This document shows positions 1-64,000 of a stretch of 64,000 nucleotides of DNA, one piece after another. The notes beneath the pieces were generated by a model. That model saw only the letters and a list, made by a program, of their open reading frames with translations, was not told the origin of the DNA and searched no databases. Every line of letters begins with the position of its first letter. The stretch's first letter is position 1. The DNA is from Paraburkholderia sp. HP33-1 (lineage in GTDB: Bacteria > Pseudomonadota > Gammaproteobacteria > Burkholderiales > Burkholderiaceae), in contig NZ_JAJEJR010000001.1 in NCBI RefSeq assembly GCF_021390595.1, forward strand, positions 2,852,001 to 2,916,000, read 5' to 3'. The translations under genes and the position numbers were made by a program.

Positions 1-2
1 TC

Positions 3-452
3 GGCGAGCGTCTGTATTCGCGCTGGGACTTCAAGCACATCCTGTCGGGCGGCTACGTCGACATCATCCAGCCGGACGCGTCGCACGCGGGCGGCATCAC
101 CGAGTGCCGCAAGATCGCCGCGATGGCCGAAGCCTACGACGTCGCGCTCGCGCTGCATTGCCCGCTCGGCCCGATCGCGCTCGCGACCTGCCTGCAGATC
201 GACGCGGTGAGCTACAACGCTTTCATCCAGGAACAGAGCCTCGGCATCCACTACAACCAGGGCAACGACCTGCTCGACTACATCCGCAACCCGGAAGTCT
301 TCAAGTACGAAGACGGCTTCGTGTCGATTCCGCAGGGCCCGGGACTTGGCATCGAGGTCAACGAAGAGAAGGTGCGCGAGATGGCGAAGGTCGGTCATCG
401 CTGGCGCAATCCGGTGTGGCGTCACGCGGACGGCAGCGTCGCCGAGTGGTGA
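3..452 (+). CDS. dgoD: D-galactonate dehydratase, C-terminal part (cut by window edge)
   Basis: The reading frame is open from the first full codon at position 3 and ends at a TGA at 450-452, so only about the last 149 residues are present. The segment has the late part of the enolase-superfamily barrel, with [27 protein letters not shown] and [16 protein letters not shown], and finishes with [15 protein letters not shown]. That ending is characteristic of DgoD, which dehydrates D-galactonate to 2-keto-3-deoxygalactonate in the cytoplasm. The His of LHCPLGPIA is in the region that provides a catalytic base in this family. A transporter gene of the galactonate type follows 115 bp downstream, which supports the assignment. 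The N-terminal metal-binding part lies outside the window. Confidence 0.93.
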
Positions 453-567
453 TCTGAGCAGCTGAGCGAATCAGGCGGAATGCTGCCGGCGGGCGGCGTT
501 CCGGCTTTGCGCGGTTTGCGTTTCACCCTCACCCGCCGTCGATAAAAAACACCAAAAGGCTACCTCC

Positions 568-1863
568 GTGGAGACAACCCACATTCACGTCCACGCGCAA
601 GCGACCGGCAAGCGCCACCGCCTGCTCGCGATGCTGTTCATCACCGTGGTCATCACGTATCTCGATCGCAGCAATCTGTCGATCGCCGCAACCGCGATCG
701 GCCAGGACCTGCAACTCGATCCCGCCCAGATGGGCCTCGTGTTTTCGGCCTTCGGCTGGTCGTACGCGCTGCTGCAGATTCCCGGCGGCATCCTCGTGGA
801 CCGCACGCGCCCTCGCCTGCTGCTCGCGCTGATCATCGGGCTGTGGTCGCTCGCGACGCTGCTGCAAGGCTTCGCCAGCGCGTTCGTGATGCTGCTGTCG
901 CTGCGCGTGCTGCTCGGAGCGCTCGAAGCGCCCGCCTATCCGACGCTCAATCGCGTCGTCACCACGTGGTTTCCGGATAACGAGCGGGCCCGCGCGATCG
1001 CCACCTACACGTCCGGCCAGTACGTCGGGCTGGCATTCCTGACGCCCGCGCTCGTGCTCACGCAGCAGCATTTCGGCTGGCCGGGCGTGTTCTTTCTGAC
1101 GGGCGCGATCGGCCTCGGCTGGGCGCTCGTCTGGTACGCGCTGTACCGCGAGCCGTCCGAGGCCACCGACATTAACGCCGCCGAGCTCGAAACCATCCGC
1201 GCGGGCGGCGGCCTCGTCGACCTCGGGAACATGCAGCGCGCCCGCGCGCGCTACACCGCCGCCGACTGGCGCGCCGTGCTCGGCAACCGTAAGTTGTGGG
1301 GCGTGTATATCGGCCAGATCGCCGTGACCTCGACGCTGTGGTTCTTCCTCACCTGGTTTCCGACCTACCTCGTCAAGTACCGGCACATGGACTTCCTGAA
1401 GGCCGGCTTCATGGCGGCCGTGCCGTTTCTCGCCGCGTTCGTCGGAATTCTGGGCTCGGGTCTGCTGTCGGACTGGATGATCCGGCGCGGCGTGTCGGCC
1501 ACGGTCGCGCGCAAGGTGCCGATCGTCACGGGCCTCCTGCTATCGACAACGATCGTCGGCGCGAACTACGTCGACACGCCCGCGATGGTGATCCTCTTCA
1601 TGGCGATCGCGTTCTTCGGCAGCGGCTTTGCGTCGATAACGTGGGTGCTGGTGTCGTCGATGGCGAAGAAGGAATTGCTCGGCCTGACCGGCGGCATGTT
1701 CAACCTGATGGGCAATCTGTCGTCGATCTGCGTGCCGGTGGTGATCGGGTTCATCGTCCGCAACGGCGACTTCAAGCCCGCGCTGATGTTCATGAGCGCA
1801 GTCGGCGTGATCGGCGCGCTGTCGTATCTGTTCCTAGTGGGCAAGATCGAGCGCATCCGCTGA
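568..1863 (+). CDS. dgoT: MFS transporter, D-galactonate/sugar-acid type
   Basis: This is a 431-residue polytopic inner-membrane protein with the twelve-helix pattern of the major facilitator superfamily, anion:cation symporter branch. LDRSNLSIAA lies near residue 31 and the loop DRTRPRLLLA after helix 2 resembles the MFS signature between helices 2 and 3. It most likely imports D-galactonate or a related hexonate with protons, because it follows the galactonate dehydratase gene on the same strand. The start is a GTG at 568 with AAGG about 8 bases upstream; an ATG at about residue 21 would remove the N-terminal cytoplasmic tail but keep all helices. Substrate is inferred from context, and glucarate or another hexonate remains possible. 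Confidence 0.82.
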   Translation: METTHIHVHAQATGKRHRLLAMLFITVVITYLDRSNLSIAATAIGQDLQLDPAQMGLVFSAFGWSYALLQIPGGILVDRTRPRLLLALIIGLWSLATLLQGFASAFVMLLSLRVLLGALEAPAYPTLNRVVTTWFPDNERARAIATYTSGQYVGLAFLTPALVLTQQHFGWPGVFFLTGAIGLGWALVWYALYREPSEATDINAAELETIRAGGGLVDLGNMQRARARYTAADWRAVLGNRKLWGVYIGQIAVTSTLWFFLTWFPTYLVKYRHMDFLKAGFMAAVPFLAAFVGILGSGLLSDWMIRRGVSATVARKVPIVTGLLLSTTIVGANYVDTPAMVILFMAIAFFGSGFASITWVLVSSMAKKELLGLTGGMFNLMGNLSSICVPVVIGFIVRNGDFKPALMFMSAVGVIGALSYLFLVGKIERIR

Positions 1864-1971
1864 GCGCCTCGTTCGTGGCCCTGCCCGCGCGTCACGGCCA
1901 CGTGACGCGCGGGCCTTCGCACCGTTTGTTCGGTATCGGACAGACGTATCGCCAGCGCCTTGCTGAAATGC

Positions 1972-2304
1972 ATGCAAACGACACATGCATTGGGCACGGC
2001 CATGGGCGAATTCCTTCCTGACTATCTGATCCGCGAACAGGCAGCGGTCGGCGCGCTGGTCGCGTTCGGCGTGCTGCGCATCATCGGCGCGATGCTCGCT
2101 TACGAGCGCGGATGGAGCATCGCGGTGGTCGGGAAATGCTTCATGGGCGCGGCGGTGCTGTACTGCCTGCCACAGGTCTTCCATCTGCTCACGCAGATGG
2201 CCGGCTCGCACGCGGCCGGCGCCGAACTCGAAGGCAAGGCCGCGGGCTGCGCGATCGCGCTGTTCTGCGCGCCGATTCTCGGTCATCGCCTCGGCTTCGA
2301 GTAA
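1972..2304 (+). CDS. Small hypothetical membrane protein
   Basis: This frame encodes about 110 residues with strong G/C third-position bias, so it looks like a real gene. Two hydrophobic segments are visible, roughly VGALVAFGVLRIIGAMLAY and FMGAAVLYCLPQVFHLL, followed by a shorter hydrophobic stretch near the C-terminus (IALFCAPIL). I do not recognise a family. The start is uncertain: TTG at 1960, ATG at 1972 and ATG at 2002 are in frame and none has a clear ribosome-binding site. It lies 108 bp after the sugar-acid transporter gene and could be read through from it. The far side is the convergent copCD pair. Confidence 0.55.
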   Translation: MQTTHALGTAMGEFLPDYLIREQAAVGALVAFGVLRIIGAMLAYERGWSIAVVGKCFMGAAVLYCLPQVFHLLTQMAGSHAAGAELEGKAAGCAIALFCAPILGHRLGFE

Positions 2305-2360
2305 GCGGCCCTCAAGCATCCATCGACGGATCGCTCAAACACGCAGGCCGCGCCACGCGT

Positions 2361-3290
2361 TCAACCGAGCGCCGCGAACGCCGGCACGCTATGCGACAGC
2401 GCAGCCGCAACGACGAACACGCCGATTATCACGAGCGCTTCCAGATACATCACGTTGACGAAGGTGTGCGCATCCATGGTCGACGCGGTGCGACGCAGGC
2501 GCGGCAGCGCCGAGGTCCGGTTCAGCCCGCCGAGCACGAGTGCAAGCGCGACCAGCACGAGCTTCAACGTCAGCACATGCCCCCACGTGCTCGCATGGAT
2601 CGCTTCAAACGAACCGCCCGAGCCGCGCACCGCATTGAAGACGCCCGACAGCAATACCAACGCGACCGCGACGATCGACACGCTCGACACCTGGGTCGCC
2701 GTGCGGATCAGCATGCCGCGCGCCGTCGATGCGCCGAGCGCCGGCAGCACCGCGAGGCCGGCGGCCATCGTGAGTCCGCCCCATACGCTCGTCGCGAGCA
2801 CGTGCAGCGTCTGCATGCCGATCGCGGCAGAGACGACGCCGGAATCGGCTGCATGACCAAGCGACGCCTTGCCCGCCGCTATCGCGAGCACCGCGAGCCA
2901 CAGCAGGGTGTTACGCAGCATGCCCGAGCCGTGGTTCAGCGCGGTGCCGAGCAGCACCAGCGCGCCGCCGAACGCGAGACTCCAGCCGTAGCCGACATGC
3001 GTTTGGGTCAGCACGGTCGGCACCACGCCGAACGCGGCGGGCAACGCGACGCCACTCATCGACGCCGCCTGATACAGCAGCCAGCCGAGATCGGCAAGTA
3101 CCAGCACGATGGTCGCCGTGAGCATCGACCGTTGCGCGCGCATCCAGCCGGGGCGCGCTGGCGACGTGCCGAGTCGTCCGTCCTTCGCGAGCCATGCGCC
3201 GAGCAGCGCCGAGCCGACGGCGAAGCCGAACGCGACGTTCATGAGCGCGGCCATTGCGACCTGCCCGATCCACAGTCCGTCGAAGTTCAT
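2361..3290 (-). CDS. copD: Copper resistance protein CopD, inner-membrane
   Basis: This 309-residue protein is almost entirely hydrophobic, with about eight predicted membrane helices from WIGQVAMAALMNVAFGFAVG at the N-terminus to the C-terminal YLEALVIIGVFVVAAALS. It matches the CopD family, which is thought to move copper across the inner membrane together with periplasmic CopC. Its ATG overlaps the copC stop codon by 4 bp (ATGA), so the two are translationally coupled. Conserved His and Met residues in the loops (for example MQTLHVLATSVW) are typical of the family. No copA or copB is adjacent, so this is a minimal copCD unit concerned with copper uptake or homeostasis. The C-terminus is convergent with the small membrane protein gene upstream. 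Confidence 0.85.
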   Translation of the reverse strand: MNFDGLWIGQVAMAALMNVAFGFAVGSALLGAWLAKDGRLGTSPARPGWMRAQRSMLTATIVLVLADLGWLLYQAASMSGVALPAAFGVVPTVLTQTHVGYGWSLAFGGALVLLGTALNHGSGMLRNTLLWLAVLAIAAGKASLGHAADSGVVSAAIGMQTLHVLATSVWGGLTMAAGLAVLPALGASTARGMLIRTATQVSSVSIVAVALVLLSGVFNAVRGSGGSFEAIHASTWGHVLTLKLVLVALALVLGGLNRTSALPRLRRTASTMDAHTFVNVMYLEALVIIGVFVVAAALSHSVPAFAALG

Positions 3291-3664
3291 TTGACGTTGA
3301 ACGCGAAGTCGCCTTGCGTACGATGGCCGTCGGTGGCCACCGCGATCCAGTGCACCGCATAGCGGCCGCTCGTCAGTTGCGGCAGCGCGAGGCGCATCAC
3401 GCGGGCGTCCGCGCTATCGACCGCCGACGTACTCGTCGTCGCGGGCTTGCCGCTGGTACCGGCGAGCGTGATCCTGCTGAACGCGGGCTCGAGCGGCTCG
3501 GTGAAATGGATCGTCACGTCGGCGGGCGCGACGGCGTCGGCGTTCGCGGCCGGCACGCTCGAGATCAGATGCGCATGCGCGAACGCGGTGGACGACATGG
3601 CCAGCGCCACCGCGCCGGACATCAACGCACGCAGCGTCGACGAGGAAAAATCGAATAGCTTCAT
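3287..3664 (-). CDS. copC: Periplasmic copper-binding protein CopC
   Basis: This encodes a 125-residue exported protein. A signal peptide of about 30 residues ends in STAFA, so the mature protein begins HAHLISSVPA; the N-terminal His is the Cu(II) ligand expected of CopC. The remaining CopC domain is a beta-sandwich with VTIHFTEPLEPAFSRI and a late His in VATDGHRTQGDFAF. I chose the ATG at 3664 because it gives a proper signal peptide; an in-frame extension up to 3844 is unlikely to be translated. It is the first gene of the copCD operon and diverges from the cytochrome genes. No Met-rich Cu(I) site is obvious. Confidence 0.87.
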   Translation of the reverse strand: MKLFDFSSSTLRALMSGAVALAMSSTAFAHAHLISSVPAANADAVAPADVTIHFTEPLEPAFSRITLAGTSGKPATTSTSAVDSADARVMRLALPQLTSGRYAVHWIAVATDGHRTQGDFAFNVK

Positions 3665-3989
3665 GTAAGGCCGATAGCGGATGAGAACGAATGGAACATG
3701 GCCGGACCGGCGAGGCGCGTCGTCTCCACGACGGCCGGCGAGCCCGGAAGTGTACGCTTCGATGGCGCGCGCGGGGATCGGTTCAACCTGGCTTGACCAC
3801 GACACATGAATCAGGAGAAGTCCGAAATCGGCACATCGCGACACACTGTCGCATGGCGGTCACACCTGGAACCGTCTCTAATGCGGCAAATGGTCACCAT
3901 CACCCTTCGATGATAGAATGCTGCGTCGCCGCAGCGACGGCTGTCCTTCACACCGAGCCGCCCGAAGTTCGGTCAGGTCCCCGATTCTG
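3665..3989. other. Divergent intergenic region between copC and cytochrome genes
   Basis: This 325-bp gap separates copC (minus) from a cytochrome c gene (plus) and must hold both promoters. On the plus strand I see a promoter-like pair at 3891-3919, listed separately. On the minus strand I see no convincing pair. Short frames crossing the gap have no ribosome-binding site and are not credible genes. Confidence 0.6.
3891..3919 (+). promoter_or_regulatory. Predicted sigma-70-type promoter of the cytochrome pair
   Basis: TGGTCA (3891-3896) and TAGAAT (3914-3919) are separated by 17 bp, matching four of six and five of six consensus bases. This would place transcription initiation near 3926, about 65 bp before the first cytochrome gene. 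Confidence 0.45.
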
Positions 3990-4721
3990 ATGGAGTTACG
4001 CGTGTCTTCAAGACGCCTCTTCCGCCCGTTGCTTGCCATTCTGTTGATCGGCACCGCGGGTGTCTATAGCGCTGCGAAAGCGCAGACTCAACCGAAGGCC
4101 CCTGACACGATGGAAGCGCGCGTGCAAGGCTGCACAGCCTGCCACGGCACACATGGGCAAGGTACCGACAACGACTACTTCCCGCGCCTCGCGGGCAAGC
4201 CGGCGGGATATCTGTTCAATCAGTTGCAGAACTTCCGTGAAGGGCGCCGCAAGTACCCGCCCATGAACTACCTCGTCACGTATCTCTCCGACGACTACCT
4301 GCATCAGATCGCCACCTTCTTCTCGCAGCAGCGCCCGCCGTATCCGACGCCGGCCAGGCCGACGGTATCGGCCGCCACGCTCGCGCGCGGTCAGCAGATC
4401 GTGCTGCAAGGTGATGCATCGAAGCAGGTGCCCGCTTGCGCGGCTTGCCACGGCAAGGCGCTGACCGGTATGGAACCGGCGATCCCGGGTCTCGTCGGTC
4501 TGCACTCCGACTACATCAGCGCGCAACTCGGCTCATGGCGCTCGGGCACGCGTCGCGCCATCGCGCCGGACTGCATGCACACGATCGCCACGCGCCTTAG
4601 CGACGAAGACGTGAACGCGGTCGCGGCCTGGCTTTCCACGCAGCAGGCTCCGCAAAACCCCGTGCCGGCTCCGGCCCGCTCCTTGAAGACTCCGCTTGCC
4701 TGCGGCAGCGAACCGCAATAA
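3990..4721 (+). CDS. Diheme cytochrome c, c4-like, periplasmic
   Basis: The product has about 243 residues: a signal peptide (RRLFRPLLAILLIGTAG, cleavage near AKAQ) followed by two similar class I cytochrome c domains. Heme-binding CXXCH motifs are CTACH at residues 48-52 and CAACH at 150-154, and later Met residues (PPMNYL and DCMHTI) are candidate axial ligands. This tandem two-heme layout is that of cytochrome c4, a soluble or loosely membrane-attached electron carrier to terminal oxidases. The start is either ATG 3990 or GTG 4002; the GTG has GGAG six bases upstream and may be the true start. It is followed 21 bp later by a triheme cytochrome gene, so the two probably form an operon. Confidence 0.83.
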   Translation: MELRVSSRRLFRPLLAILLIGTAGVYSAAKAQTQPKAPDTMEARVQGCTACHGTHGQGTDNDYFPRLAGKPAGYLFNQLQNFREGRRKYPPMNYLVTYLSDDYLHQIATFFSQQRPPYPTPARPTVSAATLARGQQIVLQGDASKQVPACAACHGKALTGMEPAIPGLVGLHSDYISAQLGSWRSGTRRAIAPDCMHTIATRLSDEDVNAVAAWLSTQQAPQNPVPAPARSLKTPLACGSEPQ

Positions 4722-4742
4722 GGCGCCGGGAGAGACATTCAA

Positions 4743-6044
4743 ATGAAACGCAAGTCTTTGTTCGCCCTCTCGGCAGTCATCGTGGTCGCGGCTGCCGCAC
4801 TCGTTCCCGTCCTGTGGTCGGGCGGCGACAATCTGCATGGCAGCGGCGCGGCCGTGGCGGCAACGCCCGCGGACCAGGCCGACCTGATCAAGAAGGGCGA
4901 GTACCTCGCCCGCGCCGGCGACTGTATCGCCTGCCACACGGTGCGCGGCGGCCAGCCGTTCGCGGGCGGCCTGCCGATGGCCACGCCGTTCGGCACGATG
5001 TTCACGCCGAACATCACGCCGGACGACCAGTACGGCATCGGCAAGTGGACTCAGGACGACTTCTATCGCGCGATGCACACGGGCCGCTCGAAGGACGGCA
5101 GCCTGCTCTATCCGGGCTTCCCGTTCACGAGCTACACGAAGGTCACGCGCGCCGACTCCGACGCGATCTATGCGTACCTGCGCTCGGTCGCGCCGGTCAA
5201 CGTGCCGAGCCGTCCGCACGAACTGAAGTTCCCGTTCAACCAGCGCAACATGCTGATCGGCTGGCGCACGCTGTTCTTCCGTGAAGGCGAGTTCAAGCCG
5301 GATCCGACCAAGTCGGTCGAATGGAACCGCGGTGCGTATCTGGTCGAAGGCCTCGGCCACTGCGGCATGTGCCACACGTCGATCAACGCGATGGGCGGCC
5401 CGGTCAGCTCGGCGGCTTTCGCGGGTGGTCTGATTCCGCTGCAGAACTGGTATGCGCCGTCGCTGACGTCGAACCGTGAAGCCGGCCTCGGCGACTGGGA
5501 GCTGCAGGACATCGCCGATCTGCTCAAGACCGGCGTGTCGAGCCGCGGCGCGGTGTTCGGTCCGATGGCCGAAGTGGTTCACAACAGCTTGCAGTATTTG
5601 TCGGCCGAAGACATCAACGCGATGGCGACGTACCTGAAGACGATTCCGCAGAAGAGCGAAGCACCGGAACCGCTGCAGCTCGAAACCTCGGAAAAGTTTG
5701 GCGGCGAACTGTTGAAGCAAGGTCAGAAGATCTACGGTGACAAGTGCGCGAAGTGCCACGCGGACAATGGTCTCGGCATGCCACCGGCGTTCCCGCCGCT
5801 CGCGAACAACCCGTCGATCCAGATGCCGTCGGCGGTCAACCCGATCCGCATGGTGCTGAACGGTGGTTATCCGCCGAGCACGGACGCGAACCCGCATCCG
5901 TACGGCATGCCGCCGTTCGCACAGGCTCTGTCGAATCAGGAAGTGGCGGCGGTCGTGACGTACATCCGTATGTCCTGGGGCAACCACGGCACGGCCGTGT
6001 CGCCGCAGCAAGTGGCCGACCTGCGTTCGGCACCGCTCGACTAA
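4743..6044 (+). CDS. Triheme cytochrome c, alcohol/gluconate dehydrogenase cytochrome-subunit type
   Basis: This 433-residue protein begins with an uncleaved anchor or signal segment (residues 6-25) and carries three cytochrome c domains with heme motifs CIACH (61-65), CGMCH (207-211) and CAKCH (335-339). This architecture is that of the membrane-anchored cytochrome subunit of PQQ- or FAD-dependent alcohol, aldehyde, gluconate or sorbitol dehydrogenases, which passes electrons to ubiquinone. No dehydrogenase large subunit or gamma subunit is adjacent, so its partner is encoded elsewhere or it serves as an independent electron carrier with the upstream diheme cytochrome. It starts at an ATG 21 bp after that gene, with a GGGAGAG ribosome-binding site. 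Confidence 0.85.
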   Translation: MKRKSLFALSAVIVVAAAALVPVLWSGGDNLHGSGAAVAATPADQADLIKKGEYLARAGDCIACHTVRGGQPFAGGLPMATPFGTMFTPNITPDDQYGIGKWTQDDFYRAMHTGRSKDGSLLYPGFPFTSYTKVTRADSDAIYAYLRSVAPVNVPSRPHELKFPFNQRNMLIGWRTLFFREGEFKPDPTKSVEWNRGAYLVEGLGHCGMCHTSINAMGGPVSSAAFAGGLIPLQNWYAPSLTSNREAGLGDWELQDIADLLKTGVSSRGAVFGPMAEVVHNSLQYLSAEDINAMATYLKTIPQKSEAPEPLQLETSEKFGGELLKQGQKIYGDKCAKCHADNGLGMPPAFPPLANNPSIQMPSAVNPIRMVLNGGYPPSTDANPHPYGMPPFAQALSNQEVAAVVTYIRMSWGNHGTAVSPQQVADLRSAPLD

Positions 6045-6062
6045 GCAGCGTCCGACGCACCC

Positions 6063-6105
6063 CGGGCGCGGCCTGCGAATTTCGCGGCCGCGCCCTTCGT
6101 TTTTT
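6063..6105 (+). terminator. Intrinsic terminator of the cytochrome operon
   Basis: A 10-bp inverted repeat, GGGCGCGGCC (6064-6073) and GGCCGCGCCC (6086-6095), is followed by TTCGTTTTTT. It ends the cytochrome transcription unit about 20 bp after the stop codon. Confidence 0.8.
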
Positions 6106-6176
6106 CAAGACCGGTATCATATGGGTCCGTTTGTGTTAGTGGCCACCCTCGGGTGACCGTGCAGGAGGAAGGAGCC

Positions 6177-6797
6177 GTGCCCGTTGGTGAGCGCTTGAAC
6201 AGCATTACCCATCTCGTCGGCGCCGTGCTGTCGGTGGTGGGGCTGGCGACGCTCGTCACGATGGGCGCACTCGCCGGCGACGCGTACAAGGTGGTGAGCT
6301 TCAGCGTGTATGGTGCGATGCTGTTCGTGCTGTATGCGATCTCGACGCTGTATCACAGCGTGAGCCATCCGCGTCTGAAGGCGATTCTGCAGAAATGCGA
6401 TCATTCGGCGATCTACCTGCTGATCGCCGGCAGCTACACACCGTTCACGCTCGTCACCTTGCGTGGACCGTGGGGCTGGTCGCTATTCGGCGTGAGCTGG
6501 GGGCTTGCCGCCCTCGGCATCGTGCAGGAACTCACGCTCGGGCGACGCACCCGCAGCGTGTCGATGGTGCTGTATGTGTTGATGGGATGGCTCGCGCTCG
6601 TAGCCGTCCGCCCGCTGGTGGAGGCATTGCCAGCCGCGGGTACCGCGTGGCTCGTGGCCGGCGGCGTCATCTATAGCGCCGGCATCTATTTCTTCATCAA
6701 CGACGAGCGCATCCGCCACGGACATGGTATCTGGCACCTGTTCGTACTGGCGGGCAGTCTGTGTCAATTCGTCAGTGTCGCGCGCTATGTCGCGTGA
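6177..6797 (+). CDS. Hemolysin III / YqfA-type seven-helix membrane protein
   Basis: The 206-residue protein belongs to the HlyIII branch of the PAQR-like (progestin/adipoQ receptor) superfamily, with seven hydrophobic helices. Family hallmarks are visible: NSITHLVGAVLS at the N-terminus, STLYHS followed by DHSAIYLLIAGSYTP, and HGIWHLFVLAGS near the C-terminus; these conserved His, Ser and Asp residues form the putative zinc site. I place the start at GTG 6177 because a perfect AGGAGG (6163-6168) lies 8 bases upstream; an in-frame GTG at 6153 would put that element inside the gene. The physiological role is not established, and the hemolysin name is historical. It stands alone between a terminator and rhlE. 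Confidence 0.85.
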   Translation: MPVGERLNSITHLVGAVLSVVGLATLVTMGALAGDAYKVVSFSVYGAMLFVLYAISTLYHSVSHPRLKAILQKCDHSAIYLLIAGSYTPFTLVTLRGPWGWSLFGVSWGLAALGIVQELTLGRRTRSVSMVLYVLMGWLALVAVRPLVEALPAAGTAWLVAGGVIYSAGIYFFINDERIRHGHGIWHLFVLAGSLCQFVSVARYVA

Positions 6798-7021
6798 CAT
6801 TCCACGGCGACGAAATGCAACTTAAGGCCAGTCGACGTGTCTGCATAGCGCGTTGAAACATCCGGCACATCTGTGAGCGTGCCGCCGATTTCTCCGTGAA
6901 CGGAACCGGGCTTCGGCCTCGCACACGCCATCCTGGCGTGTCGATGCCGCGCTGGTTTTTCCGCGTTGGGGTCCGTTGCCCCCGCTGGACCGTTCGCGAA
7001 ACTGCATTGCAAAGAGCTTTT

Positions 7022-8614
7022 ATGTCTTTTGATTCCCTCGGCTTGTCCGAACCGCTGGTCCGCGCTGTCAATGAACTTGGCTACACCAGCCCGACTCCGA
7101 TCCAGACTCAGGCGATCCCCGCCGTGCTCAATGGCGGCGACCTGCTCGCCGGCGCGCAGACCGGCACCGGCAAAACCGCCGGCTTCACGCTGCCGATCCT
7201 GCAGCGTCTGAATTCGATGCCGCCGGCCGCCGGCGGCAAGCGCGTAGTGCGCGCGCTGATCCTCACGCCGACGCGCGAACTCGCCGCCCAGGTCGAAGAA
7301 AGTGTGCGTGCGTACGGCAAGTACCTGAAGCTGAAGTCGACCGTGATGTTCGGCGGCGTCGGCATCAATCCGCAGATCGACGCATTGAAGCGCGGCGTCG
7401 ATATCGTCGTCGCGACGCCGGGCCGTCTGCTCGATCACATGCAGCAGAAGACCATCGACCTGTCTCATCTCGAGATCCTCGTGCTCGACGAAGCGGACCG
7501 CATGCTCGACATGGGCTTCATCCACGACATCAAGCGCGTGCTCGCGAAGCTGCCGCCGAAGCGCCAGAACCTGCTGTTCTCGGCGACTTTCTCCGACGAG
7601 ATCAAGACGCTCGCCGACAGCCTGCTCGACTCGCCGGCGCTGATCGAAGTCGCGCGCCGCAACACGACGGCCGAAACGGTCGCGCAGAAGATTCATCCGG
7701 TCGATCGCGACCGCAAGCGCGAGCTGCTCACGCATCTGATTCGTCAGCACAACTGGTTCCAGGTGCTCGTGTTCACGCGCACCAAGCACGGCGCGAACCG
7801 CCTCGCCGAGCAGCTGACGAAGGACGGCATCAGCGCGCTCGCGATTCACGGCAACAAGAGCCAGTCCGCGCGCACGCGCGCGCTCGCCGAGTTCAAGGAC
7901 GGCACGCTGCAGGTGCTGGTCGCGACCGACATCGCGGCACGCGGCATCGATATCGATCAGCTGCCGCACGTGGTCAACTTCGATCTGCCGAACGTGCCGG
8001 AAGACTACGTGCACCGCATCGGCCGCACGGGTCGCGCGGGCGCGACGGGCGAGGCGGTGTCGCTCGTGTGCGTCGATGAACTGCAGTTGCTGAAGGACAT
8101 CGAGAAGCTGATCAAGCGTCCGGTCCCACAGGAAGTCATCGCCGGATTCGAGCCGGACCCGACCGCGAAGCCGGAGCCGATCCAGCGACGCGGCCAGGGC
8201 GGCGGCGGACGTTCGCCGCGCCAGGAACAAGGCGCTGGGCGCCGTGGCGGGGCAAGTGCGGGCGGTGCTGGTGGTGGCGCTTCGGCCAAACCGGCTCAAG
8301 GCTCCGGTCAGCGTACGGGACAAGGCACGGGTGAGCGCTCGGGCCAGCGTCCGTCGAACGGTCAGCCCGCGCCGCGCTCGCAAGGCGCGAAGCCGGCCGG
8401 CAACGGCGGCCAGCCGCGTCGCGATGCGCAGCGTCACGACGACCGGCCGCGTACCGCAGCGCCTGAGGGCAGCGCCGCGCACCATGCGCCGCGCAAGCCG
8501 CAGGGCAATCGTTCGCACAACGGCAATCCGGGCGCGTTGCTCGGCGGCGGTGTCAAGCGCAACGATGCGCCGCGTGGCGCGCAACCGTCGCGCAACGGCG
8601 AGCGCGGCCGTTAA
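7022..8614 (+). CDS. rhlE: DEAD-box ATP-dependent RNA helicase, RhlE type
   Basis: This 530-residue protein starts at ATG 7022, with AAAGAG upstream, and has all helicase motifs: the F/Q motif (FDSLGL, PTPIQ), Walker A AQTGTGKT (45-52), PTRELA, DEAD in [16 protein letters not shown] in LLFSATF, and [10 protein letters not shown] in the second RecA domain. It unwinds RNA duplexes in ribosome assembly and mRNA turnover. Residues from about 390 to 530 form a low-complexity tail rich in Gly, Arg, Gln, Asn and Pro, as in RhlE proteins, likely binding RNA without fixed structure. The longer in-frame start at 6896 lacks conserved sequence. The gene appears to be monocistronic. Confidence 0.92.
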
Positions 8615-8645
8615 GCGTCGCCGTGCCTGAAGGCTGCCGCTGTAT

Positions 8646-8683
8646 CAGCCGTTAGTGCTTCTCTGCTCGAAGACTAACGGCTG
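8646..8683. repeat. Inverted repeat at the rhlE / PNPOx-family convergent junction
   Basis: CAGCCGTTAGT (8646-8656) pairs with ACTAACGGCTG (8673-8683), and the 16-base loop can extend the stem through CTTC/GAAG. It overlaps the last codons of the minus-strand gene. There is no T-run on either strand, so it may act as an RNA 3'-end stabiliser or a factor-dependent stop rather than a classic intrinsic terminator. Confidence 0.6.
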
Positions 8684-9198
8684 CTCGCGGCGGCGGCCCG
8701 CTTCAAATGCTCGACCTGCTGTTCCCATCGCTCGAGCACCGCACTCCCCTCTCCTTGCAATTCGAAAGTGACGCCGCCGGTCAGGCGCGCATAACGGACG
8801 CTTTGCGCTTCCGCCGTGTCGATCGCGCCGAGCAGATAGACGAGACCGCTGTCGTCGCCGTCAACGCCGGGCAACGGCGCGACACGCAACTGCACCTGAT
8901 AGAACTCCGCATCACAGACGAAGCTCAGCGCCGCGCGTCCGCTTTGCGCGATCGCGCGCGTCGCTCGGGCTTGCGGCCATAGCGCGATGCACAGCGTGCG
9001 TGAGTCGGGTACATAGAGTTCTCCGACGCTCAGCAGCGATGTGCGCACGTGGCCGTTCGCATCGACAGTCAGCAGCGAGGCCGTGAAGCCCGCCTTATCA
9101 GCAAGCGACGCCCCGTCGAAGAGCGCACGCACGTTGGACGGCCATTCGTCGAATACGGTCTGTTCGAGCGGACGCGCGGATGCGGAGGAATCGCTCAT
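8674..9198 (-). CDS. Pyridoxamine 5'-phosphate oxidase-like (split-barrel flavin-binding) protein
   Basis: The 174-residue product looks like a split-barrel FMN-binding fold. ALFDGASLADKAGFTASLLTVDANGHVRTSLLSVGELYV matches the start of the domain, where the first strands bind FMN, and ARATRAIAQSGRAALSFV resembles the core of the PNPOx family. It probably binds FMN, F420 or heme in the cytoplasm, but the substrate is unknown. I chose ATG 9198; a TTG at 9234 would add twelve residues. The neighbouring minus-strand gene upstream encodes a ferritin-like protein 138 bp away, so co-transcription is possible but not shown. The stop codon sits in an inverted repeat shared with convergent rhlE. Confidence 0.7.
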   Translation of the reverse strand: MSDSSASARPLEQTVFDEWPSNVRALFDGASLADKAGFTASLLTVDANGHVRTSLLSVGELYVPDSRTLCIALWPQARATRAIAQSGRAALSFVCDAEFYQVQLRVAPLPGVDGDDSGLVYLLGAIDTAEAQSVRYARLTGGVTFELQGEGSAVLERWEQQVEHLKRAAAASSR

Positions 9199-9336
9199 GG
9201 CATCGATCCATTCGAAGTGGTCAATAAGGCTCAATCATGCCTCGAAAGAACCAAAGCCCGCATGAGCGGACTTTGGTTCGCTTCGTCAGGTCGTTGCAAC
9301 TGCATCCGGCTGATGAATGCCGCAACGATCGATCGC

Positions 9337-10164
9337 TCAGCGAAAGAACACGTGCTGCGTGATCTTCGCGAGCGGGTAATGCACGCCCGGTTGAATGCGC
9401 GCCGGCAGCTGTAGCGGCTTGAGCAGCATCTTCACGCACATGTCGGCAGACAGATTGCGCCGCACCAGGGTAGTGATGCGGGCCGCGCGCTCGCGGTTAT
9501 ACGCGAAGTCGTGCACGCGCTCCGGATAGCGAATCGCGAACACGTGCCGCAACGCGATCTCCGAATCTTCGTTCTTGATTTCCATCACGCGACGCATCAA
9601 CGCGCCGAGCACCGCGAGCCGGCCATTGCCTTCGATGCGGTTGTACTTCTTGAAGTATTTGAAAAAGTGCTTGTAGTGACGGACTTCGTCGGTGCGGATG
9701 TTGTCGGTGATCTGCTTGAGCACCGGCTCGTCCGAGCACTCGTTGATCGCGCGATACAGCGTCGCGGTACCCGTTTCGACGACGCAACGCGCGACCATCT
9801 CGAGCGCGCGGGTCTTTTCGAAATCCTCGACCGAGCACGTGAGCGAATACTCGCCCATGAAATTACGGAACGCGGTGTCCCAGTCGAACTCCGGCCACAC
9901 ATATCCGATATAGGTCTTCAGCGCCCGGCCGTGCTGCATTTCCTCAGGCTCCCACTCGTCGTTGAGCCAGGCAGAGACCTCGGGATCGCCGTTGAAAAAC
10001 GTACTCAGATTGCTGGTATAGAGATCGGTGCCGCTTTCGATGAACGAAGCCGCACACAGCAACAGCAGCAGGTCTTCGTTGACGGCGGCCTTCTGCCGGT
10101 CAATGCGCGTCAGATCGATGTCCTCGATCCGCCAGGGCATGACATGGTTCAGCTCTGTTTGCAT
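9337..10164 (-). CDS. Ferritin-like di-iron family protein
   Basis: The protein has 275 residues and is mostly alpha-helical. Carboxylate/His motifs suggest a di-iron four-helix bundle: DEWEPEEMQHGRAL, VETGTATLY and RTDEVRHYKHF fit the ExxH and E...ExxH ligand patterns. It resembles the ferritin-like/acyl-ACP-desaturase-related proteins of betaproteobacteria rather than true ferritin or rubrerythrin, because it has no rubredoxin domain. A role in oxidising a lipid or other small molecule is possible, but I cannot name the substrate. The ATG at 10164 has GGGAG nine bases upstream; an extension to 10209 lacks similarity. It is transcribed towards the PNPOx-like gene. Confidence 0.72.
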   Translation of the reverse strand: MQTELNHVMPWRIEDIDLTRIDRQKAAVNEDLLLLLCAASFIESGTDLYTSNLSTFFNGDPEVSAWLNDEWEPEEMQHGRALKTYIGYVWPEFDWDTAFRNFMGEYSLTCSVEDFEKTRALEMVARCVVETGTATLYRAINECSDEPVLKQITDNIRTDEVRHYKHFFKYFKKYNRIEGNGRLAVLGALMRRVMEIKNEDSEIALRHVFAIRYPERVHDFAYNRERAARITTLVRRNLSADMCVKMLLKPLQLPARIQPGVHYPLAKITQHVFFR

Positions 10165-10489
10165 CGTGTCTTGCTCCCATGCTGTACCGGCCGGTGGAGC
10201 CACTCGCAACTGCCCCCCGCGCTCGCCGTGATGTTTCTCCGTGCCGGATACAACGCCGTGAATTAGAGTTGGGCCCTCGTACTCTGCATGTTAGCCGGAG
10301 ATATCCGGGCATGCAGATCACACAGCACAGACCATGCCGCATCAACGCAGTTCCGACTGCAAGATAGTCGAAATCTTCCAACGTATTCAACGAAGTGCGC
10401 AAGGCGGAAAAAAACCCGTTCAAACGGCTGGCTTTCTGGACAGACGTCCGGTCCGGCGGGCTTGTCGGCCCTGGCGGGCGTCCGCGTCC
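10165..10489. other. Intergenic region between MHS transporter end and ferritin-like gene start
   Basis: This 325-bp stretch lies between two minus-strand genes. On the minus strand, CCGTT/AACGG followed by GTTTTTTT at about 10408-10427 could be a weak terminator for the transporter gene; the stem is short. Further on, TTGAAT and TATCTT with 18 bp between them (minus strand, about 10365-10394) could be a promoter for the ferritin-like gene. I see no open reading frame with a ribosome-binding site. Confidence 0.4.
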
Positions 10490-11860
10490 TCAGGCAGGTT
10501 GTACGTCGCCCGACACGGGACGCACGCGACGCATACGCAGCGCGACGATGATCAGCGACACGCCCGAGAGCACCGCCGCAAGCAGCACGTAATAACTTGG
10601 CGCGAGTTTGTCGCCGGTCAAATGAATGAAGGTTTCGACGATGGTCGGCGCGAAGCCGCCGAAGATCGTCACGCCGAGGCTGTAACCGATCGAAAGACCG
10701 GTCGAGCGCACCTGGGTTGGGAAGATCTCCGACATCAGCGCGGGCATCGGCCCCGAGTAAGCGGCCTTGAACATACCGGCGACGCCTTGCAGCACGAGCA
10801 GCCAGCCAATCGTCGGATGAGTCTGCAGCCACGCGAACATCGGATAAATCAGTAGACCCAGCAGGATCGACGTCGTCAGCATGATGCGAATGCGGCCGAT
10901 GCGATCTGACAGCGCGCCCATGATCGGCGAGAAGATGAACTGCATACCGCCGTTCAGCACGACTACGCCGAACGACGCGGCCGCCGCCATATGCAGCTGC
11001 TTGACCGCGTAGAGCGGCATGTAGAGCTGCAGCACGTACACGCCGACGGTCGACTGCGCGACGATGCCGATCGTGAGCAGCAGGTTGACCCACTGATTGG
11101 AGAACGACGCGTCCTTCGTCTCGCTCACGACCTTGCGCTCGCCAGCCGCCTCGCTGGCCGCGCGCTCTTCACGCAACGCGAGGAATTCGGGCGTCTCGTC
11201 GAGATGCGAGCGGATGTAGTAGCCGACCGGCCCGAGCAGCAGACCAAACACGAACGGCAAGCGCCAGCCCCAGCTATTCAGATGCTCGGCCGGCAGCCAT
11301 GCGCTCAGGAGCGAACCGAAGGCCGCCGCGGTGATCGCCGCGAGACCCTGGCTCGCGAACTGCCAGCTCGCGTAATAGCCGCGACGCGACGCGCTGTGCT
11401 CGACCATGAACGCGGTCGCGCTGCCGAACTCACCGCCGACCGCGAAGCCCTGCACGAGCCGGGCGAACAGCACCAGCAGCGGCGCCGCGAGACCGACCGA
11501 CGAAAACGGCGGCATCACCGCCATCGTGAAGGTACCGACCATCATCAGCGCGATGGCGAGCGTGAGCGCCGCCTTGCGGCCCTTGCGGTCGCCGTACACG
11601 CCGAGCACGACCGCGCCGAGCGGACGCATCAGGAACGAGATGCCGAACGTGGCGATTGCGAGCAGCGTCGAGAGCCACTCGTCCTGCATCGGGAAGAACT
11701 GTTTCGCAATGATCGTCGCGAAGTAGCCGTAGACCAGGAAGTCGAACCACTCGAGCGCGTTGCCAATCGACGACGAGAAAACGATCCGCCGCACCATCGC
11801 TTTCGAAAGCGGCGCGGCGCGAGGCGAAGCGATCGTCGAATGCAACGCGGGAGTGTTCAT
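10490..11860 (-). CDS. MFS transporter, metabolite:H+ symporter (MHS) family
   Basis: This 456-residue inner-membrane protein has twelve predicted helices. SSIGNALEWFDFLVYGYFA near residue 31 is the hallmark of the MHS family (citrate, alpha-ketoglutarate, proline/betaine, shikimate transporters), and RPLGAVVLGVYGDRKGRKAAL is the conserved MFS loop between helices 2 and 3, with a repeat at GALSDRIGRIRIMLTTSI. It imports a carboxylate or amino-acid-type substrate with protons. It lies 60 bp downstream of the gamma-glutamyltransferase-like gene on the same strand, so it may carry that enzyme's substrate or product. I cannot assign the substrate from sequence. Confidence 0.85.
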   Translation of the reverse strand: MNTPALHSTIASPRAAPLSKAMVRRIVFSSSIGNALEWFDFLVYGYFATIIAKQFFPMQDEWLSTLLAIATFGISFLMRPLGAVVLGVYGDRKGRKAALTLAIALMMVGTFTMAVMPPFSSVGLAAPLLVLFARLVQGFAVGGEFGSATAFMVEHSASRRGYYASWQFASQGLAAITAAAFGSLLSAWLPAEHLNSWGWRLPFVFGLLLGPVGYYIRSHLDETPEFLALREERAASEAAGERKVVSETKDASFSNQWVNLLLTIGIVAQSTVGVYVLQLYMPLYAVKQLHMAAAASFGVVVLNGGMQFIFSPIMGALSDRIGRIRIMLTTSILLGLLIYPMFAWLQTHPTIGWLLVLQGVAGMFKAAYSGPMPALMSEIFPTQVRSTGLSIGYSLGVTIFGGFAPTIVETFIHLTGDKLAPSYYVLLAAVLSGVSLIIVALRMRRVRPVSGDVQPA

Positions 11861-11920
11861 GGTGGTCTCCTGTTTGTCTACTGTTGCGGACCTCGGCTCA
11901 GCGTGTTGCGGTGTTGCGAC

Positions 11921-13558
11921 CTAGAAACCGGCGGCGAGCCCGTCGCGGCGGCTGTCGCTGGCTGCCACGTAGCCGCGTTCCGGCTCGTTGCGATCGAGCT
12001 TCCAGATGAACTGGCCGGAGCCGAAGTCCATGTACGGATCGTCGACCGACTTGATCGTGTGGCCGAGCTTCTGCAAGCCCTCGGTGGTCTTCGGATCGAG
12101 CGTCGACTCGATATCGACCGTGAAGTCGTGGTTGACCTTCCAGCGCGGCGCATCGCACGCGGCCTGCGGCTGCTGACCGTAGTCGAGCATGCGCACTACC
12201 GTTTGCAGATGGCCTTGCGGCTGCATGTCGCCGCCCATCACGCCGAAGCTCATCACCGCTTCCTGCCGACCGTTCACCTGCTGCGTGAGGAACGCCGGGA
12301 TGATCGTGTGGAACGGCCGCTTGCCGCCCTCGACGACGTTCGGCGAGTTCGGATCCATCGAGAAGCCGCAGCCGCGGTTCTGCAGCGCGATACCGCTGTC
12401 CGGCACCACGACGCCCGAGCCGAAGCCCATGTAGTTCGACTGGATGAAGCTGACCATCATGCCGCTCTCGTCCGCCGCCGACATGTAGATCGTGCCGCCC
12501 GCCTTCGGCATGCCGAAGTTGAAGTGCGTCGCGCGCTTGGGATCGATCAGCTTCGCACGCGACGTGAGATAAGCGTCGTCGAGCATCTGCTCGGGCGTGA
12601 CTTCCATCGAACGCGGATCAGCGACGTAGCGATACACGTCGGCAAACGCGAGCTTCATCGCTTCAATCTGCAGATGCTGCGACTCGACGCTGTCGACCTT
12701 CAGCGACTTCACGTCGAACTTCTCGAGAATGCCGAGCGCAACCAGCGCCGCGATGCCCTGGCCGTTCGGCGGAATCTCATGCACGGTGTAGCCGCGATAG
12801 TCCTTGCCGATCGGCTCGACCCAGTCCGCGCGGTAGTTGCGCAGATCGTCGGCGCTCAGCGCGCCGCCGCCTTCGCGCGCGAACGCGGCGATACGCTCGG
12901 CGATCTCGCCTTCGTAGTACGCGCGCGGGCCTTGCTCGGCGAGTTGACGCAGCGTCTTTGCGTGACCGGGGAAGCGCACCAGTTCGCTGACTTCAGGCGC
13001 GCGGCCGCGCGGCATGAAGGTCTGTGCGAAGCCCGGCTGATCCTTCAGTTCCGGCACGGCAGCCGCCCATTTGTACGCGACGACGCTCGCCACCGCGTGA
13101 CCGCGCTCCGCGATCTCGATGGCCGGCTCCATCAGGTCGGCGAACGGCAGCTTGCCGAACTTCTGATGCAGCGCTTCCCAGCCGGCGATCACGCCGGGCA
13201 CCGTGACCGCGTCCCAGCCGCGCTTCGGCTGCTTCGCGAGGCCGTTTTCCTCGCCGTATTTGCGCTTGAAGTATTCGACGTTCCATGCGGCCGGCGACAC
13301 GCCCGACGCGTTCAGACCATGCAGCTTCTTGCCGTCCCACACGAGCGCGAACGCATCGCCGCCAAGGCCGCACGACACCGGCTCGACGACCGTGATCGCG
13401 GCGGCGGCCGCGATGGCCGCATCGACGGCATTGCCGCCCTTCCACAGCATACGCAGCCCGGCCTGCGCGGCGAGCGGATGCGAGGTCGAGACGATATTGC
13501 GTGCGAATACGGGCAGACGTTGTGTCGGATAGGGGTTTTGCCAGTTGAAGCCAGTCAT
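11921..13558 (-). CDS. Gamma-glutamyltransferase family Ntn-hydrolase
   Basis: The 545-residue protein has the gamma-glutamyltransferase fold: STSHPLAAQAGLRMLWKGGNAVDAAIAAAAAITVVEPVSCGLGGD at the N-terminus (with the conserved G-GGD signature) and, near residue 380, GGTIYMSAADESG, in which the Thr is the predicted autoprocessing nucleophile. No signal peptide is visible, so it is probably cytoplasmic, like YwrD-type members, rather than periplasmic Ggt. Such proteins hydrolyse gamma-glutamyl or cephalosporin-type amides; the real substrate is unknown. The ATG at 13558 precedes MTGFNWQNPYP, and the extension to 13711 is out of family. It heads a likely two-gene unit with the MHS transporter. 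Confidence 0.82.
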   Translation of the reverse strand: MTGFNWQNPYPTQRLPVFARNIVSTSHPLAAQAGLRMLWKGGNAVDAAIAAAAAITVVEPVSCGLGGDAFALVWDGKKLHGLNASGVSPAAWNVEYFKRKYGEENGLAKQPKRGWDAVTVPGVIAGWEALHQKFGKLPFADLMEPAIEIAERGHAVASVVAYKWAAAVPELKDQPGFAQTFMPRGRAPEVSELVRFPGHAKTLRQLAEQGPRAYYEGEIAERIAAFAREGGGALSADDLRNYRADWVEPIGKDYRGYTVHEIPPNGQGIAALVALGILEKFDVKSLKVDSVESQHLQIEAMKLAFADVYRYVADPRSMEVTPEQMLDDAYLTSRAKLIDPKRATHFNFGMPKAGGTIYMSAADESGMMVSFIQSNYMGFGSGVVVPDSGIALQNRGCGFSMDPNSPNVVEGGKRPFHTIIPAFLTQQVNGRQEAVMSFGVMGGDMQPQGHLQTVVRMLDYGQQPQAACDAPRWKVNHDFTVDIESTLDPKTTEGLQKLGHTIKSVDDPYMDFGSGQFIWKLDRNEPERGYVAASDSRRDGLAAGF

Positions 13559-13677
13559 GTCGAACACTCTCGAAAGCGTGGCCCGGCACGCAAAAGTCGC
13601 CGGACATCGTGGGAAAGGTTGTAAAGCAAGTAAATCGTGGAACCCAGGATTGCATCGCGAAGCGGGGCAAAAAACAA

Positions 13678-13701
13678 ATTCATTTATCAAATGAATAAAT
13701 G
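13678..13701. promoter_or_regulatory. Nested AT-rich palindrome upstream of the gamma-glutamyltransferase gene
   Basis: ATTCATTT (13678-13685) and AAATGAAT (13689-13696) form a perfect 8-bp inverted repeat with a 3-bp spacer, and CATTTAT/ATAAATG (13681-13687, 13695-13701) form a second overlapping one. It sits about 120 bp upstream of the transferase start in an otherwise GC-rich region. This is the shape of a regulator operator, but the regulator is unknown. The remainder of the 305-bp gap (13559-13863) also has to hold the glpR promoter; I see no clear pair there. Confidence 0.55.
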
Positions 13702-13863
13702 CGCGATGCATCTGAATGGCGGGGTCGAAGCAGGTTTGAAACCTTGCCGTGAAGTTTAGGCGGATTGCGCCCGTTAGCGGGCGAGGGGCCCGATGGTCTT
13801 ACAATAGCGACAGCCGCGTTCGGCGACGGACCGCGCCGATACAACAGCCACGACACGAGACAC

Positions 13864-14643
13864 ATGACACGAGACCCCCGCCTGACTCTCAACGCCCGGC
13901 AACAGGAATTGCTGGAGTGGGTGCAACGCGACGGCTTCGTAACCGTGGACGACCTCGCGAGCCATTTCGACGTCACACCGCAGACGATCCGCCGCGACGT
14001 CAACTGGCTCGCCGATATGAACCTGCTGCGCCGCTATCACGGCGGCGCCAGTCTGCCGACCAGCTCCGAGAACGTCTCCTACACCGCGCGGCAGCGGATG
14101 TTCCATGAAGAGAAACGACGCATCGCGGCACTCGTGGCCACTCACATTCCCGATCAGGCGTCGCTGTTCATCAACCTCGGCACGACTACCGAGGAAGTCG
14201 CGCGTGCGCTGAACCGCCACCGCGGACTGCGCGTGGTCACGAACAATCTGAACGTCGCAAGCATGATGAGCGGCTACCCGGATTGCGAGGTGCTGGTGAC
14301 GGGCGGCATCGTGCGGCCATGGGACAAAGGCATCGTCGGCGAACTGGCGATCGACTTCATCCGGCAGTTCAAGGTCGATTTCGCGATCATCGGCACGTCG
14401 AGCATCGAAACGGACGGTACGCTGCGCGATTTCGACACGCGCGAGGTGCGTGTCGCCGAGGCGATCATCGAGCACGCGCGCACCGTGTTCCTCGCTGCCG
14501 ATCACTCAAAGTTCGGCCGCCCGGCACTAGTTCGCCAGGGACATCTGGAACAGATCGATGCGCTGTTTACCGACGCAGCCCCGCCCGCCGACATGACCGA
14601 GGCGCTGAGCGCCGCCAATTGTCAAATCTATATCGCCGGATAA
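13864..14643 (+). CDS. glpR: Glycerol-3-phosphate regulon repressor, DeoR family
   Basis: The 259-residue protein has an N-terminal DeoR-type winged helix-turn-helix (LNARQQELLEWVQRDGFVTV, then DLASHFDVTPQTIRRDVNWL, about residues 8-47) and a C-terminal DeoRC sugar-phosphate sensor domain (TNNLNVASMMSG, VTGGIVRPWDKGIVG, FAIIGTSSIETDGTL, AADHSKFGRPA). This arrangement, and the glpD and glpK genes downstream, identify GlpR, which represses the regulon until it binds glycerol 3-phosphate. The start at 13864 gives the normal family length. A GlpR-like operator lies before glpD at 16505-16524. It is not in the same operon as glpD, being separated by three other genes. Confidence 0.9.
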   Translation: MTRDPRLTLNARQQELLEWVQRDGFVTVDDLASHFDVTPQTIRRDVNWLADMNLLRRYHGGASLPTSSENVSYTARQRMFHEEKRRIAALVATHIPDQASLFINLGTTTEEVARALNRHRGLRVVTNNLNVASMMSGYPDCEVLVTGGIVRPWDKGIVGELAIDFIRQFKVDFAIIGTSSIETDGTLRDFDTREVRVAEAIIEHARTVFLAADHSKFGRPALVRQGHLEQIDALFTDAAPPADMTEALSAANCQIYIAG

Positions 14644-14767
14644 TGCCAGGCGTTCTCCGCCATGCTGCGGTGCACGCAAAACTTCGCGTGAAATCAAGAA
14701 TCTGGCTGCGGGGCCGGACCGCCAATCGCGCAGCGAATTGTCAAATGGAAAATTTACGGGCACCAGG

Positions 14768-14796
14768 TTGGCGTTTCATCGGTGCTCGCCTACACT
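14768..14796 (+). promoter_or_regulatory. Predicted promoter of the 65-aa protein gene
   Basis: TTGGCG (14768-14773) and TACACT (14791-14796) are spaced by 17 bp, with four of six matches to each consensus hexamer. It would start transcription near 14803, giving a leader of about 150 nt before the ATG at 14953. Confidence 0.5.
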
Positions 14797-14808
14797 CCAG
14801 TTCCCCAA

Positions 14809-14929
14809 CGTGCGTTGCGAGTTTCGCACGGCGTCGGTTGTGTGAATCTGTCGTGTAAGCCGTACCTCCCGCCCTGATCCTTTAGCGGACCCCGACCCGG
14901 CCTGCCGGTCGACTGTATGGGTTGTCCGC
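14809..14929 (+). ncRNA. Structured 5' leader (possible cis-regulatory RNA)
   Basis: The predicted leader contains a hairpin CGTGCG/CGCACG (14809-14814, 14825-14830) and, next to the ribosome-binding site, a larger structure closed by GCGGAC/GTCCGC (14885-14890, 14924-14929) that encloses a bulged stem CGACC-GG...CC-GTCG around 14893-14911. It matches no riboswitch I recognise. The proximity of the closing stem to the SD-like GGAGAG at 14943-14948 would allow control of translation. Confidence 0.35.
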
Positions 14930-14952
14930 GATTGCCTGACATGGAGAGAACG

Positions 14953-15150
14953 ATGCTGAGTCCGCATGAATTCGCCACGTTGTTGCTCGTCAAGGACGCC
15001 CCCCACCAGGTCGATATGGACCGACAAGAACTCGATGCGTTGCTCGAACGCCAATTGGTGCAACTCGAACGCCTCGCATCGGGCAATGAAGAATGGCGCG
15101 TCACGGAAACCGGCGACACCGCGTTGCGGGCCATCAAACGTTATTCCTGA
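14953..15150 (+). CDS. Small conserved-looking hypothetical protein (65 aa)
   Basis: The ATG at 14953 has GGAGAG about five bases upstream, better than the in-frame ATGs at 14917 and 14941. The 65-residue product (MLSPHEFATLLLVKDAP ... WRVTETGDTALRAIKRYS) is soluble and mixed-charge, with a central amphipathic helix ELDALLERQLVQLERL. The C-terminal part, with its TETG and DTALRAI segments, resembles the wing of small winged-helix proteins, which is suggestive only. I do not recognise a family. It has its own predicted promoter, a long leader and a terminator, so it is probably a stand-alone gene. Confidence 0.68.
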   Translation: MLSPHEFATLLLVKDAPHQVDMDRQELDALLERQLVQLERLASGNEEWRVTETGDTALRAIKRYS

Positions 15151-15260
15151 GTTTCTCCGGCAGTCGATTCGAGAGTCGTTGGCGGCGTGCTCGCGCCGCC
15201 TTGGCGCACGCCCCGCGCGCTCCCCTCTTGCGACTTCGCCTCACCCGATTCGCATAACGA

Positions 15261-15283
15261 CGGCCGCCTTCGCGGCCTTTTAT
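15261..15283 (+). terminator. Intrinsic terminator after the 65-aa gene
   Basis: A perfect GGCCGC/GCGGCC stem (15262-15267, 15272-15277) with a 4-base loop is followed by TTTTATT. It ends the small-protein transcript and precedes the TetR gene. Confidence 0.75.
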
Positions 15284-15338
15284 TGTGCGCGGCTCATTTA
15301 CACAGTAAATTCACGCGACGGACTCCCCGCCCTCGCAT

Positions 15339-15992
15339 ATGCCCAAGACGCTCTCCGCCGACGACATCCAGCAGTTTCGCGAAGCCATGCGGCGTGTCGC
15401 CGAAAATGCCTTCGCGACACGCGGCGCGCAGGGCGTAACGATGCGCGAGCTGGCGAAGGAGCTCGGCTGCAGCGCGATGACTCCCTATCGCTATTTCCGC
15501 GACAAAGACGAAATTCTGGCGATGGTCCGCGCCGCCGCGTTCAACCGGTTCGCCGCGCGCCTCGAAGCGGCCGCGCAAAGCATCCCCATGGATGCCCCCG
15601 CGATCGATCACAGCGCCGTCAGCCGGGCCTACGTCGCCTTCGCGCTCGACGAACCGCACGCCTACCGTTTGATGTTCGACCAGACGCCGCAGCAGCAAGG
15701 CGCTTACCCTGAACTGGCCGACGCGTCGCGGCGCGCATGGCAGCTGCTGGAAGCGCATTTCGAGCGGCTCGTCGAAGCGGGCATTCTCGAAGGCGATCCG
15801 CGCCTGATCGGCTACGCGTACTGGACGAGCCTGCACGGTTTCACGATGCTCGCGCTCGCGAACCAGTTGCCGCCGTCGGCGGCGCAACAGGCCCCTTCTG
15901 CTGCGGACGGCGCCCAACAGCCGTCGCGCGAAGCGGTGTTCGCGCAGATTTTGCGCATGCTGTGGCGCGGAGCGTTGGCGCAGCGCGCGTAA
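15339..15992 (+). CDS. TetR family transcriptional regulator
   Basis: The 217-residue protein has a TetR DNA-binding domain in its first 60 residues: AFATRGAQGVTMRELAKELGCSAMTPYRYFRDKDEILAMV, with the recognition helix at SAMTPYRYFRDK. The C-terminal ligand domain (from about residue 80) has the TetR_C-type layout LMFDQTPQQQGAYPEL...LHGFTMLALANQL. It should repress a gene that responds to a hydrophobic ligand or acyl-CoA, but no obvious target is divergent from it; the nearest candidates are the small lipoprotein gene (convergent) and itself. A short Ala/Gln-rich stretch (SAAQQAPSAADGAQQPS) near the C-terminus is a likely disordered linker. Confidence 0.88.
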   Translation: MPKTLSADDIQQFREAMRRVAENAFATRGAQGVTMRELAKELGCSAMTPYRYFRDKDEILAMVRAAAFNRFAARLEAAAQSIPMDAPAIDHSAVSRAYVAFALDEPHAYRLMFDQTPQQQGAYPELADASRRAWQLLEAHFERLVEAGILEGDPRLIGYAYWTSLHGFTMLALANQLPPSAAQQAPSAADGAQQPSREAVFAQILRMLWRGALAQRA

Positions 15993-16005
15993 ATCTGTGC
16001 GCCGC

Positions 16006-16380
16006 TCACCCGGCACGCAAGGTCGAATCGACACTCGCACGCCAGCTGATTGCCCTTGCGCGCTGCTCGTTGAAGAACTCGACCCACTGGTTACGCACCT
16101 TCGGATCGCTGCTCGTCGCCTCGCTGGCATGGCGCTGCGCAATCGACGCCTGGAACGCGCAGAAGTCCTCCTTCGACAGCCGCCCGCGCCGGTTCGCCAC
16201 ATAGGCGTCGAAGAACGTCTCGTAGACGACCTGCGCGTCGGGGCCGTAGTCGACGATCTGCGGCGAGCACATCTGCTGCAACGCATCGAACGACGGCGCG
16301 CCCCTCGTCCCCTCCAGGCTCGGCGTGCTCACGCATCCCGCCAGAAGCACCGCCGCGCCGATCATCAAAAGTCCACGCAT
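16006..16380 (-). CDS. Putative outer-membrane or inner-membrane lipoprotein
   Basis: The 124-residue protein begins MRGLLMIGAAVLLAGC, a short signal peptide with a lipobox (LAGC), so it should be lipidated at Cys16 and exposed to the periplasm. The mature part is helical and charged (ETFFDAYVANRRGRLSKEDFCAFQASIAQRH). I do not recognise a family. It is convergent with the TetR gene and divergent from glpD. Confidence 0.7.
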   Translation of the reverse strand: MRGLLMIGAAVLLAGCVSTPSLEGTRGAPSFDALQQMCSPQIVDYGPDAQVVYETFFDAYVANRRGRLSKEDFCAFQASIAQRHASEATSSDPKVRNQWVEFFNEQRARAISWRASVDSTLRAG

Positions 16381-16479
16381 ACATCACCTCGAAATGGCTG
16401 CTGACGAGAGTATCGTCCGCGGCTATGCGTTGCGCCACTCCCTCGCCATACGGCCAGGATTGGTTCGGATAGAGTGAAC

Positions 16480-16524
16480 TTTACTTTTTCGAATATGTTC
16501 ATTAGAGTTCGCAAACGAACATGG
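16480..16524 (+). promoter_or_regulatory. glpD promoter with GlpR-like operator
   Basis: TTTACT (16480-16485) and TAGAGT (16503-16508), 17 bp apart, form a plausible promoter. The operator candidate at 16505-16524 contains GTTCG and CGAAC as an inverted repeat with a 4-bp spacer and matches the E. coli GlpR consensus (ATGTTCG-type half-sites) at about 15 of 20 positions, with a perfect CGAACAT half. A further ATGTTC lies at 16495-16500. The operator overlaps the -10 and the predicted start, which suits repression. The consensus is recalled knowledge. Confidence 0.6.
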
Positions 16525-16561
16525 TGCGTTCGATTTGCTTTCCAACTCACTTCCAGATTCG

Positions 16562-18109
16562 ATGCAAAGGACTCAGCAGGTGGCGCAAGGCACGAACTAC
16601 GATTTGCTCGTCGTGGGCGGCGGGATCAACGGCGCCGGCATCGCCCGCGACGCGGCCGGTCGCGGCCTGTCGGTGCTGCTGTGCGAGCAGGACGATCTGG
16701 CCGCGCACACGTCGTCGGCGAGTACCAAGCTGATTCACGGCGGCCTGCGCTACCTCGAGTACCGTGAGTTCGGGCTCGTGCGCAAGGCGCTGCAGGAACG
16801 CGAAACGCTGCTACGTGCGGCGCCGCATATCATGTGGCCGCTGCGCTTCGTGATGCCGCATATGCCGGACCTGCGCCCCGCCTGGCTGATCCGGGCGGGT
16901 CTGTTCCTCTACGACCATCTGGCCAAACGCGAGCTGCTGCCGGGTTCGCGCGGCATCGTGATGAGCCGGCATCCCGCCGGCGCGCCGCTCGTCGATTCGA
17001 TCAAGCGCGGCTTTGTATATTCGGATGGCTGGGTCAACGACGCGCGCCTCGTCGTGCTGACCGCGCTCGACGCGCACGAGCGCGGCGCGACGATCCTAAC
17101 GCGCACGAAGCTGGTCAAGGCCGAGCGCGCCAATGGCGAGTGGCGCGCGCGACTGCAGCGCGCGGACGGCACGACGCTCGACGTGCGCGCCGCCGCGATC
17201 GCCAACGCGGCGGGCCCGTGGGTCGGCGAGCTGCTGAAAGGCGCTCTCGGCCGGCCGGCGTCGCACAGCGTGCGGCTCGTCAAGGGCAGCCACATCGTTA
17301 CGCGGCGCCTGTTCGAGCACGACCATGCGTACATCTTCCAGAACCCGGACAAGCGGATCATCTTTGCGATTCCGTACGAGCACGACTACACGCTGATCGG
17401 CACGACCGACCTCGAATATCGCGGCGACCCGTCGCAGGTCGCGATCGACGCGAACGAAACGCAGTACCTGTGCGATTCGATCAACCGCTACTTCAGGCAG
17501 AAGATCTCCCCCGCCGACGTGCGCTGGAGCTATTCGGGCGTGCGCCCGCTGCTGGAGGACGAGAACGCGGACAATCCGTCGGCGGTCACGCGCGACTACT
17601 CGCTCGAACTCGACGCGCCCGCGAACGAGGCGCCGCTGCTGTCGGTGTTCGGCGGCAAGATCACGACCTTTCGCAAGCTCGCCGAGCAGGCCGTCGACAC
17701 GCTCACCGAGGCACTGCGACACGGTGCGCCCGCGTGGACCGCCGGCGCGCCGCTGCCGGGCGGCGACATCGCGCAGGCGAACTTCAATCGCTTCCTCGGT
17801 GAGTTCTCGCGCGAGCATGCGTGGCTTCCGGCGTCGCTCGCGCACCGGCTCGCGCGCGCGTATGGCACGCGGGCGAATCGCGTGATCGGCCCGGCACGTT
17901 CGCGCGCCGAGCTCGGCCGCGAGTTCGCGCCGGGACTGCACGAAGCCGAGCTGGTCTATCTGCGCGATACCGAATGGGCGCTCAGCGCCGAGGACGTGCT
18001 GTGGCGACGCTCGAAGCTCGGCCTGCATCTCGAGCCGGGCACGCTCGAGCAGGTCACGCGCGACATCGACGCGTGGTTCGCGCGCGAGCCGGCGCAGCAG
18101 AGCGCGTAG
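16562..18109 (+). CDS. glpD: Aerobic glycerol-3-phosphate dehydrogenase
   Basis: The 515-residue flavoprotein oxidises glycerol 3-phosphate to dihydroxyacetone phosphate and gives electrons to ubiquinone at the inner membrane. The N-terminal FAD-binding motif [22 protein letters not shown] (about residues 13-34) and the family signature [23 protein letters not shown] are present, as are [19 protein letters not shown] and the C-terminal [15 protein letters not shown] chose ATG 16562, which gives a 12-residue lead before the Rossmann fold. It is preceded by a GlpR-type operator and followed by glpK after 167 bp. The length suits aerobic GlpD. Confidence 0.95.
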
Positions 18110-18276
18110 GCGGCGCGCCACCCGCACCCACGCGCCGCGCTTCGGCCACCCACTGCAGGTTCGGCTGGACGGCTCCGGCACGCACCCTCACACTATGGCG
18201 GCCCGCTCATAACAACACGCCGTTCCCATCGCCGGCCAGCAATCCGGCGATCCGTAACACGCATGGAGAAGAGACA

Positions 18277-19776
18277 ATGCAGGATCAGTACGTCCTCGCG
18301 CTTGACCAAGGCACCACCAGCTCGCGCGCGATGCTGTTCGACCGGCGCGGCAACGTCGTGTCGATCGCGCAGAAGGAATTCCAGCAGATCTACCCGCATC
18401 CGGGCTGGGTCGAGCACGACCCGCAGGAAATCTGGTCGACGCAGGCCGGCGTCGCCGCCGAGGCCGTCACGCGCGCCGGCATGAACGGCACGTCGATCGC
18501 GGCGATCGGCATCACGAACCAGCGCGAAACCACCATCGTGTGGGATCGCGAAACCGGCCATCCGATCTACAACGCGATCGTCTGGCAGGACCGCCGTACC
18601 GCCGACTTCTGCGACGAACTGAAGGCGCAGGGGCTCGAAGCGAGCGTACGCGCGAAGACCGGTCTGCCGATCGACTCGTATTTCTCGGCGACCAAAATCC
18701 GCTGGATTCTCGACAACGTCGAAGGTGCGCGCGAAAAAGCGCGTCAGGGCCGGCTCGCGTTCGGCACCGTCGATAGCTGGCTCATGTGGAATTTCACGAA
18801 AGGCGCGCTGCACGTCACCGACGTGACCAACGCTTCGCGCACGATGCTGTTCAACATCCACATGCTGAAGTGGGACGACGAGCTGCTCGCCGCGCTCGAC
18901 ATCCCGCGAAGCATGCTGCCGGACGTGCGGCCGTCGTCGGAGGTGTACGGACTGACGGTGACCACCGTGTTCGCGTCGAAAATTCCGCTCGCGGGCATCG
19001 CCGGCGATCAGCACGCGGCACTGTTCGGCCAGATGTGCACCGAGTCCGGCATGGTGAAGAACACCTACGGCACCGGCTGCTTCCTCGTGATGAACACGGG
19101 CGAGAAACCGATCGAATCGAAGAACAATCTCATCACGACGATCGCTTGGCAGATCGGCGAGCGGATCGACTATGCGCTCGAAGGCAGCATCTTCATCGGC
19201 GGCGCGGTCGTGCAGTGGCTGCGCGATGGCCTCGGCATCATCAAGAACGCGGCGGAAATCGAAACGCTCGCGCGCGGCGTGCCGCATTGCGACGGCGTGT
19301 ACCTCGTGCCCGCGTTCGCCGGTCTCGGCGCACCGCACTGGAACGCGCATGCGCGCGGCACGCTGTTCGGCGTCACGCGTGGCACCACGTCGGCGCACAT
19401 CGCGCGCGCCGCGCTCGATTCGATCGCGTATCAATCGCTCGACGTGCTGACGGCCATGGAAGCCGACTCGGGCATTCGCATCGGCGAGTTGCGCGTGGAT
19501 GGCGGCGCCTGCGCGAACAATCTGCTGATGCAGTTCCAGGCCGACATTCTCGGCGTCGACACGGTGCGACCGCAGGTGTCGGAGACGACCGCACTGGGCG
19601 CCGCGTATCTGGCCGGGCTTGCGGTCGGCTACTGGAAGGACATCGACGAATTGAAAAGCCAGTGGAAGCTCGAGCACCGCTTTACCCCGGCGCTGCCGCA
19701 TGCGGAGGTGAAGACGTGTCTCGAAGGCTGGCAGCGCGCGATTCGCGCGGCGAAGGCCTGGGCCGATACGCCGTAA
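18277..19776 (+). CDS. glpK: Glycerol kinase
   Basis: The 499-residue enzyme phosphorylates glycerol to glycerol 3-phosphate in the cytoplasm. It is a FGGY-family kinase with the ATP-binding start [18 protein letters not shown], the substrate region [44 protein letters not shown] (Asp246-region catalytic Asp in AGDQHA) and the C-terminal [18 protein letters not shown]. The ATG at 18277 follows a GGAGAAGAG ribosome-binding site. It lies downstream of glpD. I see no glpF (facilitator) gene in the window, so glycerol entry depends on another locus or diffusion. Confidence 0.97.
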
Positions 19777-19908
19777 GGCGGCGCATTCGTCCGGTTTGGC
19801 GCGGCGCGAAGGCCCGCGTCCGAAAGCACGTATGATGGCGCTTTTTCACCGCGGCGCGCGGGCCCGCAACCCGTCGCCCGAGCGCTTTGCGCTTAACGTT
19901 TTTCAGGC

Positions 19909-20595
19909 ATGATCGACCACCTCATCTGTGACTGCGACGGCGTGCTCGTCGACAGTGAAGTCATCGCCGATCGCGTGATGTTCGACACGCTGACGGCCAC
20001 CTTCCCCGGCCTCGATTTCGCCCCCGTCGTCAAAACCGCGTTCGGCCAGCAGACGTCGCGCTTTCTCGCCGGCCTCGAAAAGCAGTTCGACATTACGCTG
20101 CCCGCGAACTTCCTCGATACGATCGAGCACAACGTCGAGCTCGCGCTCGCCGCGTCGCTCGGTCCGATCCACGGCGTGCGCGACGCGCTGCAACGCGTGA
20201 CGCTACCGGCCGCGGTCGTCTCGAACAGCCGCTTGACGCGCGTGAGCGCTTCGGTGCGGCGCGCGGGTTTGCAGCAGATCTTCGGCGAGCGCGTGTTCAG
20301 CGCCGAGCAGGTCGCGCGGCCGAAGCCCTATCCCGACGTCTATCTGTTCGCGGCCAGCACGCTCGGGGTCGAGCCGGCGCGCTGCCTCGTCGTCGAAGAC
20401 AGCGTCGCGGGTCTGAACGCGGCGCGCGCAGCCGGCATGAAGACGATCGCGTTCGTCGGCGCGAGCCATATTCCGGACGGCTACGCGGATGCGCTGCGCG
20501 CGATGGGCATCACGCGGATCATGAAGCACATGGATGAGCTGCCGGCGCTCATCGAGGCGGGCGTGCGCGGCGAGTTTGGCGACGTGCAGTCGTAG
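19909..20595 (+). CDS. HAD-superfamily phosphatase, subfamily IA
   Basis: The 228-residue protein has all HAD motifs: motif I DCDGVLVDSE (Asp8 nucleophile and Asp10), motif II VVSNSR (about residue 104), the motif III Lys in RPKPYPDVY, and motif IV VVEDSVAGLNAA. The helical cap between about residues 20 and 80 is the IA type, as in phosphoglycolate, sugar-phosphate and glycerol-phosphate phosphatases. It lies 132 bp after glpK on the same strand, so dephosphorylating a glycerol-derived phosphate is conceivable but unproven. A bidirectional terminator follows it. Confidence 0.85.
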   Translation: MIDHLICDCDGVLVDSEVIADRVMFDTLTATFPGLDFAPVVKTAFGQQTSRFLAGLEKQFDITLPANFLDTIEHNVELALAASLGPIHGVRDALQRVTLPAAVVSNSRLTRVSASVRRAGLQQIFGERVFSAEQVARPKPYPDVYLFAASTLGVEPARCLVVEDSVAGLNAARAAGMKTIAFVGASHIPDGYADALRAMGITRIMKHMDELPALIEAGVRGEFGDVQS

Positions 20596-20610
20596 CGGTT
20601 TCCGCAAGGC

Positions 20611-20649
20611 GAAAAAAAGCCGGTTCTTCTTCTGAAGAACCGGCTTTTT
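20611..20649. terminator. Bidirectional terminator between HAD phosphatase and ribB
   Basis: GCCGGTTCTTC and GAAGAACCGGC form an 11-bp perfect stem with a 4-base loop, flanked by an A-run on one side and TTTTT on the other. It can terminate both convergent genes. Confidence 0.9.
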
Positions 20650-20686
20650 GCATGATGGCGTCAAGCGCCGCTCGATGGATGGCCCG

Positions 20687-21421
20687 TCAAGCCTCGACCA
20701 TCGCGCCCTCGCGCACCTGCGCGAGCGCCTCGCGAAACTCGACCAGCTCGGCGATCGTCAGCATCGGCAGATTGTGTTGCGCGGCAAAGCGTTCGACGTC
20801 CGCGCCGCGCGTCATCGTGCCGTCGGCGTTCATCAGTTCGCACAGCACGCCAGCCGGCTTCAGGCCCGCGAGGATCGCGAGATCGACGGTGCCTTCGGTG
20901 TGGCCGCGCCGCGCGAGCACGCCGCCGGGCATCGCGCGCAGCGGGAACACGTGACCAGGGCGCACGATGTCGGCGGGCTTCGCCGTATCGGCGATCGCGG
21001 CACGGATCGTCGTCACGCGATCCTGCGCCGACACGCCGGTGCTGACGCCTTCGCGCGCCTCGATCGACACCGTGAACGCGGTGCCGTGACGGCTTTCGTT
21101 GTTGACGGCCATCGGCGGCAGTTCGAGCGCACGGATCTTGTCGTCGGGCAGGCACAGGCACACGATGCCGCTGCATTCGCGGATCAGCAGCGCCATCGTT
21201 TCGACCGACAGGCGCTCGGCCGCGACGATCAGATCGGCTTCGTTCTCGCGGTCGTGGTCGTCCTGCAGCACCACGGCGCGACCCTCGCGCAGCGCCTGCA
21301 AGGCGGCGGCGATACGCGGCGGAACGGCTTCGGCGGCAAGCAGCGGGAGATCGGCGAAGGCATCGTCTGCAATCGTCGACGGAGCGGGAAAAGTAGCAAA
21401 AGACATGGTTGAAACGCTCAT
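20687..21421 (-). CDS. ribB: 3,4-dihydroxy-2-butanone 4-phosphate synthase
   Basis: The 244-residue enzyme converts ribulose 5-phosphate into 3,4-dihydroxy-2-butanone 4-phosphate and formate, a four-carbon precursor of riboflavin. Diagnostic motifs are [16 protein letters not shown] (about residues 54-69, metal-binding Glu), [22 protein letters not shown] and [14 protein letters not shown]. No RibA GTP cyclohydrolase domain is attached, unlike RibBA fusions. ATG at 21421 or 21406 is possible and neither has a clear SD. An FMN riboswitch lies upstream at 21559-21737, so this gene is controlled by FMN. Confidence 0.95.
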
Positions 21422-21558
21422 CGCAAAAGTTGGGCGAGAAACGTTTCAGGGCATTGCAAACAGACTGAGACGCGCCGCCGGGCGCCGCACGAAAGCGGGC
21501 GCTCATCTGCCGCCTCAGCTACAGGCGGCGTCGCGGAACGCACAGAACTATCTGCACA

Positions 21559-21737
21559 TCTTCTTCCATCCGGACTATGACCGTCGGCTCTGGCTTCTGA
21601 CCAGATCTGCTGACCCCGCCGCTGTCTCCAACACTTCGAAGACCGCACGATGCGGGCGCTCGCGGGCTTGCCGGCTCGCGCTGTCGCGCTGCCGGCCTAC
21701 CGCCGGTGGGGAATTTCACCCCGCCCTGAAGACGCAC
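21559..21737 (-). ncRNA. FMN riboswitch (RFN element) upstream of ribB
   Basis: The minus-strand RNA has the conserved RFN blocks in the expected order: TTCAGGGCGGGGTGAAATT, CCCCACCGGCGGTA, a variable hairpin (about 21650-21700), AGCCAGAGCCGACGGTCATA and GTCCGGATGGAAGAAGAT at the 3' end. This architecture binds FMN in known bacteria. About 140 nt separate it from ribB; the stretch can form a GCCGCCT/AGGCGGC hairpin near 21513-21535 that could act as expression platform. Boundaries are approximate. Confidence 0.92.
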
Positions 21738-21763
21738 TGATTGCCGGTTCGACCGGCGGGCGA

Positions 21764-21792
21764 AGCATACAACAGTCGCGCCTGAGTTGCAG
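21764..21792 (-). promoter_or_regulatory. Predicted ribB promoter
   Basis: On the minus strand, CTGCAA (21792-21787) and TATGCT (21769-21764) are separated by 17 bp. Transcription would start near 21757, about 20 bp before the riboswitch, as expected for its leader. The -35 match is weak. Confidence 0.4.
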
Positions 21793-21875
21793 CGCGACAC
21801 ACAAAGACCCTACTCGTGGCGGTTGACCTGGATCAACGCCCTGACCTGCGCCTGAACCTCGAACGCCGTCGATCC

Positions 21876-22583
21876 TCAACCCGACACGCCTGCGCGCGCG
21901 GCTTCATCACGTGCGACGCCTGCCGCCGGCACGTCCCAGCGCGGCGGCGTCTCCGCCCGCAGCGTCACGCGAAACGCGCGCGCCTCGGTGTCGCCGGGAT
22001 TGCGCAGGCTGTGCGGCTGGTCGGCGTCGAACACGATCGCGTCGCCGGTGGCGAGCAGCTGACGCTGGTCGTGCACGCTGACTTCGAGCGTGCCGTCGCT
22101 GACCACCAGATTCACCGTCGTGCCCGGCGCGCGGCGGATGCCCGCTTCGGTGTGGAGCGGCGCGATACGCAGCTCGTGAAACTCGGCGGCGATCGGCTCG
22201 TCGTCGGGATAGAGCGGCCGCGCCGAGTACCGCCCGTTCGCGCTGACCACGCGCACCGAGCGCTCGGCCGGCAGATGCTCGAAGCCATTGGTCGCGTGAC
22301 GCCGCAGGAACGCCGCCACCGATACCTTCAGCGCCGCCGCCACCTTGCACAGCACCTTGATCGACGGCACGCTGCGCGCCGACTCGATCTGCGCGAGCAT
22401 CGCGCGCGACACGCCGGATGCACGCGCCAGCGCGTCGAGCGAAAGCTGCCGTTCGGCACGCAGCCGCGCCAGATTCACGCCGACCAGCTGTTCGAGCGCA
22501 TCGAAGGGTTCGGCGCAGCGCGGCGCCGCGTCGCTATCGGCCTGCGCCGAGGGATCGCGAACCAGTGCGAGCGGGGAATGCAT
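21876..22583 (-). CDS. XRE-family regulator with C-terminal cupin domain
   Basis: The 235-residue protein has an N-terminal XRE helix-turn-helix (VGVNLARLRAERQLSLDALARASGVSRAMLAQIESARSVPSIKVLCKVAAAL, about residues 34-85) and a C-terminal cupin domain (GTTVNLVVSDGTLEVSV, GDAIVFDADQPHSLRNPGD). This fusion is common in regulators of amino-acid or small-molecule catabolism and uptake. The ATG at 22583 has GGAGG six bases upstream, better than an in-frame start at 22676. It is divergent from miaB. The effector and targets are unknown. Confidence 0.88.
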   Translation of the reverse strand: MHSPLALVRDPSAQADSDAAPRCAEPFDALEQLVGVNLARLRAERQLSLDALARASGVSRAMLAQIESARSVPSIKVLCKVAAALKVSVAAFLRRHATNGFEHLPAERSVRVVSANGRYSARPLYPDDEPIAAEFHELRIAPLHTEAGIRRAPGTTVNLVVSDGTLEVSVHDQRQLLATGDAIVFDADQPHSLRNPGDTEARAFRVTLRAETPPRWDVPAAGVARDEAARAGVSG

Positions 22584-22939
22584 ATTGGCCTCCAGAGCGC
22601 CGGCGGGGGACGCAAGAGCAGTAAGTGGAAGCAAGATAGCATCGGCTTTCGCCGCGCCCAACGAAGTTATCTTCACACTGTTATCAGCATTGTGGAGGCA
22701 AGCAACTGACGACTCACGCGCGCTTCGCGCACGTGTCGGATGAGCTGAAAAGCTTGCTGGGACTGCCGCCGGTCCGGCCGATGAGCACCAAAACCCCCGT
22801 AGCGTGAAGGGCTATAATATGCAGTTACGCTGCAAAGACACGTGCAAGCCGGCCGCCACGCGCCGCGCAACCCCGCGCCGCAGCCTCCTTCACCTTTTTA
22901 CGACGCCCCCAGGTTAACCACTGCGACCGGCGAAATTCG
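22584..22939. other. Divergent intergenic region between XRE-cupin gene and miaB
   Basis: This 356-bp region contains a perfect TATAAT at 22813-22818 (plus strand), about 125 bp before miaB, but no good -35. Two copies of GTTATC lie at 22666-22671 and 22680-22685, close to the regulator's start, which may be a binding site for it. I see no gene. Confidence 0.45.
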
Positions 22940-24313
22940 ATGACCAAGAAAGTTTATGTAAAGACCTTTGGCTGCCAGATGAACGAGTACGACTCCGACA
23001 AGATGGTCGACGTGCTCGGCGCCGCTGAAGGACTCGTCAAGACCGACACGCCGGAAGACGCCGACGTGATCCTGTTCAACACCTGCTCGGTGCGCGAAAA
23101 AGCCCAGGAAAAGGTCTTTTCCGACCTCGGCCGCGTGCGCGAGCTGAAGGACGCGAATCCGGATCTGATCATTGGCGTGGGTGGCTGCGTTGCCAGCCAG
23201 GAAGGCGCATCGATCGTCGCGCGCGCGCCGTACGTCGACATCGTGTTCGGTCCGCAAACGCTGCACCGCCTGCCGCAGATGATCGACGAGCGCCGCGCCA
23301 GCGGCCGTGCGCAGGTCGATATTTCGTTCCCCGAAATCGAGAAGTTCGATCACCTGCCGCCGGCGCGCGTCGAAGGCCCGAGCGCATTCGTGTCGATCAT
23401 GGAAGGCTGCAGCAAGTACTGCAGCTACTGCGTCGTGCCGTACACGCGCGGCGAGGAAGTATCGCGTCCGCTCGACGACGTGCTGACCGAAATCGCCGGC
23501 CTCGCCGACCAGGGCGTGCGCGAAGTCACGCTGCTCGGCCAGAACGTCAACGCCTATCGCGGCGCGCTCACAATCGGCTCGACCGAGATCGCCGACTTCG
23601 CGACGCTGATCGAATACGTCGCGGACATCCCCGGCATCGAGCGGATCCGTTATACGACGTCGCATCCGAAGGAATTCACGCAGCGCCTGATCGACGCCTA
23701 CGCGAAGGTGCCCAAGCTCGTCAGCCACCTGCATCTGCCGGTGCAACACGGCTCCGACCGCATCCTGATGGCGATGAAGCGCGGCTACACCGTGCTCGAG
23801 TACAAGTCCGTGATCCGCAAGCTGCGCGCGATCCGCCCGGACCTGTCGCTGTCGACGGACATGATCGTCGGCTTCCCCGGCGAGACCGACGAGGACTTCG
23901 CGAAGATGATGGCGCTCGTCGACGAGATGAAGTACGACACGAGCTTCTCGTTCATCTACAGCCCGCGCCCCGGCACGCCGGCCGCGAACCTGCACGACGA
24001 CACGCCGCGCGAGGTCAAGCTCAAACGCCTGCAACACTTGCAGGCCACGATCGAAGAGAACGTGCAGCGCATCAGCAATGCGATGGTCGGCAAGGTCGAG
24101 CGCATTCTGGTCGAGCGCCCGGCGCGCAAGGACCCGAACGAACTCGCCGGCCGCACCGAGAACAACCGCGTCGTCAATTTCCCGGCGCCGGTCGCCTCGC
24201 ATGCACGGCTGATCGGTCAGATGGTCGACGTGAAGATCGTGCACGCGTACCCGCACTCGCTGCGTGGCGAACTCGTGATGGTTCACGACGACAGCGCCGC
24301 CGCGACGCACTGA
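22940..24313 (+). CDS. miaB: tRNA-2-methylthio-N6-dimethylallyladenosine synthase
   Basis: The 457-residue radical-SAM enzyme adds a methylthio group to i6A37 of tRNAs reading UNN codons. It has the N-terminal methylthiotransferase domain with Cys12 ([10 protein letters not shown]), Cys49 ([12 protein letters not shown]) and Cys83 (GGCVAS) for one Fe-S cluster, the radical-SAM Cys157-Cys161-Cys164 motif (CSKYCSYC), and a C-terminal TRAM domain. It starts the classic miaB-ybeZ-ybeY cluster. The length matches family members. Confidence 0.97.
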
Positions 24314-24354
24314 ACGACATTCTGAGTACCAACCGACAGGATCGACTCACCGCC

Positions 24355-25452
24355 TTGAAGACCACTCAGCAGCATCTGGAATTCACCGCACCGCGCGAAG
24401 ACAACGCGCGGCTCGCCAACCTCTGCGGACCGCTCGACGAAAATCTGCGGCAGATCGAGCAGGCGCTCGACGTGACCCTGCAGCGCCGTGGCCACCGCAT
24501 CACGATCCGCGGGCGCGGCGCGAAACTCGCGCTCACCGCGCTCGAAAACTTCTACAACAACGCACGCGAGCCATTGTCGGTCGACGACATCCAGCTTGCG
24601 CTCGTCGAAGTGCGCCACCCGGCGCGCCACCGCCCGAACGGCAACGGCAATGGCAATGGCAATGGCAAGGGCGACGGCGACGGCGAACCGCGCTTCGCGG
24701 GCAACCCCGACCATCCGTTCGACCAGCCCGTCGATGCCAATGCGAGCGAAGACGACTTCGAGGAATACGGCCCGAAGCTGTACACGCGACGCGCGGATCT
24801 GCGCGGCCGCACCCCGGCGCAGCGCGAGTACCTGAAGCAGATCGTGTCGCACGACGTCACGTTCGGCGTCGGTCCGGCCGGCACCGGCAAGACCTACCTC
24901 GCGGTGGCCTGCGCGGTCGACGCGCTCGAGCGCGACCAGGTCAAGCGCATCGTGCTCACGCGCCCCGCGGTCGAAGCGGGCGAGCGGCTCGGCTTTTTGC
25001 CGGGCGATCTCGCACAGAAGGTCGATCCGTATCTGCGTCCGCTGTACGACGCGCTGTACGACCTGCTCGGCTTCGACAAGACCGCGAAGATGTTCGAGCG
25101 GCAGATGATCGAAATCGCACCGCTCGCGTACATGCGCGGCCGCACGCTCAATCACGCGTTCATCATCCTCGACGAGGCGCAGAACACGACGCCCGAGCAG
25201 ATGAAGATGTTCCTCACGCGGATCGGCTTCGGCTCGAAGGCGGTCGTCACCGGCGACACGACCCAGGTCGACCTGCCGCGCGGTCACAAGAGCGGTCTGA
25301 TCGAAGCGCAGCAGGTGCTCGCGAACGTGCGCGGCATTGCGCTCACGCGCTTCACGAGTGCGGACGTCGTGCGGCATCCGCTGGTCGCGCGAATTGTGGA
25401 GGCGTACGATGCGCATGCGCAGAAAACGCCGGCTTCGGTCGATCCGCGCTGA
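24355..25452 (+). CDS. ybeZ: PhoH-family ATPase YbeZ
   Basis: The 365-residue protein is a PhoH-type P-loop ATPase/RNA helicase-like protein that partners YbeY in rRNA maturation. Walker A is GPAGTGKT at residues 173-180 and Walker B is [10 protein letters not shown] (about residue 265). The N-terminal 90 residues resemble the KH-like RNA-binding region. A TTG at 24355 is used, with AGGA about 11 bases upstream; it is followed by [11 protein letters not shown] repeated NG dipeptide lies at residues 95-104 between the domains. It is 41 bp after miaB. Confidence 0.93.
24637..24684 (+). repeat. Hexanucleotide tandem repeat inside ybeZ
   Basis: Eight consecutive 6-bp units read AACGGC, AACGGC, AATGGC (three copies), AAGGGC, GACGGC, GACGGC and encode (NG)5-KG-DG-DG. 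Because the unit is a multiple of three, changes in copy number would alter linker length without shifting frame. Confidence 0.9.
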
Positions 25453-25534
25453 GCGATGCGCCTCGCGGCCCGAGGCGCAACCAGCCACACCGCAAAAAAA
25501 CGCTTAAGCCACGAACGCCACGCACAGAAACCGC

Positions 25535-25996
25535 ATGACCCGCACCCCGAAACTGACGTTGAACCTGCAATTCCCCGCCGCCAAAGCCTGGCCGGAACAC
25601 AAGGCGCTGCTGCCCCGAGCGACGGTGGCCGGCTGGATCAAGGCTGCGCTGTTCGCGGATGGCGAACTGACGGTGCGGTTCGTCGATGCCGAAGAAGGCC
25701 GCACGCTGAACCGCACCTATCGCGGCAAGGATTACGCGACCAACGTGCTGACCTTCGCCTACGCCGAATCGGAAGATGACCCGGTCACGGGCGATCTGAT
25801 CCTGTGCTGTCCGGTGGTCGAAAAGGAAGCCGCCGAGCAGGGCAAGCCGCTCGCCTCGCATTACGCGCACCTGCTCGTACACGGCACGCTGCATGCACAG
25901 GGCTACGACCACGAGGTCGAAGAAGAAGCCGAGGAAATGGAAGCGATCGAAACCGAAATCCTTGGCAAGCTCGGCTTTCCGGACCCTTATCAATAA
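25535..25996 (+). CDS. ybeY: Endoribonuclease YbeY (rRNA maturation)
   Basis: The 153-residue zinc-dependent endoribonuclease acts in 16S rRNA 3'-end processing and ribosome quality control. The metal site HxxxHxxxxxH is complete: His116, His120 and His126 in [15 protein letters not shown]. The conserved [24 protein letters not shown] segment is present. It is 82 bp after ybeZ, whose product functionally partners it, and the pair is conserved across bacteria. Confidence 0.95.
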
Positions 25997-26048
25997 GCTC
26001 CCTTCTCGCGGCCCCGTCCTCTTCCACGCCAGCCCGGTCGAACCCATC

Positions 26049-26708
26049 GTGAGCACACCGTTCCCCGAAGCCGATACCCCCGTGCAGTGCCCGGACTACC
26101 CGCCGGTGCTCGGCGAATCGCGGCTTCTGACGGACGACGAGCTGCGCGAGTCGCTCGAATGCGCGTTGCGCGGCTGGGACCGCAAGAGCGATCTGTGGCT
26201 GTTCGGCTATGGCTCGCTGATCTGGAACCCGGGCCTGCCCACCGTCGAGGCGATGCGCTCGAAGGTGCACGGCTATCACCGCGGCCTCTATCTGTGGTCA
26301 CGCGTAAATCGCGGCACGCCCGAGCAGCCCGGCCTCGTGCTCGCGCTCGATCGCGGCGGCTCATGCACGGGCATGGCGTTCCGGCTCGCCGCCGTTGGCT
26401 CGATGCCGCATCTCGAAGCACTGTGGCGCCGCGAAATGCCGATGGGCTCGTACCGTCCCGCGTGGCTGCCGTGCGTACTCGCGGACGGCCGACGTGTCGA
26501 GGCGCTCGCGTTCGTGATGCGCCGCGACGTGCCGAGTTACACCGGCAAGCTGGACGACGACATCATCCGGACCGTGCTGGGCTGCGCGAGCGGCCGCTAC
26601 GGCACGACGTTCGAATACGTGAGTCGCACCGTGCACGCGCTGCGCGAAAGCGGGATACCGGACCGTGCGCTCGAAGCGCTACTCGCGCGCTGCGAGCGCA
26701 CGGTGTGA
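26049..26708 (+). CDS. ChaC-like gamma-glutamylcyclotransferase
   Basis: The 219-residue protein has the ChaC/gamma-glutamylcyclotransferase fold: WLFGYGSLIWNPG (about residues 54-66, substrate-binding GYGSL loop), then GYHRGLYLWS and a conserved acidic residue in GSYRPAWLPCVL or RREMPMGSY near position 137. Such enzymes cleave gamma-glutamyl bonds, typically of glutathione, giving 5-oxoproline. I chose GTG 26049 (MSTPFPEAD); an upstream in-frame start would overlap ybeY. It sits 52 bp after ybeY and 219 bp before corC, an unusual place in this otherwise conserved cluster. Confidence 0.83.
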   Translation: MSTPFPEADTPVQCPDYPPVLGESRLLTDDELRESLECALRGWDRKSDLWLFGYGSLIWNPGLPTVEAMRSKVHGYHRGLYLWSRVNRGTPEQPGLVLALDRGGSCTGMAFRLAAVGSMPHLEALWRREMPMGSYRPAWLPCVLADGRRVEALAFVMRRDVPSYTGKLDDDIIRTVLGCASGRYGTTFEYVSRTVHALRESGIPDRALEALLARCERTV

Positions 26709-26927
26709 CCCCGGCGAATCGGCGAAAACCCCACCCACGACTTTTTTTCCGGCAAGCGCTTTTGCCCGCGTAATCGGTTAGCATGGACCCACGCCCCGCC
26801 GTTTCGGCGCGGCCGCTTCACCCCGGCTTCGCTCATCGCCAGTCCCGGTGGGACACGGTTCCGCCATACGCCTGGTGTATCCTTAACGCTCTGTAACAGC
26901 GCGCCCAGTCTCGCCGGGCGCACTACC

Positions 26928-27833
26928 ATGAACGACACGTATCCCAGTCGACGCCATACCGGACGCCAACTCGACAAACCGCAGGAAAAGCGCTCGCTGC
27001 TCGAGCGCCTGACCGACTTCATCTCGCCCGAGCCCGACTCGCGCGCCGAACTTCTGGAAATTCTGCAGGACGCGCACGAGCGCAACCTGATCGACGCCGA
27101 CTCGCTGTCGATGATCGAAGGCGTATTCCAGGTGTCGGAACTGAGCGCACGCGACATCATGGTGCCGCGCGCGCAGATGGACGCGATCAACATCGCGGAC
27201 AATCCCGCTGAATTCATCCCTTACGTGCTGGAGAAAGCGCATTCGCGCTATCCGGTGTACGAGGGCAATCGTGACAACATCATCGGCGTGCTGCTCGCGA
27301 AGGACCTGCTGCGCTACTACGCCGAAGAAGAGTTCGACGTGCGCGGCATGCTGCGCCCGGCCGTGTTCATCCCCGAGTCGAAGCGGCTGAACGTGCTGCT
27401 GCACGACTTCCGCGTGAATCGCAATCACCTCGCGGTGGTCGTCGACGAATACGGCGGCGTCGCGGGCCTGATCACGATCGAGGACGTGCTCGAGCAGATC
27501 GTCGGCGACATCGAGGACGAATACGATTTCGACGAGGAAAGCGGCAACATCATCGCGTCGCCGGACGGACGCTTCCGCGTGCGCGCGCTGACCGAGATCG
27601 AGCAGTTCAACGACACCTTCGGCACGCACTATCCGGACGACGAAGTCGACACGATCGGCGGGCTCGTCACGCATCACTTCGGCCGGGTGCCCCATCGTGG
27701 CGAGAAGGTCCGCCTCGACGATCTGATCTTCGAGATCCTGCGCGGCGACGCCCGCCAGGTCCACATGCTGCTGGTGCGCCGCGACCCGCTCGCGGGCCAG
27801 CGCGAGCGCGAGACGCAGGACGTGCAAACCTGA
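26928..27833 (+). CDS. corC: HlyC/CorC-family transporter-associated protein
   Basis: The 301-residue cytoplasmic protein has a tandem CBS domain pair (about residues 70-190; VPRAQMDAIN and NHLAVVVDEYGGVAGLITIEDVLEQIVGDIEDEYD) and a C-terminal CorC_HlyC domain. It is the YbeX/CorC type without the membrane DUF21 part, linked to magnesium/cobalt efflux and ribosome fitness. It lies upstream of lnt, as in E. coli. A weak stem-loop with TTTTTT at 27862-27880 follows. Confidence 0.9.
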   Translation: MNDTYPSRRHTGRQLDKPQEKRSLLERLTDFISPEPDSRAELLEILQDAHERNLIDADSLSMIEGVFQVSELSARDIMVPRAQMDAINIADNPAEFIPYVLEKAHSRYPVYEGNRDNIIGVLLAKDLLRYYAEEEFDVRGMLRPAVFIPESKRLNVLLHDFRVNRNHLAVVVDEYGGVAGLITIEDVLEQIVGDIEDEYDFDEESGNIIASPDGRFRVRALTEIEQFNDTFGTHYPDDEVDTIGGLVTHHFGRVPHRGEKVRLDDLIFEILRGDARQVHMLLVRRDPLAGQRERETQDVQT

Positions 27834-27861
27834 GCCCGCTGCGCGGGCCTATGCACTGCCT

Positions 27862-27880
27862 GCGCGTCCGCGCGTTTTTT
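27862..27880 (+). terminator. Possible weak terminator between corC and lnt
   Basis: GCGCG/CGCGC with a 2-base loop is followed by GTTTTTT. The stem is short, so it may only attenuate read-through from corC into lnt. Confidence 0.35.
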
Positions 27881-27939
27881 CGTGTGCGCATTTTGCGTTC
27901 TCATTTGACTTTTTAACTTCCGACGCCGACCGCGCAACA

Positions 27940-29649
27940 ATGGCCGACCCGATCACTTCCCGTTCGCGCCGCGGCGTGAGCACCCCCGCTCCCGCCGACG
28001 ACGTCGCGCGCAGCCGCGCGCTGCCTCGCTGGCACTACCTCGTCGCACTGGCCGCTGGCGCGGCCAATACGCTGTCGTTCGCGCCGACGCCGCACGGCGG
28101 CTGGCTGCAGCTCGCGATCTTCGTGTTCTTCTTCGCGTGGCTCACGCGCAGCACCGGCTGGAAAAGCGCCGCGCTGACTGGCGGCGCGTTCGGCTTCGGC
28201 AATTTCGTGAGCGGGATCTGGTGGCTTTATGTGAGCATGCACTACTACGGCGGCATGCCCGCGCCGCTTGCCGGCACGGCGCTGGTGCTGTTCTCGCTGT
28301 ACCTCGCCGTCTATCCGGCGCTCGCCGCGGGGTTGTGGTCGTTCTGCGCGGGCCATGCGCAGAACGGCGCGGCCGACGAGCGCGCACCGTTCTCACCGAC
28401 CTGGCACGGCGCGCTCGCCTTTGCGAGCGCCTGGGCGATCGGTGAATGGCTGCGCGGCACGGTGTTCACCGGTTTTCCGTGGCTCGCGACCGGCTATGCG
28501 CAGGTCGACGGCCCGTTCGCGGGGTTTGCGCCGGTGGTCGGCGTATACGGCGTCGGCTGGATGGTCGCGCTGACGGCCGCGTTGATCGTGCAGGCGCTAC
28601 TCGCGCTGCGACCGTCGTGGCGCTCCGGGCGTGCCGATGAAGCGCGCGATCCGGGCACCAGAGGCCGCATCGCCCCTATCGTCATGCCCACCGGCGTCGC
28701 GCTCGCGCTGATCGTGATCGGCCTGCTGCTGCCGCTCGTGCAATGGACCACGCCCGCCAACGCGCCGCTGTCGGTGCGTCTGCTGCAAGGCAACGTGAAG
28801 CAGGAGATGAAGTTCGAGGAAGCCGGCACGCGCGGGGCGATCGAAGAGTATCAGCAGATGATCACGTCGAAGCCGGCCGATCTGATCGTCACGCCGGAAA
28901 CCGCGATCCCCGTGCTCGCGCAGCAGTTGCCGCCGAACTTCGCGGCGGCGATCCGGAAGTTCTCGGATTCGACCGGCAGCGCGCTGCTGTTCGGCGCGAT
29001 CGGCGGCACGATCACGCCGGAAGGCCGGGTCGTCGACTACACCAACAGCCTGTTCGGCGTCACGCCCGGCTCGCACGAGATCTACCGCTACGACAAGCAC
29101 CACCTGGTGCCGTTCGGCGAATTCGTGCCGTGGGGCTTCCGCTGGTTCGTGAACCTGATGAACATTCCGCTCGGCGACTTCTTCCGCGGCCCGCCGGTGC
29201 AACAGCCGTTCATGGTTCATAACCAGCCGGTCGCGGTGAACATCTGCTACGAGGACATCTTCGGCGAGGAGATCGCGCGCACGCTGCGCGAGAATGCGAC
29301 GCCCGCCGGCGTGCTCATCAACTCGACCAATCTCGCGTGGTTCGGCGACACCATCGCGCTCGACCAGCATTTGCAGATCGCGCGCATGCGCTCGCTCGAA
29401 ACCGGCCGGCCGATGCTGCGCGCGACCAACACCGGCATGACCGCCGCGATCGACGCGAACGGCCGCGTAATCGGGCGCCTGACGCCGTACACGGTCGGTT
29501 CGCTCGACGTGAGCGTGCAAGGCACCTCGGGCAACACGCCTTACGTGACGAGCGGCAACAACACGGTGCTCGCGGTGTCCGCGCTGCTGCTCGCGTTCGG
29601 TTTTGCTTTCGGACCGGGGATCGCGCGGCGACGCAACGGCAAGCGGTAA
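27940..29649 (+). CDS. lnt: Apolipoprotein N-acyltransferase
   Basis: The 569-residue inner-membrane enzyme adds the third acyl chain to the N-terminal Cys of lipoproteins. The N-terminal part has about six hydrophobic helices; the periplasmic nitrilase-type domain has the catalytic triad Glu in VTPETAIP (about residue 320), Lys in YRYDKHHLVPFGEF, and Cys in NICYEDIFGEE. A final helix anchors the C-terminus. It is the last gene of the miaB-lnt cluster and is followed by a strong bidirectional terminator. Confidence 0.95.
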   Translation: MADPITSRSRRGVSTPAPADDVARSRALPRWHYLVALAAGAANTLSFAPTPHGGWLQLAIFVFFFAWLTRSTGWKSAALTGGAFGFGNFVSGIWWLYVSMHYYGGMPAPLAGTALVLFSLYLAVYPALAAGLWSFCAGHAQNGAADERAPFSPTWHGALAFASAWAIGEWLRGTVFTGFPWLATGYAQVDGPFAGFAPVVGVYGVGWMVALTAALIVQALLALRPSWRSGRADEARDPGTRGRIAPIVMPTGVALALIVIGLLLPLVQWTTPANAPLSVRLLQGNVKQEMKFEEAGTRGAIEEYQQMITSKPADLIVTPETAIPVLAQQLPPNFAAAIRKFSDSTGSALLFGAIGGTITPEGRVVDYTNSLFGVTPGSHEIYRYDKHHLVPFGEFVPWGFRWFVNLMNIPLGDFFRGPPVQQPFMVHNQPVAVNICYEDIFGEEIARTLRENATPAGVLINSTNLAWFGDTIALDQHLQIARMRSLETGRPMLRATNTGMTAAIDANGRVIGRLTPYTVGSLDVSVQGTSGNTPYVTSGNNTVLAVSALLLAFGFAFGPGIARRRNGKR

Positions 29650-29676
29650 CGCCAACGTCAGACGAACACCACCCGC

Positions 29677-29712
29677 AAAAAAAATGCGCCTGACATGCAG
29701 GCGCATTTTTTT
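29677..29712. terminator. Bidirectional terminator between lnt and glutathione transferase gene
   Basis: A stem AAATGCGCCTG/CAGGCGCATTT is flanked by an A-run and seven T residues, so it can terminate both convergent genes. Confidence 0.9.
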
Positions 29713-29731
29713 CATGCTCTTTCGAGCTTCC

Positions 29732-30343
29732 TCAATCCCTCGGCACCGTATCGATGAACGACTGCCGAAGCGACAGCTTCTGGAAGTGCTTGTCCAGATT
29801 CGGATGCAATTCGCGCCAGTTCAGTTCCGGCGTGCGGAAGTCCAGATAGCCGAGCGCGCAGCCTACCGCGATGTCGGCGAGCGTGTAGTGATTGCTCGCG
29901 CACCACGGCTTGCTGCCAAGCCCTTGCGATATCGCGATCAGCCCTTCGTCGATCTTGCGCTGCTGCCGCGCGACCCACGCGTCGACGCGCTGCTCGGGCG
30001 CGCGCTGCGTGCCTTCGAGACGGATCAGCACGGCCGCGTCAAGCACGCCGTCGGCGAGCGCTTCCCAGCAGCGAACCTCGACGCGCTCGCGCCCCGACGG
30101 CGGAATCAGCTTGCCGACCGGCGACAGCGTATCGACGTATTCGCAGATCACCCGTGAATCGAACACGGCCTCGCCGTCTTCCATCACGAGGCACGGTATC
30201 TTGCCGAGCGGATTGAAGGTGTGAATCCGGGTATCCGGCGCCCAGACGTTCTCGGGCACCAGTTCATAGTCGATCTTCTTATCGGCGAGCACGATCCGCG
30301 CTTTACGCACGAACGGGCTGCCAAACGAACCGATGAGTTTCAT
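29732..30343 (-). CDS. Glutathione S-transferase
   Basis: The 203-residue protein has an N-terminal thioredoxin-like domain (MKLIGSFGSPFVRKARIVLADK, catalytic Ser in GSPFVRK, and FNPLGKIPCLVMEDG with the cis-Pro, then FDSRVICEYVD for glutathione binding) and a C-terminal helical domain ending near the terminator. It resembles YibF-type GSTs. ATG 30343 has AAGG five bases upstream and is better placed than ATG 30346. It probably conjugates or exchanges glutathione with an unknown substrate and is divergent from the aminopeptidase gene. Confidence 0.88.
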   Translation of the reverse strand: MKLIGSFGSPFVRKARIVLADKKIDYELVPENVWAPDTRIHTFNPLGKIPCLVMEDGEAVFDSRVICEYVDTLSPVGKLIPPSGRERVEVRCWEALADGVLDAAVLIRLEGTQRAPEQRVDAWVARQQRKIDEGLIAISQGLGSKPWCASNHYTLADIAVGCALGYLDFRTPELNWRELHPNLDKHFQKLSLRQSFIDTVPRD

Positions 30344-30557
30344 CATGACCTTATGCCTTTATCTGAATCCGGCGAAAGTATAAGTGGTCCAAGGCGTTCG
30401 CGAACGTGCTGCCAGCATCTTCGCGAGCTTCCCGCCGACCCGCTGTAGGCGGATTGCAACATGACGGCGGCCGCCGCGCCGTCGGGATCCGCACAAAACC
30501 GGTCAATGTCGGGCGCGGGAAATAGGGCCTTGAGAATCGCGGCGCTACAATCGCACG

Positions 30558-31976
30558 ATGAACCAGCCGACCGAACCCACCATCGCCATCGACGTCTACC
30601 GCGCGCGCCGCGAGCGCGTTCTCGCCGCGCTGCGCGCCGCGGGCGGCGGCGTCGCCATCGTCCCCACCGCGCCGGAGGCGCTGCGCAACCGCGACGCCGA
30701 CTACCCGTACCGTCACGACAGCTATTTCTATTATCTGACCGGCTTCACCGAGCCCGAAGCGCTGCTCGTGCTCGACGCCAGCGCCGCGCCCGGCGCGCCC
30801 GCGTCGATCCTGTTCTGCCGCGAGAAAAACGTCGAGCGCGAGACCTGGGAAGGCTTCCGCTTCGGCCCCGACGGCGCGCGCGAAGCGTTTGGGCTCGACG
30901 CCGCGTTTCCGTTCGGCGAACTCGACACACAGCTGCCGCGCATCATCGCCGACAAGCCGGCGCTGCACTACGCGCTCGGCACGTCGGCGCGGCTCGACGA
31001 GCAGGTGCGCGGTTGGCTTGACGCGGTGCGCGCGCAAAGCCGCAGCGGCACCGTCGCGCCGACGGCCGTGCGCGACCTGCTGCCGCTGCTCGACGAAATG
31101 CGGCTCGTCAAGGACGATCACGAGCTCGCGATCATGCGCCGCGCCGGGCAGATTTCGGCGGCCGCGCATCGTCGCGCGATGGCGGCGTGCCGCCCCGGCA
31201 TCCGCGAGTACGAACTCGAGGCCGAGCTGCTGTACACGTTCCGCAAGTTCGGCGCGCAGGCGCCGGCCTATGGGTCGATCGTCGCGGCCGGCGCCAACGC
31301 GTGCGTGCTGCACTACCCGGCCGGCAACGCGATCGCGCAGGACGGCGACCTGATCCTGATCGACGCGGCCTGCGAACTCGACGGCTACGCGTCCGACATC
31401 ACGCGGACCTTCCCGGCGAACGGCCGTTTCACGCCGGCGCAGCGCGAGCTATACGACATCGTGCTGGCCGCGCAGCAGGCCGCCGTCGCCGCGACGCGCG
31501 CCGGCGCAAGCTTCGACGATCCGCACCAGGCTGCCCTGCGCGTACTGTCGCAGGGGCTGCTCGACACCGGCATCGTGCCGCGCGCGAAGTTCGCATCGGT
31601 CGACGACGTGATCGCCGAGCACGCCTACGCGCCGTTCTACATGCACCGCACCGGCCACTGGCTTGGCATGGACGTGCACGACTGCGGCGACTACCGCGAG
31701 CGCGGCGCGGCGCGCGACGAGGCGGGCGCGCTGCCGTGGAGAACACTGCGCGCGTCGATGACGCTTACGATCGAGCCGGGCCTGTACATCCGCCCGGCCG
31801 AGGGTGTACCGGAGCGCTACTGGAATATCGGCATCCGCATCGAGGACGACGCGATCGTCACGCCGACGGGCTGCGATCTGATCACGCGCGACGTGCCGGT
31901 GGCCGCCGACGAGATCGAGGCCCTGATGCAGGAAGCCCGGGCGGTCCACCCGGCGCCGCATGAAGCAAGGACCTGA
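30558..31976 (+). CDS. pepP: Xaa-Pro aminopeptidase (M24B)
   Basis: The 472-residue metallopeptidase removes N-terminal residues ahead of proline. The C-terminal pita-bread domain has the dinuclear metal ligands: Asp in LIDAACELDGYASDITRTFP (two Asp), His in HRTGHWLGMDVHDCG, Glu in MTLTIEPGLYI and Glu in GIRIEDDAIVT. The N-terminal domain matches the proline-peptidase fold (RRERVLAALRAAGGG, NRDADYPYRHDSYFYYLTGF). It is followed 6 bp later by the UbiH-type gene, so they form an operon, as in other proteobacteria. Confidence 0.95.
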   Translation: MNQPTEPTIAIDVYRARRERVLAALRAAGGGVAIVPTAPEALRNRDADYPYRHDSYFYYLTGFTEPEALLVLDASAAPGAPASILFCREKNVERETWEGFRFGPDGAREAFGLDAAFPFGELDTQLPRIIADKPALHYALGTSARLDEQVRGWLDAVRAQSRSGTVAPTAVRDLLPLLDEMRLVKDDHELAIMRRAGQISAAAHRRAMAACRPGIREYELEAELLYTFRKFGAQAPAYGSIVAAGANACVLHYPAGNAIAQDGDLILIDAACELDGYASDITRTFPANGRFTPAQRELYDIVLAAQQAAVAATRAGASFDDPHQAALRVLSQGLLDTGIVPRAKFASVDDVIAEHAYAPFYMHRTGHWLGMDVHDCGDYRERGAARDEAGALPWRTLRASMTLTIEPGLYIRPAEGVPERYWNIGIRIEDDAIVTPTGCDLITRDVPVAADEIEALMQEARAVHPAPHEART

Positions 31977-31982
31977 TCCGCG

Positions 31983-33254
31983 ATGAACGAAGCCTCTCCA
32001 TCGGCGGTGATCCTGAAACCCGCCTCCCACCAGCAGGGGTTCAATTTCGACGTAACGATCGTCGGCGCCGGACCGGTCGGCCTCGCGCTCGCCGGTTGGC
32101 TCGCGCGCCGCAGCGTCACACGCGAACTGAAGATTGCGCTCGTCGATGCGCGCGAACCGGAAGACTCGATCGCCGATCCACGCGCGATCGCGGTCTCGCA
32201 CGGCAGCCGCATGATCCTCGAGCCGCTGCGCTGGCCCGCCGATGCCACCGCGATCGAGCGCATCCACGTGTCGCAGCGTGGCCATTTCGGGCGCACGCTG
32301 ATCGATCATCGCGAGCACGGGCTGCCCGCGCTCGGCTACGTGCTGCGCTACGGCTCGATCGTGCACGGCCTCGCCGACGCGGTGCGTGCGACGCCCGTCC
32401 ACTGGTTCCGCTCGACGTCGGCCGGCTCGCCGGTTCAGGAACTCGACGGCGTCACGCTGCCGATCGAAACCGCGGGCGTCGCCCGACAGTTGCGCACGCG
32501 GATTCTGGTGAACGCCGAGGGCGGACTGTTCGGCGACCAGAAGCACGCGAAAAACGTGAGCAGCGTCCCGGACGAAAACCCCGGCGCACGCAACCTCGGC
32601 AAGAACAACGCCGGCTCGCGCGACTACGGCCAGACCGCGCTGGTTGGCACGGTCACCGTGTCCGCGCCGCAGCCGCACGTCGCGTGGGAGCGCTTCACGT
32701 CGCAAGGTCCGATCGCGCTGCTGCCGATGGGCGGCGTGCGCGGCGCCGACTACGCGCTCGTCTGGTGCTGCGCACCCGACGAAGCCGTGCGCCGTGCGCA
32801 GCTCTCCGACGAAGCGTTCCTGCGCGAGCTCGACGCCGCGTTCGGCGACCGCATGGGCCGTTTTACGCACATCAAGGGGCGCGCATCGTTCCCGCTCGGG
32901 CTCAACGCGGTCGACACGCTTGTGAACGGCCACATCGTCGCGATCGGCAATGCGGCGCAGACCTTGCATCCGGTGGCGGGTCAGGGCCTCAATCTGGGCT
33001 TGCGCGACGCGCACGCGCTCGCCGATGCGCTGTCGGCCGAAGGCCCGACGCCGCTCGCGCTCGCGAGCTTCGCGCAACGCCGCGAGCTCGACCGGCGCCT
33101 GACGATCGGCTCGACCGACACGCTCGCGCGCCTGTTCACCATCGACTTCGCGCCGCTCGCGGTACTGCGCGGCCTCGCGCTAACCGCGCTCGAATTCGTG
33201 CCACCGGTGAAGACCGCGCTCGCCCGGCAGATGATGTTCGGCCAGCGCCGCTAA
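31983..33254 (+). CDS. FAD-dependent ubiquinone-biosynthesis hydroxylase, UbiH type
   Basis: The 423-residue flavoprotein monooxygenase has the N-terminal dinucleotide motif VTIVGAGPVGLALAGWLARR, a DG-type region (ALLPMGGVRGADYALVW) and the C-terminal GNAAQTLHPVAGQGLNLGLRDAHALADAL FAD-binding motif. It most likely hydroxylates a ubiquinone precursor ring, like UbiH, UbiF or UbiI. The pairing with pepP matches the pepP-ubiH order of many proteobacteria, so ubiH is the best guess, but the exact ring position cannot be read from sequence. A hairpin with a weak T-run follows. Confidence 0.85.
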   Translation: MNEASPSAVILKPASHQQGFNFDVTIVGAGPVGLALAGWLARRSVTRELKIALVDAREPEDSIADPRAIAVSHGSRMILEPLRWPADATAIERIHVSQRGHFGRTLIDHREHGLPALGYVLRYGSIVHGLADAVRATPVHWFRSTSAGSPVQELDGVTLPIETAGVARQLRTRILVNAEGGLFGDQKHAKNVSSVPDENPGARNLGKNNAGSRDYGQTALVGTVTVSAPQPHVAWERFTSQGPIALLPMGGVRGADYALVWCCAPDEAVRRAQLSDEAFLRELDAAFGDRMGRFTHIKGRASFPLGLNAVDTLVNGHIVAIGNAAQTLHPVAGQGLNLGLRDAHALADALSAEGPTPLALASFAQRRELDRRLTIGSTDTLARLFTIDFAPLAVLRGLALTALEFVPPVKTALARQMMFGQRR

Positions 33255-33269
33255 CCGCGAGAAAGCGCT

Positions 33270-33297
33270 GCGCGGTTCTATGAACCGCGCGACTTTC
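33270..33297 (+). terminator. Stem-loop after the UbiH-type gene
   Basis: GCGCGGTTC/GAACCGCGC (9 bp, 3-base loop) is followed by GACTTTC, which gives only a short T-run. It is a plausible weak terminator. Confidence 0.45.
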
Positions 33298-33442
33298 ATA
33301 GAAGATTTAACGGGTTACGAGACTCAGATGGCGAGTCCCGGCAAGCCGTTAACGCTAAAATGGACGTTTTCCCTCGCATTTCGCGTTGCGTCGGCTGTCA
33401 CGATTGTCAAATCCTGACCCGTCGCCGGCGCGCGCTCACGTC

Positions 33443-34504
33443 ATGCCCACTCTCGGCTCCCACAATCTGCGCAACAACCTGTTCGTCGCCCCGATGGCCG
33501 GCGTGACCGACCGGCCATTCCGCCAGCTGTGCAAACGGCTCGGCGCGGGCTACGCCGTGTCGGAAATGGTCGCGTCGAACGCGCAGCTGTGGAAGAGCGA
33601 AAAAACCATGCGCCGCGCGAACCACGAAGGCGAGGTCGAGCCGATCGCCGTTCAGATCGCCGGCGCGGACCCCGACATGATGGCCGAAGCCGCCCGCTAC
33701 AACGTCGCGAACGGCGCGCAGATCATCGACATCAACATGGGCTGCCCGGCCAAGAAGGTCTGCAACGTCGCGGCCGGCTCGGCGCTGCTGCAGAACGAGC
33801 CGCTCGTGCAGCGGATCGTCGAGGCCGTCGTCAACGCGGTCGGCGTCGGGCCCGACGCAGTGCCCGTCACGCTGAAAATCCGCACCGGCTGGAATCGCGA
33901 GAACAAAAACGCGTTGAATGTCGCGCGTCTCGCGCAAGAAGCGGGCATTTCGATGCTGACCGTCCACGGCCGCACGCGCGCCGACCTGTACCACGGGGAC
34001 GCCGAATACGAAACCATCGCCGCGGTGAAAGCGGCGGTACGCATTCCAGTCGTCGCGAACGGCGACATTACGTCGCCGCAAAAGGCGCGCGAGGTGCTCG
34101 CCGCGACCGGCGCGGACGCGATCATGATCGGGCGCGCCGCGCAGGGCCGTCCGTGGCTGTTTCGCGAAATCGAGCATTTCCTGCAGACGGGCGAGCTGCT
34201 GCCGCCGCCGCGCATCGACGAAATCCAGCAGGTGATGAACGAGCATCTCGAAGATCACTATGCGTTTTACGGCGAATTTACCGGTGTGCGCACTGCGCGC
34301 AAGCACATCGGCTGGTACACTCGCGGCCTTTCCGGCGCCAACCTGTTCCGGCATCGCATGAATACGCTGGACACCACGCGCGAACAACTCCTCGCCGTCA
34401 ACGAATTCTTTGACGCGCAAAAGGCGATCTCAGACCGCCTCGTCTACGTCGACGAAGCGCCCGACAGCCAGGGCGAGGACCCCACCGACCGACTAGCAGC
34501 ATGA
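33443..34504 (+). CDS. dusB: tRNA-dihydrouridine synthase B
   Basis: The 353-residue FMN enzyme reduces uridines in tRNA. The TIM barrel begins NNLFVAPMAGVTDRPFRQL (FMN-binding), and the active Cys is in DINMGCPAKKVCN (about residue 107). GRTRADLYHG and NGDITSPQKARE are further conserved. ATG 33443 is preferred over an upstream extension. The stop codon overlaps the fis ATG by 4 bp, the standard dusB-fis arrangement of proteobacteria. Confidence 0.95.
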   Translation: MPTLGSHNLRNNLFVAPMAGVTDRPFRQLCKRLGAGYAVSEMVASNAQLWKSEKTMRRANHEGEVEPIAVQIAGADPDMMAEAARYNVANGAQIIDINMGCPAKKVCNVAAGSALLQNEPLVQRIVEAVVNAVGVGPDAVPVTLKIRTGWNRENKNALNVARLAQEAGISMLTVHGRTRADLYHGDAEYETIAAVKAAVRIPVVANGDITSPQKAREVLAATGADAIMIGRAAQGRPWLFREIEHFLQTGELLPPPRIDEIQQVMNEHLEDHYAFYGEFTGVRTARKHIGWYTRGLSGANLFRHRMNTLDTTREQLLAVNEFFDAQKAISDRLVYVDEAPDSQGEDPTDRLAA

Positions 34505-34734
34505 GCAAGAACAATATCGAACAATCCGTCCGCGACAGCCTGGACGTGTATTTCCAGGATCTCGACGGATCCAATCCGCACGACGTCTACGACATGGTCA
34601 TTTCATGCGTGGAAAAACCCTTGCTCGAAGTGGTGCTCGAGCAGGCCGGCGGTAACCAGTCGCTGGCCGCCGAGTATCTCGGCATCAACCGCAATACGCT
34701 GCGCAAGAAGCTGCAACAACACGGTTTGCTGTAG
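34501..34734 (+). CDS. fis: DNA-binding protein Fis
   Basis: This 77-residue nucleoid protein has the C-terminal Fis/NtrC-type helix-turn-helix (EVVLEQAGGNQSLAAEYLGINRNTLRKKLQQHGLL). E. coli Fis has 98 residues; this form is shorter at the N-terminus, as in betaproteobacteria, and lacks the beta-hairpin part. It bends DNA and modulates rRNA transcription and supercoiling. Its ATG overlaps the dusB stop codon, so the two are translated together. purH follows 55 bp later on the same strand. Confidence 0.93.
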   Translation: MSKNNIEQSVRDSLDVYFQDLDGSNPHDVYDMVISCVEKPLLEVVLEQAGGNQSLAAEYLGINRNTLRKKLQQHGLL

Positions 34735-34789
34735 CGCGTTGTAGTTTCTGGCGCCCTGCCACGTTTCCCTTCGGCTTTTCGTCTTCATC

Positions 34790-36355
34790 ATGATCAAGCA
34801 AGCGCTCATCTCCGTTTCAGACAAGTCCGGCATCGTCGACTTCGCCAAATCGCTGTCGGACCTCGGCATCAAGATCCTGTCGACCGGCGGCACCGCGAAA
34901 CTGCTCGCGGACGCGGGCCTGTCCGTCACTGAAGTCGCCGATTACACGGGCTTCCCGGAAATGCTCGATGGGCGCGTGAAAACGCTGCATCCGAAGGTGC
35001 ACGGCGGCATCCTCGCGCGTCGCGATCTGCCCGAGCACATGGCCGCACTTGAGAAGCACGACATTCCGACCATCGACCTGCTGGTCGTGAACCTGTACCC
35101 GTTCGTGCAGACCGTGTCGAAGGAAGAGTGCTCGCTGGAAGACGCGATCGAGAACATCGACATCGGCGGCCCGACGATGCTGCGCTCGGCCGCGAAGAAT
35201 CACCGCGACGTGACGGTGATCGTCGATCCGGCCGACTACGCGGTCGTGCTCGATGAAATGCGCGCGAACGGCAACACGGTGTCGTACAGGACGAACTTCC
35301 GCCTCGCGACCAAGGTGTACGCGCACACCGCGCAGTACGACGGCGCGATCACGAACTACCTGACGAGCCTGACCGACGAGCTGCAGCATGCGTCGCGCAA
35401 CGAATATCCGGCCACCTTCAACATGGCGTTCGAGAAGGTGCAGGACCTGCGCTACGGCGAAAACCCGCATCAGAGCGCGGCGTTCTACCGCGACCTGACG
35501 GTACCGGCCGGCGCGCTTGCGAACTACAACCAGTTGCAGGGCAAGGAACTGTCGTACAACAACATCGCCGACTCCGACGCGGCGTGGGAATGCGTGAAGA
35601 CCTTCGACGTGCCGGCCTGCGTCATCGTCAAGCACGCGAATCCATGCGGCGTCGCGGTCGGCGCGAACGCGCTCGAAGCGTATTCGAAGGCATTCCAGAC
35701 CGATCCGACCTCGGCGTTCGGCGGCATCATCGCGTTCAACCGCGAAGTCGACGAAGCCGCTGCGCAAGCCGTCGCGAAGCAGTTCGTCGAAGTGCTGATC
35801 GCGCCGTCGTTCAGCGCCGAGGCACGCCAGGTGTTCGCGGCGAAGCAGAACGTGCGTCTGCTCGAAATCGCACTGGGCGAAGGCCATAACACGTTCGATC
35901 TGAAGCGCGTCGGCGGGGGCCTGCTGGTGCAGTCGCTCGACTCGAAGAACGTGCAGCCGCGCGAGCTGCGCGTGGTCACGAAGCGTCACCCGACGCCGAA
36001 GGAAATGGACGACCTGCTGTTCGCATGGCGCGTCGCGAAGTATGTGAAGTCGAACGCGATCGTGTTCTGCGCGAACGGCATGACGCTCGGCGTCGGCGCG
36101 GGCCAGATGAGCCGCGTGGACTCGGCGCGCATCGCGAGCATCAAGGCGCAGAACGCCGGTCTGACGCTGGCCGGTTCGGCGGTCGCATCGGACGCGTTCT
36201 TCCCGTTCCGCGACGGTCTCGACGTGGTCGTCGCGGCAGGCGCGACCTGCGTGATCCAGCCGGGCGGCTCGGTGCGTGACGACGAGGTGGTCAGCGCCGC
36301 CGACGAGCACAACATCGCGATGGTGCTGACGGGCGTGCGTCACTTCCGTCATTGA
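34790..36355 (+). CDS. purH: Bifunctional AICAR transformylase/IMP cyclohydrolase
   Basis: The 521-residue enzyme catalyses the last two steps of IMP synthesis. The N-terminal MGS-like IMP cyclohydrolase domain (residues 1-about 195) contains STGGTAKLL and [12 protein letters not shown]; the C-terminal AICAR transformylase domain contains [11 protein letters not shown] (catalytic Lys-His) and [12 protein letters not shown]. Its position after fis is common in Burkholderia and relatives. A strong terminator follows. Confidence 0.97.
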
Positions 36356-36377
36356 TCGGCTGAGGTTCGATAGCTGC

Positions 36378-36413
36378 AAAAAAGGCCCGGCGGGTTGTTC
36401 CGCCGGGCCTTTT
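36378..36413 (+). terminator. Intrinsic terminator after purH
   Basis: AAGGCCCGGCGG/CCGCCGGGCCTT is a 12-bp stem with a 6-base loop followed by TTTT. The reverse strand also has an A-tract-derived T-run, so it could work both ways. Confidence 0.88.
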
Positions 36414-36481
36414 GCTTTGGGGCGCGCCGCGTTCGTTGTAGTATCGCAGGCACCTGGTTTTTAGCGCTTCTGCGGCACCTC

Positions 36482-37024
36482 ATGAGAATTCTCGGCATCG
36501 ACCCCGGCCTGCGCGTGACCGGCTTCGGCGTGATCGAACAGCACGGCCACAAGCTGAGCTACGTCGCGAGCGGCGTGATCCGCACCGCCGACGCCGATCT
36601 GCCGTCGCGGCTCGGCACCATCTTCGCAGGCATCTCGACGTTGATCCGCGAGCACGCGCCGGATCAGGCGGCGATCGAAAAAGTTTTCGTCAACGTCAAT
36701 CCGCAGTCGACGCTGCTGCTCGGCCAGGCGCGCGGCGCCGCGATCTGCGGGCTCGTCGCGGGCGGCGTGCCGGTCGCCGAATACACCGCCCTGCAACTGA
36801 AGCAGTCGGTGGTCGGCTATGGCCGCGCCACCAAGGAGCAGATGCAGCAGATGGTCGTGCGGCTGCTGAGTCTGTCCGGCGTACCCGGCACCGACGCCGC
36901 CGACGCGCTCGGCATGGCCATCTGTCACGCGCACGGCGGCTCGACACTGAGCACGCTCGGCGGCATCGCGCCGGCGCTCGCGAAGAAGGGGCTGCGGGTG
37001 CGGCGCGGACGTCTGGTCGGTTAA
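36482..37024 (+). CDS. ruvC: Crossover junction endodeoxyribonuclease RuvC
   Basis: The 180-residue resolvase cuts Holliday junctions. Its acidic catalytic residues are visible: Asp7 in [10 protein letters not shown], Glu66-region in [11 protein letters not shown], and the paired acids in [16 protein letters not shown] near residue 140. ATG 36482 gives the correct family length. It is the first gene of the ruvC-ruvA-ruvB run. Confidence 0.96.
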
Positions 37025-37113
37025 AGCGATATGTGACCCGCTTCGCCGCACGCGCCGCCGATCCGCTGCGCTACACTCGCGCATTCCCATTCGACTCTAA
37101 AAACTAATCCGCC

Positions 37114-37695
37114 ATGATCGGTCGCATTGCCGGCGTTCTGCTGGAAAAAAACCCGCCGCATCTGCTCGTCGACTGCAACGGCGTCGGCTACGAAGTGGAC
37201 GTGCCGATGAGCACGTTCTACAACCTGCCGTCGACCGGCGAGCGCGTCGTGCTGCTCACACAGATGATCGTGCGCGAGGACGCGCACCTGCTGTACGGCT
37301 TCGGTACCGCGCAGGAACGCGCGACCTTCCGCGAGCTGCTGAAGATTTCCGGCATCGGCGCGCGCATGGCGCTCGCGGTGCTGTCGGGCATGAGCGTCGC
37401 GGAGCTCGCGCAGACCGTCACGATGCAGGACGCCGCGCGCCTCACGCGCGTGCCGGGCATCGGCAAGAAGACCGCCGAGCGCCTGCTGCTCGAACTGAAA
37501 GGCAAGCTCGGCGCCGACCTCGGCGCGATGGCGGGCGCCGCGTCGGCATCCGACCACGCATCCGACATCCTCAATGCGCTGCTCGCGCTCGGCTACTCGG
37601 AAAAAGAAGCGCTCGCGGCGATCAAGAACGTGCCGGCCGGCACGGGTGTGTCCGAGGGCATCAAGCTCGCGTTGAAGGCGCTGTCCAAGGGCTGA
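37114..37695 (+). CDS. ruvA: Holliday junction branch migration protein RuvA
   Basis: The 193-residue protein has the N-terminal OB-fold ([28 protein letters not shown]), helix-hairpin-helix motifs ([18 protein letters not shown] and [23 protein letters not shown]) and the C-terminal RuvB-contact domain ([22 protein letters not shown]). It binds Holliday junctions and recruits RuvB. It lies 89 bp after ruvC. Confidence 0.97.
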
Positions 37696-37725
37696 TGCGC
37701 GATCCGCGCGCGGTACAATGACCGC

Positions 37726-38787
37726 ATGATCGAAACCGACAAACTCGCCGCCGAGCGCATCATCGCGGCCACGCCCGCGTCATCGCACGAAGAAGCGTTC
37801 GAGCGCGCGCTGCGTCCGCGCCAGCTCGAGGAATATGTCGGCCAGGAGAAAGTACGCGGCCAGCTCGAAATCTTCATCGAGGCCGCGAAGCGCCGTTCCG
37901 AATCGCTCGACCACGTGCTGCTGTTCGGCCCGCCGGGCCTCGGCAAGACCACGCTCGCGCACATCATCGCGCGCGAGATGGGCGTCAATCTGCGGCAAAC
38001 GTCGGGGCCGGTGCTCGAACGCGCTGGCGACCTCGCCGCGCTGCTCACGAATCTCGAAGCTAACGACGTGCTGTTCATCGACGAAATCCACCGGCTCTCG
38101 CCGGTCGTCGAGGAAATTCTGTACCCGGCGCTCGAGGATTATCAGATCGACATCATGATCGGCGAAGGGCCGGCCGCGCGCAGCGTGAAGCTCGACCTGC
38201 AGCCGTTCACGCTGGTCGGCGCGACCACGCGCGCGGGCATGCTGACCAATCCGCTGCGCGACCGCTTCGGCATCGTCGCGCGGCTCGAGTTCTATAACGC
38301 GGAAGAGCTCTCGCGCATCGTCACGCGTTCGGCGTCGCTGCTCGGCGCGCAAATTCATCCGGACGGTGCATTCGAAATCGCCCGTCGCGCGCGCGGCACG
38401 CCGCGTATCGCGAACCGGCTGCTGCGGCGCGTGCGTGACTTCGCCGAAGTGAAGGCCGACGGCAACATCACCGCTCAGGTGGCCGACGCCGCGCTCAGCA
38501 TGCTCGACGTCGACGCGGTCGGCTTCGACCTGATGGACCGCAAGCTGCTCGAAGCGATCCTGTACAAGTTCGACGGCGGCCCGGTCGGTGTCGACAATCT
38601 CGCGGCGGCGATCGGCGAGGAGCGCGACACGATCGAAGACGTGCTCGAACCGTATCTGATCCAGCAGGGCTTCCTGCAGCGCACGCCGCGCGGCCGCGTC
38701 GCCACGCTGCTCACCTATCGGCACTTCGGCCTGGCCGCGCCGGATTCGTCGAGCGCGCTGCCGGGTCTGTGGAATTCCACGAACTGA
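37726..38787 (+). CDS. ruvB: Holliday junction ATP-dependent helicase RuvB
   Basis: The 353-residue AAA+ motor has Walker [11 protein letters not shown] (about residues 67-76), Walker [15 protein letters not shown], the sensor region GATTRAGML with arginine finger DRFG, and a C-terminal winged helix. It drives branch migration with RuvA. It sits 30 bp after ruvA. The length is normal. Confidence 0.97.
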
Positions 38788-38810
38788 GTCACGCGACGAG
38801 ACCGACCAGG

Positions 38811-39785
38811 ATGTCCGACCAGACCCAGCAACCCGGCCCGTCCAACCATTCCCCCGTCAATCCCGCCGGAGACCCGTCCGGCAACTTCACACAGCGGCTC
38901 ACCCATCGCCTGCGCTCGAAGCTCGCCGCCGGCGTCACGCATCTGACGACCGGCAGCGGCCCCGTGCTCGACTACTCGTCACCGCCGGGCGACCCCGGCC
39001 TGTTCGGGCCCGACTCCGTCTGCTGGAAAGTCCACGCCGACTTCACGTCGATGATGACGGGCGGCATCAGCGCGCTACTGCTGCAGGCGCTGCATCCGCT
39101 CGCGCTCGCGGGCGTCTGGGACCATTCGAGCTTTCGCACCGACATTCTGGGCCGGCTGCGCCGCACGGCGACGTTCATCGCCGGCACGACGTACGGCAGC
39201 AAGGACGATGCGCTCGCGCTGATCGAACGTGTGAAGCGTATCCATCTCGACGTGACCGGCCTCGCGCCGGACGGCCAGTCGTATCGCGCGAGCGAGCCCG
39301 CGTTGCTGACATGGGTGCACGTCGCGGAAGTGTCGAGCTTCATGACCGCACATCTGCGCTACGTGAATCCGGTGCTGTCCGTCGCCGCGCAGGATCAATA
39401 CTTCGCAGAGACCGCGCGCATCGCGGAAATGCTCGGCGCCATCGACATTCCGCGCTCGCGCGCCGAAATCGAAGCGTACCTGCTCGCGATGCGGCCCGCG
39501 ATGGTTGCCAGCGAGCGCACGCGCGAAGTCGTCAGGATTCTGATGAACGCGCCGGCGCCAAGCTTCGCGATGCGGCCCGCCGGCACGCTGATGCTCAACG
39601 CCGGCGTCGATCTGCTGCCCGACTGGGCGCAGACGATGCTCGGCTTGAATCGCTACGCGGCGCTGCGTCGAACCTTCACGCGGCCCGGCGTGCGGGTCGT
39701 CGCGCCGGTGATTCGCTGGGCGCTGGTCAATGGGATATCGAAGCGGGCCAGGCGCCGCGCCACGGCGGTGCGGAAGCAGGATTGA
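38811..39785 (+). CDS. MpaB-family (DUF2236) putative oxygenase
   Basis: The 324-residue protein matches the MpaB/DUF2236 (latex-clearing-protein-like) family: GLFGPDSVCWKVHADFTSMMTGGISALLLQALHPLALAGVWDHSSF, with conserved His and Arg, followed by RLRRTATFIAGTTYG and VTGLAPDGQSYRASEPALLTWVHVAEVSSFM. Members bind heme or a metal and are thought to oxidise lipids or polymers; the substrate is unknown here. It starts 23 bp after ruvB, so it may be co-transcribed with the ruv genes by proximity rather than shared function. An acidic/Pro-rich lead of about 35 residues precedes the domain. Confidence 0.78.
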   Translation: MSDQTQQPGPSNHSPVNPAGDPSGNFTQRLTHRLRSKLAAGVTHLTTGSGPVLDYSSPPGDPGLFGPDSVCWKVHADFTSMMTGGISALLLQALHPLALAGVWDHSSFRTDILGRLRRTATFIAGTTYGSKDDALALIERVKRIHLDVTGLAPDGQSYRASEPALLTWVHVAEVSSFMTAHLRYVNPVLSVAAQDQYFAETARIAEMLGAIDIPRSRAEIEAYLLAMRPAMVASERTREVVRILMNAPAPSFAMRPAGTLMLNAGVDLLPDWAQTMLGLNRYAALRRTFTRPGVRVVAPVIRWALVNGISKRARRRATAVRKQD

Positions 39786-39821
39786 TTGCGGCACGCGTCT
39801 CGGGCCATTTCCCGCCTTTGC

Positions 39822-40490
39822 TTAGCGCCCTGGCCCCTTCCTGAAACCATCATCGTCGGCGCTGCCCGCGTCGAGATGCGATACGTCCGCCCACGCGACG
39901 ATCGTCGCGCGACCGTCCACGTAATCCACGACGTTCAGGCTGGAGTTCAGCAGCGGGTAGTCGCGCGGCGCGTCGAGCCGCATGCCGGTCGCAAAGCGGC
40001 GCACGCAGTCGAGCACGCCGCCATGCGTGACACAGGCAATGCGCCCGCCCGGATGCGCGGCGACGAGCGGCTCGATCGCATGCACGATGCGGTGGTAGAA
40101 CACACGTTGCGACTCGCCTTCGGGCGGCGCGAAGCCGGGATCGCGAGTTTGCCACTGCGCGTATTCGTCGGGGAAACGTTGCGCGATTTCGTCGCTGTCA
40201 TGGCCCTGGAACGCGCCGTACGAGCGCTCACGCAAGTTCTCGCGCGAAAGTAGCGGCAGGCCGAGCGCATCGCCGATCGGCTGCGCGGTCTGCCGCGCGC
40301 GCTGCAGGTCGCTTGAATAGATCGCGTCGAGCCGCGCGCCCTGCTTCGCCTCAACGGCAAAGCGCTGCGCGAGACGTCGCGCTTGCGCGATACCCGTCGC
40401 CGCGAGCGGAATGTCAATGTGGCCTTGGATGCGCTTGATGCGGTTCCAGTCGGTCTCGCCGTGCCGGATAAACAGGATCTGCGTCGTCAT
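39822..40490 (-). CDS. Histidine phosphatase family protein
   Basis: The 222-residue protein has the histidine-phosphatase active-site motif LFIRHGETDWN (His at about residue 9) and second motif ACVTHGGVLDCV, with the acidic residue in ENLRERSYGAFQGHDSDEI. It resembles GpmB or CobC-type phosphatases and could act on a phosphorylated sugar or cofactor intermediate. It is the third minus-strand gene after tyrS and dtd, separated by 105 bp from dtd, so a shared transcript is possible. Confidence 0.83.
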   Translation of the reverse strand: MTTQILFIRHGETDWNRIKRIQGHIDIPLAATGIAQARRLAQRFAVEAKQGARLDAIYSSDLQRARQTAQPIGDALGLPLLSRENLRERSYGAFQGHDSDEIAQRFPDEYAQWQTRDPGFAPPEGESQRVFYHRIVHAIEPLVAAHPGGRIACVTHGGVLDCVRRFATGMRLDAPRDYPLLNSSLNVVDYVDGRATIVAWADVSHLDAGSADDDGFRKGPGR

Positions 40491-40595
40491 GAGAAAGAGG
40501 GGCGCCGTTCGCCGATTGTGCCGAGCGACTATTGTCGCAAAAAGCGGCGGCGCACCTCGCTTGCGGCGACGGAGCGCTTGAACGCTAGCGCTCTT

Positions 40596-41054
40596 TTATG
40601 CGTTGGTCTGCAACCAGAATGTGACCGGCCCGTCGTTGACGAGCGACACCTGCATATCCGCGCCGAACTCGCCCGTCTCGACGATCGGATGCTTCGCGCG
40701 CGCGGCCGCGACGAAGTAATCAAACAGGCGCTTGCCCTCGTCGGGCGGCGCGGCCGGCGTGAAGCTCGGGCGCAGGCCGCTGTTGGTATCGGCCGCGAGC
40801 GTGAATTGCGAGACGAGCAGCAGGCCGCCCGCACGACCAGCACCGTCGAGATTCTGCACCGACAGGTTCATCTTGCCGGCCGCGTCGCTGAACACGCGGT
40901 AGCCGAGCACCTTGGCGAGCAGCTTGTCGGCCGCGGCCTCGGTGTCGCCGCGCTCCGCGCACACGAGCGCCAGCAGACCCGCGTCGATCGCGCCGGTCAC
41001 GCGATCGGCGACGCGCACTTCGGCGCGCCGCACGCGTTGGATCAGCGCGATCAC
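40596..41054 (-). CDS. dtd: D-aminoacyl-tRNA deacylase
   Basis: The 152-residue enzyme hydrolyses D-aminoacyl-tRNA, protecting translation from D-amino acids. Conserved motifs are [12 protein letters not shown] at the N-terminus, [21 protein letters not shown] (SQxTL and GxRPSF) and a C-terminal [20 protein letters not shown] (NxGPVTxxx, with the catalytic Gly-cisPro region). It overlaps the tyrS stop codon by 4 bp, so it is coupled to tyrosyl-tRNA synthetase. Tyrosyl-tRNA is a known D-Tyr mischarging case, which fits this pairing. Confidence 0.95.
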
Positions 41055-42301
41055 GCCGTCAGCGTCACGCGCGCGAAGCGGCGCTTGCCGACCTGCACGA
41101 CGTACTCGCCCGCTTCGACCTTCAGGCCCTTGTCGGACACCGCAGTGCCGTCGATCTTCACGCCGCCCTGCTCGATGTTGCGCAACGCCTCGCTCGTCGA
41201 CGGCACGAGGTTCGCCTGCTTCAGCAATTGGCCGATCGCGAGCGGTGCGCCCGCGAGCGTCACCGCGGGAATATCGTCGGGCACGCCGCCCTTCGCGCGA
41301 TGATTGAAGTCGTCGAGCGCGCGCTCGGCATCCGCCTGCGAGTGGAAACGCGCGACGATTTCCTGGCCGAGCATCACCTTGAAGTCGCGCGGATTGCGGC
41401 CAGCGTCGGCTTCACGCTTGAAGCCGGCGATCTCGTCCAGCGGACGGAACGACAGCAGTTCGAAGTAACGCCACATCAGCGTGTCGGAGATGCTCATCAG
41501 CTTGCCGAACATGTCGGTCGGCTTTTCGCTGATGCCGATGTAGTTGTTCTTCGACTTCGACATCTTCTCGACGCCGTCGAGCCCTTCGAGCAGCGGCATC
41601 GTCAGGATGCATTGCTGCTCCTGGCCGTACTGCTTCTGCAACTCGCGGCCGACCAGCAGGTTGAACTTCTGGTCCGTGCCGCCGAGTTCGAGGTCCGCGT
41701 TCAGCGCGACCGAGTCGTAGCCCTGCATCAGCGGGTACAGGAATTCGTGGATCGAGATCGGCACGCCGCCCTGGAAGCGCTTCGTGAAGTCCTCGCGCTC
41801 GAGAATGCGCGCGACCGTGTAGCGCGACGCGAGCTTGATCATGCCGTCGGCGCCGAGCGGCATCGACCATTCGCTGTTGTAGCGGATCTCGGTCTTGTCG
41901 CGATCGAGCACGAGCGCGGCCTGCTCGAAGTAGGTCTTCGCGTTCGATTCGATCTGCTCGCGCGTGAGCGGCGGGCGGGTCGCGTTACGCCCCGACGGAT
42001 CGCCGATTAACGACGTGAAATCGCCGATCAGGAAAATCACCGTGTGGCCGAGGTCCTGCAGCTGGCGCATCTTGTTCAGCACGACCGTGTGGCCGATGTG
42101 GATGTCGGGCGCGGTCGGATCAAGGCCGAGCTTGATGCGCAGCGGCTTGCCCGTCGCCGCGCTCCGCGCGAGCTTTTGCGCGAATTCGTCTTCGATCAGC
42201 AGTTCGTCGACGCCTCGCTTGGTCACGGCGAGCGCATGACGGACTTCGTCGGTGATCGGGAAGGCGGAAGCGGGATTGGGCTGGGTGGACTCGGTGCTCA
42301 T
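41051..42301 (-). CDS. tyrS: Tyrosyl-tRNA synthetase
   Basis: The 416-residue class I synthetase has HIGH (residues 68-71, [11 protein letters not shown]), the KMSKS motif ([11 protein letters not shown], about residue 250) and a C-terminal S4 RNA-binding domain ([19 protein letters not shown]). It charges tRNA-Tyr. It is the first gene of a tyrS-dtd unit and is divergent from anmK. The length and motif spacing are those of the TyrRZ-like type. Confidence 0.96.
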
Positions 42302-42438
42302 GCTGGAAACGTGAAGTCGCGAAAAAACAGGATTGTCCCATAGATGCGCGCCGCCGCGCCCACTGACGCGTGCGGGGCAGCCACGCCGCGCTTATCTTGG
42401 GCCGCGCTTGCGTCGATAATCTGCTACAACGAATCGCA

Positions 42439-43593
42439 ATGAACATCGACAGGAGCAGCGACGTGGCGCAAGACCCCGCAGACGGCATCTATTTCGGACT
42501 GATGTCGGGAACCAGTATGGACGGCGTGGACGGCGTGGCCGTCCGGTTTGCCAGAGGGAAGGCGCCCGAGGTGCTGGCCGAAGCGTTCGTCGGCTTCTCG
42601 GCCGGCATTCGCCAGGCACTGTTCGCGCTGCAGCAGCCGGGGGACAACGAGATCGAGCGCGAGGCGCTCGCCGCCAACGCGCTTGCGGCGCGCTACACGG
42701 TATGCTGTCACGATCTGCTGCGCGACAGCCGCGTGTCGGCCGACGACGTCCGCGCGATCGGCGTGCATGGACAGACCGTGCGGCATCGTCCAGAAAAGGG
42801 CTATACGCGACAGATCAACAACCCGGCGCTGCTCGCGGAAATGTTGCATATCGACGTGGTCGCCGATTTCCGCAGCCGCGACGTCGCCTCAGGCGGCCAG
42901 GGCGCACCGCTCGTGCCCGCTTTTCACGCGACGATCTTCGGCGCGAAGGACGAAACGCGCGTCGTCTGCAATCTTGGCGGCATCAGCAACATCACGATCC
43001 TGAGCGCGACCGGCGGGGTACGCGGCTTTGACTGCGGCCCGGCGAACGCGCTGCTCGACGCGTGGGCCGAGCGCCATCTCGGCAAGCCATTCGACGAAAA
43101 CGGTCATTTCGCGGCGAACGGCCAGGTGGATCGCAAGCTGCTGAACGCGTTGCTCGACGAGCCGTTCTTCGCCGAGCAGCCGCCCAAGAGCACCGGCCGC
43201 GATCTGTTCAACACCGCATGGCTCGATGCGAAGCTCGAGCCGTTCGCCGCGCTTGCGCCAGCCGACGTACAGGCGACGCTCGTCGCGCTGACCGCGGTGA
43301 CGGTCGCGCGCGAGATCGAGCGTCATGCCTCCGACGCGCGCGCGGTGTATGTGTGCGGCGGCGGTGCGCGCAATCCGGAAATCATGAAGGCGTTGCAGCA
43401 GGCACTCGAAGACAGCGGCGTAAGCGGACTACCCGTGATGACGACCGACGCGCTCGGCGTGCCGCCGAGCCAGGTCGAGCCGCTCGCGTTCGCGTGGCTC
43501 GCGATGCGCTGCATCGCGCGTCTGCCGGGTAATCTGCCGAGCGTGACCGGGGCGTCCGCGGAGCGGGTGCTGGGGGCGATTTATCCGCGCTGA
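42439..43593 (+). CDS. anmK: Anhydro-N-acetylmuramic acid kinase
   Basis: The 384-residue kinase phosphorylates 1,6-anhydroMurNAc during peptidoglycan recycling. [17 protein letters not shown] (residues 17-33) is the family phosphate-binding signature and [12 protein letters not shown] with [14 protein letters not shown] the actin-like core. ATG 42439 is preferred over in-frame 42370. It is divergent from tyrS and is followed by a bidirectional terminator. No ampG or amiD neighbour is present. Confidence 0.95.
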
Positions 43594-43658
43594 GAAGGGA
43601 TGGGGGAAAACAAACGCCTTTGGCTGCCGCACGCTGCGTCTGCGGCGCGAATGCAATG

Positions 43659-43687
43659 AGAAACGGGGCCTCTCGGCCCCGTTTCTT
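43659..43687. terminator. Bidirectional terminator between anmK and erpA
   Basis: AAACGGGGCC/GGCCCCGTTT forms a 10-bp stem with a 4-base loop and a short T-tract on either side. It serves the convergent anmK and erpA transcripts. Confidence 0.78.
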
Positions 43688-43714
43688 TCGCTGTGGCTTG
43701 ACGAGCCTTTGCGC

Positions 43715-44080
43715 TCAGACCGAGAACGACGAGCCGCAACCGCAGGTCGTAGTCGCGTTCGGGTTCTTGATGACGAACTGCGCGCCGTTGATGTCGTCCT
43801 TGTAGTCGATCTCGGCGCCGACCAGGTACTGGTAGCTCATCGAGTCGATCAGCAGTTGGACGCCGCTCTTGTTCATCACGGTGTCGTCTTCGTTGATCGC
43901 TTCGTCAAACGTGAAGCCGTACTGGAAGCCCGAGCAGCCGCCGCCCTGCACGAACACGCGCAGCTTGAGCTCCGGGTTGCCTTCCTCATCGATCAGTTGC
44001 TTGACCTTGTCAGCCGCTGCGTCGGTAAAGACGAAGGGGGCCGGCATCTCGGTCACGGGGGTGTCGGTGACTGCGTTCAT
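43715..44080 (-). CDS. erpA: Iron-sulfur cluster insertion protein ErpA (A-type carrier)
   Basis: The 121-residue protein is an A-type Fe-S carrier with the three ligand cysteines: [11 protein letters not shown] (about residue 49) and the C-terminal GCGCSSSFSV (two Cys). [29 protein letters not shown] and [31 protein letters not shown] are typical. It delivers Fe-S clusters to respiratory and isoprenoid enzymes. It is a separate unit downstream of rpsI (minus strand), which has its own terminator. Confidence 0.92.
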
Positions 44081-44236
44081 TCGAACTCTCCAAATAGCTT
44101 TAGCCGGTATTGTAGGGCTGATCCGGATATCGTGCCGAAGCCCACAAAATCAATGGGTTCTTGCTGAAAGGACAATGCAAGGCGATTCGCTGCCGATCAA
44201 GCGAGCGAGACCGGCCCGCGAACCCCGGCGAACCAT

Positions 44237-44274
44237 AAAAAAAGCCGCCTTCGCGCGTGGCGTTGGCGGCTTTT
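44237..44274 (-). terminator. Intrinsic terminator after rplM-rpsI
   Basis: On the minus strand GCCGCC/GGCGGC with a 15-base loop is followed by TTTTTTT, ending the ribosomal-protein operon. Confidence 0.82.
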
Positions 44275-44314
44275 GCTGCAAACCGGCGTGAAGCCCGGTT
44301 TGCGCCCGAAACGA

Positions 44315-44707
44315 TTAACGCTTCGAGAACTGCTTGCGGCGACGTGCCTTGTGGAAGCCGACCTTCTTACGTTCGACTTCACGAGCGTCACGCGTGACGA
44401 AGCCAGCCTTCGACAGCTCCGGCTTCAGCGTTGCGTCGTAGTCCATCAGCGCGCGGGTGATGCCGTGGCGAACCGCACCGGCTTGACCCGTTTCACCGCC
44501 ACCCGTCACGTTGACCTTGATGTCGAACGTGGTGCCGTGGTTCGTGAGTTCCAGCGGCTGACGGACGATCATCAGCGACGTTTCGCGCGAGAAGTAGTCG
44601 GCGATGGGCTTGCCGTTGACGACGATGTCGCCCTTGCCTGCCTTGATGAACACGCGAGCGACGGCGCTCTTGCGGCGGCCCGTGCCGTAATTCCAGTTAC
44701 CGATCAT
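44315..44707 (-). CDS. rpsI: 30S ribosomal protein S9
   Basis: The 130-residue ribosomal protein has the S9 sequence [26 protein letters not shown] at the N-terminus, [14 protein letters not shown], and ends in the conserved basic tail RRRKQFSKR, whose C-terminal Lys-Arg contacts P-site tRNA. It lies 11 bp after rplM in the standard rplM-rpsI operon. Confidence 0.98.
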
Positions 44708-44718
44708 GTGGGCTCCCC

Positions 44719-45147
44719 TTAGATCTCGAGCGCCTTCGGCTGTTGTGCCGAATGCGGATGCGTTGCGTCAGCGTAGACCTTCAGCTTCTTGATCATCGCG
44801 TAGCCGAGCGGGCCCTTCGGCAGCATGCCCTTGACCGCCTTCTCGAGCGCGCGGCCCGGGAAGCGTTCCTGCATCTTGCCGAACGTCGTTTCATAGATAC
44901 CGCCCGGGTAGCCGGAGTGACGGTAGTACTTCTTGTCGGTAACCTTGTTGCCCGTGACCTTCAGCTTGCCGGCGTTGATAACGATGATGAAATCACCGGT
45001 GTCGACGTGGGGAGTGAATTCAGGCTTGTGCTTGCCGCGAAGACGGTGTGCCACTTCGCTGGCGACACGCCCGAGAACCTTATCCGTCGCGTCAATCACG
45101 TACCATTCGCGCGTCACCTCATGGGCTTTTGCGGAAAACGTCTTCAT
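44719..45147 (-). CDS. rplM: 50S ribosomal protein L13
   Basis: The 142-residue protein has the L13 sequence [58 protein letters not shown] and [20 protein letters not shown]. It is the first gene of the rplM-rpsI operon and follows a good promoter at 45269-45298. The leader is about 115 nt. Confidence 0.98.
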
Positions 45148-45268
45148 GATCGATCCAAAAAAATTGCTGCGCCCAATGTGTTCTTTCCTGCTTGTAGTGT
45201 GCGCATCGAGGCGCGTGCAGGCTCTCCCTGGTTCTTCCTCCGCGGGCGCGGATGCGGAAAAGCCCTGA

Positions 45269-45298
45269 ATTATAAAGGAATTTGTGCTCGCAAGTCAA
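45269..45298 (-). promoter_or_regulatory. rplM-rpsI promoter
   Basis: On the minus strand, TTGACT (45298-45293) and a perfect TATAAT (45274-45269) are separated by 18 bp. It would start transcription near 45262. Because it lies downstream of the sRNA terminator, the ribosomal operon has its own promoter. Confidence 0.75.
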
Positions 45299-45362
45299 AA
45301 TGCGTGATGCACTCGCCGCGAACGGTCCGAAAACGGGGCGAAACGCCGGACAAATGCGGGCG

Positions 45363-45393
45363 AAAAAAAACCCGAACGAGCGGTTCGGGTTTA
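45363..45393 (-). terminator. Terminator of the small RNA
   Basis: A 10-bp stem AAACCCGAAC/GTTCGGGTTT (minus strand) with a 5-base loop is followed by T residues (45370-45363). It isolates the small RNA from the rplM promoter at 45269-45298. Confidence 0.85.
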
Positions 45394-45451
45394 ATCCACC
45401 AAAGGAGGAGGTGGAGGAGACAGCGGAGGTTGCAGAACTGCTGCAACGATG
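45364..45451 (-). ncRNA. Small RNA with anti-Shine-Dalgarno loop motifs
   Basis: The unit is about 88 nt. It is bounded by a promoter at 45458-45486 and an intrinsic terminator (stem CCCGAAC/GTTCGGG at 45371-45377/45383-45389, then eight T residues). A 5' hairpin is formed by TTGCAG/CTGCAA (45430-45446). A middle hairpin is formed by CCACC/GGTGG (45396-45400, 45410-45414) whose 9-base loop shows UCCUCCUUU on the RNA. Four CCUCC motifs occur in all (45425-45429, 45413-45417, 45407-45411, 45404-45408, read on the minus strand). It has no open frame with a start site. Anti-SD-loop sRNAs occur in alphaproteobacteria (CcsR, alphar14), and I recall a betaproteobacterial toxic sRNA family in Rfam that may be this one; membership was not checked. 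Confidence 0.7.
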
Positions 45452-45457
45452 GGACAG

Positions 45458-45486
45458 ATTATAAGAGCCGCCCTTGTGCGACGCAA
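45458..45486 (-). promoter_or_regulatory. Promoter of the small RNA
   Basis: TATAAT (45463-45458, perfect) is preceded by TTGCGT (45486-45481) with a 17-bp spacer. An AT-rich tract just upstream (45488-45545) contains the inverted repeats CATTT/AAATG (45490-45494, 45503-45507) and CATTA/TAATG (45496-45500, 45516-45520), which may bind a regulator or act as an UP-like element. Confidence 0.7.
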
Positions 45487-45784
45487 GAACATTTGCATTA
45501 CGAAATGTGTTTTCATAATGTAAAAAAATCGTAAAGCGGAACGCGTTTTGCGAAACTTCTTTTGGATCAAGCACTAAGGATTAAAGAACCCAAACCGCAT
45601 CAGACGTCCTCTAGAGCGAAACCCCTAAGTCGCTGGGAAGATTCGGGAATCGCCCTTCCATTCTGCACCGCAGCAAAAAAGCAATCAGGATGCATAGACT
45701 CGCGATGCGCGCGGCGTGAGCTAATTGTCAGACACCGGGCTACAATGCCGACTCGATATAGCGATGCGCGGTGGGAGTCACAGC
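45487..45784. other. AT-richer intergenic stretch between sRNA promoter and OsmC-like gene
   Basis: This region is less GC-rich than its surroundings and holds no credible gene. A possible -10 TACAAT at 45741-45746 may belong to the OsmC-like gene; I see no matching -35. The remainder shows nothing recognised. Confidence 0.4.
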
Positions 45785-46207
45785 ATGGAATGCAAAGTAA
45801 GCTGGATGGGGCAAGACGGGATGGCGTTCGCGGCCGAGACGGGTAGCGGCCATCTGGTCACGATGGACGGCGCACCCGAAGGTGGCGGCCGCAATCTCGC
45901 GCCGCGTCCGATGGAAATGGTGCTGCTCGGCACCGGCGGCTGCACCGCCTACGACGTCGTGATGATCCTGAAGAAGAGCCGTCAGGAGATCGCCGGCTGC
46001 TCGGTGACGCTGAAGGCCGAGCGCGCGAGCGAAGATCCGAAGGTGTTCACGAAGATCCATTTCCACTTCACGGTGACGGGCAAGAATCTGAACCCCGCAA
46101 CCGTCGAGCGCGCGATCAATCTGTCGCACGACAAGTATTGCTCGGCGTCGATCATGATCGCGAAGACCGCCGAACTCACGCATTCGTTCGACATCGTCGC
46201 AATCTGA
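45785..46207 (+). CDS. OsmC family protein
   Basis: The 140-residue protein has two cysteines expected of the OsmC/Ohr peroxide-handling fold: Cys53 in GTGGCTAYD and Cys119 in KYCSASIM. It fits the YhfA-like or OsmC-like branch of thiol-dependent peroxidases rather than Ohr, because the C-terminal fold motif differs; the substrate (organic hydroperoxide or other) is not proven. I chose ATG 45785 (MECKVSWMGQ). It is transcribed away from rplM and is convergent with RNase P RNA, separated by a bidirectional terminator. Confidence 0.85.
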   Translation: MECKVSWMGQDGMAFAAETGSGHLVTMDGAPEGGGRNLAPRPMEMVLLGTGGCTAYDVVMILKKSRQEIAGCSVTLKAERASEDPKVFTKIHFHFTVTGKNLNPATVERAINLSHDKYCSASIMIAKTAELTHSFDIVAI

Positions 46208-46258
46208 GCGCGATAGCGATAGTGATGGCGGTCATGGCCGCCATCCGTGCCTCAAATG

Positions 46259-46293
46259 AAAAAGCCGGCGTCCCAACGGACGCCGGCTTTTCT
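46259..46293. terminator. Bidirectional terminator between OsmC-like gene and rnpB
   Basis: AAAAGCCGGCGTCC/GGACGCCGGCTTTT forms a 14-bp stem with a 4-base loop. It serves both the OsmC-like gene (plus) and the RNase P RNA (minus). Confidence 0.88.
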
Positions 46294-46304
46294 TATTTGG
46301 CGGC

Positions 46305-46714
<410 letters not shown>

Positions 46715-46771
46715 GCTGGCGCGAATTTTAACACCGAACGCGGATCCCGCCGGCGCCGACCTGTGCCGCGC

Positions 46772-47695
46772 CTAGCGCTTGCGCCGCCCCGCGCGAAACA
46801 CGGACGTGTCGTCGTAGAACGCTGGCGATTCGTTATCAGGCCACCAGCCCGGAATGCCGAGCACGGGCAGCGGCGCGAACATGCGGCTGGTCAAAGCGTC
46901 GGTGCCGAGCAGCGCCGCGCTGACCGCTTCGTCGAGCCACGCGTTGCGCGCAGCGGTATCCCAGTCGAAATACGCTGCCGGCACGTCGACGATCCAGGCA
47001 TGGCCGGTGCAGCCCTTGAACGGCGCGATCAGCTTCTCCAGCAGCGCATGGCCGAAGCAGCGCACTTCACAGCCTCGGCCCCACGCATCGCGCCGCGCGA
47101 CGAACAGCGTCTGCCAGTCGAAGCCGCGTAGCGCGGCGCTCAGCGAAGGATCGGCGCAAGCGAACAGCAGCGCGTTTTCGTCGAACAGGGTCAACATGTC
47201 GCGCACGCCGCCGCGCGTCGGGCCGACGCCAAGCACGTCGAGTTCCGCCGACTGGCGCGCGTTCAGCGCCGCCTTGATGCGCGGAAAGGCGAACCACATC
47301 GAGCCGTTGAAGAAGTCGTGCAGATTGTGGCGCGTCGGCACGCAACCGGTCGACGCGATATGCGCCTCGTACGCGGCGCCCGCCGGCAGATCGTCCTGCG
47401 CGATGAACGCAAGACGCTGGCCGCGGCCGGTGGTTTGTTGCATCTGGGCGGCGTCGGCGTTCATCACGGCGAGCAGGTCCGCGTAGCCGGTCAGCGCGGC
47501 TTGCTGCCAGCGCTGACCGCGAGCGGCGAATTGCGCAAACCACGCCTTCGACCAGTCGATTGCGGCGAAGCCTGGTGATAGAGGTTCGGTTGCCATGCCG
47601 CGCGCGGCTTTGGCCGCGGCTTCGTGCGCTACTGCGGAGCCCGCTTTCACCGCGACCTCATCCGCAGCGCGCTGCCGCGCCCCAAGCTCCCGCAT
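46772..47695 (-). CDS. DUF3025-like hypothetical protein
   Basis: The 307-residue protein matches the DUF3025 layout I recall (WFAQFAARGQRWQQAALTGYADLLAVMN, ACVPTRHNLHDFFNGSMWF-type motif here GCVPTRHNLHDFFNGSMWFAFPRIKAALNARQ). Motifs such as LFDENALLFACADPSL and HALLEKLIAPFKGCTGHAW are present. No enzyme function is established. I use ATG 47695, which has GAGG about nine bases upstream; MATEPLSP at 47596 is an alternative. It follows pyrC by 11 bp, so they are probably co-transcribed. Confidence 0.72.
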   Translation of the reverse strand: MRELGARQRAADEVAVKAGSAVAHEAAAKAARGMATEPLSPGFAAIDWSKAWFAQFAARGQRWQQAALTGYADLLAVMNADAAQMQQTTGRGQRLAFIAQDDLPAGAAYEAHIASTGCVPTRHNLHDFFNGSMWFAFPRIKAALNARQSAELDVLGVGPTRGGVRDMLTLFDENALLFACADPSLSAALRGFDWQTLFVARRDAWGRGCEVRCFGHALLEKLIAPFKGCTGHAWIVDVPAAYFDWDTAARNAWLDEAVSAALLGTDALTSRMFAPLPVLGIPGWWPDNESPAFYDDTSVFRAGRRKR

Positions 47696-47706
47696 CTAGC
47701 GCAGCC

Positions 47707-48768
47707 TCAAACGAGACGCCAGCCAATCGACTCACCGCCTCGCAGCGGCACGACCGGCGTATCGCCCGCCGGCAGCTCGGCCGGCAACGTCCACTCCTCG
47801 CGACGCAGCGTGACCTTCTCCGTATTGCGCGGCAAACGGTAGAAGTCCGGACCGTGGAAGCTCGCGAAGCCTTCGAGCTTGTCGAGCGCGCCGGCCTTGT
47901 CGAACGCTTCGGTGTAAAGCTCGAGCGCGTGCAGCGCGGTGTAGCAGCCCGCGCATCCGCACGCATGCTCCTTCAGCCCCTTTGGATGCGGCGCGCTGTC
48001 GGTGCCGAGAAAGAAGCGTGGATTGCCGGATGTCGCCGCCTCGACCAGCGCGACGCGATGCGTCTCGCGCTTGAGCACCGGCAGACAGTAGTAATGCGGA
48101 CGGATGCCGCCCTGGAAGATCGCGTTGCGGTTGTACAGCAGGTGATGCGCGGTGATCGTCGCGCCGAGCAGTTCGGGAGCGGCGCCCGATTCACGGATGT
48201 AGTCGACCGCGTCCTTCGTCGTGATGTGCTCGAACACGACCTTCAGCGCCGGAAACTCGCGACGCAGCGGCATCATCACGCGATCGATGAAGACCTTCTC
48301 GCGGTCGAACAGATCGATGTCCGAATCCGTCACCTCGCCATGCACGAGCAGCGGCATGCCGACTTCCTGCATCACTTCCAGCGTCTTCGCGCACTTCATC
48401 AGGTCGGTGACGCCCGCGTCGGAGTTCGTCGTCGCACCCGCCGGGTACAGCTTCACGCCGTGCACGAAGCCGCTTTCGCGCGCGCGGCGGATTTCGTCGG
48501 GCGGCGTGTTGTCGGTCAGGTACAGCGTCATCAGCGGCTCGAATTTCGCGCCCTCGGGAATCGCCGCGATGACGCGCTCGCGATATGCCCCGGCCATCGC
48601 CGTCGTCGTGACCGGCGGCTTCAGGTTCGGCATGATGATCGCGCGACCGAACTGGCGCGCCGTATCAGGCAGCACGGCCGCGAGCATCGCGCCGTCGCGC
48701 ACGTGCAGGTGCCAGTCGTCCGGGCGGACTAGCGTGATGGAATCAGGGGAAACGTTGGAAGCAGTCAT
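47707..48768 (-). CDS. pyrC: Dihydroorotase (type II)
   Basis: The 353-residue zinc enzyme closes carbamoyl-aspartate to dihydroorotate in pyrimidine synthesis. [13 protein letters not shown] (His-X-His metal ligands), [24 protein letters not shown] (carboxylated Lys), [20 protein letters not shown] and [14 protein letters not shown] (catalytic Asp) mark PyrC. ATG 48768 fits the family length. It is followed by the DUF3025 gene and is divergent from the amidotransferase gene. Confidence 0.96.
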
Positions 48769-48930
48769 GGCAGGGAAACGAGACTTCGCGCGCCTGGCTG
48801 ATCGACCGGTCAAACCGCGTTGTTGCGGCCCGAACACATGTCAATTCTGCTATTTGGCGTCTCCGGCTCGGTGATATGCTTGGAAAATCATCATTGTAAC
48901 GGCTCGCTCCGTTCACAGGCTCACCGCAAC

Positions 48931-49866
48931 ATGTGCCAACTTCTCGGAATGAACTGCGCCGCGCCGACGGACGTCACGTTTTCCTTCACCGGTTTCGCGG
49001 CGCGTGGCGGCGTCACCGATCACCACGCCGACGGCTGGGGCATCGCTTTCTTCGAGGACAAGGCCTGCCGGCTGTTCATCGATCATCAATCGTCGGCCAC
49101 ATCGCCGATCGCCGAGATGGTCAAGCGCTACCCGATCAAATCCAAAAACACGATCGCGCACATCCGCAAGGCGACGCAAGGGCACATCCTGCTCGAAAAC
49201 TGCCACCCGTTCATGCGCGAGCTGTGGGGGCGTCACTGGATCTTCGCGCATAACGGCGATCTGCAGGCTTACGCGCCGGAGTTGAACGGCGTGTACCAGC
49301 CAGTCGGCACGACCGACAGCGAGCTCGCGTTCTGCGCGCTGCTGCAAGGTTTGCGCAAGGCCTTCCCGGGCACGCAGCAACCACCGCTTCACGAACTCCT
49401 CGCCGCGCTCGAAGCGCTCACGCGCGACATCACGCAATACGGCGTGTTCAATTTCCTGATGTCGAATGGCCAGGCGCTGTTCGCGCATTGCTCGACGCAT
49501 CTGCATTACCTTGTGCGCCGTTGGCCGTTTTCGACCGCGCATCTGGTCGACGCAGACGTGTCGATCGATTTCGCCAAATACACGACGCCCGAAGACCGCG
49601 TCGCGGTGATCGCCACCAAGCCGCTGACCGACAACGAAGTGTGGACCGCGTTCAAGCCCGGCGATCTGCTGATGTTCCAGCATGGCGAAGTGATCGGTCG
49701 CACCAACATTCCGGTGCCGGAGTCGGTGCTCGAGAAGCTGCGCAATCCGGCGCTCGATGCATCGGCGTCGGCCGCGACGATCGCGGCGTCGAGCGGAGCC
49801 ACGCTTTCGTCCGACAGCGAGGCGGATCTCGAAGCCGCGGACGACACGGCGGCGTTCGAGTCCTAG
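48931..49866 (+). CDS. Class II glutamine amidotransferase-like protein
   Basis: The 311-residue protein starts MCQLLGMNC, giving the N-terminal nucleophile Cys2 after Met removal. DHHADGWGIAFFEDK, NTIAHIRKATQGH, NCHPFMRELWGRHWIFAHNGDLQ (conserved glutamine-binding region) and GTTDSELAFCALLQGL follow. It resembles the YafJ/EgtC-like stand-alone Gn-AT II group, which acts without an attached synthetase domain. The C-terminus (from about residue 280) is a low-complexity Ala/Ser/Asp-rich tail. The ATG at 48931 is used. It is divergent from pyrC. Confidence 0.87.
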   Translation: MCQLLGMNCAAPTDVTFSFTGFAARGGVTDHHADGWGIAFFEDKACRLFIDHQSSATSPIAEMVKRYPIKSKNTIAHIRKATQGHILLENCHPFMRELWGRHWIFAHNGDLQAYAPELNGVYQPVGTTDSELAFCALLQGLRKAFPGTQQPPLHELLAALEALTRDITQYGVFNFLMSNGQALFAHCSTHLHYLVRRWPFSTAHLVDADVSIDFAKYTTPEDRVAVIATKPLTDNEVWTAFKPGDLLMFQHGEVIGRTNIPVPESVLEKLRNPALDASASAATIAASSGATLSSDSEADLEAADDTAAFES

Positions 49867-49895
49867 GCCGCTGCCGCCCCCTTGAACCCGGGCAA

Positions 49896-49920
49896 TAAAA
49901 AGCCGCTCCGTGGAGCGGCT
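49896..49920. terminator. Terminator between the amidotransferase gene and gltL
   Basis: AGCCGCTCC/GGAGCGGCT (9 bp, 2-base loop) is followed on the minus strand by TTTTATT, so it mainly ends the gltIJKL operon. Confidence 0.75.
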
Positions 49921-49971
49921 GGCTTTCTTTCATCCGACGCAAGCCCCGGACCGAGGCCTGCGCGCCAATCC

Positions 49972-50697
49972 TCAGTGCAGGATCTTCGCGAGAAAATCCT
50001 TCGCGCGATCCGACTTCGGATTCGCAAAGAAGTCTTCCTTGCGGTCGTCCTCGACGATCAAGCCCTTGTCCATGAAGATCACGCGATGTGCGACCTTCTT
50101 CGCGAAGCCCATTTCGTGCGTCACGCACATCATGGTCATGCCTTCCTGCGCGAGTTCGACCATCACGTCGAGCACTTCGTTGATCATCTCCGGGTCGAGC
50201 GCCGAGGTCGGCTCGTCGAACAGCATCGCAATCGGGTCCATCGACAGCGCGCGCGCAATCGCCACACGCTGCTGCTGACCACCGGACAGCTGCCCCGGAT
50301 ACTTGTCCGCATGCGCGCGCAGACCCACGCGATCGAGCAGCTTCAGGCCCTTCGCGGTCGCCTCGTCGTTCGAGCGGCCGAGCACCTTGATCTGCGCGAG
50401 CGTCAGGTTCTGCACGATCGACAGATGCGGGAACAGCTCGAAGTGCTGGAACACCATGCCGACCTTCGAGCGCAGCTTCGACAGATTGGTTTTCTTGTCG
50501 GTCAGCGACTGGCCGTTGATGACGATCTCACCCTTCTGAAACGGCTCGAGGCCGTTGACGGTCTTGATCAGCGTGGACTTGCCCGAACCGGACGGCCCGC
50601 ACACCACGACCACTTCGCCCTTTTTGACTTCCGTCGTGCAGTCGGTCAGCACCTGGAAGTGGCCATACCACTTCGAAACATTCTTGATAGAGATCAT
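49972..50697 (-). CDS. gltL: Glutamate/aspartate ABC transporter ATP-binding protein
   Basis: The 241-residue ATPase has Walker [11 protein letters not shown] (about residues 34-43), the Q-loop in [13 protein letters not shown], signature [15 protein letters not shown], and Walker [17 protein letters not shown]. It energises import of glutamate and aspartate. It overlaps the gltK end by 4 bp and is the last gene of the operon, followed by a terminator. Confidence 0.95.
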
Positions 50698-51374
50698 CTT
50701 GCGACCTTTTTCTGAAGACCTTTGACGAGGCTCGACGCGATCACGCAGATCACGAAATAAACTGCGCCCGCGAACAGTACCATCTCGACATTCGTGCCGT
50801 CACGATCGCCAATATTCGTGGCCGTGCGGAAGAAGTCGGCGAGGCTGATCACGTAGACGAGCGAAGTATCCTGAAACAGCACGATACCTTGCGTGAGCAA
50901 CAGCGGCACCATCGCGCGGAACGCCTGCGGCAGTATGATCAGACGCATCGCCTGACCATAGGTCATGCCCAGCGCGAATGACGCGTTGACCTGGCCGCGC
51001 GGCACCGACTGAATGCCGGCGCGGATGATCTCGGAATAATACGCGGCCTCGAACAGCGAGAACGCGACCATCGCCGAGGCGAGCCGGATGTCGATGTCCG
51101 GCGACAGACCGAGCACGCTTTGCAGCACCTGCGGCACGATCAGGAAGAACCACAGCAGCACCATCACGAGCGGGATCGAACGGAAGATCGTCACGTAGCC
51201 CTGCGCGAACCACGCGAGGGGCTTGATGGGCGACAGCCGGAACATCGCGAGAATGGTGCCCCAGATGATGCCGAACACGATCGCGATCAGCGTGATCTTG
51301 AACGTGATGATGGCGCCGGTCCACAGCGTAGGCAGCGCGCCCGGAATACCGCTCCAGTCGAAATGATGCATCAC
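50694..51374 (-). CDS. gltK: Glutamate/aspartate ABC transporter permease
   Basis: The 226-residue inner-membrane permease has five to six helices and the EAA-loop ([31 protein letters not shown]) that docks onto the ATPase. It forms the channel with GltJ. It overlaps gltJ and gltL by 4 bp each, showing translational coupling. Confidence 0.93.
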
Positions 51375-52111
51375 TTGCCTCCGATATAGCCGGGCAGCCG
51401 GGTCTTCGCTTCGACCCAGCGCATCAGTTGCATCACGATCAGATTGATCAGCATGTACGCGAGCGTGACCGCAATAAACGACTCATACGTCTGCGACGTG
51501 TAGTCAACGAGCTGACGCGCCTGCGCGGACAGATCGAGCAGACCGATCGTCGAGGCGACCGCGGAGTTCTTGAAGATGTTCAGAAACTCCGAGGTGAGCG
51601 GCGGCACGATGATCCGGTATGCGACCGGCAGCAGCACGTAGCGATACGTCTGCCATTGGGTGAAGCCCACCGCGAGACCGGCCGCGCGCTGGCCGCGCGG
51701 CAACGCGTTGATGCCCGAGCGCACCTGCTCGCACACGCGCGCGGCGGTGAAGAGACCCAAACACACGATCGACGAGGAGAAGAACTGCGCGCTCGGCGGC
51801 AATTGCTTGAACCAGTTGCCGATCGACACAGGCAGCAACTCCGGTATCACCAGATACCAGATAAAGAACTGCACGATCAGCGGAATGTTGCGGAAAATTG
51901 CGACGTAGACGGTGCCGATGCCCGACGCCCATTTGTTCGGCACCGTGCGCAGCACACCGAACAACGAGCCGACGATCAGCGCGATCACCCATGCCGACAA
52001 CGACACGGTGACCGTCACCCACAGACCCGACAACAGCCAGCCCAGATAGGTAGTCGGCTCGCCCGTGGAGACGGGACTCAGCAGAATGCCCCAGTTCCAG
52101 TGATATGACAT
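51371..52111 (-). CDS. gltJ: Glutamate/aspartate ABC transporter permease
   Basis: The 246-residue permease has five helices and the EAA-like loop ([36 protein letters not shown]). It pairs with GltK in the transport channel. It lies 91 bp after gltI. Confidence 0.93.
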
Positions 52112-52202
52112 GACGAAGACTCCGGCAAAAAGAAACGGAAGAAGCGCGTGGCCCCTTCCGTCCCGTTCAGCGTTACGAAAGTGTCGAAAAAGCAGCTAGC
52201 GT

Positions 52203-53096
52203 TTAGTCGATTGCCTTGTCGTTCGGATTCTTGAACAGCGCACGCATATCGTCGCTCATCGGGAAGTTCAGGTTCAGGCCCTTCGGCGGGATCGGCGATT
52301 CGAACCAGCGCTTGTAGATCTGCTCGCCTTCGCTCGACGTTTGCACCTTTGCGATTGCGTCGTCGGCGACCTTCTTGAAGTCGGCGTCGTTCTTGCGCAA
52401 CATGCAGCCGTACGCCTCACGCGATTGCGGCGCGCCGACGATCACGAAATCGCCCGGGTTGCTCGACTTCGCGCGCTCGCCGGCGAGCAGCGCGTCGTCC
52501 ATCATGAACGCTGCGGCGCGACCCGTCGACAGCGTCAGGAACGACTCGCCGTGATCCTTTGCGCTGATGATGTTCATGCCCATGCTCTTGTCCTGATTCA
52601 TCTTGCGAAGGATGCGCTCGGACGTGGTGCCAGCGGTCGTCACGACCGTCTTGCCCTTCAGGTCCGGGAAGTCCTTGATGCCGGAGTCTTTCCTGGTCAT
52701 GAGGCGCGTGCCGATCACGAAGATCGTGTTCGAGAAGGCGGCCTGTTGCTGGCGCTCGAGGTTATTCGTGGTGGAGCCGCACTCGATGTCGATCGTGCCG
52801 TTCTGCACCAGCGGAATGCGGTTCTGCGACGTGATCGGCACGAGCTTGACCTTCAGGTTCGGCATGTTCAGCTTCTGCTTGACGGCCTCGACGATCTTCA
52901 TCGCGTAATCCTGCGAGTAGCCGATCACGTTCTGCTTGTCGTCGTAATACGAGAACGGAATCGACGATTCGCGATGGCCCAGCGAAATGACGCCCGTGTC
53001 CTTGATCTTTTTCAGTGTGCCTGAATCTTGCGCGTGCGCGCCAACCGTAAACAAACCGAGAGTCGCAAGCAGCAGCGCAGCTTTTTTAATCTTCAT
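52203..53096 (-). CDS. gltI: Glutamate/aspartate periplasmic binding protein
   Basis: The 297-residue protein has a cleavable signal peptide (KAALLLATLGLFTVGAHAQ) and an amino-acid SBP fold (GTLKKIKDTGVISLGHRESSIPFSYYDDKQNVIGYSQDYAM, then GKTVVTTAGTTSERIL and KDHGESFLTLSTGRAAAFMMDDALL). It captures glutamate and aspartate in the periplasm. AGGAG stands six bases before the ATG. It is the first gene of gltIJKL. Confidence 0.95.
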   Translation of the reverse strand: MKIKKAALLLATLGLFTVGAHAQDSGTLKKIKDTGVISLGHRESSIPFSYYDDKQNVIGYSQDYAMKIVEAVKQKLNMPNLKVKLVPITSQNRIPLVQNGTIDIECGSTTNNLERQQQAAFSNTIFVIGTRLMTRKDSGIKDFPDLKGKTVVTTAGTTSERILRKMNQDKSMGMNIISAKDHGESFLTLSTGRAAAFMMDDALLAGERAKSSNPGDFVIVGAPQSREAYGCMLRKNDADFKKVADDAIAKVQTSSEGEQIYKRWFESPIPPKGLNLNFPMSDDMRALFKNPNDKAID

Positions 53097-53377
53097 GTTG
53101 ATCTCCTATGCAAGAACGGGCGCCAGTGTAGCAAAGTAATTTTTCTGAAAGTAATACTATTAACCGTGCTGTTGCGCGCACGCCGCGATGAGTCCACGGC
53201 GCCGTCGCACAGCCGTTTCGCGCGCATGCGAAGGCGGACGGCATCGATAGATGTCGTCCGCCGGTAAAGCACGCCGTCTTGTGGACCGCGCTGATGCACA
53301 AAGTCGGGCGGTTGCGCCTCCCGGCCCGAAAACAGGGCCGCGTAACCGCCTTTTCAAACAGAGTAGAACACGGTCAA

Positions 53378-54691
53378 TCAGGGATACAAGCCACGCATTT
53401 CGCGCGCTTGCAGAATCCGCTTACAAGCGACGATGAAAGCCGCCGTGCGCACCGACACCTTCTGCTCGCTCGACACCTGCCAAACCGCCGCGAACGCTTC
53501 GCGCATCACGCGCTCGAGCCGCTCGTTGATCTCGTCCTCGGTCCAGAAGAAGCTCGAGAAGTCCTGCACCCATTCGAAGTACGAAACGGTCACGCCCCCC
53601 GCGTTCGCGACCACGTCCGGAATCACGAGGATGCCGCGGTCGTGCAGGATGTCGTCGGCCGCCGTCGTGGTCGGGCCGTTCGCGCCTTCGACGATGATCT
53701 TCGTCCTGATCTTGCCGGCGTTCTTTTCGGTGATCTGATTTTCCAGCGCCGCCGGAATCAGGATGTCAGACTCGACCGTCCAGAACTCATCGCTGGAAAT
53801 CGCGTCGGCTTCAGCGAAACCGCCGACGCCGCCCGTCTTCGCGACGTATTCGAGCAGCGCGACCGCGTCGATGCCGTCGGACTTGTACACCGAGCCGGTG
53901 TGGTCCTGCACCGCGACGACTCTCGCGCCCGCTTCCTGGAAAAGACGCGCAGCGATCCCGCCGACGTTGCCGAAGCCCTGCACCGCGATGCGCGCGCCTT
54001 CAATGTCGAAGCCGATGCGTCGCGCCGCTTCGCAGCCGACCACGAACACGCCGCGGCCGGTCGCCTCGCGACGCCCGAGCGAGCCGCCGAGCGTGATCGG
54101 CTTGCCGGTCACGACGCCGGTAGCGGTCTGGCCCTGGTTCATCGAGTAGGTGTCCATCATCCACGCCATGATCTGCTCGTTCGTGTTCACGTCCGGCGCG
54201 GGGATGTCGGTATTCGGTCCGATGATGATGCCGATTTCGCTCGTGTAGCGGCGCGTCACGCGCTCCAGCTCGCCGCGCGACAGCGTGCGCGGATCGACAC
54301 GAATGCCGCCCTTCGCGCCGCCGTACGGCACGTTCACCGCGGCGTTCTTCACCGACATCCACGCGGACAGCGCCATCACTTCGGACAGCGTAACGTCCTG
54401 GTGATAACGCACGCCGCCCTTGCCCGGGCCGCGGGACACGTTGTGCTGCACGCGATAGCCCTCGAAGTGCGCGACCGTGCCGTTATCGAGCTCGATGGGC
54501 ACATCGACGATGAGAATGCGCTTCGGGCGCTTCAGGGTTTCGAGCCAGCGGGACAGCGAACCGAGATACGGCGCGACGCGGTCGACCTGGCGCAGGTAGT
54601 TGCCCCAGGGGCCGAGGTCTTCGCTATTGAGGTAGGAGGGAACGGACTGCAACGTTGAAGCAGATTGTGCGGCTTGTTGCTGGGATGACAT
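53378..54691 (-). CDS. gdhA: Glutamate dehydrogenase
   Basis: The 437-residue enzyme interconverts glutamate and 2-oxoglutarate plus ammonia. The active-site Lys is in [13 protein letters not shown] (about residue 115), the NAD(P)-binding motif is [16 protein letters not shown], and [16 protein letters not shown] with [14 protein letters not shown] are conserved. It belongs to the hexameric NAD/NADP GDH class. ATG 54691 begins [12 protein letters not shown]; extension to 54751 is not conserved. It is adjacent to gltIJKL, which imports its substrate. Confidence 0.95.
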
Positions 54692-54865
54692 GAACGCTCC
54701 GGCGTTTGATCGAGTACGGGCATTGTGGAAAAACGCCGTATCGAAATCCAATGCCGTTTCCTTATCCCGTTATGTTTTTATTGCATAACGTTCGGAAAGC
54801 CGCAAATTCGCGTCGTCGCGATGCAGGTTTGAGCTTGAGTTTTATGCCGCGTCTAATACCGGGTT

Positions 54866-55822
54866 TTATGCACCGCCCTGCCTGAGTTCTTCCGACACCA
54901 CGTCCCACAACTGCCGCACGAGGATCTGACGCGCGTCGTCGCTTTTCGCGGCGAGCTTGTCGCGATACAGGCGAATCTCCATGGTGAGGGTCAGTTGTCC
55001 TTCAGGCGTGCCGCGCGTCGCGCGATCGAGGCGGATCAGCCGGCCTTCGGCCACCGCATCTTCGACCGCGCTATGCGGCAGAAACGCGATGCCGTGACCG
55101 GCGAGCGCCATCGCCTTGAGTCCCTCGGCCATGTCGGTTTCGTAGAGACGGTCCAGGTACAGGCGCTCCGGCGCGTTCGCGAGAATCACCTCGGTCATGC
55201 GCCCGAGGTACGCGTTCGGCGTGTACGAGAGATAGGGCGCGGGTGCATCGGCCGAGCCCGGCAGTGTGTAACGCGGACGGCCCGCCCGGGCCGGCACCGA
55301 GAACGGGCTGATCGGCTCATGGCCAAGTGTCAGCATGTCGTAGCGGGCGGGATCGAGCGCGACCGGATGGCTCGGATGGTGATAGCCCATCATCAGATCG
55401 CAGCCGCCTTCCACCAGCGACAGCGCCGCGTCGTGCACGTTCAGTGCGCGCAGTCGCGTATGGATCGGGCCCATCTGCGCCTCGATGCGCTGCAGCCAGC
55501 GCGGGAAGTAAGTGAGCGACAGCGTGTGCGGCACCGCGAATTCGATCGTCGCCTGCGGCGTCGCCGTGTGGCCGCGCAACAGCGCGCGTGCCTCGTGGAA
55601 CTGCGACAGCATCGTGAGTGCCTGCTCGTTGAACACCTGGCCGGCCGCCGTAAGGCGCGTCGGATAAACCGAGCGGTCGATCAATTCCGTGCCGAGCCAC
55701 GCTTCGAGCGCCTGGATGCGTCGCGAGAAAGCTGGCTGCGTAACGTGGCGCAATTCGGCCGAGCGGCTGAAACTACGCGTTTCCGCGAGCGAAATGAAGT
55801 CTTCTAGCCATTTCAGTTCCAT
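54866..55822 (-). CDS. LysR-family transcriptional regulator
   Basis: The 318-residue protein has the LysR HTH at its N-terminus (ELKWLEDFISLAETRSFSRSAELRHVTQPAFSRRIQALEAWLG) and a substrate-binding domain from about residue 90. It lies upstream of gdhA on the same strand, so it could regulate glutamate metabolism, though the two are separated by 174 bp and no operator was identified. It is divergent from purB. Confidence 0.9.
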   Translation of the reverse strand: MELKWLEDFISLAETRSFSRSAELRHVTQPAFSRRIQALEAWLGTELIDRSVYPTRLTAAGQVFNEQALTMLSQFHEARALLRGHTATPQATIEFAVPHTLSLTYFPRWLQRIEAQMGPIHTRLRALNVHDAALSLVEGGCDLMMGYHHPSHPVALDPARYDMLTLGHEPISPFSVPARAGRPRYTLPGSADAPAPYLSYTPNAYLGRMTEVILANAPERLYLDRLYETDMAEGLKAMALAGHGIAFLPHSAVEDAVAEGRLIRLDRATRGTPEGQLTLTMEIRLYRDKLAAKSDDARQILVRQLWDVVSEELRQGGA

Positions 55823-55919
55823 GCGATTGCGCTTGCCATCGGGAGGGAAGAAGTCTGCATTCTAGCGGCGCGGGCTGCGGCTGACGCATCCGGGCAGGCC
55901 CATCACGGCACAGTGGTAA

Positions 55920-57374
<1,455 letters not shown>

Positions 57375-57398
57375 CCGGCTAGTCCAACTTCAGCGCAT

Positions 57399-57431
57399 AA
57401 AAAAGCCGCTCCCTGGAGCGGCTTTTTTTCG
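57399..57431. terminator. Bidirectional terminator between purB and gntK
   Basis: AAAAGCCGCTCC/GGAGCGGCTTTT with a 2-base loop is flanked by A and T tracts, so both convergent genes are terminated. Confidence 0.88.
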
Positions 57432-57469
57432 TCCTGCTATCGAAGCTGGAACGCGGATCAATCGAAGAC

Positions 57470-57964
57470 TCAGCGCGCTTCGACCTGCTTGAGCACCTCG
57501 TCGACGATCTGCTCAGGTGTCATCTCGATGCTGACTGTGATCGCTTCCTCGTCACCCGGTTCCTCGAGCGTATCGAGCTGGCTTTGCAGCAACGAAGGAT
57601 CGAAGAAATGCCCGGTGCGATGCCCGAGACGCTCCGCGAGCACCTCGCGCGAACCCTTCAGGTAGACGAAGCACACGTCCTTGTCGCCGGCGCGCAGAAT
57701 GTCGCGATACGAGCGCTTCAGCGACGAGCACGTGAACACCGCCGTCTCGCCCGCCTTCTGCTTTTCCTCGATCGCCGCGCGGATCGTCTTCAGCCACGGC
57801 CAGCGGTCTTCGTCGGTGAGCGGGATGCCGTGGTGCATCTTCTCCTTGTTCGCCGCGCTATGGAACGCGTCGCCGTCAGTGAACGAGCATTGCAGGCGTT
57901 CGGCCAGCATTTCGCCAATCCTGGTCTTGCCGGCGCCCGACACGCCCATTGCGATCAGAATCAT
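57470..57964 (-). CDS. gntK: Gluconokinase
   Basis: The 164-residue kinase phosphorylates gluconate to 6-phosphogluconate. Walker A is MGVSGAGKT (residues 6-14), followed by the family motif DGDAFHSAANKEKMHHGIPLTDEDRWPWL and the TCSSLKRSYRDILR segment. It supplies the substrate for Edd. It lies 10 bp after the gluconate permease gene, so the two form an operon. Confidence 0.96.
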   Translation of the reverse strand: MILIAMGVSGAGKTRIGEMLAERLQCSFTDGDAFHSAANKEKMHHGIPLTDEDRWPWLKTIRAAIEEKQKAGETAVFTCSSLKRSYRDILRAGDKDVCFVYLKGSREVLAERLGHRTGHFFDPSLLQSQLDTLEEPGDEEAITVSIEMTPEQIVDEVLKQVEAR

Positions 57965-57974
57965 TTGAAACTCC

Positions 57975-59360
57975 TTACAGGACCGCCGCGAGCGCGAAGG
58001 TCAGGGCCAGCCCCATCACCGAGATGATGGTCTCGAGGAGCGACCACGTCTTGAAGGTCTGCCCCACCGTCATACCGAAGTATTCCTTGATCAGCCAGAA
58101 GCCGCCGTCGTTCACGTGCGAGAAGATCAGCGAGCCTGAGCCGGTCGCGAGCACCATCAGTTCCGGCTTCACCTGCACCGCGCCCGCCGCCGCGATCGGC
58201 GCGACGATGCCGCAGGCGGTCGTCATCGCGACGGTGGCCGAACCGGTCGCGAGACGGATCATCGCCGCGACGAGCCAGCCGAACAGCAGCGGCGACAGAT
58301 GCACCGCGGTCGCCACGTTGGTGATTTCCTTCGAAATGCCGCTATCCATCAGCACGCGGCCAAAACCGCCGCCCGCGCCGACGATCAGCGTAATGCCCGC
58401 GATCGGCGCCAGGCATTCGCCGCAGAACTTCTGGATCTGCTCGCGATTGAAGCCGCGGCTCGCGCCGAAGGTCCAGAAGCTGACCAGCACGGCCGTCAGG
58501 AGCGCGACGTCGGTGTTGCCGAAGAAACGCAGCAGATCGTTCGGCAGTGTCTTCGGCTCGAAGACCAGGTCGGCCCAGCTGCCCACCAGCATCAGAACCA
58601 CCGGCAACAGGATCGTGACCAGCGTGATGCCGAAGCCCGGCAGTTCGCGCTTCGGTGTGTTGGCTTTCGCGCCGTTGCCATTACTCGCACCGCTGCCGAG
58701 AAATTGCGCGGCAAGCGGATTTTCCTTCGGCAACTGGATATGGCGGCTCACCAGCAGCGCGAAAAGCGGACCGGCGACGATTGCGCACGGCACGCCGACG
58801 ATCAGACCGTAGGCGATCGTCTTGCCAATGTCGGCGTTATACGCCTGCACGGCGAGCAGTGCGGCCGGGTGCGGCGGAATCAGCCCGTGCACGACGGACA
58901 GACCCGCGACCATCGGCAGGCCGACCAGTAGCAGCGATTTATTGGTGCGCTTGGCGACGTTGAATGCAATCGGAATCAGCAGGACGAAACCGACTTCGAA
59001 GAACACCGGCAAGCCGACGATGATCGCGACGACCATCATCGCCCAGTGAATGTGCTTCTCGCCGAACCAGTTGATCAGCGTGGTTGCGACGCGCTCGGCG
59101 CCGCCCGATTCGGCCATCATCTTGCCGAGCATCGTGCCGAGGCCGACCACGATGGCGATGTGTCCAAGCGTGTTGCCGTTACCTGTTTCGAACGATTTGA
59201 CGATGGTCTGCATCGGCATGCCGGCCACGAGGCCGAGCAGCAGCGAGACGATGATCAGGACGAGAAACGGATAGATCTTTAAGCGCGTGATCATGAAGAT
59301 CAGCAACGCGATCGCGATCAGCGCGTATACCAGCAGCATGCTGCCGTGGACAGCTTCCAT
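57975..59360 (-). CDS. gntT: Gluconate permease (GntP family)
   Basis: The 461-residue inner-membrane permease has about 12-14 helices. Hallmarks are VVGLGTMLGKMMAESGGAERVATTLI and MVAGLSVVHGLIPPHPAALLAVQAY, the conserved GntP regions. It imports gluconate with protons, matching the neighbouring kinase. The start at 59360 is the first ATG of the frame. Confidence 0.9.
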   Translation of the reverse strand: MEAVHGSMLLVYALIAIALLIFMITRLKIYPFLVLIIVSLLLGLVAGMPMQTIVKSFETGNGNTLGHIAIVVGLGTMLGKMMAESGGAERVATTLINWFGEKHIHWAMMVVAIIVGLPVFFEVGFVLLIPIAFNVAKRTNKSLLLVGLPMVAGLSVVHGLIPPHPAALLAVQAYNADIGKTIAYGLIVGVPCAIVAGPLFALLVSRHIQLPKENPLAAQFLGSGASNGNGAKANTPKRELPGFGITLVTILLPVVLMLVGSWADLVFEPKTLPNDLLRFFGNTDVALLTAVLVSFWTFGASRGFNREQIQKFCGECLAPIAGITLIVGAGGGFGRVLMDSGISKEITNVATAVHLSPLLFGWLVAAMIRLATGSATVAMTTACGIVAPIAAAGAVQVKPELMVLATGSGSLIFSHVNDGGFWLIKEYFGMTVGQTFKTWSLLETIISVMGLALTFALAAVL

Positions 59361-59521
59361 GAAGCTACTCCTTTAAGTTATTGATTTCTGGGTGCGGGCA
59401 CGGCCGGCACTTCGTCTCACGGCAACCTGCGCGATGCCTGAAAAACCGGCTAGCCGCGCGGTGGCTGAATTTTACTGTTTGTTTCCCGAAAGCGCGCGCC
59501 AATCCAGCACGCATAACTAGC

Positions 59522-59575
59522 AAAAAAAAAGAGCCTCGGCGCGACAGCCTGTTGCGGCTGTATCGACGAGACTCC
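59522..59575 (-). terminator. Intrinsic terminator of the edd-eda operon
   Basis: On the minus strand an interrupted stem containing ACAGCC/GGCTGT and outer GAG...CTC pairs is followed by nine T residues (59530-59522), about 40 bp after eda. Confidence 0.7.
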
Positions 59576-59613
59576 TTGGCACGGTTCAGGTAACCGATGC
59601 GCTCTTGTGGCGT

Positions 59614-60255
59614 TTAGTGTGCGGGCGCGGCCAGCTCGCTCGCGGCGCGCGCGAGGCGCGTGACCTCATCCCAGTTCTTTGCGGCGAGCGCGGCCTTAGG
59701 CGTGAGCCACGATCCGCCGACGCAAACCACGTTCGGCAACGACAGGAAATGCGGTGCGCTTTCCGGCGTGATGCCGCCGGTCGGGCAGAACTTCAGCGCC
59801 GGGAACGGACCGTGGAACGCCTGTAGCATCGGCACGCCGCCCGCCTGCTGCGCGGGGAAGAACTTGACGATCTCGTATCCGAGTTCGAGTGCGAGGATGA
59901 TGTCCGACGGCGTCATCACGCCGGGCAACAGCGGCAGACCCGCATCCTGAGCGGCCTGGTGCAGCTCTTTGGTCAAGCCGGGCGACACGCCGAACTGTGC
60001 GCCCGCCTTCTTCGCCTGCTCGCAATGCTCGGGCTTCGTGAGCGTGCCGACACCGACCACGATGTCGTCGGCGAGTTCGCACGCACGCTCGATCGCACCG
60101 AGGCCCGCCGGCGTGCGCAGCGTGATTTCGAGCACTTTCACGCCGCCCGCATGCAATGCGCGCGACACGTGTTCGCCCTGTTCGACCGTGTCGAACGCGA
60201 GCACCGGAATCACCGGGCCGAGGCGCACGATATCGCTTACTGTTTTCGCCGTCAT
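59614..60255 (-). CDS. eda: KDPG aldolase (2-keto-3-deoxy-6-phosphogluconate aldolase)
   Basis: The 213-residue aldolase splits KDPG into pyruvate and glyceraldehyde 3-phosphate, the last step of the Entner-Doudoroff pathway. The Schiff-base Lys is in YEIVKFFPAQ (about residue 133) and the catalytic Glu in KVLEITLRT (about residue 43); GVGTLT and CPTGGI are phosphate/carboxylate-binding loops. It follows edd by 2 bp, so the two are co-transcribed. Confidence 0.97.
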   Translation of the reverse strand: MTAKTVSDIVRLGPVIPVLAFDTVEQGEHVSRALHAGGVKVLEITLRTPAGLGAIERACELADDIVVGVGTLTKPEHCEQAKKAGAQFGVSPGLTKELHQAAQDAGLPLLPGVMTPSDIILALELGYEIVKFFPAQQAGGVPMLQAFHGPFPALKFCPTGGITPESAPHFLSLPNVVCVGGSWLTPKAALAAKNWDEVTRLARAASELAAPAH

Positions 60256-60257
60256 GG

Positions 60258-62201
60258 TCAGACTCCTTGTTTCTGAAGCGCCGCGCCGGCTTGCGCGGTG
60301 CTCGTGTGATGGCCGCTGGGTTGATGGCCGTGCTTGTCGCCGTGCTTATGGTCACTGCCGTGGCCGTCCTCGCCGACCAGCCTGCCGAATACCGACGCGC
60401 CCTGCTCCGCCGGCGCCGCCGCCGCCCGGAATACGCCGAACAGCTCGCGGCCGAAGCCGACTTCGTTGTCCGCCTGATGCAGCGGCTCTGCGTTCGGACG
60501 CGCGGCCCATTCGGCGGCGTCGATTTCGATGTCGAGCACGCCGGCTTCGGCGTCGATCACCAGCATGTCGCCGGTGCGAACCTTGCCGATCGGCCCTTGC
60601 AGCAACGCTTCCGGCGACAGATGAATCACCGCCGGCACCTTGCCCGACGCGCCCGACATGCGGCCGTCGGTCACCAGCGCGACATGGAAACCCTGATCCT
60701 GCAGCACACCGAGCAGCGGCGTCAAACGATGCAGCTCGGGCATGCCGTTTGCCTGCGCGCCCTGAAAGCGCACCACCGCGATGAAGTCGCGCTTGAGCTC
60801 ACCATTGTCGAACGCTTCCTGCACCGCTTCCTGCGAATCGAACACGATCGCTGGCGCCTTCACCTTGCGGTGCTGCGCCGCGACCGCCGAGATCTTGATC
60901 ACGCCACGGCCGAGCTTGCCCTGCATCAGACGCAGGCCGCCGTCCGGCTGGAACGGCTCCTTGATGCCGCGCAGCACCGCGGTATCCGCGCTGGCCTCGA
61001 CGCCCGCCACCCATTGCAGCTTGCTGTCGATCAGCTTCGGCTCCTCGGTGTAGCGCTTCAGGCCCTTGCCCGCGACCGTGTTCACGTCTTCATGCAGCAG
61101 ACCGCCTTCGAGCAGATTGCGCACGAGGAACGCGACACCGCCCGCCGCGTGGAAGTGGTTCACGTCGGCCTTGCCATTCGGATAGATCTTCGCGAGCAGC
61201 GGCACGGCCTGCGACAGCGTGTCGAAGTCGTCCCAGTCGATCACGATGCCTGCCGCACGCGCAATCGCGACGAGGTGCAGCGTGTGATTGGTCGAGCCAC
61301 CGGTCGCCAGCAGCGCGACGATGCCGTTGACGATCGCCTTCTCGTCGACGACATGGCCGATCGGCATGTAGTGACCGCGCTCGACGGTCAGATCGAGCAC
61401 GCGGCGCGCGGCCTGCGCGGTCAGCGCGTCGCGAAGCGACGTGTGCGGATGCACGAAGGCCGAGCCAGGCAGATGCAGGCCCATCACTTCCATCAGCATC
61501 TGGTTGCTGTTCGCGGTGCCGTAGAAGGTGCAGGTGCCGTGGCTGTGATAGGCGGCCGCTTCCGCTTCGAGCAGCGCCTCGCGGCCGCACTGGCCGGTCG
61601 CGAACTGCTGGCGCGTCTTCGCTTTGTCGTCATTGGACAGGCCGCTCGCCATCGGCCCCGCCGGCACGAAGATGGTCGGCAGATGGCCGAATTGCAGCGC
61701 GCCGATCAGGAGACCCGGCACGATCTTGTCGCAGATGCCGAGGCACAGCGCCGCGTCGAACATATTGTGCGTGAGCGCGACGGCCGTGCTCATCGCGATC
61801 ACTTCGCGCGAGAACAGCGACAGCTCCATGCCCGCGTTGCCCTGCGTGACGCCGTCGCACATCGCCGGCACGCCGCCCGCGAATTGCGCGACGCCGCCGT
61901 TTTCACGCGCGGCCTGCTTGATGATGTCCGGGTAGTTTTTGTACGGCGCGTGCGCCGACAGCATCTCGTTGTACGAGGAAACGATGCCGATGTTCGGCTC
62001 GCGGATCTGCTTGATCACGAGCTTGTCGTTGCCTTCGAGGCCTGCGAAACCGTGGGCGAGGTTCGCGCACGACAACGCGCCGCGCGCCGGGAAGCGCCCC
62101 TGCGCATGCTGGATACGGGCCAGATACGCTTCACGGGTGGGCTTGCTGCGCTCGATCACGCGTTTGGTGACCTTCAACAATTGCGAATGCGGGGAAACCA
62201 T
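60258..62201 (-). CDS. edd: 6-phosphogluconate dehydratase
   Basis: The 647-residue Fe-S dehydratase converts 6-phosphogluconate to KDPG. It has [41 protein letters not shown] and [29 protein letters not shown], with the Cys residues that ligate the Fe-S cluster, and [18 protein letters not shown] near the C-terminus. It is about 45 residues longer than E. coli Edd (603): the end is a His-rich tail with seven His in twenty residues ([20 protein letters not shown]). ATG 62201 has AAGGAG six bases upstream. It heads the edd-eda operon. Confidence 0.95.
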
Positions 62202-62279
62202 CGGAGCTCCTTCGTCGTTGGCGGCAGGCGCGCGCATGACACCAGGCGGTATCGCGGGGTTGTGTTGTCGAACGAGGCA

Positions 62280-62308
62280 ATGTTAGTAGAAAAACTACAT
62301 GATCGCAA
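62280..62308 (-). promoter_or_regulatory. edd promoter with HexR-like operator in the spacer
   Basis: On the minus strand, TTGCGA (62308-62303) and TAACAT (62285-62280) are 17 bp apart. The operator-like TGTAGTTTTTCTACT (62299-62285) fills most of the spacer. It matches the HexR palindrome type (TGTA...TACA, AT-rich centre) known in gammaproteobacteria, so binding there would block RNA polymerase. Confidence 0.65.
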
Positions 62309-62416
62309 TGACGAACTCTGCTGCGACGCCGCATCGCGCTGATGGCCGCATCGCCCTATTGACGGTGCTTGTACGCTCCACAGCAAAAACCCAGGGAATA
62401 CACTTACTCATCGATA

Positions 62417-62466
62417 TGTAGTTTTTGTACATCCCTTTTGTATGCCATCGGTCAATCGGATATAGT
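62417..62466 (+). promoter_or_regulatory. hexR promoter and second HexR-like operator
   Basis: TTGTAT (62438-62443) and TATAGT (62461-62466) with a 17-bp spacer form a good promoter. Just upstream, TGTAGTTTTTGTACA (62417-62431) is a near-perfect palindrome of the same type as the edd operator, which suggests autoregulation by HexR. Confidence 0.65.
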
Positions 62467-62499
62467 CCACACGTTCTTCAGCATAGTGCGAGTTTTCCG

Positions 62500-63345
62500 A
62501 TGATGCTGTCCCAGGTGGAGGAGATGCGCGACCAGCTGCGCCCGTCCGAGCGCAAGCTGGCCGATTACGTGATCGAGGCGCCGCGCGAGGTGCTCGATCT
62601 GTCGATGACCGAGGTCGCCGCGCGCGCGGGCGTGAGTCAGCCGACGATCGCGCGCTTCTGTCACGCGCTCGGCTTTTCCGGGTTTCGCGAGTTCAAGATC
62701 CGCCTCGCGCAGGGCATCGCCGCCGAAGTGCCGGCCGTCTATCGCGACGTGCGGCCCGACGAGCCGACGCCGGGCGTCGCCGCGAAGGTGCTCGACCGGA
62801 CCATCGGCGCGCTGATCCAGGTGCGCAACAATCTGTCGTCGGACAGCGTCGCGGCGGCCATCGACATCCTCGCGCGGGCGAAGCGCATCGAGTTCTACGG
62901 CGCGGGCGGCTCGGGCATCGCCGCACTCGACGTGCAGCACAAGTTCTTTCGGCTCGGCATGCCGAGCGTCGCCTATTCGGACCCGCATACGTTTCTGATG
63001 TCGGCGGCGCTGCTGGGCGAGGGCGACGTCGTGGTCGCGATCTCGAACACGGGCCGCACGCGCGACATCATCGACGCCGCGAAGGCCGCGCTGAAAGCGG
63101 GCGCAAAGGTGATCGCGATCACGCACGGCAATTCGCCGCTCGCGCGGCTCGCAACCGTGGGCCTCTTTGCAAACGTCGACGAAGACACGGATATCTTTTC
63201 GCCGATGACCTCGCGCGTGTCGCATCTTGCGATCGGCGACATTCTGGCGGTCGGCGTCGCGCTGAGCCGCGGGCCGGACCTGGTGGAGAAGCTCGCGCAG
63301 ACGAAGGAAGTGATTCATCGGCGGCGGGTGGATTCGCGGGGATAA
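62500..63345 (+). CDS. hexR: RpiR-family regulator HexR
   Basis: The 281-residue protein has an N-terminal RpiR HTH (KLADYVIEAPREVLDLSMTEVAARAGVSQPTIARFCHALGFSGFREFKIRLA, about residues 18-70) and a C-terminal SIS domain (IDILARAKRIEFYGAGGSGIAALDVQHKF, VVAISNTGRTRDIID), the KDPG-binding region in HexR. It is divergent from edd-eda. ATG 62500 is used; upstream in-frame codons are not in the family. It likely represses edd, eda and itself. Confidence 0.92.
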   Translation: MMLSQVEEMRDQLRPSERKLADYVIEAPREVLDLSMTEVAARAGVSQPTIARFCHALGFSGFREFKIRLAQGIAAEVPAVYRDVRPDEPTPGVAAKVLDRTIGALIQVRNNLSSDSVAAAIDILARAKRIEFYGAGGSGIAALDVQHKFFRLGMPSVAYSDPHTFLMSAALLGEGDVVVAISNTGRTRDIIDAAKAALKAGAKVIAITHGNSPLARLATVGLFANVDEDTDIFSPMTSRVSHLAIGDILAVGVALSRGPDLVEKLAQTKEVIHRRRVDSRG

Positions 63346-63365
63346 CGCGCGACGAAAAATAAAAC

Positions 63366-63405
63366 AAAGGGCGGTGTGCCGTTCAACCGGCGCACCGCCC
63401 TTTCC
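63366..63405. terminator. Bidirectional terminator between hexR and hemJ
   Basis: AAAGGGCGGTGTGCCG/CGGCGCACCGCCCTTT, a long stem with few mismatches, lies between the convergent genes. Confidence 0.85.
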
Positions 63406-63441
63406 GTCTGTTCCAGCCCGGCGCTGAACGCCGTCAGCCGC

Positions 63442-63858
63442 TCAGAACGGCTTGATCACCACCAGCGCGACCGCCACGAGCATGCCAAGCACCGGCAATT
63501 CGTTGAACATCCGATACCACTTGTCCGAGCGGCGATTCTCGCCGCGCTCGAACCTGCGCAGCAGCACGCCGCAATACGCGTGGTAGATGACGAGCAGCAC
63601 GACCACGCCGACCTTCGCGTGAATCCAGCCCTCCCCGCTGCCGATGCCGATGACGAGCCACAACCACAGCCCGCACGCGATCGCGGGCACGGCAATGAGG
63701 CTCATGAAGCGGAACAGTTTGCGCGCCATCAGCAGAAGACGCGCCGTCGCGGCGGGTTCCGTTTCCATCGCCAGATTGACGAAGATGCGCGGCAGATAAA
63801 ACAGGCCCGCAAACCAGGAAGCAATCAATACGATGTGAAACGTCTTTACCCAGAGCAT
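63442..63858 (-). CDS. hemJ: Protoporphyrinogen oxidase HemJ (CopD-fold membrane protein)
   Basis: The 138-residue protein has four membrane helices and the HemJ layout: MLWVKTFHIVLIASWFAGLFYLPRIFVNLAM (His8 and Arg near residue 24) and WIHAKVGVVVLLVIYHAYCGVLLRRFE (conserved Lys). It is thought to oxidise protoporphyrinogen IX to protoporphyrin IX in heme synthesis in bacteria lacking HemY/HemG. It follows the end of proA by 37 bp on the minus strand, so it may be read through from proA. Confidence 0.86.
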   Translation of the reverse strand: MLWVKTFHIVLIASWFAGLFYLPRIFVNLAMETEPAATARLLLMARKLFRFMSLIAVPAIACGLWLWLVIGIGSGEGWIHAKVGVVVLLVIYHAYCGVLLRRFERGENRRSDKWYRMFNELPVLGMLVAVALVVIKPF

Positions 63859-63895
63859 CGGCGGGTCCTTGTTGTTGTGGCGCTTCGATTCGTGG

Positions 63896-64000
63896 TTATT
63901 GACGGCCTTCGCCGTGACCCAGCACGACGTACTTCAGCGATGTCAGCCCTTCGAGGCCGACCGGACCACGCGCGTGCAGCTTGTCGTTGGAGATGCCGAT
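63896..64000 (-). CDS. proA: Gamma-glutamyl phosphate reductase, C-terminal fragment (cut by window edge)
   Basis: The frame is open from the window edge to a TAA at 63896-63898 and encodes the last 34 residues, ending [24 protein letters not shown] and [10 protein letters not shown]. The RGPxGLEGLT segment is the typical end of ProA, which reduces gamma-glutamyl phosphate in proline synthesis. The rest of the gene lies beyond the window. Confidence 0.85.

Follow-up and report, generated by a model that had tools for sequence, protein, structure and literature searches.

Upstream of rplM in Paraburkholderia sp. HP33-1, the minus strand carries a short interval with a predicted promoter and terminator of its own, which raises two questions: what kind of RNA is encoded there, and what controls it? 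A sequence-only reading of the window (the whole stretch of DNA that was analyzed, 64,000 nucleotides long) had proposed a stand-alone small RNA (sRNA) with an exposed anti-Shine-Dalgarno (anti-SD) sequence, and this is borne out by the fold, the terminator and a separate rplM promoter. The reading that we prefer, at a probability of about 0.72, is that the locus encodes a trans-acting, NcS27-type sRNA of the RF02278 family that covers Shine-Dalgarno (SD) sequences and is controlled by PhaR via a palindrome over its -35 element.

An RF02278 RNA with an anti-SD hairpin

The predicted RNA occupies positions 45363..45450 of the minus strand and is ~88 nt long, its 5' end being inferred from the -10 element. 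On the same strand, a TATAAT -10 element (45458..45463) and a TTGCGT -35 element (45481..45486) are separated by a 17-bp spacer, just as had been read from the sequence. Our consensus promoter scan omits this promoter because TTGCGT agrees with TTGACA at only 3/6 bases. The case for its being real rests on conservation and on the promoter of the Bordetella pertussis sRNA S17, TTGCAT-17-TACTAT, which has a 5' end mapped by 5'-RACE (PMC11722255) and a -35 element of the same kind and spacing.

In its long form the RNA folds into three hairpins with a minimum free energy of -31.9 kcal/mol (z -6.2), a stability that none of 200 shuffled sequences equaled; the short form has a z of -5.4. A 5' hairpin found only in the long form (45429..45447, minus strand) is followed by the anti-SD hairpin UCCACC-UCCUCCUUU-GGUGGA (45395..45415, minus strand), which presents UCCUCCUUU as a 9-nt loop, and by an intrinsic terminator with a 10-bp stem and a T8 tract (45363..45392, minus strand; T8 at 45370-45363). 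Between the first two lies the 5' pairing element UCUCCUCC (45413..45420, minus strand), of which the fold leaves the first five bases single-stranded and places the last three at the start of the anti-SD stem; it is exact in 73/78 relatives. The transcript of 88 nt, its three hairpins, the eight-T terminator, the 9-base loop of the middle hairpin and the four CCUCC motifs described in the sequence-only reading all withstood inspection of sequence and fold, with the qualifications that the transcript length is a prediction and that two of the four CCUCC words overlap. By description, the window sRNA is like CcsR and alphar14, alphaproteobacterial sRNAs with anti-SD loops; MmgR of Sinorhizobium meliloti also has a CCUCC-type motif.

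The RNA is of a known kind and is not new. An Rfam scan of the whole window matched positions 45422-45362 to RF02278 (Betaproteobacteria toxic small RNA) at 71.7 bits (E 1.6e-12), relative to a curated gathering score of 50, and the match spans positions 1-64 of the 64 in the model. The features of the family, namely a CU-rich 5' side and loop, two hairpins and an intrinsic terminator, are all present. The betaproteobacterial toxic sRNA family with an anti-SD motif that the sequence-only reading had pointed to, with an Rfam search proposed as the check, was the right one.

Conservation of the structure was assessed in a hand-picked alignment of 78 sources (66 of the 106 loci from our sample of the order, 9 from named genomes and 3 from the genome itself). 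Standard pairs filled 98.0% of pair cells across the 77 distinct relatives, and 222 cells showed changes on both sides, compared with 58.9 in shuffles (none of 500 reached 222) and a maximum of 45 after sliding of the partner column, although both the pair and the covariation counts are flattered by an alignment that was fitted to the structure. Covariation lies mostly in the terminator, where every one of the nine modeled pairs has both-side changes in relatives. The six modeled pairs of the anti-SD hairpin are paired in 100% of cells; three are invariant, one has changes on a single side and two on both. The loop region contains CCUCC or CUCCU in 72/78 relatives, so that covariation and loop conservation, both named beforehand as checks, came out in favor of a functional RNA. 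Given its Rfam E-value and the strong covariation in 77 distinct relatives, the RNA exceeds chance.

The family is widespread. RF02278 has four matches in the genome itself, three of them above cut-off and the fourth, at 32.3 bits, below the gathering score. Above-cut-off matches occur in 58/58 genomes of the genus searched and in 75/200 genomes of the order (128/200 at E up to 0.001), and in 0/14 control genomes. In Janthinobacterium sp. LM6 (G264, record of L129), six above-cut-off copies lie on one strand within ~30 kb (4138297-4168509).

The rplM neighborhood and kinship with NcS27 and S17

The sRNA lies between rplM (L13; NCBIfam TIGR01066; 44719..45147, minus strand) and, on its opposite side, an OsmC-family gene (NF008009; 45785..46207, plus strand). 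Just past the OsmC gene is a class A RNase P RNA (46301-46714, minus strand, 288 bits), and an FMN riboswitch lies elsewhere in the window (21554-21737, minus strand, 98 bits).

Synteny beside rplM, another of the proposed checks, proved to be conserved in many relatives. In a covariance-model search, the sRNA was co-oriented upstream of rplM in 46/78 rplM loci of named genomes, the 78 being 80 loci minus L065 and L100, which have only 323 and 61 bp upstream. Genomes with this linkage include Paraburkholderia, Burkholderia, Caballeronia, Ralstonia, Cupriavidus, Pandoraea and Herbaspirillum, and the sRNA was absent upstream of rplM in all five Massilia, three Duganella and five Janthinobacterium loci searched. 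In the order sample it lies 72-1020 bp upstream of rplM in 39/63 genomes from 16 families, where the 63 are those with both sRNA and rplM coordinates among the genomes listed (no rplM coordinates are listed for 11 further genomes). Upstream of rplM in Paraburkholderia fungorum (L071), no RF02278 match was found within 2.5 kb; by eye, this region resembles an opposite-strand response-regulator gene, which suggests an insertion.

This position would suit a role in rplM-rpsI control, either as a leader or attenuator with read-through of the terminator or as a sensor of ribosome synthesis, and the co-oriented placement in 39/63 genomes speaks for it. We consider such a role highly improbable. The sRNA terminator is followed by a separate promoter-like site for rplM, TTGACT-18-TATAAT (45298-45269, minus strand), located by the promoter scan where the sequence-only reading had placed the operon's own promoter; in relatives, a promoter-like site with at least 10/12 consensus bases lies after the terminator and before rplM in 30/38 loci versus 0/38 single shuffles. 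At the level of sequence, then, the RNA does not read as an rplM leader or attenuator. Moreover, the sRNA is present yet away from rplM in 24/63 genomes (contig ends may account for part of these, as many are drafts), and the two other above-cut-off copies in the genome itself are also away from it. The linkage to rplM is real, but these counts, along with published targets in transport and catabolism, led us to drop the suggested tie to ribosome synthesis.

Gene order also indicates which known RNA this is. The Burkholderia aenigmatica locus (L077) runs from an OsmC gene through the sRNA and a small reverse ORF to rplM, and ncS27 was published as lying between BCAL3348a and BCAL3349 (PMC4603805). 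As this order and the genes of the window agree with the published one, the sRNA is, by synteny, very probably the orthologue of Burkholderia cenocepacia NcS27 (bdhR1, a double-hairpin RNA). NcS27 resembles the window copy in its family score, its two-hairpin core with a 5' extension, its rplM-OsmC neighborhood and its CU-rich, SD-pairing stretches. It is 92 nt long and is reported to contain a processing site from which a shorter form arises (PMC5688073).

Expression and growth inhibition have been published for these relatives and may, by analogy, extend to the window RNA. B. cenocepacia has four homologous double-hairpin RNAs, and the three that were measured rise in biofilm, in starvation and in glucose medium, in the last case 8.0-fold for ncS03, 6.9-fold for ncS05 and 4.3-fold for ncS27 (PMC5688073). 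Between 55 and 80% of their predicted target sites lie no more than 20 nt from gene starts, with predicted targets centered on ribosome-binding sites, and overexpression of ncS27 slows planktonic growth while antisense RNA speeds it up, with no significant effect on biofilm reported (PMC5688073). The earlier suggestion of an RNA that may throttle translation is upheld to the extent that overexpression of this orthologue slows growth; its alternative, a regulator of ribosome synthesis, is not. According to a review, genes for phenylalanine, tyrosine and sugars are affected by NcS27, whose targets are transport and catabolism genes and which attenuates growth only on certain carbon sources (PMC10987360).

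S17 shows what such an RNA can do to a target: it directly represses BP2158 (PMC11722255), and it resembles the window sRNA in its conserved 5' region and in its SD-covering repression. Unlike the ~88-nt window sRNA, it is cut by RNase E from a ~190-nt precursor, and it lies beside coq7 (PMC11722255). We found an above-cut-off RF02278 RNA adjoining coq7, an S17-type setting that, unlike that of the window copy, is not beside rplM, in two genomes of family f4 (G155 and G195). In G155, presumably a Bordetella relative, an OsmC protein 67% identical to that of the window is encoded on the far side of coq7 (L305). This combination of a coq7-linked RNA and an OsmC homologue suggests that S17 and NcS27 may be one ancestral locus.

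The same published work bears on whether the RNA is instead a general translation blocker, a true toxin that does not act via chosen mRNAs. Members of the family were named for their toxicity once introduced into E. coli; overexpression of S17, however, left exponential growth of E. coli BL21 unimpaired and affected entry into stationary phase only modestly (PMC11722255), and the growth attenuation by NcS27 is confined to certain carbon sources (PMC10987360). A true toxin is therefore quite improbable, and we favor an sRNA that represses selected mRNAs by covering their SD sequences.

A PhaR-type operator-like site in the sRNA promoter

The -35 element of the sRNA is overlapped by a palindrome, CTTGCGTCGCACAAG (45487-45473, minus strand), within a predicted PhaR/PhbF-type operator, TTCTTGCGTCGCACAAG (45473..45489, minus strand). 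PhaR/PhbF is the sensor of PHB (polyhydroxybutyrate) granules, a regulator that binds to them. The core of the predicted operator, TGCGTCGCA, lies at 45485-45477 (minus strand), and the site as a whole has one mismatch, where up to three were allowed, to the Ralstonia eutropha PhaR consensus YTKNTGCRNYGCANMAR (PMC12849132). By eye it also has one mismatch, on the other strand, to the Herbaspirillum seropedicae PhbF motif TG[N]TGC[N]3GCAA; PhbF has been purified from that species (strain SmR1) and footprinted on its phbF promoter (PMC3206438). The same strain has RF02278 RNAs of its own, Hsnc059, Hsnc063, Hsnc086 and Hsnc107. Like this site, the operators of phaP promoters under PhaR/PhbF in R. 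eutropha and H. seropedicae are palindromic, TGC-N3-GCA, and lie at or beside promoter elements; those promoters make granule proteins, whereas the window promoter would make a regulatory RNA.

Two inverted repeats had been reported upstream of the sRNA, at 45490-45520. One of them stands, CATTATGAAAA-N3-ATTTCGTAATG at 45496..45520 (minus strand); the second palindrome is the one over the -35 element, at 45473-45487, which had gone unreported. Repeats that by eye resemble CATTATGAAAA-N3-ATTTCGTAATG also occur in relatives within the genus and in B. cepacia-complex-like copies that have no PhaR core, and hence this repeat is perhaps the site of a second regulator.

Elsewhere in the genome, which has a PhaR gene (PF07879), the PhaR core recurs in the -35 region of both remaining above-cut-off RF02278 copies, upstream of two of the four above-cut-off phasin-domain genes and upstream of a PHB depolymerase gene (PF06850). 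No strict core was found upstream of phaR itself or of the other two phasin-domain genes, and the 13-mer TTGCRNYGCACMA had no match at the fourth, below-cut-off RF02278 copy (L161). This 13-mer has 20 matches genome-wide versus 8 for the pattern read backward, and 11 of the 18 matches inspected fall within ORFs of at least 150 aa. As TTGCRNYGCACMA alone is not selective genome-wide, we relied on comparison between genomes.

For this comparison we counted the strict core, TGCRNYGCA, in the 150 bp preceding the RNA at 106 above-cut-off RF02278 loci outside the genome itself (the upstream of one, L255, is shortened), drawn from the 200 genomes of the order sample. Of these genomes, 136 bear PhaR; genomes absent from this list of positives were taken as lacking it. 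The core was present at 49/80 loci from PhaR-bearing genomes versus 1/26 from genomes without PhaR (Fisher p 1.2e-7, which ignores ancestry). Counted per genome within the Burkholderiales, and again ignoring ancestry, the site thus goes with PhaR, in 44/55 genomes that bear it versus 1/19 that do not. The sole exception comes from an assembly that is 85% complete (G180), and among genomes at least 90% complete the counts are 40/51 with PhaR and 0/17 without. By family, the core was found in 17/19 with a PhaR-bearing carrier versus 0/6 whose sampled carriers lack PhaR (Fisher p 1.6e-4, likewise ignoring ancestry). Since 14/19 of the PhaR-minus genomes belong to six families, the association partly reflects ancestry.

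These counts were set against several controls. The reversed pattern occurred within 100 bp upstream of 0/106 loci, and Markov-shuffled upstream regions gave a mean of 3.0 and a maximum of 10 of 106. When all 64 triplets were placed in the same palindrome frame, TGC scored 50/106 loci and the next best 4. In the 150 bp before rplM, where the background is 0.032 per 150 bp, the core occurred at 1/80 named loci. It was present upstream of the sRNA in 27/43 named loci in which the sRNA was recognized and in 27/29 genus loci (30 loci taken from 58 genomes).

TGC lay 22-23 bp from a TATAAT-like hexamer in 15/31 pairings and 40-42 bp from it in 11/31, two clusters that would place the site either over the -35 element or just upstream of it. 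The latter position resembles that of site BS1 of phaP1, directly upstream of the -35 (PMC12849132). In G155, two PhaR cores lie between coq7 and the RNA (L305, 2765-2829), and the -35 at the second is TTGCAT, as it is in the mapped S17 promoter of B. pertussis. Not every counted site is at the promoter: that at L210 (G145) is ~144 bp upstream, near an unrelated-looking promoter, and those at L083 and L084 follow the -10.

Ordinary growth control of an RF02278 sRNA, with TGCRNYGCA as the site of some other regulator or as a quirk of a TTGC-type -35 that resembles the PhaR core, could account for part of this picture. The -35 TTGCRN is already half of the core, and the levels of S17 depend on Bvg and Hfq (PMC11722255). 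The fit to the outer flanks of the PhaR consensus is also weak: of the bases that played no part in selecting sites, those beside the core agree well (M 51/54, A 51/54), while Y (30/54), K (21/54) and R (33/54) are at about chance or worse. A -35 element would, however, leave unexplained both the second half of the site, GCAC(A/C)A, and the sites ~19 bp further upstream. Near absence of the site in genomes without PhaR and its recurrence at phasin and PHB depolymerase genes likewise count against another regulator or a quirk. We judge this explanation rather unlikely and retain PhaR as the candidate regulator.

The strict core is not universal. It is missing at 31/80 loci of PhaR-bearing genomes and at 16/43 named loci, including rplM-linked copies of Caballeronia and Cupriavidus (in Cupriavidus lacunae, L292 carries it and the rplM-linked L279 does not). 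PhaR occurs without any strict core in two families, f5 and f22; at four f22 loci, CGCRNYGCACAAA, which differs from the core by one base, can be made out by eye. In three B. cepacia-complex-like genomes the core is present in 3/11 readable copies and, unlike the window copy with its putative operator, the NcS27 copies have none. That these copies manage without the site fits ordinary growth control and makes PhaR control of B. cenocepacia NcS27 itself doubtful; that RNA nonetheless rises in glucose (PMC5688073).

In PhaR-minus genomes, variants of AATATTAGATAATNCTAATA were noted by eye around the -10 at L200, L203, L208, L216, L252, L254, L256, L257 and L261.

A proposed link between the carbon store and translation

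What we infer from these sites is PhaR binding, a direction of control and a physiological loop. In the absence of PHB, free PhaR over or beside the -35 would block RNA polymerase. Under carbon excess, granules would form and draw PhaR away by titration, and the sRNA would be made. Its two CUCCUCC stretches, one on the 5' side of the first hairpin and the other in the loop, would cover the SD sequences of target mRNAs and so repress them, and uptake and catabolic genes would be translated less. SD-region repression is published for a relative, S17, and may extend to the window RNA by analogy. For the step of PhaR repression the precedent is MmgR, an alphaproteobacterial sRNA whose promoter contains a PhaR(AniA) site and which is reported to be repressed by PhaR and to act on PHB accumulation (PMC12542648). 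It is a different sRNA from that of the window. PhaR can also activate (PMC12849132), so the sign of the proposed control is uncertain.

We lean slightly toward a wider proposal: that in PHB-making Betaproteobacteria PhaR directly represses RF02278 sRNAs, such that a filled store halts translation of uptake and catabolism genes; that PhaR is the missing repressor of S17; and that the arrangement parallels PhaR-MmgR. Sim et al. postulate that the S17 promoter is repressed in the Bvg-minus mode by a factor they do not name (PMC11722255), and PhaR is our suggestion for it. Sass et al. noted an upstream motif common to three of the four B. cenocepacia double-hairpin RNAs, with no mention of PhaR or PHB in their main text (PMC5688073). 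As whole words, PhaR, PHB and polyhydroxybutyrate are absent from the main text of PMC5688073 and from PMC10987360 and PMC11722255, and a link between PhaR and RF02278 was not found in the literature searched. The new part would thus be the operator-like site and, with it, a putative link across the order between the carbon store and an anti-SD sRNA.

If the proposal is true, a PhaR operator would answer both the motif of Sass et al. and the S17 repressor of Sim et al. with one factor. The sRNA would then be an output of the PHB store, tying carbon storage to a slowdown of growth, which would be relevant to soil bacteria, plant symbionts and bioplastic producers.
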